Shown here: in pieces, positions 1 to 35,430 of the stretch
Position numbering within the stretch: the first letter of the stretch is position 1
How the letters are laid out: each line of letters opens with the position of its first letter
IMG/VR virus record: IMGVR_UViG_3300022752_000006
Location: 1-35,430 of that record
Strand: one strand, 5' to 3'
Length of the DNA stretch: 35,430 bases
From: a virus
Position numbers and translations under genes: made by a program
The notes under the pieces: model-generated
What the model was told of the DNA's origin: nothing
Databases searched by the model: none
The model's input: only the letters and a program-made list of their open reading frames with translations

Positions 1-127
1 TACAAGCGAATGCAAATGCTGCAGCTAATTCTGCTAGCAATGCTTCTAACTTTGCAAATAATTCTAGTAACTCAGCAAACTCAGCTGCAAACTCTGCTTC
101 TAATAGTTCTAATTTTGCAAACAATTC
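1..127. repeat. Terminal redundancy, left copy (identical to 35304-35430)
   Basis: These 127 bases are identical to the last 127 bases of the window. An exact overlap of 127 bases is typical of a circular contig closed by a k-mer assembler, and the tail-fibre reading frame continues without a break when the copies are merged. It is most likely an assembly overlap and not a biological terminal repeat. It lies inside a repetitive part of the fibre gene. Confidence 0.95.
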
Positions 128-2657
128 TAGCAATCATGCTTCTAACAGTTCTAATCACGCATCAAATTCTAGCAATTTTGCTAATAACAGTTCTAATAGT
201 GCAAACGCATCAGCTAATCATGCAGCCAATAGTTCTAATTTTGCAAATAATAGTTCTAATAGTGCCAATACTTCTGCTAACCATGCTAGTAATTCTGCAA
301 ATCATGCAAGTAATTCATCTAACTTTGCTAACAACTCATCTAATTCTGCAAATACATCTGCAAATCATTCTGCTAATTCTAGTAACTTTGCTAACAACTC
401 TAGCAATTTTGCTAATAATTCTAGTAACTTTGCAAATACTGCAAGTAATGCAGCCAATGCTGCAAATAGTGCAAGAGATTCTGCATTAGCAGCTTATGAT
501 AATTTTGATGACAGATATTTAGGATATAAAACATCTGATCCAACTTTAGATAATGATGGAAATGCTTTAGCTGGTGGAGCTTTATATTTCAATTCAGTTG
601 ATAATGTAATGAAAGTTTACACTGGATCAAATTGGGTTGCTGCTTATGCTTCATTATCTGGTGCTTTATTAGTTGCAAATAATTTATCTGACTTAAATAA
701 CACAACATCAGCAAGAACTAATTTAGGATTAGGTTCTATTGCTACATTAGCTGCTCCATCTGGAACAGTTGTTGGAACTTCTGATTCTCAAACATTAACA
801 AATAAAACATTAACTACTCCAACAATTGATAATATTAAAATGGGTTATGCTACAACTGCAACAGCAGCTGGTACAACTACATTAACAGCATCTAGTAATT
901 ATAGACAATTATTTACAGGAACTAGCACTCAAACAATAGTTCTTCCAGTAACAAGTACATTAGTTACTGGTATGAGTTTTGAAATTGAAAATAATTCTAC
1001 TGGAAATTTAACAGTAAATTCTTCTGGTGGTAATTTAGTAACAACAATTATTCCAGGAACATGTTCTCATCTTCTTTGTATTGGAACTTCATTAACAACA
1101 GCTGCTGATTGGGATGCAGATACTATTTCATTTACAACATTAACAGGTACTGGAAATAATGTTCTTGCTACATCTCCAACATTAACTACACCTGTAATAT
1201 CAAGTATTGTTAATACAGGAACTTTAACACTACCAACTTCTACTGATACATTAGTAGGAAGAGCAACTACTGATACTTTAACTAATAAGACTTTAACATC
1301 TCCAACTATTAATACTTCTGAAACTTATGCTAACCAAGCTGAAATAAGATTTGCAGAAGCAACTGCTAATGGATCTAATTATGTAGGATTTAAAGGTGCT
1401 TCAAATTTAACTGCAAACAAAATCTGGACACTTCCAACTGCAGATGGAACAGCTAATCAAGCTCTTGTTACAGATGGTTCTGGAAATTTAAGTTTTGCTA
1501 CAGCTGGAGTTGCTTGGCAATCAGTTCAGACAACTGGATTCACTGCTGTTGCTGGTAGAGGTTATCCTTGTAATACAACATCAGCTGCATTCACAGTAAC
1601 ATTACCTGCATCAGCTTCTGCTGGAGATACAATTATATTATTAGATTACGCAGGAACTTTTGCTACAAATAATTTAACATTAGGTGCTAATTCAAATAAA
1701 ATTAATGGAGTTGTTGCAAATAAATTATTAACAACAAATAGAGAAGCAGTAACTATAACTTATGTAGATTCTACACAAGGTTGGGTTGCAACTTCAGGAA
1801 CAAATTATGGCTCTCAATCATTAGATCCATTACCTTATTCAGTAGATTTTTTAGTTGTTGCAGGAGGAGGAGGAGGAGGTAAAGATCAAAATGATGATGT
1901 TGGAGCAGGTGGTGGAGGAGCAGGAGGATATAGAAATTCATATTCAACAGAAATTTCTGGTGGTGGTGGAAGTTCAGAAACAGAATTAACATTTACTTCT
2001 GGAACTGTTTATACAATTACAGTTGGAGCTGGTGGAGCTGGTGGTACAAGTTCTACTTATTTAGGAACAAATGGAGTAGATAGTTCAATTTCAGGATCTG
2101 GAATTACAACAATAACTTCCTCAGGTGGTGGAGGTGGTGGAGGTGCTTCTGGAGCAGCTGCTGGTGCATCTGGAGGATCTGGTGGTGGAAGTAGAAATGG
2201 TGGTACTGCTGGTTCTGGAACTTCTAATCAAGGTTATGCTGGACAATCAGGAACTAATAATCCAAATGGTGGAGGAGGTGGTGCAGCTGAAGCTGGAGGT
2301 ACAGATGGTAATGGACAAGGTGGAGATGGTTTATCTTCTTCAATAACAGGTTCATCTGTTACAAGAGCAGGTGGAGGAGGTGGAGGAAGTAAAACAGGAA
2401 CTGGTGGTGTAGGAGGAGATGGCGGAGGTGGAGCAGGAGGTTCTAATGGAAATGGAACTTCAGGAACTTCTAATACTGGCGGTGGAGGCGGTGGAGCAGG
2501 AGGATCTTACACTGGAGGAGCAGGAGGTTCAGGAGTTGTAATACTTCGTATGCCAACATCTAGTTATTCTGGAACAACAACAGGTTCACCTACAGTTAGT
2601 ACATCTGGTTCAAATACAATATTAGTTTATAACGCATCAGGAACTTACACAGGATAA
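1..2657 (+). CDS. Tail fibre protein, C-terminal part (continues from 34460-35430)
   Basis: This is the 3' part of the T7-type tail fibre gene that starts at 34460. Codons begin at positions divisible by 3, matching the frame entering from the right end; the joined gene encodes about 1166 residues. Bases 3-480 continue a shaft of 7-residue Ser-Asn-x-Ala-x-Asn-Ser type repeats. Next come FDDRYLG and ALYFNSVDN-MKVYTGSNW (residues about 450-490), a motif common in marine phage fibres, then ARTNLGLG and repeated LTNKTLT(T/S)PTI motifs. From about residue 899 to 1135 there is a glycine-rich region (VVAGGGGGG, repeated GGAGG) ending in GGSGVVILRMP, as in receptor-contacting glycine-rich adhesin domains. 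The ATG at 609 is internal and not a real start. The tip probably binds the host surface. Confidence 0.9.
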   Translation, partial: QANANAAANSASNASNFANNSSNSANSAANSASNSSNFANNSSNHASNSSNHASNSSNFANNSSNSANASANHAANSSNFANNSSNSANTSANHASNSANHASNSSNFANNSSNSANTSANHSANSSNFANNSSNFANNSSNFANTASNAANAANSARDSALAAYDNFDDRYLGYKTSDPTLDNDGNALAGGALYFNSVDNVMKVYTGSNWVAAYASLSGALLVANNLSDLNNTTSARTNLGLGSIATLAAPSGTVVGTSDSQTLTNKTLTTPTIDNIKMGYATTATAAGTTTLTASSNYRQLFTGTSTQTIVLPVTSTLVTGMSFEIENNSTGNLTVNSSGGNLVTTIIPGTCSHLLCIGTSLTTAADWDADTISFTTLTGTGNNVLATSPTLTTPVISSIVNTGTLTLPTSTDTLVGRATTDTLTNKTLTSPTINTSETYANQAEIRFAEATANGSNYVGFKGASNLTANKIWTLPTADGTANQALVTDGSGNLSFATAGVAWQSVQTTGFTAVAGRGYPCNTTSAAFTVTLPASASAGDTIILLDYAGTFATNNLTLGANSNKINGVVANKLLTTNREAVTITYVDSTQGWVATSGTNYGSQSLDPLPYSVDFLVVAGGGGGGKDQNDDVGAGGGGAGGYRNSYSTEISGGGGSSETELTFTSGTVYTITVGAGGAGGTSSTYLGTNGVDSSISGSGITTITSSGGGGGGGASGAAAGASGGSGGGSRNGGTAGSGTSNQGYAGQSGTNNPNGGGGGAAEAGGTDGNGQGGDGLSSSITGSSVTRAGGGGGGSKTGTGGVGGDGGGGAGGSNGNGTSGTSNTGGGGGGAGGSYTGGAGGSGVVILRMPTSSYSGTTTGSPTVSTSGSNTILVYNASGTYTG
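1851..2558 (+). repeat. Glycine-codon-rich low-complexity segment of the tail fibre
   Basis: The stretch is dominated by GGA and GGT codons and encodes runs of four to seven glycines separated by short Ser/Thr/Asn-rich segments. Local G content is well above the surroundings. It is part of the fibre coding sequence, corresponds to a glycine-rich adhesin domain, and could vary by recombination between its repeats. Confidence 0.8.
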
Positions 2658-2660
2658 TTT

Positions 2661-3017
2661 ATGGCACATTTTGCAAAATTAGGAGTTGGAAATATAGTTG
2701 AACAAGTAATCGTAGTATCTAATGATATTGCAACTACTGAACAAGCTGGAGTAGATTTTATTAATAAACTTTATAATACAAGAGATGTTTGGAAACAAAC
2801 TTCATACAATAACAATATTAGAAAAAACTTTGCTGGTATTGGTTATCAATATGATCAACAAAGAGATGCTTTTATTCCACCTAAACCTTTTAACTCATGG
2901 ATATTAAATGAAGATACTTGTCAATGGGAAGCACCAGTTTCTTATCCACAAGATGATAATAAATATAAGTGGAACGAACAAACTATATCTTGGGATTTAG
3001 TAGAATTTAATATATAA
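2661..3017 (+). CDS. Conserved tail-fibre-associated protein of marine phages
   Basis: A 118-residue protein starting MAHFAKLGVGN three bases after the fibre stop. It has the recognisable pattern of a protein family common in cyanophages and pelagiphages: an N-terminal hydrophobic strand (NIVEQVIVV), a YNNNIRKNFAGIGYQYD segment, FIPPKPFNSW, and a Trp/Pro-rich C-terminus with DTCQWEAP and KYKWNEQTISWDL. Members usually sit beside fibre genes, so a role as a fibre accessory or chaperone is inferred; no biochemical function is known to me. The tandem Trp-containing strands suggest a small beta-rich domain. A perfect DnaA-box sequence falls inside the gene at 2942-2950, where it encodes Tyr-Pro-Gln. 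Confidence 0.75.
   Translation: MAHFAKLGVGNIVEQVIVVSNDIATTEQAGVDFINKLYNTRDVWKQTSYNNNIRKNFAGIGYQYDQQRDAFIPPKPFNSWILNEDTCQWEAPVSYPQDDNKYKWNEQTISWDLVEFNI
2942..2950 (+). promoter_or_regulatory. Perfect DnaA-box 9-mer (TTATCCACA)
   Basis: An exact match to the bacterial DnaA consensus, inside the fibre-associated gene. It could be chance, but the phage encodes a DnaA domain-IV-like protein and other exact copies occur at 4265 and 13939. Confidence 0.35.
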
Positions 3018-3018
3018 T

Positions 3019-3037
3019 ATAACCCACAAAGGGTTAT
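3019..3037 (+). promoter_or_regulatory. Hairpin covering the start of the glycosyltransferase-like gene
   Basis: ATAACCC pairs with GGGTTAT across the five-base loop ACAAA. The right arm contains the only purine-rich pre-start segment and the first two bases of the ATG at 3036. Folding would hide the translation start; it could also act as a weak transcript boundary. Confidence 0.5.
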
Positions 3038-3791
3038 GAATATATTAATTGCTATTCCATGTTACGGAGGAAATGTTTCTAATCTAACATTCCATTCTAT
3101 ATTAAATACATTACGTTGGTTAAACGATCAGGGACATAATATCAGAGTTGAAACACTACCAACTGAATCATTAATCAATCGTGCTAGAAATAAATTTGTA
3201 ACTAAATTTTTAGATAATAAAGAATTTAATGGTACGCATTTATTATTCATTGATGCTGACATAGGATTTACTGTAGAGAATTTAAAAAGAATAATAGATT
3301 TTAATAAAGATGTTGTAACCTGTACATATCCTGTCAAAGGTTTTTATTGGCAGCAATTACTAGATCGTATCAAGAAGAATACAGATATAGATGAGAAGCT
3401 CATGCGTGATTATCTATTGCAGTTTAATGTTAATCTATATCCTAATACAGAATTTAAAGATGGATTTGCAAGGGTAAAAGAAAGTGCCACAGGTTTTATG
3501 ATGATTAAACGTGAAGTCTTTACTACTATTATGAATAAGTTTCCTAATCTTAAATACAAACCAGATCTAAGAACAGGAATAGAAGGATCAGATAATGCTT
3601 ATGATTTCTTTCCTGTTGGCATCTATAAAGAAAAAGATGGTGTTAATAGATTCTTATCAGAAGATTATTACTTCTGTAGATTAGCTGAAGAGTGTGGCTT
3701 TGAGATCTGGACTGATATATCCACACCTATTAATCATTTGGGTAGTACCGAATATTATGGTAAGTTTATAGATCAAATAAACAGGAAATAA
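3036..3791 (+). CDS. Glycosyltransferase-like protein (GT-A fold)
   Basis: A 251-residue protein resembling family-2-like glycosyltransferases carried by marine phages. The N-terminus MNILIAIPCYGG is the usual first strand of the nucleotide-sugar-binding fold. THLLFIDADIGF (residues about 67-78) contains the DxD motif that binds metal and sugar nucleotide. Further conserved-looking segments are SLINRARNKF, ATGFMMIKREVF and LSEDYYFCRLAEECG, the last resembling the acidic catalytic region. There is no signal peptide or membrane segment, so it should be cytoplasmic. It follows the fibre genes, and may glycosylate virion proteins or host surface glycans; the substrate cannot be told from the sequence. 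Confidence 0.72.
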   Translation: MNILIAIPCYGGNVSNLTFHSILNTLRWLNDQGHNIRVETLPTESLINRARNKFVTKFLDNKEFNGTHLLFIDADIGFTVENLKRIIDFNKDVVTCTYPVKGFYWQQLLDRIKKNTDIDEKLMRDYLLQFNVNLYPNTEFKDGFARVKESATGFMMIKREVFTTIMNKFPNLKYKPDLRTGIEGSDNAYDFFPVGIYKEKDGVNRFLSEDYYFCRLAEECGFEIWTDISTPINHLGSTEYYGKFIDQINRK

Positions 3792-3792
3792 T

Positions 3793-3900
3793 ATGATTAC
3801 ATTTATTTTTGGTTTGATAATTGGAGCTGTTATTGGTCATGCTTATAAAGATGAAATCAATAAAGCTATTGAATCTATCAAAGCCATATTGAAAATATAA
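3793..3900 (+). CDS. Small membrane protein, 35 aa
   Basis: A 35-residue reading frame beginning MITFIFGLIIGAVIGHAY, followed by a charged helix (KDEINKAIESIKAIL). The N-terminal half is a single predicted membrane segment with small residues (GxxxG-like: GLIIGAVIG). It starts two bases after the stop of the glycosyltransferase gene, in a tight plus-strand series. Small single-span proteins of this kind are common in pelagiphages; the function is unknown. Confidence 0.6.
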   Translation: MITFIFGLIIGAVIGHAYKDEINKAIESIKAILKI

Positions 3901-3913
3901 TAGTTATTACTAT

Positions 3914-3970
3914 ATGCGTGCAATGATTTACACGCCAGAAGAATACGATTTCTATTCTAAAAATAAATAA
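3914..3970 (+). CDS. Possible 18-aa peptide
   Basis: A very short frame encoding MRAMIYTPEEYDFYSKNK between the small membrane protein and the acidic protein. Acidic/aromatic YTPEEYDFY looks protein-like, and the spacing from upstream is short, but no ribosome-binding site is evident. Confidence 0.25.
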   Translation: MRAMIYTPEEYDFYSKNK

Positions 3971-4069
3971 ATTATATTTATAAAACAATCGTTTATAAAA
4001 AATAATTTTATTTACTTATTATTCAATTAACCTTATCTCGCACTTGCCAAACCAACTATAGGAGTTAGC

Positions 4070-4222
4070 ATGGCAAAAAAACAAAAATCAGCAGAGGATA
4101 TAATCTATCAGATTAAAGATCTGCTTGAAGATCTGGAACTCAAGATCAACCCAGAAGATAATTGGGATGATGAAGATGAGGATGAAGATCTTGATATAGA
4201 TACTGACGAAGACGAAGAATAG
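4070..4222 (+). CDS. Small acidic protein, 50 aa
   Basis: A 50-residue protein with a basic first ten residues (MAKKQKS), an amphipathic helix (IIYQIKDLLEDLELKI) and a strongly acidic C-terminus made almost only of Asp and Glu. A good ribosome-binding site, TATAGGAG, lies 5-6 bases upstream of the ATG. Asp/Glu-rich tails suggest a DNA mimic or a binder of basic proteins; this is inference only. A hairpin follows the stop codon at once, so the gene probably ends a transcript segment. Confidence 0.6.
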   Translation: MAKKQKSAEDIIYQIKDLLEDLELKINPEDNWDDEDEDEDLDIDTDEDEE

Positions 4223-4234
4223 TATCTATAGATT

Positions 4235-4258
4235 AGGGGTGGGTTAAAATCCACCTCT
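4235..4258 (+). terminator. Terminator-like hairpin
   Basis: AGGGGTGGGT and ATCCACCTCT can pair over about ten bases, with two G-U pairs, around a TAAA loop. The following sequence ATTTACTTAT is only weakly T-rich. It sits in the 71-base gap after the acidic protein gene and is either a weak terminator or an RNA-stabilising hairpin. Confidence 0.5.
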
Positions 4259-4264
4259 ATTTAC

Positions 4265-4273
4265 TTATCCACA
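4265..4273 (+). promoter_or_regulatory. Perfect DnaA-box 9-mer (TTATCCACA), intergenic
   Basis: An exact DnaA consensus box in the intergenic gap between the hairpin at 4235 and the gene at 4294. Unlike the copy at 2942 it is not constrained by coding. It could be a site for the host DnaA or for the phage DnaA-like protein. Confidence 0.45.
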
Positions 4274-4293
4274 TTTTAGTATAAACAAGTTTC

Positions 4294-4512
4294 ATGAAAT
4301 ACTTATTAGTCTTTACAGCTTGTTCTATGCTTAATAATCAATGTCTAGATACCCTAAGTACAGGTAAATCATTTACCACATTTAGGGAGTGTTCTATTGC
4401 AGGATATGAGATGATCCTGGAGCAGTCTAAGATGTTCCATCCATTACAGTATGAAATAGATAAACCAGCTTTCTTATTTGACTGTATTCCTTTTAAAGAT
4501 CAAGGAATCTAA
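4294..4512 (+). CDS. Small cysteine-containing, possibly exported protein, 72 aa
   Basis: A 72-residue protein starting MKYLLVFTACSMLNNQCLDT. The first 12 residues are a short hydrophobic stretch, perhaps a weak signal, and the rest is soluble with four Cys (10, 17, 33, 64) and a C-terminal FLFDCIPF segment. The CSxLNxQC pattern recurs in the 38-aa protein at 6226. No clear ribosome-binding site precedes the ATG. I do not recognise a family with known function. Confidence 0.6.
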   Translation: MKYLLVFTACSMLNNQCLDTLSTGKSFTTFRECSIAGYEMILEQSKMFHPLQYEIDKPAFLFDCIPFKDQGI

Positions 4513-4524
4513 TACAATTCACAA

Positions 4525-4552
4525 TTGACTTTTTATCAACAACCACTATAGG
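4525..4552 (+). promoter_or_regulatory. Possible sigma70-type promoter before the lysis block
   Basis: TTGACT at 4525-4530 is followed, 16 bases later, by TATAGG at 4547-4552. The second element overlaps GGTGG, which also serves as the ribosome-binding site for the gene at 4559. A promoter this close to the start would give an almost leaderless message, so the -10 assignment is uncertain. Confidence 0.3.
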
Positions 4553-4558
4553 TGGTGT

Positions 4559-4804
4559 ATGAAAAGAAAGAAGAATACTATCTCTGCTACATCAGTCAGG
4601 CTATCTGCACATGAAAAAGTATGTGCTGAGAGAATGGCACAACTCATTAAAACAATTGATGAGTTAAAGGTGGAAGTCAAAGATCTTCGTCTTGATATGA
4701 ATGATCTTCGTGGTGATATGAACAAAGGAAAGGGTGTTATTTATTTTATTATATTCCTAGGTGGTATTGCTACAGCGATTGGTAGTTTCTTCCAGTTTAA
4801 ATAA
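4559..4804 (+). CDS. Coiled-coil protein with C-terminal membrane segment (holin-like candidate)
   Basis: An 81-residue protein with a basic start (MKRKKN), a heptad-like helix of about residues 18-55 (AHEKVCAERM, IDELKVEVKDLRLDMNDLR) and one C-terminal membrane segment (VIYFIIFLGGIATAIGSFF). The layout of soluble coiled coil followed by one TM helix is that of XhlA-type haemolysin/holin-associated proteins. Its place just upstream of the nuclease, lysozyme and 3TM-holin-like genes supports a role in lysis. No family-specific motif proves it. Confidence 0.5.
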   Translation: MKRKKNTISATSVRLSAHEKVCAERMAQLIKTIDELKVEVKDLRLDMNDLRGDMNKGKGVIYFIIFLGGIATAIGSFFQFK

Positions 4805-4825
4805 ACAACACAAGGTTACATTGTA

Positions 4826-5131
4826 GTGAATTTAAAACATCGTAAGGGTATTACATCACAATTAATAGCACAGTCTTATTTCAGTACAAAACCTAATGTA
4901 TTAGTATTCACACCTACAGGTGGTGTTGGTCCAATAGATCTTGTTGTTTATAATACCAAGACAAAAAAATATACCAACTACGATGTTAAGACTGTATCTT
5001 ATAGAAAGTCAGATACTAAATATGCTCATAAAAAAAATGATCGTATCAATAGATCACCATCTAAAATTCAACAAGCAATGAATGTTAAGATTGTTTATGT
5101 ATATGAAGATGGTAAAGTAATAGTTAAATAA
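4826..5131 (+). CDS. PD-(D/E)XK nuclease, Holliday-junction-resolvase-like
   Basis: A 101-residue protein using a GTG start at 4826. It has the resolvase-type core: an N-terminal helix (KGITSQLIAQSYF), GVGPIDLVV with Asp38, and YDVKTVSYR giving the D-x-K active-site pair (Asp53, Lys55), followed by a final beta strand VKIVYVYEDGKVIV. The usual N-terminal Glu is not obvious. Proteins like this in phages are annotated as putative Holliday-junction resolvases or endonucleases; a role in resolving branched DNA before packaging fits a phage that depends on recombination. It lies between the coiled-coil/TM gene and the lysozyme gene. Confidence 0.6.
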   Translation: MNLKHRKGITSQLIAQSYFSTKPNVLVFTPTGGVGPIDLVVYNTKTKKYTNYDVKTVSYRKSDTKYAHKKNDRINRSPSKIQQAMNVKIVYVYEDGKVIVK

Positions 5132-5144
5132 CTGAAAGGTAATT

Positions 5145-5573
5145 ATGTACGAAGATTTAAAAGCACGCATTAAACATCATGAAGGATTCCTGGCTAAGGT
5201 TTATCTTGATTCATTAGGTAAAGCTACCATTGGCTATGGTCATTTACTTACAGAAGAAGATGATTTTGTTGAAGGAGTTATCTATGACAAAGATATATTA
5301 GAAGCATTATTTGAAAAAGATTTTAATAATGCTGTGCAAGGTGCTGAAGAGTTATTAAAAGGCTATGACATTGCATTAGTTGCAAAAGAAGTAATCATTG
5401 AAATGGTATTTCAGTTAGGAAAGACTGGAGTATCTAAGTTTAAAAAAATGTTTGATGCTTTAAAGAAAGGATATTATAGTATTGCTGCTAGTGAAATGTT
5501 AAACTCAGCATGGTATAGACAAACACCAAGCAGATGCGAAGAGTTGTCAGAACTAATGAGGAGCTGTCATTAA
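5145..5573 (+). CDS. Endolysin, T4-type lysozyme (GH24)
   Basis: A 142-residue muramidase that cleaves peptidoglycan to release progeny. The T4 lysozyme active site is clear: Glu13 in KHHEGF, Asp22 in VYLDSLG and Thr28 in ATIGYGH, with exactly the spacing of T4 residues 11, 20 and 26. A later segment SAWYRQTPSRCEEL matches the conserved C-terminal helix region. Length is close to the single-domain family norm (about 145-165). There is no signal peptide, so it needs a holin; the adjacent 5575 gene is the best candidate. AAAGG lies upstream of the ATG. Confidence 0.93.
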   Translation: MYEDLKARIKHHEGFLAKVYLDSLGKATIGYGHLLTEEDDFVEGVIYDKDILEALFEKDFNNAVQGAEELLKGYDIALVAKEVIIEMVFQLGKTGVSKFKKMFDALKKGYYSIAASEMLNSAWYRQTPSRCEELSELMRSCH

Positions 5574-5574
5574 T

Positions 5575-5952
5575 ATGTGGTGGAGTATCATACCTACTTT
5601 ATTTAAAACTGGTGCTGAGATTTATAAGAACAATAAACAATCAGAACTATTAGAGTCAGAGGCTGAACGTAGATACTATGAACGTATGGCTAGAGGTGAA
5701 ATAGAATTTCAAAAAGAAGTTTATAATGATCAAGAAAAATCTTGGAAAGATGAATTTGTTTTAATTGTAGTATGTATTCCTATTCTTGTTTTATCTTATG
5801 CAATCATTAGTGATGATGCTAATATTAAATCTAAATTAGATTTGTTCTTTGATTACTTTGGAAGATTCCCTACTTGGTATCAATGGTTACTTGTTGGTAT
5901 ATTTTCAGCAGTGTACGGATTAAAACCAGCTTTGGATTTATTTAAAAAATAA
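5575..5952 (+). CDS. 3TM-holin-like membrane protein
   Basis: A 125-residue protein with a hydrophobic N-terminus (MWWSIIPTLFKTG), a charged helix (residues 20-60) and two strong membrane segments (FVLIVVCIPILVLSYAII and WLLVGIFSAVYGL) separated by a polar loop. The WKDEF pattern just before the first strong segment resembles the GTA-type 3TM holin family. The gene starts two bases after the lysozyme stop, which supports a lysis cassette. It would make the inner-membrane lesion that lets the endolysin reach the cell wall. Confidence 0.6.
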   Translation: MWWSIIPTLFKTGAEIYKNNKQSELLESEAERRYYERMARGEIEFQKEVYNDQEKSWKDEFVLIVVCIPILVLSYAIISDDANIKSKLDLFFDYFGRFPTWYQWLLVGIFSAVYGLKPALDLFKK

Positions 5953-6092
5953 TGTCTGATCAAATCATGACATCATCTGGTCAGATGTATAGCAAGAAAG
6001 TATCTTTGTTATCACAGCAAGGATCTAATGTTAAAGTAAAGGTAAAGAAAAAGAATGGCAAGAAAGCACCTACAAGATATTTAAGTAAATAA
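5952..6092 (+). CDS. Small basic protein, 46 aa
   Basis: The ATG overlaps the stop of the holin-like gene (TAATG), so translation is probably coupled. The 46 residues start MSDQIMTSSGQMYSKKVSL and end in a Lys-rich segment (VKVKVKKKNGKKAPTRY). It is the first of a series of tiny, mostly basic proteins. No function is known. Confidence 0.6.
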   Translation: MSDQIMTSSGQMYSKKVSLLSQQGSNVKVKVKKKNGKKAPTRYLSK

Positions 6093-6096
6093 TAAA

Positions 6097-6222
6097 ATGG
6101 CTAGGAAGCATTTAGAAAATAAACATATAAGAAAGCCACCAAAGAAACGAAGAGGCAGACACACTAAGCGTGTGAACAAACACAAGACATATAAAAAATA
6201 TGTTGGTCAGGGTAGAGTATAG
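6097..6222 (+). CDS. Very basic protein, 41 aa
   Basis: A 41-residue protein in which about half of the residues are Lys, Arg or His (MARKHLENKHIRKPPKKRR, ending KKYVGQGRV). Similar Arg/Lys-rich mini-proteins occur in other marine phages. The composition suggests nucleic-acid binding or packaging with DNA. It starts four bases after the stop of the preceding gene. Confidence 0.6.
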   Translation: MARKHLENKHIRKPPKKRRGRHTKRVNKHKTYKKYVGQGRV

Positions 6223-6225
6223 TTT

Positions 6226-6342
6226 ATGAAAAAAGTCAAATGTATTTTTTGGTTATATGCAGGATTCTGTTCTTTACTGAATCAATGTAAGTGTGTTAAA
6301 ATAAATGAGGATGACTACAATCCTTTTAGGGAGAAATTATAA
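6226..6342 (+). CDS. Small Cys-rich protein, 38 aa
   Basis: Starts MKKVKCIFWLYAGFCSLLNQ and contains Cys at 6, 15, 21 and 23. The basic start followed by a hydrophobic stretch could be an export signal or lipoprotein-like anchor. CSLLNQC resembles CSMLNNQC in the protein at 4294. The stop overlaps the next start (TAATG). Confidence 0.5.
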   Translation: MKKVKCIFWLYAGFCSLLNQCKCVKINEDDYNPFREKL

Positions 6343-6614
6343 TGGTTAAAAAAATGTATCAAAATCCACAAGGTGGATTGAACGAAGCAGGTAGAAAATA
6401 TTACAATCGTACTGAAGGTTCAAACTTGAAAGCACCGATAAAATCAGGAACAAACCCAAGACGAGTTTCTTTTGCTGCACGCTTCGGTGGGATGGCTGGA
6501 TCTCTATTATCTAAATCAGGTAAACCAACAAGATTAAAGTTGGCATTGCGTGCCTGGGGATTTAGTAACAAAGAAGAAGCCAGAGCTTTTGCTGCAAGAC
6601 ATAAAAAGAAATAA
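6342..6614 (+). CDS. Conserved marine-phage protein, 90 aa
   Basis: A 90-residue basic protein with motifs GGLNEAGRKYYN, GSNLKAPIKSG, RRVSFAARFGGM and a C-terminal LRAWGFSNKEEARAFAARH. These match a small protein family I recall as common in cyanophages and pelagiphages, whose function is not known. No enzyme motif is present. It is translationally coupled to both neighbours by TAATG overlaps, so it belongs to the same operon as the surrounding tiny basic genes. Confidence 0.7.
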   Translation: MVKKMYQNPQGGLNEAGRKYYNRTEGSNLKAPIKSGTNPRRVSFAARFGGMAGSLLSKSGKPTRLKLALRAWGFSNKEEARAFAARHKKK

Positions 6615-6871
6615 TGGCTAAGAAAAAGTTTATATTGAAAAGTGTAGGCTTTTGTAAATCTTGCAACATAGAAGTTATCAATACAGATTCATTTGTTATC
6701 TTTGCAGACAGAACTTGTCAGCATACAAAGTGCTACGAAGAATCAGAAACAACAAGACAAAACAATATAAAAGAAAGACCAGTGGCTAATCAAGATAGCG
6801 AAAAGCGTATGCAAATGTATATTGATTATCTAAAGACTAAGAAGTGCAAACACAAATATCAAACAGAATAA
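6614..6871 (+). CDS. Cys/His-containing protein, possible zinc finger, 85 aa
   Basis: An 85-residue protein with CKSC near residue 14 and later CQHTKC (residues about 35-40), a spacing that could bind one zinc ion. The C-terminal half is a charged helix, ending CKHKYQTE with another Cys/His pair. It overlaps the preceding stop (TAATG). No family recognised. Confidence 0.6.
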   Translation: MAKKKFILKSVGFCKSCNIEVINTDSFVIFADRTCQHTKCYEESETTRQNNIKERPVANQDSEKRMQMYIDYLKTKKCKHKYQTE

Positions 6872-6872
6872 T

Positions 6873-7349
6873 ATGCCATATAAAGATATAGAAATACGTA
6901 AAGCATATTTAAAAGATTACCATAAAAAATATAGTTTAAAAAATAAAAAAAAATTGCAAGAAAAAAAAAGATTATATGTTTTAAACAATAAAGATAAAAT
7001 AAAAGAAAGTAGTAGATTATATTATTTAAAAAATTTGGAACGTATAAAATTATATCGTTTAAAAAATAAAAAAAAAATGAAAAAATATTTTGTAAAATAT
7101 AATTTAAATAATCGTAATTTATTAACTGCACTTGAAGCTAAAAGACGTGCTGCAAAATTAAAAGCTACTCCTAAGTTTGCTAATCTTAAAAAGATAAGAG
7201 AGATATATAAAAACTGTCCCAAAGGTTATCATGTTGATCATATAATACCATTGCAAGGTAAAGAGGTTTGTGGATTACATGTTGAATGGAACTTGCAATA
7301 CCTAACTAAATCTGCTAATTCTTCTAAATCAAACAAACTAATTTATTAA
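6873..7349 (+). CDS. HNH endonuclease
   Basis: A 158-residue nuclease. The C-terminal HNH core is clear: GYHVDHIIPLQGKEVCGLHVEWNLQ spans residues about 116-140 (quoted in parts: HVDHIIPL, LHVEWNLQ), followed by SANSSKSNK. The N-terminal 85 residues are nearly all Lys, Asn, Tyr and Leu, probably a DNA-binding helix array. The coding DNA here is far more A-rich than its neighbours, with many A-tracts, which fits a mobile free-standing homing-type endonuclease that entered the small-gene cluster. A packaging-associated HNH role is less likely because it is far from the terminase genes. Confidence 0.85.
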   Translation: MPYKDIEIRKAYLKDYHKKYSLKNKKKLQEKKRLYVLNNKDKIKESSRLYYLKNLERIKLYRLKNKKKMKKYFVKYNLNNRNLLTALEAKRRAAKLKATPKFANLKKIREIYKNCPKGYHVDHIIPLQGKEVCGLHVEWNLQYLTKSANSSKSNKLIY

Positions 7350-7350
7350 T

Positions 7351-7503
7351 ATGCCATTAAATGCAAAAGGTAAAAAGATTTTAGCAGCAATGCAAAAGGA
7401 ATATGGTAAAGAAAAAGGTAAGACTGTATTCTATGCTTCTGAAAATAAAGGAACTATCAGTGGAGTTAAAAAGAAAACTGGTAAGTCAATGCTCGCAAAG
7501 TAA
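7351..7503 (+). CDS. Conserved small marine-phage protein, 50 aa
   Basis: A 50-residue basic protein beginning MPLNAKGKKILAAMQKEYG and containing KGKTVFYASENKGTI. This pattern is one I recall from many cyanophages and pelagiphages, always as a tiny protein of unknown function. It starts one base after the HNH gene and is followed by two more mini-genes. Confidence 0.65.
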   Translation: MPLNAKGKKILAAMQKEYGKEKGKTVFYASENKGTISGVKKKTGKSMLAK

Positions 7504-7505
7504 TT

Positions 7506-7634
7506 ATGATGAAAGAAAAAAAAGAACATACAAAGAAGCACGAAAGATCTGAATCTAAATCTATGAAGATGAAAGAGAAAACCATGGAGAAAAAGAAAAT
7601 GGCTAAAGGATTTAAATCTTTGCTATCAATGTAA
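7506..7634 (+). CDS. Lys/Met-rich protein, 42 aa
   Basis: A 42-residue protein with almost only Lys, Glu, Met and Ser for its first 33 residues, ending GFKSLLSM. The same FKSLLS/YKSLLSGF type of ending is seen in the next protein, so the two may be related. Function unknown. Confidence 0.5.
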   Translation: MMKEKKEHTKKHERSESKSMKMKEKTMEKKKMAKGFKSLLSM

Positions 7635-7635
7635 T

Positions 7636-7797
7636 ATGGAATCTAAATACCATATAACTAAAGAGGGTAAGAAAGCTCGCAAAGGTTTATACTATAATAT
7701 TAATCAGCGTAAGAAAGCTGGTACATCAAGATCTAAAGAAGATTCTACTATATCTAAGAAGTCTTATAAAAGTTTATTATCAGGATTTGAGGATTAA
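7636..7797 (+). CDS. Conserved small basic protein, 53 aa
   Basis: A 53-residue protein with KGKKARKGLYYNINQRKKAG, a pattern I recall from marine phage mini-proteins, then SKKSYKSLLSGFED. It is the last gene of the plus-strand block and converges with the DnaA-like gene 11 bases away. Function unknown. Confidence 0.65.
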   Translation: MESKYHITKEGKKARKGLYYNINQRKKAGTSRSKEDSTISKKSYKSLLSGFED

Positions 7798-7814
7798 ACT
7801 TCGTAGGATTAATC
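7792..7814. terminator. Possible bidirectional terminator between convergent genes
   Basis: GATTAA (7792-7797) and TTAATC (7809-7814) pair around an 11-base loop and are followed by TTTTA on the plus strand. Both stop codons lie inside the stem arms. The stem is short and A+T-rich, so efficiency would be low. Confidence 0.35.
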
Positions 7815-8312
7815 TTTTACATTATCCATCACATACTTATATCTATTCCAAATAATATTCTCTGGTTTCCAGAAATGTTCTTTATTAAATTTCATCTTAA
7901 CATGATGGATCATAGTTGTATGATCTCTGTTACCTAAGATAACTCCAATCTTTGTGAATGGCATATCATACTTATCTCTTAGAACATTAATCAATATTGA
8001 TCTTGCTATTACTGCAGATTGTATTCTAGTCTTAGCAATAATATCATTGACATTAACTCCAAGTTGATTGGCAACAATCACTAACATTTGTTTTACATTC
8101 TCAGGAACAATAACATCATTGATCGTTACATACTTAACAACTTCTTTTATGTTAGGTTGTTTGAATGAATTGCTTTTAAAAAATTGTTTGGCTAATCTAT
8201 ATCCACTTTTAAATCCTAAGCGATAAAACTTTCTATCTCTATCAGATACATTCTCATACACATTGGCTGTGTATCTTAATTTAATTTGTTGTCTAAACTC
8301 TTTTAACGTCAT
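7809..8312 (-). CDS. DnaA domain-IV-like DNA-binding protein (no AAA+ domain)
   Basis: A 167-residue protein whose C-terminal part (residues about 72-142) matches the DnaA DNA-binding domain: a helix with LVIVANQLGVNVNDI, the basic-loop/helix region TRIQSAVIARSILINVL, then PFTKIGVILGNRDHTTMIHH. RDHTT is the DnaA signature, where Asp-His-Thr contact DnaA-box bases. The usual N-terminal and AAA+ ATPase domains are missing; the first 65 residues (RDRKFYRLGFKSGYRLAKQ) are unfamiliar. It probably binds DnaA boxes without ATP-driven filament formation, either directing phage initiation or competing with host DnaA. It is the last gene of the minus-strand DNA-metabolism operon. GAAAGGGAAAGTC just upstream is a good ribosome-binding site. 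Confidence 0.82.
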   Translation of the reverse strand: MTLKEFRQQIKLRYTANVYENVSDRDRKFYRLGFKSGYRLAKQFFKSNSFKQPNIKEVVKYVTINDVIVPENVKQMLVIVANQLGVNVNDIIAKTRIQSAVIARSILINVLRDKYDMPFTKIGVILGNRDHTTMIHHVKMKFNKEHFWKPENIIWNRYKYVMDNVKD

Positions 8313-8373
8313 GACTTTCCCTTTCAGTTGTAAACAACTTTACGTTGTCTTTCGTTGTTATATCAATAATGAC

Positions 8374-8484
8374 TTATGCCATTATCTTTTCTTTTGTCTG
8401 CTCAATTTTAAATATCAATCTTTTAGAATCATTTAGATTCTTTTGATATTTATGAAAGAACTCAAGAGCTTTGCGATGTCGCAT
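8374..8484 (-). CDS. Small helical protein, 36 aa
   Basis: A 36-residue frame starting MRHRKALEFFHKYQKNL and ending KEKIMA, highly charged and helical. It overlaps the 3' end of the gene at 8462-8701 by 23 bases. GGAG directly abuts the ATG, which is too close to be ideal. It fills most of the gap before the DnaA-like gene. No function recognised. Confidence 0.4.
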   Translation of the reverse strand: MRHRKALEFFHKYQKNLNDSKRLIFKIEQTKEKIMA

Positions 8485-8701
8485 CTCCTGTAGATCTCTC
8501 ATCTTTTGCAGACGAATCTTTAGTTTGTCCAACTAAATCATCCTTCTGTTTAATAGTTGTAAAAACTGTTTTGATATTGCCAATCTTAACATCAATCACT
8601 ACACCTTTGGCAGCTGGATCTGATGCAATTTCTGCACTATCAAATTCTTCTGTATAAACAAAAGAACACTCGCAGTTCTTATTACGGATGAACTTTACCA
8701 C
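8462..8701 (-). CDS. Hypothetical protein, 79 aa
   Basis: A 79-residue protein beginning with GTG that overlaps the stop of the upstream gene (TAGTG), indicating coupled translation. The first 55 residues contain alternating strands (MVKFIRNKNCECSFVY, VVIDVKIGNIKTVFTTI), and the last 25 are a polar Ser/Asp/Lys-rich tail. A small beta domain with a disordered tail is likely. Not recognised. Confidence 0.6.
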   Translation of the reverse strand: MVKFIRNKNCECSFVYTEEFDSAEIASDPAAKGVVIDVKIGNIKTVFTTIKQKDDLVGQTKDSSAKDERSTGDATSQSS

Positions 8702-9009
8702 TATTTATCCTTTTTGGCAATATGGTTTTTTTGTCTTAGCTGCTTAGTCATCTTGCAATAGATTGCTAGATCATCATAGCTATCAGCCTTATATTTCTTG
8801 GTGCAACGATAGAGTTTTAGTGCCATCATTATATGACCAACATCTTCTGGGTTTAATGCAACTCTAATCTTATCAAATAATACTATGGAGAATAGTTCGG
8901 CAAGTAATCCAAAGTTCTCTTCATAATCACCATACTCTTCTTGGCGATCTTTAATTATTTTCTTTTGTATCTTTTCTTCAATGTCAATAAAGTCTTCTTT
9001 GTTAATCAT
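8701..9009 (-). CDS. DUF6378-like phage protein, 102 aa
   Basis: A 102-residue helical protein. RQEEYGDYEENF at residues 22-33, a following hydrophobic helix (GLLAELFSIVLF), NPEDVGHIMMALKLYRC and a DSYDDLAIYCKM C-terminal helix form the pattern of the DUF6378 family found in many phage DNA-metabolism operons. The helical layout with acidic positions resembles MazG-type all-alpha nucleotide hydrolases, but the EExxE metal site is not clear, so activity is not claimed. It follows a structured RNA segment (9032-9120) that separates it from the ssb-like gene. Confidence 0.65.
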   Translation of the reverse strand: MINKEDFIDIEEKIQKKIIKDRQEEYGDYEENFGLLAELFSIVLFDKIRVALNPEDVGHIMMALKLYRCTKKYKADSYDDLAIYCKMTKQLRQKNHIAKKDK

Positions 9010-9031
9010 CTTAGTTCCTTTGTTGTTTTAC

Positions 9032-9093
9032 TCTACCCACCACGACAACGAAAGGGTGGCTGAGAACAGCCGAGGTAAAACGTAGTGGGTAGA
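9032..9093 (-). ncRNA. Candidate structured RNA element between minus-strand genes
   Basis: Bases 9032-9044 pair with 9081-9093 over 13 positions. On the plus strand one position is a C-A mismatch (9041/9084), while on the transcribed minus strand it becomes a G-U pair, so the helix is continuous only in the message that is expected. A second hairpin lies inside: GGCTG (9058-9062) with CAGCC (9067-9071) and a four-base loop. The unpaired flanks contain purine-rich and pyrimidine-rich segments. It lies 5' of the DUF6378-like gene and could be a leader regulator, a processing site or an attenuator. It matches no class I can name. Confidence 0.55.
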
Positions 9094-9095
9094 AT

Positions 9096-9120
9096 TAATA
9101 ACAAGTATTAGTTGTTATTA
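9096..9120 (-). terminator. A+T-rich hairpin at the end of the ssb-like gene
   Basis: TAATAACAA (9096-9104) pairs with TTGTTATTA (9112-9120) around a seven-base loop. The stop codon of the ssb-like gene is in the stem. With no G+C-rich stem or T-run it may protect the message end more than terminate. Confidence 0.45.
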
Positions 9121-9459
9121 GTAATTGCGATTACCAAAAGATTTGTTGCTTGTAAACGATTTCTTTTGGAATCCACCAGCTTTAAATGCTGGTTGTTTAT
9201 TTGCTCCTGTTGTTGCTTGTGCTTCTTTCTTAGTTAAGATCACAGTGTAACCACCTGTTGGGTTTCCATCTATGTCTGTTCCATCAAACGCACAGTAATC
9301 GTACCAGTCTCCCTGAATATTCACGTTCATTTTCCAATTCTTTCCTTCTGGAGCTTTTGGAGAATTAGGTGCTACCATGACTGGTTGATTGTCGCCTGCT
9401 TTTTTATTTACGTTAGGAACAAGATTTAAATATATCTTGTTCTTTGGTTGGTCGTTCAT
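9118..9459 (-). CDS. Possible ssDNA-binding protein, 113 aa
   Basis: A 113-residue protein with a compact beta-rich first part (KIYLNLVPNV, KNWKMNVNIQGDWYDYCAF, GGYTVILTKKEAQ) and a disordered Gly/Asn/Phe/Lys-rich C-terminus (GGFQKKSFTSNKSFGNRNY). Exposed aromatic residues on short strands, a flexible tail and its place directly after the annealing protein suggest a small single-stranded DNA-binding protein. The acidic DDLPF-type tail of cellular SSB is missing. Its ATG is one base after the upstream stop with AGGT five bases ahead, so it is co-translated with the annealing protein. Function is inferred from context. Confidence 0.45.
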   Translation of the reverse strand: MNDQPKNKIYLNLVPNVNKKAGDNQPVMVAPNSPKAPEGKNWKMNVNIQGDWYDYCAFDGTDIDGNPTGGYTVILTKKEAQATTGANKQPAFKAGGFQKKSFTSNKSFGNRNY

Positions 9460-10065
9460 CTATACCTCATTTTGAGTTATGATCTCATCACGCTTACTAT
9501 TAAATCTATTCAAGATTAAATTGTAAGTAGCAAGATCTTTTGTTTTTATCTGATTAAGAAGATCCTTGTTTGCTCTCCAAAGGAAATCTAGTTTCGCAGT
9601 GTGAGGAGCAAATGCTATCTTCTTTGTCAGTTCATTAACTATACTATCATCATAGTTTATATTGTTTGATGTAGTATCTTTTCCACTCATTGGTTGTACA
9701 GGAATATCTAATTCCTCATACTCTTCTTTGCTCGTTAAATCTTCCAAGCAAATTCCAAAGAATGATAAAGCTCGTGTGATTGCAAATGTTTCAGCAATCT
9801 CTAAGTAGCCTGGTTTATCACGATACTGTTTTGAGTAACCAGTAGCAATGATATGTTCAGGATCTGATTTAGTTATAATACATTTCATTATAACATAACG
9901 ATCAGAGTGTTCTTGTATTACACAATTGATTCCATACTCAGTACCAAACACTTCTCTAAAGTATTTAATCTTACTCCAAGCTGATACTGTTTTCTTTCCA
10001 TGTTGATTTAAGTATGTGCCATTGGCTGCACACAAATCATTAACTTGTTTTATTTTTTCTTTCAT
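9460..10065 (-). CDS. Single-strand annealing protein-like (Rad52/Erf superfamily candidate)
   Basis: About 201 residues from the chosen start MKEKIKQVNDLCAANG; upstream in-frame ATGs at 10074 and 10095 lie within the preceding gene's end. The core (YGINCVIQEHSDRYVIMKC, HIIATGYSKQYRDKPGYLE, IAETFAITRALSFFGI) has the strand-strand-strand-helix pattern of phage annealing proteins, including a Glu-Thr followed by Arg-Ala-Leu and a Gly near the end of the helix. The rest of the protein is helical and probably disordered. It lies between an exonuclease gene and an ssb-like gene, the usual three-part recombination module. Function: annealing of complementary single strands during recombination-dependent replication. 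Confidence 0.6.
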   Translation of the reverse strand: MKEKIKQVNDLCAANGTYLNQHGKKTVSAWSKIKYFREVFGTEYGINCVIQEHSDRYVIMKCIITKSDPEHIIATGYSKQYRDKPGYLEIAETFAITRALSFFGICLEDLTSKEEYEELDIPVQPMSGKDTTSNNINYDDSIVNELTKKIAFAPHTAKLDFLWRANKDLLNQIKTKDLATYNLILNRFNSKRDEIITQNEV

Positions 10066-10288
10066 TACTACCATCCATTGTTTGTTGATATACACAAGAG
10101 TGTGCGAATACTTGATTTGATTTATAGTAAACGCCAGTCTTGTTTTTTGCTGTACTGATTATACTTGTATGAGTGTAAGTTAATTTTTTAAACAAAGCAT
10201 CACACAAGTAAGGATCAATTCCATTTACTTTATATTGATATGAATGCGACATACCATTCATAAGAATGATTGTTAATATAATTTTCAT
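10040..10288 (-). CDS. Small possibly exported protein, 82 aa
   Basis: An 82-residue protein with a short basic-hydrophobic start (MKIILTIILMNGMSH) that could be a signal peptide, two Cys in the mature part (DPYLCDALF and AHSCVYQQ) that might form a disulphide, and a polar tail. The 3' end overlaps the annealing gene start by 26 bases. Function unknown. Confidence 0.5.
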   Translation of the reverse strand: MKIILTIILMNGMSHSYQYKVNGIDPYLCDALFKKLTYTHTSIISTAKNKTGVYYKSNQVFAHSCVYQQTMDGSNERKNKTS

Positions 10289-10458
10289 CTAACAATTAAA
10301 TAAACTAATAATATAAATATAATTATAACTAATAAAATTTTAATAAACATATCTCTAAATAATTTATCCTCTCGTTTTTTTATTTCACGCATTATAGCAT
10401 CATGTCTAAATTGTTGTCTAATCTTTTCATGTTGCTTAGCGTAATAATTTATATCCAT
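10285..10458 (-). CDS. Small tail-anchored membrane protein, 57 aa
   Basis: Start chosen at 10458 (MDINYYAKQHEKIRQQ), directly after the exonuclease stop; an ATG at 10470 or 10500 is possible but overlaps that gene. Residues 1-38 are a charged helix, and the last 20 are a membrane segment (MFIKILLVIIIFILLVYLIV). Its stop overlaps the next start by four bases. The topology suggests a membrane-anchored coiled coil; function unknown. Confidence 0.5.
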   Translation of the reverse strand: MDINYYAKQHEKIRQQFRHDAIMREIKKREDKLFRDMFIKILLVIIIFILLVYLIVR

Positions 10459-10462
10459 ATTT

Positions 10463-11416
10463 CTACACATTGTCCCATAGGCTTGCAGCTTTACGCACAT
10501 ATTCTTCTTGAATATCTTTCCACATATAACCAGAAAAATCTGGTGGTGGAATTAACTTAGCCATCTCATAAGGATTACCTTTACAAATATAAACTAAGTT
10601 CTGTCTGATCTTTGCTTTGATTAAATCCTGTTGAACTAAAAATTCCATGTACTCAGGAGTTAGCAGTTCGCAAGTATCAGGAGTAAAGATATTAAAACTA
10701 TCTTGATTAACATACAAAAGATGTGGAGTTTTTTTTGTAGCATACCAATAGAAAGCACATTGCTTAACATGATTTACATCAGGTTGTTTAGGAAGATAAC
10801 CTTTAACCCAAGAGTAACCAGCTTTTGTATCTGACTTTCTTTTAGAACGATGTTTTGTCTTTAACTCCACCAGTTTAGTTCCATTCATTTGTTCGTAATC
10901 TATTCTGCCAATCTTATCTAACACTAGATCTTTAAATTTATAAGTACAGTATCTTTCACTAGCAACTTCATCTCCTAACTTTAAATCTTTTAAAGCGTTG
11001 CAAGTAATTTTAATCATATCTACTAAATAATTTTTAGTATCTTCGTGCTGTATCTTGTCTTCTTCGTTGTGTGCTTGGTATTTATCATACTCTTTTAATT
11101 CTTCTTGTATGATTGTATCTAAATCTTTCTTTTCATTAAGCATTTTTTTTTCTGCTTCATACATATACTTAGAAACAAATCTTTGTGATGCTCTACCAAT
11201 AGATACACCAGCAGTCATACGATAAGAGATGTTCATTAATCTACGATCCTCTTGTGTGAAGTGGCAGTATCTAACTAACCAATCAGAATCTGACATAGCT
11301 TCCTGAGATGGAGAACTGTGATCTAAATTTAATTTTTTATAATATTGTAGTGCTATATCCTCATCTATTGTTTTAAGATTTGGAATAGAATTATTCTTTG
11401 TTAAATCAATAACCAT
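10463..11416 (-). CDS. PD-(D/E)XK exonuclease (RecB/Cas4-like fold)
   Basis: About 317 residues from the ATG at 11416, chosen because AAAGG lies six bases upstream; a longer frame to 11449 lacks such a site. The catalytic core is visible: DKIGRIDYEQ with Asp173, then KLVELKTKHRSK giving Glu184 and Lys186 of the E-x-K motif, and a later QCAFYWYATKK helix resembling the RecB-family Q-x3-Y motif. The N-terminal half is helical, with DSDWLVRYCHFTQEDRR. This is the first gene of the minus-strand DNA-metabolism operon; it likely resects DNA ends to feed the annealing protein. Confidence 0.78.
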   Translation of the reverse strand: MVIDLTKNNSIPNLKTIDEDIALQYYKKLNLDHSSPSQEAMSDSDWLVRYCHFTQEDRRLMNISYRMTAGVSIGRASQRFVSKYMYEAEKKMLNEKKDLDTIIQEELKEYDKYQAHNEEDKIQHEDTKNYLVDMIKITCNALKDLKLGDEVASERYCTYKFKDLVLDKIGRIDYEQMNGTKLVELKTKHRSKRKSDTKAGYSWVKGYLPKQPDVNHVKQCAFYWYATKKTPHLLYVNQDSFNIFTPDTCELLTPEYMEFLVQQDLIKAKIRQNLVYICKGNPYEMAKLIPPPDFSGYMWKDIQEEYVRKAASLWDNV

Positions 11417-11463
11417 TTTAAACCTTTCATTGTTTAATAACCAATACATATATTATTAATTTA

Positions 11464-11512
11464 AGTCAATGCTAAATAAAGATTGACTGTTAATAACTTT
11501 TATGGTTATGGT
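11464..11512. promoter_or_regulatory. Divergent promoter region
   Basis: AGTCAA (11464-11469) and TTGACT (11483-11488) are mirror-image -35-like boxes. On the plus strand TTGACT is followed by TATGGT at an 18-base spacing (11507-11512). On the minus strand the other box is followed after 17 bases by TATTGG, with TAATAT closer in. The two boxes are 13 bases apart and could also form an operator for the HTH protein encoded at 11618. Confidence 0.45.
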
Positions 11513-11534
11513 TAATCTAACGAAAGGAATAATA

Positions 11535-11621
11535 ATGAAACTTAAACAACAACTAAGACGATTACTTAAAAGGTATCACAAAACATTTGATTGTTTTGGC
11601 AACAGAAAGAAAACTAAATGA
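11535..11621 (+). CDS. Basic leader peptide, 28 aa
   Basis: Encodes MKLKQQLRRLLKRYHKTF and ten more residues. The ribosome-binding site AAAGGA lies seven bases upstream, stronger than for many genes here, and the stop overlaps the next start (ATGA). It is the first frame after the divergent promoter. It could be a real mini-protein or a coupling leader for the HTH gene. Confidence 0.55.
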   Translation: MKLKQQLRRLLKRYHKTFDCFGNRKKTK

Positions 11622-11833
11622 CACTTAATGACTACAAAGAAAAGAATAAACTTAGCAACAAAGATCTTGCAAAGTTAATAGGATTAACTGGAAAGAATCC
11701 TATTGTATCTGTGATTAGGTATTTAAAGTCAGAGAGAATACCTCATCCTAGATTTATGAAAGTGATAACACAAAAGACAGGTGTTCAACCTAATACATTT
11801 TATGAGGAGTGGTATGCAAAGCATAAAATTTGA
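11618..11833 (+). CDS. HTH transcriptional regulator, Cro/Xre-like
   Basis: A 71-residue protein made up almost entirely of one DNA-binding domain: a first helix (MTLNDYKEKNKL), the helix-turn-helix itself (SNKDLAKLIGL, then VSVIRYLKSERIPHPRFMKVI) and TGVQPNTFYEEW, the usual end of a Cro/Xre-type fold. It is encoded right next to the divergent promoter, and so probably controls the switch between the minus-strand and plus-strand blocks. No dimerisation or protease-cleavage domain is present, so it is not a CI-like repressor. No integrase is seen, which argues against lysogeny. Confidence 0.7.
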   Translation: MTLNDYKEKNKLSNKDLAKLIGLTGKNPIVSVIRYLKSERIPHPRFMKVITQKTGVQPNTFYEEWYAKHKI

Positions 11834-12104
11834 CAACAATTCTTGTAGCATAAAATATGAAAAGGTTATTGTAGTTTGGGAAGATATTAATAGCTGCGAT
11901 AACGCATGGAATAGTGAGGATGATTTAAAAAATCTTAAACCTGCTATGTGTAATACCATAGGTTATCTTTACGAAGACAATGCTAACTTCATTAAAATGT
12001 TTGCAACATACAGCATAGATCCAAACACTGATGAGATGGATGTAGGAGATGCAATCGTTATTCCAAAAGGCTGCATTGTATCATTAAAAAAACTGGAGAA
12101 CTAA
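11814..12104 (+). CDS. Conserved small phage protein, 96 aa
   Basis: Start set at MQSIKFDNN (11814), because GAGGAG lies five bases upstream; a longer frame from 11781 has no such site. It overlaps the end of the HTH gene by 20 bases. The protein has VIVVWEDINSCDNAWNSEDD, a TIGYLYEDNANFIKMFATY segment and DAIVIPKGCIVSLKKL. This WEDI...IGYL...IPK pattern is one I recall from small, widespread phage proteins of unknown function. A compact beta fold is likely. Confidence 0.65.
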   Translation: MQSIKFDNNSCSIKYEKVIVVWEDINSCDNAWNSEDDLKNLKPAMCNTIGYLYEDNANFIKMFATYSIDPNTDEMDVGDAIVIPKGCIVSLKKLEN

Positions 12105-12105
12105 T

Positions 12106-12312
12106 ATGATTGATAAAATTATAACACCTGAAGAATATGAAACTAACTTAATGGAGAAAGAAATGATTAATAAAGAGTTGCACGTTGAGGATGTAATAGA
12201 AATATATAATGAAAAGATTTTAGTTCTTCAAAAAGAAATAGATAGATTAAATCTTGAATTGGAATGCAAACAAATAGAACTCATGCAGGAAAGAGCTAAG
12301 AACAATGATTGA
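12106..12312 (+). CDS. Coiled-coil protein, 68 aa
   Basis: A 68-residue helical, charged protein. From about residue 28 onwards a heptad pattern is visible (VIEIYNEKILVLQKEIDRLN and LELECKQIELM), so it is probably a dimeric coiled coil. It starts one base after the upstream stop, and overlaps the start of the next small coiled-coil gene. Function unknown. Confidence 0.55.
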   Translation: MIDKIITPEEYETNLMEKEMINKELHVEDVIEIYNEKILVLQKEIDRLNLELECKQIELMQERAKNND

Positions 12313-12463
12313 TTTAAAGAACAGGGGATTTAATGATCTTGAAGTTATAATTCATAGATTAAAAAATCATGTAAGTATTTTAGAAAGATTAATTCTTGAA
12401 CAACATAAAGAAATTAAACAACTAAAATATAAATTAAAAGATCAAATTAAATCTAATAATTAA
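12305..12463 (+). CDS. Coiled-coil protein, 52 aa
   Basis: A 52-residue frame starting MIDLKNRGFNDLEVIIHRL, followed by a leucine/isoleucine heptad pattern (VSILERLILEQHKEIKQLKY). It overlaps the 3' end of the preceding coiled-coil gene by eight bases. The two neighbouring coiled coils may form a hetero-oligomer; this is a guess. Confidence 0.5.
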   Translation: MIDLKNRGFNDLEVIIHRLKNHVSILERLILEQHKEIKQLKYKLKDQIKSNN

Positions 12464-12466
12464 ATT

Positions 12467-13261
12467 ATGAATGATTTTGTTTACTTTGTTGAATGCGATC
12501 CTAACATTGAACCTGATACAAATTTATTAAAGTTTGTAAAGGTAGGTAAGTCAAGTTCATTATTGGGAATAAAGAAAAGAATAGTTAATTTTGGCGTAGG
12601 CAATCCGTTTAAACTTACTTTTCTTGGTTATATTATTGGCAATGAAACCGAATTACATAATAGATTTATAAAGTATAAAAGAAAAGGAGAGTGGTTTTTT
12701 CTTACTAAAGAATTTCAAAAAGAAATTAACTCATTAAATTTAATAAAAGAAAATTGTAATGATGTTTCAAGTTCTTTTTATAATGATTTTATAATTGATG
12801 AATATGTTTCAATAAAAAAAGATACTATTAGGAATAAATTAAAACAAGAAACTAAAAACAATTTATTTAAAAAAGCACAGGAAAGAAAAGACAAAAAGCT
12901 ATCTCTTGATTTTAGTTCTATTGAAGTATTTGTTTCTGGTTTGTTTAATAATAATAAAGATTATTCTTATAATTTTATTAGTTCCAATAAAGATAATAAA
13001 TTTGATTTTTTTAATTTACCTATTCCTTATCATTCTGTTTATCTTCGTATTAAAAAACAAAATGATAATGAATTGATTGAATTGAGTTTAGAATCTTTAG
13101 AAAACTTATTTAAACTATTTAAAATATTTTATCATAATGATTGGAATTATAATCATCATTTAATTGAAAGAATAAATGCTGATAAAAAAGAACAGTGGTT
13201 AAAAGACTGTAATGTCATAGCTAAAAAATTAGATTTATTAAACGAAAGAATTAATAATTAA
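12467..13261 (+). CDS. GIY-YIG-superfamily protein (T5orf172/MUG113-like)
   Basis: A 264-residue protein whose first 95 residues match the T5orf172/MUG113 branch of GIY-YIG nucleases: VYFVECD, LLKFVKVGKSSS (a counterpart of the second YIG-like strand), KKRIVNFGVGNPFKLTFLGYI and ETELHNRFIKYKRKGEWFFL. The last contains the conserved Glu/His/Arg segment. The C-terminal 170 residues are Lys/Asn/Phe-rich and not recognised. The DNA is more A+T-rich than the neighbouring genes, consistent with a mobile element-like origin. It may be a nicking or homing-type nuclease. Confidence 0.68.
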   Translation: MNDFVYFVECDPNIEPDTNLLKFVKVGKSSSLLGIKKRIVNFGVGNPFKLTFLGYIIGNETELHNRFIKYKRKGEWFFLTKEFQKEINSLNLIKENCNDVSSSFYNDFIIDEYVSIKKDTIRNKLKQETKNNLFKKAQERKDKKLSLDFSSIEVFVSGLFNNNKDYSYNFISSNKDNKFDFFNLPIPYHSVYLRIKKQNDNELIELSLESLENLFKLFKIFYHNDWNYNHHLIERINADKKEQWLKDCNVIAKKLDLLNERINN

Positions 13262-13662
13262 TGGCAAGATATAACTATTTCGTTGGTGGTTTTGGAGATT
13301 TTTATTCTGAATGGCATAGGAATAAATGCGAAGATATTGCTTATATAGATATTGATTCAGTTCCTATTTGTATTAACAAGCCTTGTTGGCAGCCATTAGC
13401 AGTCATTGAAACTGTCTATGATACTGGTAGAAATTACAAGAAATATACCAATGTTGTGGAGTATATAGCCAAAGGCTTAAATATACCCTGTTTTTTGCTG
13501 TATTATAAGCCTATACCTAGATCGGATAGCCTAGAGTTCAAAGTTCAGCGTCTATACCCCTTTAAAAGCGATTTAAACACTATTCTAGAGGAGGAATGGT
13601 ACTACGAAATGCTTAAACTACAGATTGAGCATGATAAAGTATGTAAACACAAGGTAAAATGA
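13261..13662 (+). CDS. Hypothetical marine-phage protein, 133 aa
   Basis: A 133-residue protein that overlaps its upstream neighbour by one base. Segments such as NYFVGGFGDFYSEWHRNKC, IAYIDIDSVPIC, AVIETVYDTGRN, VVEYIAKGLNIPCFLLYYKP and FKVQRLYPFK resemble an alpha/beta nuclease-like arrangement (D-x-D, then E, then a hydrophobic strand), as in restriction-type folds. I recall similar proteins in phage replication regions without known function. Composition is less A-rich than the GIY-YIG gene in front. It is followed by the replication initiator with a four-base overlap. Confidence 0.55.
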   Translation: MARYNYFVGGFGDFYSEWHRNKCEDIAYIDIDSVPICINKPCWQPLAVIETVYDTGRNYKKYTNVVEYIAKGLNIPCFLLYYKPIPRSDSLEFKVQRLYPFKSDLNTILEEEWYYEMLKLQIEHDKVCKHKVK

Positions 13663-14390
13663 ATAAATATACTAAGTTAAATGGCGATATAGTGGAACAC
13701 CCTCTATTTTTAGGCTTACCAGTGAGGAGGAAAGCTCATTGTTTTTCTGTGTTGGTAATGCTTTTAAGGTACGCTAATTATAAAACTGGCGAGTGCTACC
13801 CAAGGCTTTCAACCATTGCCAAGCCTCTAGGTTTATCAAATGTTACAGTTTATAAGTGCATTAACACAATGATTGAAGGCGGCATACTCTTAAAAGAACG
13901 CTTACCTTCTACTAATTTATATAGAATTAACCCAGAATTTATCCACAGTGATATTAAAACTGTTAAGATCACTACACCAAGTGATATTAAAACTGTTAAG
14001 GGGGATATTAAAACTATTAAGGGGGGTATTAAAACTGTTAAGGTATTAATAGAACATAATATAGAACATTATATATATAACATAGACAAGATCATAAATA
14101 ATAATAAAGGTGATAAGGATAGAATAGTTTATTTAATCGCACAGGCTATTCCCTTGCCAGAATTAAACAACCTATTATTACAAAACATTCATTCATATTA
14201 CGTAAGGTTAGCCATAGATAAACATAGGGAAATGTTGCGTCAGAAAAACTTGTTGCCTGAAAGTGTTGCTAAGGAAAAGATACGTGCCTCATTAAAGAAT
14301 ACAACCAAGCAGAAATCTCCATATTACAAAGGTAAGGTGGAGTACAACAAAAGAAATAACCTAGATTGGAAAGGCAATCCAAAGAATTAA
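13659..14390 (+). CDS. O-like replication initiator with HTH domain and internal iterons
   Basis: A 243-residue protein. Residues 1-90 form a winged-helix/HTH domain of the kind seen in phage replication initiators and replisome organisers: LNGDIVEHPLFLGLP, KTGECYPRLSTIAKPLGLSN, VTVYKCINTMIEGGILLKER and LYRINPEF. Residues 98-128 are a repeated DIKTVK segment, which is encoded by four DNA iterons. The C-terminal 100 residues are basic and could contact host helicase or loader; no Walker motif is present. Together with the iterons, the neighbouring DnaA box and A+T-rich stretch this looks like lambda gene O with its origin inside. The phage has no recognisable helicase or polymerase, so host replication proteins must be recruited. 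Confidence 0.7.
   Translation: MNKYTKLNGDIVEHPLFLGLPVRRKAHCFSVLVMLLRYANYKTGECYPRLSTIAKPLGLSNVTVYKCINTMIEGGILLKERLPSTNLYRINPEFIHSDIKTVKITTPSDIKTVKGDIKTIKGGIKTVKVLIEHNIEHYIYNIDKIINNNKGDKDRIVYLIAQAIPLPELNNLLLQNIHSYYVRLAIDKHREMLRQKNLLPESVAKEKIRASLKNTTKQKSPYYKGKVEYNKRNNLDWKGNPKN
13939..13947 (+). promoter_or_regulatory. Perfect DnaA box (TTATCCACA) adjoining the iterons
   Basis: An exact DnaA consensus 9-mer lying two bases upstream of the first iteron in the initiator gene. Its place beside iterons and an A+T-rich stretch makes a functional role more likely than for the other two copies. Confidence 0.6.
13950..14042 (+). repeat. Four 18-bp iterons (consensus GATATTAAAACTGTTAAG)
   Basis: Copies lie at 13950-13967, 13983-14000, 14004-14021 and 14025-14042. 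The first two are identical; the third differs at one base (CTATTAAG), and the fourth at one base (GG at the start). Start-to-start distances are 33, 21 and 21 bases, so the last three are phased at two helical turns. All keep the reading frame and encode (D/G)IKT(V/I)K. Same-strand direct repeats like these are the usual binding sites of initiators of the lambda O or plasmid Rep type. Confidence 0.85.
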
Positions 14391-14395
14391 ATGTT

Positions 14396-14869
14396 ATGGC
14401 AGGTTTCAAATCAAAGAAGATATTCTGTATGGATATGTCAAGACTTTCGGGTAAACCTTGTCAAGCAAAAGGTTATCCTACTAATAGCTTTAATAAACAA
14501 GGCATTCAGATTTATAAATGTAGATTTCATGGAGCTCAAAACACGAACTTCTATGGGTTTAGGGACAGAGCCAATAGAGGAGGATATAATAAACCAGGTT
14601 ATACAGATGAGAAGAAGATTAAATCACTTGCAAGTTTAAAACAATTTAGAGATAAGCCTATTGAATATGTCAGAGATTACTACGAAACCAAAGTCAAACC
14701 AAGAGTTGATAGTCTTGGAAGATACAATTCTAAATACAGTATTAGAGCAATTAAGCGAAGGAAAAACACTAGCAAGTATAAGGAAGGAAGGAACATTACC
14801 GATCAGCTTGATCAAGTTTTATCAGTTCTTGAAGCAAGAGGAAAACAAAGAAATCAAAGCCAAGATTGA
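14396..14869 (+). CDS. Cys/His-containing protein overlapping the small terminase gene
   Basis: About 157 residues from MAGFKSKKIF; the frame extends upstream to 14366 inside the initiator gene. Residues 9-45 contain a likely zinc site: FCMDMSRLSGKPCQAKG and IYKCRFHGAQN, a CRFHG motif I recall in small phage proteins encoded beside small terminases. The last 68 residues share DNA with the small terminase in another frame and look Arg/Lys-rich and irregular, so they may be a by-product of overlap. Possible function: DNA-binding packaging accessory or host-related protein. The true end of the functional domain is uncertain. Confidence 0.55.
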   Translation: MAGFKSKKIFCMDMSRLSGKPCQAKGYPTNSFNKQGIQIYKCRFHGAQNTNFYGFRDRANRGGYNKPGYTDEKKIKSLASLKQFRDKPIEYVRDYYETKVKPRVDSLGRYNSKYSIRAIKRRKNTSKYKEGRNITDQLDQVLSVLEARGKQRNQSQD

Positions 14870-15170
14870 GGAAGCTCGTAAGATTGGAGTTCAAAATATA
14901 GTAGATAAACTTTTAGATATTTACCAAGCCGACATAAATCAAGATACACTAGATCCTAATTTAATATCTTGGATAAGAGAAAAGACAAAATTTATTCAAT
15001 GGTTAGCAGGTAAGACTAGCGATTTATATAGTGATAAAAAAGATTTAACTTTAAATAAAAATACTACAAATAATATTGTTGTGAGTTGGCTAGATAGTCC
15101 AGAACTTGAACAGAAATATACTCAATATGAAAAAATAGAAAAAGAAAAAAAAGAAATTATAGAACAGTAA
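14667..15170 (+). CDS. terS: Terminase small subunit
   Basis: About 167 residues. The ATG at 14667 is preferred over a TTG six bases earlier. The N-terminal DNA-binding part contains ILNTVLEQLSEGKTLASI, EGTLPISLIKFYQFL and AKIEEARKIGVQNIV, the usual small-terminase layout of HTH plus helix with an 'Arg/Lys-Ala-Arg' type segment. ISWIREKTKFIQWLAGKTSDLYSDK matches the conserved last helix. The C-terminus is Lys/Glu-rich. The product recognises the phage DNA and hands it to the large subunit. Oddly, the large subunit gene is 2.4 kb away, behind a minus-strand block and a non-coding region. Confidence 0.78.
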   Translation: MSEITTKPKSNQELIVLEDTILNTVLEQLSEGKTLASIRKEGTLPISLIKFYQFLKQEENKEIKAKIEEARKIGVQNIVDKLLDIYQADINQDTLDPNLISWIREKTKFIQWLAGKTSDLYSDKKDLTLNKNTTNNIVVSWLDSPELEQKYTQYEKIEKEKKEIIEQ

Positions 15171-15260
15171 TTATTTATACTTCCAGATTACAACAAAATA
15201 CAGAGCCAAGACTAACAAAGCAGCTTCAATGATGCTGTAATCTGAAAGTATTTCAATCAT
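15171..15260 (-). CDS. Small membrane peptide, 29 aa
   Basis: Encodes MIEILSDYSII followed by a membrane segment (EAALLVLALYFVVIW) and KYK. Its stop touches the stop of the small terminase gene on the other strand. It lies directly downstream of another 29-aa membrane peptide, ten bases after that frame ends counted from start sites. Function unknown; holin- or antiholin-like roles are conceivable but not shown. Confidence 0.45.
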   Translation of the reverse strand: MIEILSDYSIIEAALLVLALYFVVIWKYK

Positions 15261-15350
15261 TTAATTCAATACAATGTACATAATTGTTATTATGCCAATC
15301 ATATTAACAAAGCCAAGTATTGCAGCTAAGATATAATAAAATGTTCTCAT
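15261..15350 (-). CDS. Small membrane peptide, 29 aa
   Basis: Encodes MRTFYYILAAILGFVNMIG and a second hydrophobic stretch (IITIMYIVL). The start overlaps the stop of the upstream gene (ATGA), which is strong support for translation by coupling. Nearly all residues are hydrophobic, so it would sit in the inner membrane. Function unknown. Confidence 0.5.
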   Translation of the reverse strand: MRTFYYILAAILGFVNMIGIITIMYIVLN

Positions 15351-15553
15351 ACATTACACTCCATTTCAAATTGATCTTCCATAACTTTATGTGCTAAGAG
15401 ATTTCTGTTCTCTAATTCACACTCAATTATTCTTTTGTAAATGATTTCATTAATTTGATTTAATTGGAATTGATTATATAAATCAAATTGATCTAATAAC
15501 TTCTCATCATTTAACAAAGCCACTTTCTCTTTAAGCTGTTGAATAGTGATCAT
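15347..15553 (-). CDS. Helical protein, 68 aa
   Basis: A 68-residue mainly helical protein (ITIQQLKEKVALLNDEKLL, INEIIYKRIIECELENRN). Start and stop both overlap neighbours (TAATG and ATGA), so the operon is tightly coupled. Function unknown. Confidence 0.55.
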   Translation of the reverse strand: MITIQQLKEKVALLNDEKLLDQFDLYNQFQLNQINEIIYKRIIECELENRNLLAHKVMEDQFEMECNV

Positions 15554-15750
15554 TATGCAACCTCTTTTTTATGAACACAATAAACCTTGCTGTTACATTT
15601 AATATTAACAACAGCAAAACCTCTTCTATCAAGTTTATTTTCTATATCATAAACAAACTGTTGTAATAAATTATTTAATGTTTCATTTTGATTTTCTCTC
15701 ATCCAGTTAACATCAAATTTTATTTCTACTGTTTTACTAATCATTGTCAT
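15553..15750 (-). CDS. Hypothetical protein, 65 aa
   Basis: A 65-residue alpha/beta protein: a strand (VEIKFDVNWM), a helix (NETLNNLLQQFVYDIENKL), then two strands (GFAVVNIKCN, KVYCVHKK). GAAAGGG lies seven bases upstream of the ATG. First gene after a double-hairpin spacer. Not recognised. Confidence 0.6.
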   Translation of the reverse strand: MTMISKTVEIKFDVNWMRENQNETLNNLLQQFVYDIENKLDRRGFAVVNIKCNSKVYCVHKKEVA

Positions 15751-15773
15751 TTTATAACCCTTTCAGTTGTTAT

Positions 15774-15822
15774 GATCTTAATTTATTTTAAGATCCTGAT
15801 ACCAAGTAAAAACCTGGTATCA
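15774..15822 (-). terminator. Double-hairpin intergenic element, copy A
   Basis: Two perfect stems lie side by side: TGATACCA/TGGTATCA (15797-15804 with 15815-15822) and GATCTTAA/TTAAGATC (15774-15781 with 15788-15795). On the minus strand they follow the stop of the 15838 gene by 15 bases and precede the ribosome-binding site of the next gene. The same arrangement, with the AGGATCTTAAAATAA core conserved and the first stem changed, is found at 16259-16307. Likely a transcript end or processing signal. Confidence 0.6.
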
Positions 15823-15837
15823 AGTTCTTAAAGTTAT

Positions 15838-16197
15838 TTATTTTAAATACAATGGTCCAGTCCACTCTATTGGATAATTACCGCTTAAAACATTTCCACG
15901 AGCTGAATTTAAAGCAGGTGTTTTCCAACTAGCAGGTTTTAAAACATCTCCTTTTTTAAAATGTTTAAAGTCTTCTTTAACTATAAAAGCAAAAACAGAA
16001 TTTTCTTTTATAACTTTAAAGTATTTTTTACCCTCTTTAAAAGACATTAAATTATTCCATTGATCTAATTGTTTTTGAGAATAATCACTAATTCCTGAAT
16101 GTCTTAATGAATATCGCTTATAATCTTCTTTAGCAGCTTCAATTAAGCATTCAATACCCTGTTGAATTGTATTACACTGTTTTTCTACTTTTATCAT
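15838..16197 (-). CDS. Conserved hypothetical protein, 119 aa
   Basis: A 119-residue protein with an N-terminal helix (IQQGIECLIEAAKEDYKRY) and a beta-rich C-terminus: KKYFKVIKENSVFAFIVKE, FKKGDVLKPASWKTPALNSARGN and YPIEWTGPLYL. I recall the ASWKxPAxNxARGNV pattern from other marine phage proteins of unknown function. It is framed by two double-hairpin spacers and has its own candidate promoter, so it is probably expressed as a separate unit. AAAGGATAATAAAA precedes the ATG. Confidence 0.6.
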   Translation of the reverse strand: MIKVEKQCNTIQQGIECLIEAAKEDYKRYSLRHSGISDYSQKQLDQWNNLMSFKEGKKYFKVIKENSVFAFIVKEDFKHFKKGDVLKPASWKTPALNSARGNVLSGNYPIEWTGPLYLK

Positions 16198-16224
16198 TTT
16201 TATTATCCTTTGTTGTTTTGTTTT

Positions 16225-16253
16225 ATACTATCATAACCGATAAAGTTATGCAA
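16225..16253 (-). promoter_or_regulatory. Possible sigma70-type promoter for the 15838-16197 gene
   Basis: On the minus strand TTGCAT (16248-16253) and TAGTAT (16225-16230) are separated by 17 bases and lie about 28 bases upstream of the start codon. The spacing is ideal, and both boxes have few mismatches to the consensus. Confidence 0.45.
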
Positions 16254-16258
16254 GTATA

Positions 16259-16307
16259 GATCTTATTATTTTAAGATCCTATAACCCTAGATAATTCCAG
16301 GGTTATA
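16259..16307 (-). terminator. Double-hairpin intergenic element, copy B
   Basis: TATAACCCT/AGGGTTATA (16280-16288 with 16299-16307) lies beside GATCTTA/TAAGATC (16259-16265 with 16272-16278). Order and spacing match copy A at 15774-15822: downstream of a stop codon and upstream of the next gene's promoter and ribosome-binding site. Confidence 0.6.
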
Positions 16308-16318
16308 AGTTATTAAAA

Positions 16319-16711
16319 TTATATTAATTTATTAAACACTTCATTAATTTGTCTATTTGCTTTATCATAATCAAATAGTTGTTTATTTCTTGTAGCATTA
16401 TCAATAAATGATTTTAATATTGGATCATTTATTGCTTTTTTAATTGATAATGGAAGCATTGGAAACCAAGCAATCGTTCCATTAGAATTTATTTTAAAAG
16501 ATCCAACCTTACTACATCTGTCTTCGCCTACATATTTATAAACGCTTCCAGTTATAGCTCCATCTTCATGTTCTTTTCTTGTATTAATTTCAAAAAAACC
16601 ATTCGGAACCTGGCATGAATAATTTTTTTTAACATTATTACATTGTGATTGTACAAGTGAGTTTATTTTCTCAATTGTATTATCAGCAGCTTGTGAACAG
16701 CTCCAACCCAT
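16319..16711 (-). CDS. Hypothetical protein, 130 aa
   Basis: A 130-residue protein starting MGWSCSQAADNTIEKIN. The pattern MGxSCxQxA at the start is one I associate with small marine phage proteins. The central part contains strands (SVYKYVGEDRCSKVGSFKIN, GTIAWFPMLPL), the C-terminus is helical. Four Cys residues are present (5, 24, 33, 66). AAAGGAGAAATA before the ATG is an excellent ribosome-binding site. First gene of the 15171-16711 minus-strand block. Function unknown. Confidence 0.6.
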   Translation of the reverse strand: MGWSCSQAADNTIEKINSLVQSQCNNVKKNYSCQVPNGFFEINTRKEHEDGAITGSVYKYVGEDRCSKVGSFKINSNGTIAWFPMLPLSIKKAINDPILKSFIDNATRNKQLFDYDKANRQINEVFNKLI

Positions 16712-17079
16712 ATTATTTCTCCTTTTGTTGTTTAAATTCAGTAAAACATAACATAACCAATATGTCTACAATTATTTTTATAAAAATAGTAAATTATTGA
16801 AATTATTATCTTTTAATTTTTAGTGTAGTAAAATCGCCAAAAAGAAAAATAAGACAAATAGAAAAGATTAATAATAGAAAAGAAGTTGCCTGGACATTGG
16901 ACCAAGTTATTAACAACTAACGATTAGATTGTATTTTAGGAATTAAACAGAAACCAATTAAGAATATAAATAGAAACAAAACTATTGATTGTGTGAGTAA
17001 GTTATTAATTAAATAGTGTTAAAAAGATCCTATTTATTAATACATCACATTCGTTTACATTGTGTGTATTTGTGTCGGA

Positions 17080-17107
17080 TATGCAACAGTGTGATATTTA
17101 TGCAACA
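17080..17107 (+). repeat. Direct repeat TATGCAACA x2
   Basis: Two exact 9-base copies start 19 bases apart in the non-coding region. They could be binding sites for the small terminase or a regulator; short repeats by chance are possible. Confidence 0.4.
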
Positions 17108-17136
17108 CATTGTAGCAAATACAACCATAAATATAT

Positions 17137-17161
17137 TTCCGATAATTAAATGTTATCGGAA
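17137..17161. terminator. Perfect 9-bp hairpin
   Basis: TTCCGATAA and TTATCGGAA surround a seven-base loop. On the plus strand GTTTGTTTATTG follows, so it may act as a weak terminator; the symmetry means it could also function on the minus strand or as a protein-binding site. Confidence 0.5.
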
Positions 17162-17224
17162 GTTTGTTTATTGGATCAACCATTTTTGAAAGCAACACCC
17201 CCCATACAACCCAGAATTGAGCCG

Positions 17225-17279
17225 CATGACGCAATCATGATTACATGGGACTTGTTAGGATACCTTTAGTCATGTAGTC
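17225..17279 (+). ncRNA. Structured non-coding segment upstream of the large terminase
   Basis: CATGA (17225-17229) pairs with TCATG (17235-17239), and GATTACATG (17239-17247) pairs with CATGTAGTC (17271-17279) with one G-U pair on the plus-strand RNA. The segment is richer in G+C than its surroundings. It could be a small RNA, a leader, or part of a packaging site. Confidence 0.35.
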
Positions 17280-17407
17280 AGTTTGCCGCAAATCTTTCCA
17301 CACACAAAATCGCTAACGCACAATGGGTATATCCACAAAACAACCCACCACCTTTTTCTTTGCCTGACCAACCTTTTTATATATTAGTTAAACACTACCT
17401 ATAGTAT

Positions 17408-17617
17408 ATGTTTGAAAATATGCACCAAGATGATGATGACTTTTACGATTCAAATGTAAAAGCAATTGTATTTATAGAAAAGGATAATTCTATAACTGTT
17501 AAGTTCTCAGGTTTTGAAAGCAAAGAACATTCAGCCATATTTAGTTCATGGCTAATGATGTTATTGAATATTGATAATGCAATCATAAATGATGCAAAGT
17601 CTAAAGCGATACACTAA
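17408..17617 (+). CDS. Small acidic protein before the large terminase, 69 aa
   Basis: A 69-residue protein with an acidic N-terminus (MFENMHQDDDDFYDSN), a strand (KAIVFIEKDNSITVKFSGF) and a hydrophobic helix (IFSSWLMMLLNIDNAI). Its stop overlaps the large-terminase start (TAATG), so the two are coupled. No clear ribosome-binding site; CTATAGTAT directly precedes the ATG. Position suggests a packaging accessory role; function unknown. Confidence 0.6.
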   Translation: MFENMHQDDDDFYDSNVKAIVFIEKDNSITVKFSGFESKEHSAIFSSWLMMLLNIDNAIINDAKSKAIH

Positions 17618-18927
17618 TGACTCAGATTACAGAAACAGTAATTAACAGTGGAACTGTACAATACAAAATTCCATACTACCCAAGAGAAAAGCAAATAGAA
17701 CTTCATTTCAATATGAAGAAATATCGCTGGTCGGTATTAGTCTGCCACAGAAGGTTTGGCAAAACAGTTTGTATGATTAATCACCTTTTAATGTCAGCAC
17801 TACGTTCTACTAACAAAGCACCCAGATACGCCTATATAGCACCCACCTTCAAACAAGCTAAATCAATTGCTTGGGATTATATGAAACAATACACAGCATT
17901 AATACCAGGCGTTAAATTCAATGAAACAGAATTACGATGCGACTTACCGAATGGTTCAAGAATAACTTTATTAGGTTCAGAGAACTCAGATGGATTACGA
18001 GGTATCTATTTAGATGGTTGTGTTATTGATGAGTATGCAAACGTACAAGGTAAACTATTTACAGAAATTATTAGACCAGCATTATCAGATAGAAAAGGAT
18101 GGTGCGTATTTATTGGTACACCACAAGGAACTAATAATAACTTCTATGAACTATACCAACATGCACAAGGCGATAAAGAATGGTTTAACTATAAAGCTAA
18201 AGCATCTGAAACTAAAATAGTTGATCAAGCCGAATTAGACGCTGCGAAAAAAGTAATGGGTGAAAAGAAATACCTACAAGAGTTTGAATGCGATTGGATT
18301 GCAAATATTGAAGGTGCTGTTTATGGAGATGTAGTTACTAAAATGGAAGATGCTAGGCAGCTGACAAGAGTGCCTTATGATCCAAGTCTTCCTGTTTCTA
18401 CAGCGTGGGATTTAGGTGTGTCAGATCATTCAGCAGTTATATTCTTTCAACAAATGGGTAGAGCTATAAACATTATTGATTACTACGAAGAACGTGGTCA
18501 AGGATTACCACACTATATTCAAATGCTACAAAGCAAGGATTATGTTTATAAAGATCATTTTGCACCCCATGATATTGAAGTTACTGATTTTAGTAATGGT
18601 AAAACAAGACGTGAAGTTGCTTATCAATTAGGTGTTAATTTTAAAGTAGTTCCTAAGATTCCTTTTGAAGATGGAATTCATGCTACCACAATGTTATTAC
18701 CTAGATGTTGGATTGATACAGATAGTTGCAAAAAACTAATAGATGCGTTAAGACACTACCATAGGAAGTTTATAGATAAAAACAGAATGTTTAGATCTAA
18801 GCCTGTACATGATTGGAGTTCACACGCTTGTGATGCTATGCGTTACCTTGCAGTTGGAATCCAAGAAATAAATACTAGACAATCTGCACCGCAAAGTATA
18901 GCAGATAGTGATTATAGGATTATATAA
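17617..18927 (+). CDS. terL: Terminase large subunit
   Basis: A 436-residue packaging motor. The ATPase contains a Walker A-type loop at residues 44-50 (HRRFGKT), a Walker B strand VIDE with Asp138/Glu139, and a coupling-type FIGTPQGTNN. The RNase-H-like nuclease has Asp265 in AWDLGVSDHSA and Asp406 in HACDAMRYL. Length is near the low end for large terminases. It translocates genomic DNA into proheads and cuts it. The gene opens the structural block and is separated from the small subunit gene by more than 2 kb. Confidence 0.93.
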   Translation: MTQITETVINSGTVQYKIPYYPREKQIELHFNMKKYRWSVLVCHRRFGKTVCMINHLLMSALRSTNKAPRYAYIAPTFKQAKSIAWDYMKQYTALIPGVKFNETELRCDLPNGSRITLLGSENSDGLRGIYLDGCVIDEYANVQGKLFTEIIRPALSDRKGWCVFIGTPQGTNNNFYELYQHAQGDKEWFNYKAKASETKIVDQAELDAAKKVMGEKKYLQEFECDWIANIEGAVYGDVVTKMEDARQLTRVPYDPSLPVSTAWDLGVSDHSAVIFFQQMGRAINIIDYYEERGQGLPHYIQMLQSKDYVYKDHFAPHDIEVTDFSNGKTRREVAYQLGVNFKVVPKIPFEDGIHATTMLLPRCWIDTDSCKKLIDALRHYHRKFIDKNRMFRSKPVHDWSSHACDAMRYLAVGIQEINTRQSAPQSIADSDYRII

Positions 18928-18929
18928 AT

Positions 18930-19142
18930 ATGGGATTCTTATCGCCGAAAATGCCATCGTTGCCACCAGTGCAACCATTGCCTGAACCACCTTCTACTAA
19001 ACTAAGTGCAGAAGAAGAAAAACGTATTCAAGAAGAACAAGCAGCAATTCAAAGAAGAAGAAAAGGTAGAGCAAGTACAATACTAACATCTCCATTAGTT
19101 GATGTTGCAACAACAGAGAAAAAAACTTTATTAGGAATGTAA
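18930..19142 (+). CDS. Small virion-associated protein with RRRKGRASTILT motif, 70 aa
   Basis: A 70-residue protein: a Pro-rich start (MPSLPPVQPLPEPP), a charged helix (AEEEKRIQEEQAAIQ), and RRRKGRASTILTS ending in TLLGM. The Arg-rich GRxxTILT...LLG motif is shared with the next gene, so the two are tandem paralogues. Such proteins commonly sit between terminase and portal genes in podoviruses and are presumed head or tail accessory proteins. Exact role unknown. Confidence 0.65.
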   Translation: MGFLSPKMPSLPPVQPLPEPPSTKLSAEEEKRIQEEQAAIQRRRKGRASTILTSPLVDVATTEKKTLLGM

Positions 19143-19143
19143 T

Positions 19144-19386
19144 ATGGGAAGTACAATATCTTCTGTTGGTCAAACTTTTGGAGTAATACAAAAAGCACCA
19201 AGTCCAGCACCTGCTCCAGTAGCAGCAACAGTATCAGCACCAACAACAGCAGAAGTATCTCAAGCAACAGCAACTGACGCTACAGGAATTAAAAGAAGAA
19301 GACGTGGTAGATCTCCAACGATATTAACTGGAGCTGCAGGCGTTCAAGAAGGTGCAACTTTAGGCACACCAACATTATTAGGATAA
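19144..19386 (+). CDS. Small virion-associated protein with RRRRGRSPTILT motif, 80 aa
   Basis: An 80-residue protein with an Ala/Pro/Thr-rich, probably disordered middle and the same C-terminal motif as its neighbour (KRRRRGRSPTILTG, then TLLG at the end). It starts one base after the upstream stop. Tandem paralogue of the 18930 gene; likely arisen by duplication and loss of the helical part. Confidence 0.65.
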   Translation: MGSTISSVGQTFGVIQKAPSPAPAPVAATVSAPTTAEVSQATATDATGIKRRRRGRSPTILTGAAGVQEGATLGTPTLLG

Positions 19387-19389
19387 CTA

Positions 19390-21018
19390 ATGGGTGAAAC
19401 AGATTTAGTAAAAGATCTCTTAAAGAGATTTGGAAAATTAGTAACACAAAGACAAACGTGGGAATCGCATTGGCAAGAAGTATCAGATTACATGATGCCA
19501 AGAAAAGCAGATGTAACTAAAAGAAGATCACCAGGCGATAAACGATCTGAATTAATATTTGATTCATCACCACTCCATGCAGTTGAATTATTGTCTGCAT
19601 CTTTACATGGTATGCTAACGAACCCTGCAACACCATGGTTCTCATTAAAATTTAAAAACATAGATATGGTAGATGAAGATGCTGCGAATGAATGGTTAGA
19701 AGATGCTACAGAAAAAATGTATGAAGCATTTAATAGATCTAATTTTCAACAAGAAATATTTGAACTGTATCACGATTTAATTACGTTTGGTACAGCAGCA
19801 ATGTACATTGAAGAAGATGAAGATGACATTGTTAGATTTTCTACAAGACATATTGGTGAAGTTTACATTTCAGAAAACAATAAAGGAAAAGTAGATACAG
19901 TATTTAGAAAATTTAAACTTACAGCTCGTGCTGCGATTATGCAATTTGGTGAACAGAATGTTTCTAAAACAACTAGAGGCATTGCAATGAAAGATCCTTA
20001 TGAAGAAATTACAATTCTTCACGTTGTATATCCAAGAGAAAATTACGATCCTAGAAAAAAAGATAACAAGAATATGCCATTTGCTTCTTGCTATATTGAA
20101 CCAGATAATAAACACGAAATCTCTCAATCAGGATTTAATGAATTTCCATACGTTGTTCCAAGATATTTAAAAGCATCATTTGAAATATATGGAAGATCTC
20201 CAGCAATGACTGCTTTACCAGATGTTAAAATGTTAAATGAAATGTCTAAGACAACAATTAAAGCTGCACAAAAACAAGTTGATCCTCCACTATTAGTTCC
20301 TGATGATGGATTTATATTACCAGTAAGAACAGTACCAGGTGGATTAAATTTTTATAGAGCAGGCACTAGAGATAGAATTGAACCATTAAATATTGGTGCA
20401 AATAATCCATTAGGTTTAAACATGGAAGAGCAAAGAAGAAATGCAATTAGAGATGCTTTCTATGTAAATCAATTAATGATGCAGAATGGTCCACAAATGA
20501 CTGCAACAGAAGTTGTACAACGTAACGAAGAGAAAATGAGATTACTTGGACCAGTTCTTGGAAGATTACAATCTGAATTATTAAGACCAATGATTGATAG
20601 AACATTTGCTATTCTACTTAGAAAAAAATTATTTAAACCAGCACCAGAATTTTTAGCTGGTCAAGATATTCAAATTGAATATGTATCACCTTTAGCTAAA
20701 GCACAAAGAGCTTCTGAATTACAATCTATTATGAGAGCAATAGAAATATTTGGAACACTTGCAAATGTATCTCCAGTATTTGATCATATTAATATTGATA
20801 ATTTAGTTACACACTTAGCTGAGATTGTTGGAGTTCCTGCTAAAGTATTAAATTCTAAATCAGAAGTTAATGCGATTAGACAACAGAAACAACAACAACA
20901 AGATCAACAAATGCAAATGCAACAGTTACAACAAGTTGCACAAGCTGGTGGACAAATTGCTCCACTTGCTAAGGCATTACCTGAGGAGGCAAAGGCTTTA
21001 GTAGCACCACAACAATAA
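19390..21018 (+). CDS. Portal (head-tail connector) protein, T7 gp8-like
   Basis: A 542-residue protein of the podovirus head-to-tail connecting family. Diagnostic segments are FGKLVTQRQTWESHWQEVSDYMMP, ELIFDSSPLHAVELLSASLHGMLTNP, WFSL, YHDLITFGTAAMYIEE and FPYVVPRYLKA, followed by SPAMTALPDVKMLNEM. The C-terminus is Gln-rich (KQQQQDQQMQMQQLQQ) as in many relatives. Twelve copies form the portal ring at one vertex, the docking site for the terminase and tail. Length matches the family (about 500-560). Confidence 0.93.
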   Translation: MGETDLVKDLLKRFGKLVTQRQTWESHWQEVSDYMMPRKADVTKRRSPGDKRSELIFDSSPLHAVELLSASLHGMLTNPATPWFSLKFKNIDMVDEDAANEWLEDATEKMYEAFNRSNFQQEIFELYHDLITFGTAAMYIEEDEDDIVRFSTRHIGEVYISENNKGKVDTVFRKFKLTARAAIMQFGEQNVSKTTRGIAMKDPYEEITILHVVYPRENYDPRKKDNKNMPFASCYIEPDNKHEISQSGFNEFPYVVPRYLKASFEIYGRSPAMTALPDVKMLNEMSKTTIKAAQKQVDPPLLVPDDGFILPVRTVPGGLNFYRAGTRDRIEPLNIGANNPLGLNMEEQRRNAIRDAFYVNQLMMQNGPQMTATEVVQRNEEKMRLLGPVLGRLQSELLRPMIDRTFAILLRKKLFKPAPEFLAGQDIQIEYVSPLAKAQRASELQSIMRAIEIFGTLANVSPVFDHINIDNLVTHLAEIVGVPAKVLNSKSEVNAIRQQKQQQQDQQMQMQQLQQVAQAGGQIAPLAKALPEEAKALVAPQQ

Positions 21019-21036
21019 CAACTGAAAGGAAAATAA

Positions 21037-21255
21037 ATGGAAGAACAAATAAATAAATTAAAAGAAATATATAAAATAGTTTTTGAATCTGATCATGGCA
21101 AACAAGTCATGCAAGATTTAGAAAAGAGATGCCACTATAATACTACCACTAACGTAAGAGGGGATAGTCATGAAAGTGCATATATGGAGGGACAACGCAG
21201 CGTTCTTCTATTTATTAAAAACATGCTGCTTAATGATAAACTAAAAGGAAAATAA
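21037..21255 (+). CDS. Bbp19-like phage protein, 72 aa
   Basis: A 72-residue protein with YKIVFESDHGKQVMQDLEKRC, then HESAYMEGQRSVLLFIKNML. The 'Phe...Gly-Lys/Gln-x-Val-Met/Leu-x-Asp-Leu' start and 'Glu-Gly-Gln-Arg-Ser-Val' helix match small proteins of the Bbp19 type located between portal and scaffold in podoviruses. GAAAGGAAAATAA before the ATG is a good ribosome-binding site. Probably virion-assembly related. Confidence 0.6.
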   Translation: MEEQINKLKEIYKIVFESDHGKQVMQDLEKRCHYNTTTNVRGDSHESAYMEGQRSVLLFIKNMLLNDKLKGK

Positions 21256-22125
21256 ATGTCAGAACAAATACAGACAACTGAGGTAACTCAGCCTGTTGCA
21301 ACTGAACAAAAAACCGCAACAGCAACACAACCAATACTAAGTACAACACAACAACCAACTCAACCACTTTCTGGTAAGACTTGGAAAGAAGCAATCTCTG
21401 AAGAGTATAGAAAAAATCCAAACATAGAAAAGTTTACTGAACTTGATGCACTAGCTAAAAGCTACATCAATGCAGTATCTATGATTGGAACTGATAAGAT
21501 TCCTCTTCCAGGAAAGTCTGCAACAGATGAACAATGGAATGAAGTATATAATAAATTAGGCAGACCAGAATCTCCTGATAAATATACTTTAGAACTTAAA
21601 ACTGATGTTGCTCCTGTTGATGAAAATATCATCAAAGGATTTGCACAGAATGCTCACAAGCTAGGTTTAAATAATAAACAAGCTCAAGGTATTCTAGAGT
21701 TTTATAAATCAACATTAGAAGGTTCAGCAAAAGAAATGGCAGTGAATATGGAAGCTGCTCAAGCTGAAGCTGCTAATACTTTAAGATCAGAATGGGGAAG
21801 AGCATACGATGAGAATTTAAGAAAAGCTGCATCGGTTGCTAAAACTTATTTAGAACCAGAAATTCTTGATAGTCAATTAAGAGATGGAACTAGATTAGGT
21901 GATCATCCAAAGATCATTAAAGCATTTGCTAATATTGCTAATCTATTATCTGAAGATAAAATTATTGGTACAGAATCTGATAATATTCTTCAAGGTAGAG
22001 ATATTGAAAAAGAAATAGATGAATTAACATCTGATAGACAAGGTGCTTATTGGAATAAAACGCATCCAAACCACAATAAAGTGGTAAATCAGGTGCTTGC
22101 TTTGCGTGAATTACTAACGCAATAA
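21256..22125 (+). CDS. Capsid scaffolding protein
   Basis: A 289-residue protein placed between portal and capsid genes. A disordered Thr/Gln/Pro-rich first 40 residues precede TWKEAISEEYRKNPNIEKF, ALAKSYINAVSMIGTDKIPLPG and WNEVYNKLGRPESPDKYTL, segments that are usual in podovirus scaffolds. The rest is strongly helical, with an Ala/Glu-rich region (MEAAQAEAANTLRSEWG) and a basic C-terminal end (WNKTHPNHNKVVNQVLAL) that would bind the capsid. It is needed for prohead assembly and leaves before DNA filling. Confidence 0.82.
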   Translation: MSEQIQTTEVTQPVATEQKTATATQPILSTTQQPTQPLSGKTWKEAISEEYRKNPNIEKFTELDALAKSYINAVSMIGTDKIPLPGKSATDEQWNEVYNKLGRPESPDKYTLELKTDVAPVDENIIKGFAQNAHKLGLNNKQAQGILEFYKSTLEGSAKEMAVNMEAAQAEAANTLRSEWGRAYDENLRKAASVAKTYLEPEILDSQLRDGTRLGDHPKIIKAFANIANLLSEDKIIGTESDNILQGRDIEKEIDELTSDRQGAYWNKTHPNHNKVVNQVLALRELLTQ

Positions 22126-22134
22126 TTTTATTGC
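22119..22134 (+). terminator. Small palindromic hairpin at the end of the scaffold gene
   Basis: GCAATAA and TTATTGC are perfectly complementary around two central bases and overlap the scaffold stop codon. It is A+T-rich and probably an RNA boundary more than a full terminator. Confidence 0.4.
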
Positions 22135-22339
22135 AATCAAATCAAAAATACTATATTGCGATTTCTAGGGTGATTTTTAATTAAGTCGCCTTAGAAATTG
22201 TAAGACAATTCTATTAGAACCTTACATGCCTGTTGGAAAGACAACCGACTAACAGTCGTTAAATGCAAGATAGCCTATCGCTGATGGGGAACTTTCTGAA
22301 ACTAAACTTAACTTAACTTAACCAAAAGGAAATGACACT
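22126..22339 (+). ncRNA. Structured leader ahead of the major capsid gene
   Basis: This 214-base gap is the longest inside the structural block. Bases 22156-22173 can pair with 22186-22203 over 18 positions with four G-U pairs, which are stable only in plus-strand RNA. Smaller stems follow: GTTG/CAAC, CGACT/AGTCG and GATAG/CTATC within 22232-22280. Three tandem ACTTA units (22306-22320) and AAAGGAAATGAC then lead to the capsid ATG. It may raise capsid expression by processing or message stability, or carry a late promoter. Confidence 0.5.
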
Positions 22340-23212
22340 ATGTCAAATCAAATAACAACTGCTTTTGTACAGCAGTACAGTTCAAACGTACAATTACTAT
22401 CTCAGCAAATGGGATCAGTACTAAGAGAAGCTGTGGATGTTGAGTCGGTTACTGGAAAGAATGCTTTCTTTGATCAAGTTGGTAAAACAACTGCTGTTCT
22501 AAGAACATCTAGACATGCTGATACTCCACAGATTGATACGCCACACTCTAGAAGACGAGTTAGTCTTGCAGATTACGAGTGGGCTGATCTAATAGACAAT
22601 GCAGATAAAGTTAGATTATTAATTGATCCAACTTCTTCTTACGCAAAAGCTGCCGCTGCTGCTATGGGAAGAGCTATGGATGATGTAGTAATCGCTGCTT
22701 TAGGTGGTACTGCTTACACAGGAGAGACTGGTTCTACTTCTGTATCGCTTCCATCTGGACAGAAACCATACAGTGCATCTCAAACTGATGGTTTAACTAT
22801 TGCAAAACTTTTAAATGCTAAAAAGATATTGGACTTAGCAGACGTTGATCCTAGTTTACCTAGATTCATCGTGTGTGGACCAACTCAAATAGCAGATTTA
22901 TTAAATACAACTCAAGTTCAGTCTAGCGATTACAATACTGTAAAAGCTCTAGCTATGGGACAATTAGATTCTTTCTTAGGATTTAAATTTATTGTATCTA
23001 ATAGATTAAAGTTTGACGCAACTAACACTGACGACAGACTTTGTTACGCCTTTACATCAGACGCTATTAAATTAGCGGTTGGTCAAGATGTTGTAGCGAG
23101 AATAGACGAGAGAGCTGATAAATCATACAGCACTCAAGTTTACTACTCTATGAGCATCGGTGCGACAAGAATGGAAGAAGAAAAAGTTGTCGAAATAGCT
23201 TGCGACGAATAA
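22340..23212 (+). CDS. Major capsid protein
   Basis: A 290-residue HK97-fold coat protein of the podovirus (Bbp17-like/Phage_capsid_2-like) type. Segments include MSNQITTAFVQQYSSNVQLLSQQ, TPQIDTPHSRRRVSLADYEWADLID, KAAAAAMGRAMDDVVIAAL and LGFKFIVSNRL, then a C-terminal strand region KSYSTQVYYSMSIGATRMEEEKVVEI. The His-Ser-Arg-Arg segment and 'Asp-Asp' helix are recurrent in this family. It forms the icosahedral shell. It has its own long, structured leader. Confidence 0.9.
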   Translation: MSNQITTAFVQQYSSNVQLLSQQMGSVLREAVDVESVTGKNAFFDQVGKTTAVLRTSRHADTPQIDTPHSRRRVSLADYEWADLIDNADKVRLLIDPTSSYAKAAAAAMGRAMDDVVIAALGGTAYTGETGSTSVSLPSGQKPYSASQTDGLTIAKLLNAKKILDLADVDPSLPRFIVCGPTQIADLLNTTQVQSSDYNTVKALAMGQLDSFLGFKFIVSNRLKFDATNTDDRLCYAFTSDAIKLAVGQDVVARIDERADKSYSTQVYYSMSIGATRMEEEKVVEIACDE

Positions 23213-23238
23213 TAACTAACTAAATAGGAGAAAATATA

Positions 23239-23703
23239 ATGGCTACATTATACTCAAATCAAAAAACAAAATGGTCGCAAAACGTACCTTCTGAAAAGAT
23301 AGATACGAATGAGCTAGCAGGAAGAGTAAGAGTTGCATTTGCTGATATTACATTAGCATCTGCATCTATTGGAGACGTAATAGAGCTAGTTAATTTACCA
23401 AATGGAGCAAGATTGCTTGATGGTTATTTAACTAACGCTGCGTTAGGTGCATCTACAACTTTATCAGTTGGATATGCTGCTTACAAAAACTCTTCAGGAA
23501 CTACTGTTTCTGCTTCAGCTGCAGCATACTTAGCTGCAACTTCTACATCATCTGCTGCAAGAACAGACATCTTAGCAACTATTGCTTTAGGTGCAGGTTC
23601 TGTAGTAAATGCGAATGAAGATGGCTTACCAATCACAGCTACTTTAGCTGGTGGTAGTGCTACAGGAGTAGTTCAAATTGCAATCAGATACGTAGTAGAT
23701 TAA
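23239..23703 (+). CDS. Capsid decoration (cement)-like protein, 154 aa
   Basis: A 154-residue, Ala/Ser/Thr-rich beta protein directly after the capsid gene, with a strong ribosome-binding site (TAGGAGA). Segments IGDVIELVNLPNGARLLDGYL, LGASTTLSVGYAAYKNSS and VVNANEDGLPITATLAGGSA resemble Bbp16-type proteins, which form jelly-roll trimers that cement podovirus capsids. Homology is inferred from pattern and place. Confidence 0.65.
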   Translation: MATLYSNQKTKWSQNVPSEKIDTNELAGRVRVAFADITLASASIGDVIELVNLPNGARLLDGYLTNAALGASTTLSVGYAAYKNSSGTTVSASAAAYLAATSTSSAARTDILATIALGAGSVVNANEDGLPITATLAGGSATGVVQIAIRYVVD

Positions 23704-23714
23704 TACTACTTTAA

Positions 23715-23741
23715 ATAGTGGGGACTAAAAATCCCCACTAT
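23715..23741 (+). terminator. Strong 10-bp hairpin after the capsid/cement genes
   Basis: ATAGTGGGGA and TCCCCACTAT pair perfectly around a seven-base loop. No T-run follows. It ends only five bases before the next ATG, at 23747, and takes the place of any ribosome-binding site. It is probably both a boundary of the abundant capsid message and a brake on translation of the next gene. Confidence 0.7.
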
Positions 23742-23746
23742 CAATC

Positions 23747-23950
23747 ATGAAGAAAATCAACGAAGTAAAAACCATTTTACATTTTCAAAATAAAGATTAT
23801 ATCTATCGCTATGTTCTAGTTGATAGATTTAAACATACATCAACTGCACATCATGGTTTTGATAAAGACTTAGAACTTACAGAAGCTGAGATCTTTGCAG
23901 CAGTAAAACCTAGACAATTAAGACGTAAATATATTATAAAGAAAGATTAA
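23747..23950 (+). CDS. Hypothetical protein, 67 aa
   Basis: A 67-residue basic protein (INEVKTILHFQNKDYIYRYVLVD, a middle TSTAHHGFDKDLELTEAE, and PRQLRRKYIIKKD). No ribosome-binding site: a strong hairpin sits immediately upstream. It starts the tail-gene group. Small proteins at this place in podoviruses are often head-completion or assembly factors, but none is recognised here. Confidence 0.6.
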   Translation: MKKINEVKTILHFQNKDYIYRYVLVDRFKHTSTAHHGFDKDLELTEAEIFAAVKPRQLRRKYIIKKD

Positions 23951-23951
23951 T

Positions 23952-24533
23952 ATGGCATCAGTAGTAGAAATTTGTAATGGAGCTTTAAATCAATTAGGTG
24001 CATCAACAATATTAACACTTACAGAAGATTCTAAAAACGCAAGACTTTGCAATGCTAGATATTTAAACGTAAGAGATGCTGTATTTAGACATCATCCTTG
24101 GAACTGTTTATTAAAAAGAGTTCAACTACCAGCTGATACAGAAACACCAGCTTGGGGATTTACAAAACAATTCACATTACCATCAGACTGTTTAAGATTA
24201 ATTAAAATTTTAGATTACGAATCTGATCACGTTGTAGAAGGAAGAAAGATTTTATCTCATTCATCTTCTATGAAAATATTATACATATCAAGAGTTGAAG
24301 ATCCTAACGAATACGATCAATTACTAAGAGAAGTTTTAAGTGCTGCACTCGCTGCTGATATTGCTTATGCAGTTACATCTTCTAATCCAGTTGCACAGCA
24401 AATGTATCAATTGTATCAAGAGAAATTAAAAGATGCTAGATTCGTAGATTCAACAGAAGGATATAATACAGATCAAGAAATGGGTATGGCATCTGTAGTA
24501 GATTCAAATACGTTTATTAACTCTAGGTTTTAA
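23952..24533 (+). CDS. Tail tubular protein A (T7 gp11-like adaptor)
   Basis: A 193-residue protein with typical adaptor features: MASVVEICNGALNQLGAS, ARLCNARYLNVRDAVFRHHPWNC and FTLPSDCLRLIKI, then a C-terminal helix region (LREVLSAALAADIAYAVTSS, MYQLYQEKLKDARF). The 'His-Pro-Trp-Asn-Cys' motif is a hallmark of the family. Twelve copies bridge the portal and the nozzle. Length agrees with gp11 (about 196). Confidence 0.92.
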   Translation: MASVVEICNGALNQLGASTILTLTEDSKNARLCNARYLNVRDAVFRHHPWNCLLKRVQLPADTETPAWGFTKQFTLPSDCLRLIKILDYESDHVVEGRKILSHSSSMKILYISRVEDPNEYDQLLREVLSAALAADIAYAVTSSNPVAQQMYQLYQEKLKDARFVDSTEGYNTDQEMGMASVVDSNTFINSRF

Positions 24534-24538
24534 GAACC

Positions 24539-27424
24539 ATGGCTAGAGTTGCGGTTCAATTAACAAATTTTACAGGTGGAGAACTATCACCACGTTTAGA
24601 TGGTAGAAATGATTTAGCTAAATATTCATCTGGTTGTAAGACATTACAAAACATGGTTGTCTATCCTCATGGATCTGCAGCTAGAAGACCAGGTACATCA
24701 TTTGTAGCAGAAGTTAAAACATCATCAGCATTTACAAGATTAGTTCCTTTTGAATTTTCAACAACACAAACTTACATTTTAGAATTTGGAAATGAATACA
24801 TAAGATTTTATAAAGACAGTGGTGCAATATTAGAAAGTAATTTATCTATTACAGGAATTACAAAAGCTAATCCTGGTGTTGTAACAGGATCATTCTCAAC
24901 ATCATCTTATCCAGTTATTGAATCAACTGCAGTTTATACATCTGCAGGATCTGACGTAACAACAGCTCCAGTAACAATGCCAGCAAATATTATTACTGGT
25001 AATTTATTAATTATGGTTTTAAAAACAGGATCAACTGGTACAGCAACAACTCCAACTGGCTGGACTTTACTTTCATCAAGATCATCTACTGGAAATTCTT
25101 ATATTTATTATAAAATTTCTGATGGATCAGAAAATAATCATGTTAATGTTACAGTAACAACATCTCATGTTTCTGCAATTACTTATAGAATATCTAATTA
25201 TGAAGGAACACCAGAAGCATCATTCGCAACTACTAACGTAAATGATCCACCATCATTATCTACATCTTGGAGTTCAACTAAAAATTTATTTATTGCAGCA
25301 TGTACAACAAGACAATCTAATAATGCTTTTACAGCAGCACCATCTGGTTATTCTAATTTAGTAACTGTTGGAGATCCTTCTAATGCTTCTGCAAACCATA
25401 TTAGATTAGCAACTGCTAGCATACAAGTTAATGCTCAAACAGAAAATCCAGGAGCTTTTACTACAACTGGAACATTAGATAATCCTCAATCAGCAACAAT
25501 TGCAATTAAAGGTGCAACAACATCAATTAATAATGGAGATACCATTGTTATTTCTGGAGTTGGTGGAATGACACAAGTGAATGGTAAAAGATTTACAGTT
25601 GCAAATAAAACTTTAACTACATTTGAATTAAAAGATATTGATGGAAATAATGTTAATACATCTTCTTATACAACTTATACATCAGGTGGAGTATTTAATA
25701 GAGTTTATACTTTAGCAACTCCATACAATACATCTGATCTACCAGATTTAAAATTTGCTCAATCAGCTGACGTTATGTATATTTGTCATCCTAATTATTC
25801 TATTCATAAATTATCAAGAACTGGTCATACAAGTTGGTTTTTAGATGTTGTTGATTTTACAGCTGGACCACTATTAGATCATAATATTGAAACAACTACT
25901 TTAACTGCATCAGCTACTACTGGTAATGGAATTACAATTACTGCATCTGATATTGTTGGAATAAATAATGATACAGGATTTCAAACAACAGATGTTGGTA
26001 GATTAGTTCATTTAGGAACAGGAAAAGGTTTAGCAAAAATAATAACAGTATCTAGTACATTAGTTGTAGTTGCAGATGTTATAACAGCATTATCTACAAC
26101 TTCTGCAACAACAGATTGGTCATTAGGTGCTTGGAGTACAACAACAGGTTATCCTTCTTGCGTATCTTTTTATGAACAAAGATTAGTATTTGCAGGTACA
26201 ACAGAAAATCCTCAAACATTATGGTTTTCTAAATCTGGTGATTATGAAAACTTTGATGAGAATTATCATGGCACAGTAGCAGACGATGATGCAATTACTT
26301 ATACTATTGCTTCTAACCAAGTTAATGCAATTAGATTTTTATCTGCAACACGAACACTTATTGTTGGAACAGTTGGTGGTGAATTTTCAGTGTCAGGCGG
26401 TGGTACAGATGATCCTGTAACTCCAACAAATATATTAATTAAAAAACAATCTAACCATGGTTGTGCAAATATAGATGCGATACCAGTTGGTAACGTAACT
26501 TTATTTTTGCAACGTGCTAAAAGAAAGATTAGAGAACTAGCTTATAACTTTGATGTAGATGGTTATGTTGCACCTGACATGACTATTCTTGCTGAACATA
26601 TTTCAGAATCTGGAATTAAATCTATGTCTTATCAACAAGAACCTAATCAAGTTATTTGGTGTGTTAGAGAAGATGGAAGATTAATTGGTTTAACTTATCA
26701 AAGAGAACAACAAGTTGTTGCTTGGCATCAACATATCTTTGGTGGTGCATTTGGATCTGGTATTGCAGTATGCGAATCCATAGCTACCATTCCAACAGAT
26801 GATAAAGAATATCAAACATGGGTTATTATTAAACGTACTATTAATGGTGTAACAAGACGTTATGTTGAATACATTAATCAATTTGATTTTGATGAAGATG
26901 ATAATACAGATTTTAATTTTTTAGATTCACAATTATCTTATTCTGGATCTGCAACAACTACCATTACAGGATTAGATCATCTTGAGGGACAAACTGTATC
27001 TGTTCTTGCAAATGGTTCAACACATCCAGATAAAACTGTATCTGGTGGATCTATTACTTTAACAAGATCATCTACTAAAGTTAAAGTTGGATTAAAATAT
27101 ACATCATTATTACAAACAATGAGATTAGATGCTGGTTCTCAAAATGGTACATCTCAATCTAAAACAAAAAGAATATTTAATATTGCTATTAGATTATATG
27201 AATCTATTGGTGTAGAAGTTGGTCCAGATTTAAACAACATGGAAGCTATACCATTTAGATCTTCTGCTAATCCTATGGATCAAGCTATACCAGTATTCAC
27301 AGGTGATAAAGATATAGAGTTTAGAGGTAACTATGAAACTGATGGTTTTATTTATGTACGTCAAACTCAACCTTTACCTTTAACAATTTTATCGTTATAC
27401 CCAGAATTAATAACAAATGACTAA
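24539..27424 (+). CDS. Tail nozzle protein (T7 gp12-like) with an inserted domain
   Basis: A 961-residue protein that opens with the canonical nozzle start: LTNFTGGELSPRLDGRNDL, GCKTLQNMVVYPHGSAARRPG, then RLVPFEFSTTQTYILEFGN and YIRFYKDSG. Later family segments are VSFYEQRLVFAGTTENPQTLW, DDAITYTIASNQVNAIRFL and QRAKRKIRELAYNF. Residues about 118-328 are an insertion with TPTGWTLLSS, YYKISDGSENN and YEGTP, a beta-sandwich module I recall in surface-exposed phage proteins. Six copies form the nozzle below the adaptor; the insertion would project and may add receptor contacts. Confidence 0.9.
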   Translation: MARVAVQLTNFTGGELSPRLDGRNDLAKYSSGCKTLQNMVVYPHGSAARRPGTSFVAEVKTSSAFTRLVPFEFSTTQTYILEFGNEYIRFYKDSGAILESNLSITGITKANPGVVTGSFSTSSYPVIESTAVYTSAGSDVTTAPVTMPANIITGNLLIMVLKTGSTGTATTPTGWTLLSSRSSTGNSYIYYKISDGSENNHVNVTVTTSHVSAITYRISNYEGTPEASFATTNVNDPPSLSTSWSSTKNLFIAACTTRQSNNAFTAAPSGYSNLVTVGDPSNASANHIRLATASIQVNAQTENPGAFTTTGTLDNPQSATIAIKGATTSINNGDTIVISGVGGMTQVNGKRFTVANKTLTTFELKDIDGNNVNTSSYTTYTSGGVFNRVYTLATPYNTSDLPDLKFAQSADVMYICHPNYSIHKLSRTGHTSWFLDVVDFTAGPLLDHNIETTTLTASATTGNGITITASDIVGINNDTGFQTTDVGRLVHLGTGKGLAKIITVSSTLVVVADVITALSTTSATTDWSLGAWSTTTGYPSCVSFYEQRLVFAGTTENPQTLWFSKSGDYENFDENYHGTVADDDAITYTIASNQVNAIRFLSATRTLIVGTVGGEFSVSGGGTDDPVTPTNILIKKQSNHGCANIDAIPVGNVTLFLQRAKRKIRELAYNFDVDGYVAPDMTILAEHISESGIKSMSYQQEPNQVIWCVREDGRLIGLTYQREQQVVAWHQHIFGGAFGSGIAVCESIATIPTDDKEYQTWVIIKRTINGVTRRYVEYINQFDFDEDDNTDFNFLDSQLSYSGSATTTITGLDHLEGQTVSVLANGSTHPDKTVSGGSITLTRSSTKVKVGLKYTSLLQTMRLDAGSQNGTSQSKTKRIFNIAIRLYESIGVEVGPDLNNMEAIPFRSSANPMDQAIPVFTGDKDIEFRGNYETDGFIYVRQTQPLPLTILSLYPELITND

Positions 27425-27920
27425 TTCAGATATTTATTATATACCAGAAGAAGATAAGGATAGATTAGTCATAATACCTTACATTTCAGATCATGGTAAA
27501 ATTATTATGCAATCACAAATGAATCATAAACTTATGCAATTAGATGCAAATTTTTTAGCTAATGACAATATGAATGATTGTATGAATTTAGAAGAAAATG
27601 GATTAGCATTTACAGGTACAGTTAATAGAAAGATTGTTGCATCAGCTGGTATCAAAAGAATTTGGGGACAAGTTGGAGAAGGTTGGGTTCTTGCAACTTA
27701 TGATATTTGGAATCACCCAATTACTATTGCTCGTGCAATTAAAAAAAATTTTGAAGACTTAGCTAAATCTCATAACTTTAAAAGAATACAAACTGCTGTA
27801 AGAGCAGATTTTGGTATTGGCATTCGTTTTGCTAAATGGATGGGATTAACTAATGAAGGATTAATGAAGAACTATGGATTTGATGGTTCTGATCATTATA
27901 GATTTGCGAGGATTTTCTAA
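27417..27920 (+). CDS. T7 gp13-like / GNAT-like virion protein
   Basis: A 167-residue protein overlapping the nozzle gene by eight bases. It shows an acetyltransferase-like pattern: ASAGIKRIWGQVGEGWVLAT, an Arg-Ala-Ile helix, FKRIQTAVRADFGIGIRFAKWMGL and NEGLMKNYGFDGSDHYRFAR. Related proteins occupy the gp13 position in marine podoviruses. Acetyl-transfer activity is not established; a role in assembling internal virion proteins is possible. Confidence 0.65.
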   Translation: MTNSDIYYIPEEDKDRLVIIPYISDHGKIIMQSQMNHKLMQLDANFLANDNMNDCMNLEENGLAFTGTVNRKIVASAGIKRIWGQVGEGWVLATYDIWNHPITIARAIKKNFEDLAKSHNFKRIQTAVRADFGIGIRFAKWMGLTNEGLMKNYGFDGSDHYRFARIF

Positions 27921-28465
27921 TGGCACCAGCAGTACCATATATTGTTTTAGGAACTTCAATTGTACAGGCTCAACAACAAAATGCTATTGGTAAATATAAT
28001 CAAGCAATTCAAAACAGAAACGCACAAATAGCCGAACAAGAAGCTGGTGCAATAGATAAAAGAACAGAATTTCAACTTGGTCAATTTGATAAAGATTATC
28101 AAAGATTTGTAGGTAAAACAGAAGTATCTACAGCTAAAGCTGGAGTTCAACAAGGAACAGGAACGTCATTAAGAATTGCTATGGCTAATGCTAGAGAAGC
28201 AGAAATACAAAGAGATGTTATTCAATACGAAGGAGATGTTGCTAAAGCTAGAAAATTTGAAGAAGCAAACTTTTATAGAATACAAGGTGATATGGCTAGA
28301 ACAACTGGAAGAATGGCAGCAATGGGAACCTTATTTAAAGGTGCTACATTTTTTGCACAATCAGGTGCTGGATCAAGTTTACTTAGTGGTGGAAAAACTT
28401 TAGATGGTGCAAGTTCATATACTCAATACTATTCTAATCCAACAGGTTATTCAGGATCATTCTAA
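27920..28465 (+). CDS. Internal virion protein, T7 gp14-like
   Basis: A 181-residue, helical, Ala/Gln-rich protein (SIVQAQQQNAIGKYNQAIQNRNAQIAEQEA is represented by residues 14-43). VEVSTAKAGVQQGTGTSLRI-type and FYRIQGDMARTTGRMAAMGTLF segments are like gp14-type ejection proteins, which form the outer-membrane channel after ejection. Both ends overlap neighbours by one base. Confidence 0.72.
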   Translation: MAPAVPYIVLGTSIVQAQQQNAIGKYNQAIQNRNAQIAEQEAGAIDKRTEFQLGQFDKDYQRFVGKTEVSTAKAGVQQGTGTSLRIAMANAREAEIQRDVIQYEGDVAKARKFEEANFYRIQGDMARTTGRMAAMGTLFKGATFFAQSGAGSSLLSGGKTLDGASSYTQYYSNPTGYSGSF

Positions 28466-30579
28466 TGCCAAAGATACCTACATTTACAGCACAAGGAGTT
28501 CCAACAACAGAATCAGCTAGTATTAAAACTTCTTTTCAAGTTCCATTAACAGGAGCTGGTAGTTCTGTTGCTGCATTTGAACCTGTAATAAAATCATTAA
28601 CAGATTATTATACGAAAGAACAAGCAGTTGTTGAAAAAACACAAGCATTAGAATTAGAAAATAAAGCATCTATTGAATTAGAAGAAACAAAAGCAAGACT
28701 TTCTAAATCTTCTGATCCAATTGGTAGTTCAAATTTATTTTTAGAATATTCAAAAATGATTAAAGAAAAATATGCAGATCAAGCACAAAGTGGTTCTGTT
28801 AAAAATTTATTTATTAATAATTATTTAGCTGATGAAAAAAAACAATTATCATCAGTTCTTATAAAAAATAGAGAAAATTTAATTCAAGATAGAGTTAATC
28901 AAGCAGATATTAAAGAACAAAGAATAATTACAAATGGTTTATATTCTGAAAATCCATTACAAAAAGAAACCATTTATTCAGATCTTGGTGTTTTATATCA
29001 AGATTTAAGAAAAGATTTTATTATTGATGAAGATACTTATCAGAAAAAAGTAAGAGCAATTCCAAGTGCAGTTCAAAGTTTAGAAGCCAAAAGAGATATG
29101 GTTAGAGATCCAGTAGCAACTGCTATTAGACTTAATGATATTAATAATTATCCAGATGTTTTAGGCAAACAAAGATCTCAATTAATTTCAGAAGCTAATG
29201 CTGATGCTAGACCAACATTAGTAGATTCTATGAAAAACCATCTTGCTTTAGTTCAAGAAGGATTACCAAGTAAATTTGATGCAAATACAATTAAACCAAT
29301 ACTTGGACCACAAGCATACGCAGATTTTAAAGAAAAAGAAACTGGATTGATAATATTTAAAGGTGAATCTGAAAAAATATTTAATGCAAAAATTGGAACA
29401 GAATCAGGAATTATTGCTAATTATCCAATAAGAGAAGGATCGCAAGCATTTGATCTTGAAATGAAACAAAAACTTATAAATTTTGCTTCTAAAAAAGATG
29501 AAATGTTAAAAAAAGATCCTGCTTCTATTGTTATGCAATTTAATCCAAATGTTAAAGATAAATATTCTGATTTCCAAAACGAACAAGATCCAGCAATTAA
29601 AGAATTTAAATTTAAAAAATATATAGGTTCAGTTGTTGATGCACAAAAAACATTAGGTGTTAATGAAGAAAAAATTAAAGTTATACCACAACAAGATGCT
29701 GCAAGAATAGTTCAAGATTATAACAACCAAGATGTTAATGGAAAAATTAATTATCTTAATTCATTAGAAAAACAATATGGAGATAATTATGATAAATTAT
29801 TAAATCAATTATCTGAACCTAATAATGGTTTACCTATAACAGCTAAACTTGTTTCTTACTTTGGTGATCCTAATTTTGCAAAACAAGCATTAAGCATAGA
29901 TTCAAAAGAAGAAAGAGATAGATTAGATAAATATATTTCAACAACTGTAGATACAAAAAAAACAATTAATCAAGACGTTGCTGATAAATTAATTGATTTT
30001 AGAAAAGTTGTTATGAAAGCTAATCAGGCTAATACTTCAAAAGCAAATAAAGAATTAGAAAATATTCAAGATGTAATAACTTATATTGCTATTAACAAAA
30101 TGTCTGCTGGAGTTAGTAGAGGAGATGCTGTTAAACAAGCAACCAATTATATTACAGAAAACTTTACTCTTAAAGATACATATTTTATTCCAAAAATATA
30201 TAACAATGATGTTTTAACAAAAACTCAAATAGATCACGTTGTTAATAAAGCTGAAAATTCTTTAAAATATTTTATAGATCAAATGGATATAGAACCATTC
30301 AAATCTACTAATAAAAATATTTCTGATGAAATGTTAAATAAAGAAATGAAACGTCAAATAAAAGATAATGGAATATGGGTTAATTCAGCTGATGGAAATG
30401 GAATTGTATTATCTGTTAAATTTGCAGATGGTTCTGTTGGTTTGGTTAATAATAAAAAAGGAGAAGTTATTAAAATAAATTTTGATGATACTTCATTTAA
30501 AATACCAGGAACAAATATTGATATGAATACCTCTTTGCAAAAAACAGAAACTAAGTTTAAATATTTTGGAGGTTTATAA
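28465..30579 (+). CDS. Internal virion protein, T7 gp15-like
   Basis: A 704-residue, almost entirely helical protein rich in Lys, Glu, Asn and Ile. Its N-terminus (FTAQGVPTTESASIKTSFQVP) is disordered; long amphipathic helices follow (KALELENKASIELEETKARL-like, residues 55-85), and the C-terminus has small strands. Place and size match gp15-type ejection proteins of the internal core. No enzyme motif is visible. AATAAATG marks the next gene three bases downstream. Confidence 0.7.
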   Translation: MPKIPTFTAQGVPTTESASIKTSFQVPLTGAGSSVAAFEPVIKSLTDYYTKEQAVVEKTQALELENKASIELEETKARLSKSSDPIGSSNLFLEYSKMIKEKYADQAQSGSVKNLFINNYLADEKKQLSSVLIKNRENLIQDRVNQADIKEQRIITNGLYSENPLQKETIYSDLGVLYQDLRKDFIIDEDTYQKKVRAIPSAVQSLEAKRDMVRDPVATAIRLNDINNYPDVLGKQRSQLISEANADARPTLVDSMKNHLALVQEGLPSKFDANTIKPILGPQAYADFKEKETGLIIFKGESEKIFNAKIGTESGIIANYPIREGSQAFDLEMKQKLINFASKKDEMLKKDPASIVMQFNPNVKDKYSDFQNEQDPAIKEFKFKKYIGSVVDAQKTLGVNEEKIKVIPQQDAARIVQDYNNQDVNGKINYLNSLEKQYGDNYDKLLNQLSEPNNGLPITAKLVSYFGDPNFAKQALSIDSKEERDRLDKYISTTVDTKKTINQDVADKLIDFRKVVMKANQANTSKANKELENIQDVITYIAINKMSAGVSRGDAVKQATNYITENFTLKDTYFIPKIYNNDVLTKTQIDHVVNKAENSLKYFIDQMDIEPFKSTNKNISDEMLNKEMKRQIKDNGIWVNSADGNGIVLSVKFADGSVGLVNNKKGEVIKINFDDTSFKIPGTNIDMNTSLQKTETKFKYFGGL

Positions 30580-30582
30580 TAA

Positions 30583-31920
30583 ATGCCAAATATTGGTTTT
30601 GGTTTAGATAGCAACGAAACAGCTCAAGAAACTGGATTTGATAAATATAAATTAAGTTTATCTCAAACATTAGGCGTAGCAGCTGAAGATGCTTGGCACT
30701 TTAATCCTTTATATTCAATTTATAGATATGGTAATCTACTTGAAACAAGAGCTGATGGACCACCTGTAGGAGGAACTGATGAATTTAATGCTCAAGCATA
30801 CTCATCTACAGAAACTGAACCATTAATACCAAAAGATGAATTAAATAGAAAATATAGTAAACTTGGATTGTTATTTGAACAAGATGAAAAACAATCAACA
30901 GTTGATTTGTTAGCAAAATATAAAAAAGATGAAATAGAAAGAAATGAAAGATTACAACGTGGTCAAACAGGTGTTGTTGCTGGTACTTTAAAATTTGCAA
31001 CAGGATTAGGAGTTAGTATGGCTGATCCAATTAACATTGCATCTGCATTTGTTCCTGTAATAGGTGAGGCTAGATTTGCATCTTTAGTTGCACGACAAGG
31101 ATTTACTACTGCACGACTTGCCAAAGGTGCTATTGAAGGAGGCGTGGGTGCTGCATTAATAGAACCTATTGTTTATGGAGTAGCAAAAGCTGAACAAGCA
31201 GATTATGGTTTAATGGATAGTTTATTAAACGTAACATTTGGAACTGTTATTGGTGGTGGATTGCATGTTGGTATTGGTGCATTAAAAGATTACAAAACAA
31301 ATTTAGATTTTAAAGAAAGAATACAACAAGCAAGAGAATCTGCAGGTATAGATTCTAAAGAAGATCCTGCTGTAAATTTATATAAAGAATATTATCCAAT
31401 TAATTCTGAAACAATGTTAAGACTTGCTGAAACAGATCCAGAAACTAGAAGATTATTATTAGTTAAATCAATGTCTGATTTATTAAATGAAAGAAGCGTT
31501 GATGTAACACCTATTGCAAACTTAGATCCAAAATTAAGAGATGCACAAATCAATGATGATATTGCAATTAGAGATAAAAATAATTCTAATAAATCTGTTG
31601 ATGCAAATGCTGACTTACCATCAAGACAAGTATCAGATGAAAAAGTAAATAAACAAGAATTTAAAACTGAAGAGCAAAATACTTTAGATAGAATAGAAAA
31701 TACTTTAAAAACTAAAGAAATGGATCAAGTAACGATTGAAAGAGAAAATAAATCATTAGATGATCAATTAAATACTTTAAAAGAAAATCAAAAAGATCTT
31801 AAAATTGAAGATAGTGATGAATTAAAATCTTCTAAAAAACAATCAGAAGAAGTTACTACGAAACAAAAAGAAATAAAAGATGCTATCATTGATGGTATTA
31901 ACTGTATTAACAAAGTTTAA
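30583..31920 (+). CDS. Internal virion protein, first part of the gp16-like region
   Basis: A 445-residue protein. Residues 1-100 include AAEDAWHFNPLYSIYRYGN, typical of the first segment of large internal proteins. A hydrophobic, Gly/Ala-rich stretch at about 130-225 (FATGLGVSMADPINIASAFVP, GVGAALIEPIVYGVA, VTFGTVIGGGLHVGIGAL) could insert into membranes during ejection. The last 130 residues are a charged coiled coil. No lytic transglycosylase site was found. The next gene begins two bases after the stop; together they are in the size range of a gp16-type protein. Confidence 0.65.
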   Translation: MPNIGFGLDSNETAQETGFDKYKLSLSQTLGVAAEDAWHFNPLYSIYRYGNLLETRADGPPVGGTDEFNAQAYSSTETEPLIPKDELNRKYSKLGLLFEQDEKQSTVDLLAKYKKDEIERNERLQRGQTGVVAGTLKFATGLGVSMADPINIASAFVPVIGEARFASLVARQGFTTARLAKGAIEGGVGAALIEPIVYGVAKAEQADYGLMDSLLNVTFGTVIGGGLHVGIGALKDYKTNLDFKERIQQARESAGIDSKEDPAVNLYKEYYPINSETMLRLAETDPETRRLLLVKSMSDLLNERSVDVTPIANLDPKLRDAQINDDIAIRDKNNSNKSVDANADLPSRQVSDEKVNKQEFKTEEQNTLDRIENTLKTKEMDQVTIERENKSLDDQLNTLKENQKDLKIEDSDELKSSKKQSEEVTTKQKEIKDAIIDGINCINKV

Positions 31921-31922
31921 TT

Positions 31923-34460
31923 ATGGCAAAAGATAAATGTATTGATTTAGTTGAACAGGCTTTAAGAAAAGCATCTGTTAATCCAGATCAAGCTGCAGAC
32001 ATTATTGATAATATTAAAAAAACTCAAAGAGAAGCTAAGTTAGAAAATCTTGACAGTACATTAAAAGATCAACTTGCAAATCAAGTTTTAAAAGAACAAC
32101 AAATAGATAAAAAAATTAAAGAAAGAAATGCAATAGAAAATGAAATTAAAATAAGAAAAGCAGTTCAATCTGTTATTGTTGATTTTAAAGGTAATGAAGT
32201 TGAAGGTTTAAAAGCAATTCTTGTTGGAAGTAATTTACAAAAAGTAGGATCTCGTTCATCAGCTGCACTTGCTCAGCTTTCTGAGTTTAGACAATTATCA
32301 ACTTCATTTTATGAAAAATTAAGACAGAATAATTTAGTTGAATTATTTTCTACAGCAAATGAAGATATTGATAGAAGAACTGCTAGAACAATATGGCAAT
32401 TAGGAGAAGGTGTTGCAGTTACAGAAAAAAATAAAGATATAGTAAAACTTGCTACTATAATGTCAGATTATTCTGAAGCTGTTAGAAAAAAGTTAAACAA
32501 CCTTGGTGCTAATATTGGCAAACTTCCAGGTTGGATTGTAAGACAAACACACGATCCTTTTCAAATAAGAAATGCAGCAAAGGTATTAAAAGAATTAGCT
32601 GGAAAACAAACAGATGAATTAGATGGTTCTGTAGATAGAAATTTAAAAGCATGGAAAGAATATATTTTACCAAAATTAAAAGACGAAACATTTGAAGGAT
32701 TTACTGACAAAGATGCTTTTTTAAATAATGTTTATAATTCACTATCAAGAAATGAACATATTATTACTGATGGTGCTGCAGGATCTTATGGTTCAAGAGA
32801 TATTACCAAAACAATGAATGCTAAAAGAGTTTTGTTATTTAAAACTGCAGATGATTGGTTTGATTATAATAATAAATTTGGATTTGGTAATTTAAGAGAA
32901 TCATTCTTTTTTGGATTACAAAGATCTGCAAATAACATTGGTTTAATTACAACATTAGGAACTAAACCAGAGCAAAATTTTAATACAATAAAAGGATTAG
33001 TTGCTAAACACTTAGTAGATACCAATAGATTAACAGATAAAATAAAAGCAAATGAAAGAATATTTAATTATCAATTAGACGAAATAACTGGTAGAGGAAA
33101 TATGATTGGATCTTTTGCTGGTGCAAAATGGTCTGCCATTACAAGATCTGTTGCTAATCTAGCTAAATTAGGAGGTGCGGTTATTTCATCTTTTACAGAC
33201 GTTCATACTTATGCAACAGAATTAAAATGGCAAGGAAGAACATATTTAGGTGGAGTTCAAGAAGCATTAACATCTTTATCTAAACTTGCATCAACTGAAA
33301 GAAAAAAAGCTATTGCAGAACAATTAGGATTTCTTAATGATAATTTAATTCATGATTTATCTTCTCGTTATTCAACTGGAGATTTATTAAATAAAGGATT
33401 TACAAAGATACAAAGAACATTCTTTAAACTTAACTTACTTCGATGGTGGACTGATTCTTTAAAAGAAGGATCTATGCTTGGTTTAGGTAATTATGTTGCT
33501 AAACAAAAAAATATTCCTTTTGCTAATTTAGATGAAAAATTTAAAAGATTAATAACTCATTTTGGTATTGATGAGAAAATATGGAATACAATAAGAAAAG
33601 TTGCAGTAGAAACCGCAGAAGATGGAAAAGAATTTTTTTCAGTTCGTAATATAGATAACTTAACTAATAAAGAAATATTACCTTTAATGGATCTTAAAAA
33701 TGCAAGTCAAAGACAAATTGATTTATTTAAAGATAATTTAAAAACAAAAGTTATGGGTATATTTTTAGATAGATCTAGTTATGCAGTTATTGAACCTGAT
33801 GCTAGAACAAGAGCTTTTATGAAACAGGGACAACTTGCTGGAACTCCTACTGGTGAAGCAATAAGATTTATGGGACAATTTAAAAGTTTCATTGTAGCAT
33901 TTACACAAAAAGCATTAGGAAGAGAACTTGCTTTAATTAAAGCTGGTAACACAGCACAAGGTGTTTTAGGTATTGCAAATTTATTTATTGGAGCAACAAT
34001 TTTTGGCTATATTTCAAATACCATTTCTGATATATTAAAAGGTAAATCACCAAAAGATGCAACAGATTATAAAACTTGGATGGCTGCTGTAGCAAGAGGT
34101 GGTGGAGCAGGTATTTATGGTGATTTCTTATTTCAAGAAACAAGAGGAAACGCTGGTGTTCTTCCAACATTAGCTGGTCCAGTAATATCAGAAGCTGCTA
34201 AATTATTTAACATTCTTGATTATGCAAAAAAAGGAGAAGGAACTGCAGCATTAAGACAAGCATATAAATCTGTTGTAGGTAATACACCATTTTTAAATTT
34301 ATTTTATACTAAAACTGCATTTGATTATGCAATTGGCTATCAAATTATGGAAACTTTATCACCTGGTTATCTTAGAAGAATGGAAAGACAAATGGAAAGA
34401 GATTCAGAACAAGAATTTTTGTTTACAAAACCATCAAGTTTGTTTAAAGGATTTAGATAA
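31923..34460 (+). CDS. Internal virion protein, second part of the gp16-like region
   Basis: An 845-residue helical protein. Segments such as GKLPGWIVRQTHDPFQIRNA, SVANLAKLGGAVISSFTDVHTYA, LNLLRWWTDSLKEGSMLGLG and FMGQFKSFIVAFTQKALGRE resemble the large C-terminal part of podovirus internal core/ejection proteins. A hydrophobic region at about 680-710 (GVLGIANLFIGATIFGYIS) may span the membrane. It would enter the cell with the DNA and build the trans-envelope tunnel. The stop overlaps the tail fibre start (TAATG). Confidence 0.75.
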   Translation: MAKDKCIDLVEQALRKASVNPDQAADIIDNIKKTQREAKLENLDSTLKDQLANQVLKEQQIDKKIKERNAIENEIKIRKAVQSVIVDFKGNEVEGLKAILVGSNLQKVGSRSSAALAQLSEFRQLSTSFYEKLRQNNLVELFSTANEDIDRRTARTIWQLGEGVAVTEKNKDIVKLATIMSDYSEAVRKKLNNLGANIGKLPGWIVRQTHDPFQIRNAAKVLKELAGKQTDELDGSVDRNLKAWKEYILPKLKDETFEGFTDKDAFLNNVYNSLSRNEHIITDGAAGSYGSRDITKTMNAKRVLLFKTADDWFDYNNKFGFGNLRESFFFGLQRSANNIGLITTLGTKPEQNFNTIKGLVAKHLVDTNRLTDKIKANERIFNYQLDEITGRGNMIGSFAGAKWSAITRSVANLAKLGGAVISSFTDVHTYATELKWQGRTYLGGVQEALTSLSKLASTERKKAIAEQLGFLNDNLIHDLSSRYSTGDLLNKGFTKIQRTFFKLNLLRWWTDSLKEGSMLGLGNYVAKQKNIPFANLDEKFKRLITHFGIDEKIWNTIRKVAVETAEDGKEFFSVRNIDNLTNKEILPLMDLKNASQRQIDLFKDNLKTKVMGIFLDRSSYAVIEPDARTRAFMKQGQLAGTPTGEAIRFMGQFKSFIVAFTQKALGRELALIKAGNTAQGVLGIANLFIGATIFGYISNTISDILKGKSPKDATDYKTWMAAVARGGGAGIYGDFLFQETRGNAGVLPTLAGPVISEAAKLFNILDYAKKGEGTAALRQAYKSVVGNTPFLNLFYTKTAFDYAIGYQIMETLSPGYLRRMERQMERDSEQEFLFTKPSSLFKGFR

Positions 34461-35430
34461 TGACAATATCTTCAACTACAGTTAGAAACAGTTATAGTGG
34501 TGATGGCTCAACTACCACGTTTATTTATACATTCAAGATATTCCAAGACTCAGATATTCAAGTAATTATACGTTCAGCTAATGGAACTGAAACAACTAAA
34601 ACTATTACAACTCATTATACAGTAACAGGCGCAGGTAACGCTGGTGGTGGATCAGTTATATTTACATCAGGTAATATTCCAACATCTACTGAAACAGTTG
34701 TATTAAGACGTAACATTCCACAAACACAATCAATAGATTATATCGCTAACGATCCATTCCCTGCTGAATCTCATGAAGAAGGTTTAGACAGAGCAACAAT
34801 GGCAATTCAACAATTGCAAGAAGAAGTAACAAGATCAATTAAATTATCTAAAACAAATACAATGACATCTACAGAATTTACTGTGGGTGCAACATCTCGT
34901 GCTAATAAAATTCTAGCATTTGATTCTAGTGGTGAATTATCAGTTACACAAGAACTAGGAACTTATAAAGGTAACTGGAGTGCATCAACTGCTTATTATG
35001 CTCGTGATTTAATTAAAGATACATCTAATGGTAATATTTATATTTGTAATACTAATCATACATCTACTGGATCTCAACCAATATCTTCTAATGCAGATTC
35101 TGCTAAATGGAATTTAATAGTTGATAATGCTTCAGCTTCTGCAAATGCTAATGCAGCAGCTAACCATGCTTCTAACTCATCAAATTTTGCAAACAATTCA
35201 TCTAACAGTGCTAACACTGCAGCTAATCATTCATCTAATGCAAGTAATTTTGCAAACAATGCTTCTAACTCTGCTAATACTGCATCAACATATTTAAGTT
35301 CAGTACAAGCGAATGCAAATGCTGCAGCTAATTCTGCTAGCAATGCTTCTAACTTTGCAAATAATTCTAGTAACTCAGCAAACTCAGCTGCAAACTCTGC
35401 TTCTAATAGTTCTAATTTTGCAAACAATTC
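34460..35430 (+). CDS. Tail fibre protein, N-terminal part (continues at 1-2657)
   Basis: The first 323 codons of the fibre gene, cut by the window end; bases 35304-35430 repeat 1-127. Residues 1-130 are the T7 gp17-type tail-attachment domain: TTVRNSYSGDGSTTTFIYTF, IVTG-like strand region, VVLRRNIPQTQSIDY, NDPFPAESHEEGLDRATMAIQQ. Next is a small module (TYKGNWSASTAYYARDLI, YICNTNHTSTG) like carbohydrate-binding 5/12-type modules. From about residue 221 a heptad shaft of Ala/Ser/Asn begins (SNFANNSSNSANTAANH). It starts on the stop of the internal protein gene. The fibre binds the cell receptor. Confidence 0.93.
   Translation, partial: MTISSTTVRNSYSGDGSTTTFIYTFKIFQDSDIQVIIRSANGTETTKTITTHYTVTGAGNAGGGSVIFTSGNIPTSTETVVLRRNIPQTQSIDYIANDPFPAESHEEGLDRATMAIQQLQEEVTRSIKLSKTNTMTSTEFTVGATSRANKILAFDSSGELSVTQELGTYKGNWSASTAYYARDLIKDTSNGNIYICNTNHTSTGSQPISSNADSAKWNLIVDNASASANANAAANHASNSSNFANNSSNSANTAANHSSNASNFANNASNSANTASTYLSSVQANANAAANSASNASNFANNSSNSANSAANSASNSSNFANN
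35304..35430. repeat. Terminal redundancy, right copy (identical to 1-127)
   Basis: These 127 bases repeat the first 127 bases of the window exactly. When merged, the sequence is a circle of 35,303 bases and the tail fibre frame is continuous (1167 codons in total, including the stop). Confidence 0.95.

Follow-up and report, generated by a model that had tools for sequence, protein, structure and literature searches.

A probable lambda-like replication origin with iterons embedded in the O-like initiator gene of a virus related to pelagiphage HTVC010P

Lambdoid phages carry iterons together with an A+T-rich tract midway through the O gene, and the iteron copy number at their origins differs among relatives, the Shiga-toxin phages P27 and 933W having six as compared to four in lambda (PMC7466680). 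When the lambda O gene was passed as a control through the scan used here, its known iterons were recovered (p=0.015; spacing 20, 24, and 23), located at a distance from the gene start similar to that in the pelagiphage family described below and with the A+T-rich tract adjacent. HTVC010P-type phages are said to rank among the most abundant viruses in the ocean; no description of their replication origin was found, nor any open-access paper combining the terms "pelagiphage" and "iteron". In the available portions of the paper on the HTVC010P-type phage Skadi, this phage is stated to be devoid of DNA polymerase, helicase, and primase genes, a lambda-like helicase loader is mentioned without its gene being named there, and the regulators are taken as transcriptional (PMC10504331).

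The window analyzed here, the complete virus record IMGVR_UViG_3300022752_000006 (35,430 bases), carries a 127-bp terminal repeat and therefore corresponds to a 35,303-bp circle, the size given correctly in a previous sequence-only reading. That reading had also recognized a gene for an HTH protein at the position of a replication initiator (Table 1), in agreement with the domain matches of its product: HTH_36 (Pfam, E=4.8e-8), a best PHROG match to PHROG 391, "replication initiation O-like" (E=7.6e-7), which is weak, as is the match to the O-like PHROG 678, and matches to other initiator PHROGs, including PHROG 186, "DnaD-like helicase loader". An AlphaFold2 model built from 35 sequences (mean pLDDT 77, pTM 0.41) predicts an N-terminal winged helix, a disordered linker, and a helical C-terminal domain. 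The segment encoding the predicted linker nearly coincides with the iteron array, which, according to the model, would thus sit where the initiator protein tolerates many sequences. The genes flanking the initiator (13261-13662 and 14366-14869) form with it a syntenic cassette kept in HTVC010P (41% identity) or Skadi (31%); the downstream one is labelled "methylase" in Skadi, without Pfam support. Elsewhere in the window, the gene at 6873-7349 combines 45-bp tandem repeats and strong A-richness with a weak match to endonuclease VII.

The four 18-bp direct repeats of the earlier reading, three of them phased at 21 bp, were confirmed by their positions and mismatch counts, the full spacing being 33, 21, and 21. 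The array is located about 290 nt inside the initiator gene. With up to three mismatches allowed, the 18-mer of iteron 1 occurs four times in 35.4 kb, always within the array, as compared to a mean of 0.14 in shuffled sequences. None of 1000 rounds of synonymous codon shuffling, which preserved the encoded peptide repeat (SDIKTVK), produced a repeat score as high as that observed. The repeats are thus real, and neither chance nor the peptide accounts for them. Immediately downstream, an A+T-rich tract was found, as had been noted before, although its description as some 70 bases of nearly pure A+T was overstated: the most A+T-rich 70 bp after the iterons (14044-14113) contain 83% A+T, and since 2.6% of the 70-mers in this genome are at least as rich, the tract is not extreme for it. 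The GC content of the 90 bp after the iterons averages 0.256, versus 0.324 and 0.316 on either side, and relatives likewise have an A+T-rich stretch following their iterons.

Table 1. Coordinates of features in the window and iteron types in related genes
Feature	Sequence	Position	Strand	Remarks
Predicted O-like replication initiator gene		13659..14390	+	243 aa; Pfam HTH_36, PHROG matches, AlphaFold2 model
Perfect DnaA box	TTATCCACA	13939..13947	+	2 bases before iteron 1; probably incidental
Iteron 1	GATATTAAAACTGTTAAG	13950..13967	+	0 mismatches
Segment encoding predicted disordered linker		13953..14054	+	residues 99-132; pLDDT <50
Iteron 2	GATATTAAAACTGTTAAG	13983..14000	+	0 mismatches
Iteron 3	GATATTAAAACTATTAAG	14004..14021	+	1 mismatch
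Iteron 4	GGTATTAAAACTGTTAAG	14025..14042	+	1 mismatch
A+T-rich tract, presumed unwinding element		14043..14132		GC 0.189 over 90 bp
Free-standing DnaA domain-IV protein		7809-8312	minus	167 aa; Bac_DnaA_C E=2.8e-14; motif GNRDHTTMIHHVK
Class B iteron type	CAGTCAGGCTGACTG-like	same place in gene
Class C iteron type	ATGTATAAAAATGAAACATC	same place in gene
Class D iteron type	ATGGGTATTAAAGAACACCC	same place in gene
Class E iteron type (includes HTVC010P)	AGATAGCCGT	same place in gene
Class F iteron type	GATGTATCTAATAGAAACAT	same place in gene

To place the array in its family, related loci were collected from viral-contig scans and from isolated HTVC010P-type pelagiphages, which carry a gene of the initiator family, mostly annotated as "putative transcriptional regulator". 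The comparison set comprised 148 distinct family genes of at least 630 nt, from which 42 dissimilar representatives were drawn. Close relatives retain the array, including locus L007 (80% identical), the nearest one to have diverged, which has all four iterons. In 95% of the representatives, as compared to 39% of their codon-shuffled versions, the best direct repeat falls within the central linker (0.40-0.60 of the gene); its offset there is 21 or 22 in 32 of 42 (18% in shuffles) and 22 alone in 24 of 42 (5% in shuffles), although these counts are not independent trials because the representatives share ancestry. Distant relatives have different repeat sequences at the homologous place in the linker, by lineage, with further types found beyond classes B-F; in HTVC010P, the iterons are at 31910 and 31932. 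The independent element is, on this comparison, the occurrence of at least six unrelated repeat sequences at one place and with one spacing. The earlier reading had proposed such an alignment of relatives as a check on the repeats, their spacing, and the DnaA box; the repeats and the 21/22-bp spacing are kept at the same place, and the box is not. Clear direct repeats were missing by scan in several members, namely HTVC203P (in L023), L101, and the L053/L078 group, and many class E genes have two short copies only, which are significant collectively but not singly.

Two other signals were considered and not relied on. Dyad symmetry is clearly visible by eye in some iteron types (CAGTCAGGCTGACTG and TAGCCGTTTTACGGCTA), but single genes mostly do not exceed codon shuffles, 4 of 42 passing at 0.05. 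In the pair formed by the window and L007, there are 0 synonymous changes in the iterons versus 22 in 97 HTH codons; this apparent constraint is confounded by recombination, because near-identity extends into the stretch right after the iterons. A search of bacterial and archaeal genomes for the initiator returned a single match, on contig PBPJ01000001.1, binned as a Woesearchaeota MAG (L193). This contig and viral contig L136 are both 17,456 long, which suggests that the former is a misbinned phage contig.

Iteron type tracks the N-terminal HTH domain rather than the C-terminal domain. Identity of the HTH domain is 61-100% between genes of the same iteron type and at most 66% between genes of different types. 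All 1525 pairs with an N domain at least 80% and a C domain at most 60% identical share their iteron type (classes E, B, I, and D), and all 58 pairs with a C domain at least 70% and an N domain at most 65% identical differ in it (mostly B/I and F/I), the pairs in both counts not being independent of one another. Such co-variation is what would be predicted for an initiator with an embedded origin, yet it is no proof of recognition, and simple linkage would suffice to produce it because the iterons directly adjoin the HTH coding region. A possible, if somewhat doubtful, extension is that HTVC010P-like SAR11 phages and their freshwater relatives form about ten origin-specificity groups, in which each HTH-iteron cassette moves as a whole and is combined with C-terminal domains that are interchangeable; co-infecting phages would then replicate independently or compete according to iteron type.

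Could the repeats lack a role in DNA, being a peptide repeat or a by-product of tandem duplication in a tolerant linker? All copies in the window are in frame, the linker is disordered by prediction, and peptide repeats alone yield some DNA repeats (null mean score 15.8). In the relatives, however, copies 22 bp apart do not share a reading frame (1, 2, and 0 for the three copies of class B; 1 and 2 in class E), and therefore the repeat signal is in the DNA. The peptides encoded by one DNA word thus vary, whereas the helical spacing stays at 21-22 bp, or about two turns, which a peptide repeat cannot bring about. Moreover, place and spacing persist although the sequences differ, and such repeats are rare in other genes of these phages, 1 of 29 tested in HTVC010P and the window having a significant one, leaving the peptide explanation highly improbable. 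It is also unlikely, if slightly less so, that the gene is a transcription regulator, as databases have it, with the repeats as its operators. The winged-helix domain and the annotation of most isolates would fit this assignment, as would a Foldseek search of PDB folds, which returned generic winged-helix regulators alone and none at E ≤ 0.001. However, the sites are located about 290 nt within the gene and are absent elsewhere in the genome, the PHROG matches point to replication initiators, and promoter-like matches in this region do not exceed the background.

The remaining alternative is a DnaA-dependent origin, opened with the help of host DnaA, or of the domain-IV protein of the phage, bound to the box next to the iterons. 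The perfect box two bases upstream of the repeats, reported in the sequence-only reading, is indeed present, TTWTNCACA occurs near the linker in a few freshwater relatives, and the phage encodes a Bac_DnaA_C protein with the GNRDHTTMIHHVK motif. This protein is devoid of an AAA+ part, is related to the DnaA-like protein of Skadi, and has relatives at 36 viral-contig loci. In contrast to what DnaA dependence would require, boxes conserved at the origin were not found: L007 keeps all of its iterons but reads TTTGTCTATAG at the position of the box, and distant marine members have no DnaA box near the linker, so that the box is probably incidental and the recruitment of host DnaA or of the phage DnaA-like protein, as suggested earlier, is not borne out. 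Perfect boxes number 3 in the genome versus about 0.4 expected, and the looser TTWTNCACA is not enriched (4 versus 7.8 expected). The further perfect boxes are on the plus strand at 2942-2950 and 4265-4273, the latter intergenic and preceding an ORF at 4294. The 129 kb surrounding related DnaA-IV genes contain no perfect box, and therefore nothing ties the domain-IV protein to the box in the initiator gene; it could act as a competitor of host DnaA at oriC or as a transcription regulator. A DnaA-dependent origin is accordingly given little credence, about as little as the regulator assignment.

The array is thus very probably the replication origin of this phage, located within the gene for its own initiator, as in lambda, with the O-like protein acting as initiator. 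The lambda-like origin function proposed in the earlier reading is favored by the repeats, spaced 21/22 bp, that relatives have at the same place, the similar outcome of the lambda O control, the predicted disordered linker, and the A+T-rich tract. Cumulative GC skew, which had been put forward as a check, was computed together with fourfold-site skew; neither has an inflection at the array, both being patchy and dominated by gene orientation, and GC skew was dropped as an origin marker since it is uninformative here and does not mark the site. In the proposed mechanism, the N-terminal winged helix of the O-like protein would bind iterons spaced about two helical turns apart, the bound proteins would form an O-some-like complex, and this complex would strain and open the A+T-rich tract that immediately follows. 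The host replisome may then be recruited by the helical C-terminal domain, directly or via a partner, a step proposed because related phages reportedly encode no polymerase, helicase, or primase. A gene labelled "putative transcriptional regulator" is hereby given a function, namely, that it most likely starts phage replication, and a testable candidate origin acquires base-level coordinates in cultured isolates, including HTVC010P, Skadi, HTVC034P, and others. In addition, initiator-origin co-variation of the lambdoid kind is indicated in an unrelated phage family.

Compared to known systems, the family shares with DnaD-like helicase loaders and other phage HTH_36 initiators the winged-helix N-terminal domain and the PHROG 186 matches, and differs from the former in that no match to a DnaD C-terminal domain was found. 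From lambda it differs in its iteron sequences and their spacing (21/22 versus 20/24/23), and no lambda P homologue or P-like helicase loader gene was found after the initiator, where the genes encode the conserved protein named "methylase" in Skadi and the small terminase; a diverged loader may have gone unrecognized. The C-terminal half has no detected similarity to the P-binding domain of O, the family matches of the window protein ending by residue 154. While the origins of P27 and 933W have nearly lambda iterons, the pelagiphage family swaps whole iteron types. The likeness to lambda lies in the N-terminal half and in the layout of the origin. In lambda O, the N-terminal half matches PHROG 678 and the C-terminal half PHROG 391, and the N-terminal regions of HTVC010P and L017 members likewise match PHROG 678, albeit weakly; it is through such weak O-like matches that homology of the DNA-binding domain is indicated. 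As in the lambda ori, at least two iterons about two turns apart are located inside the initiator gene, right after the part encoding the DNA-binding domain and before the C-terminal part, with an A+T-rich tract adjoining them.
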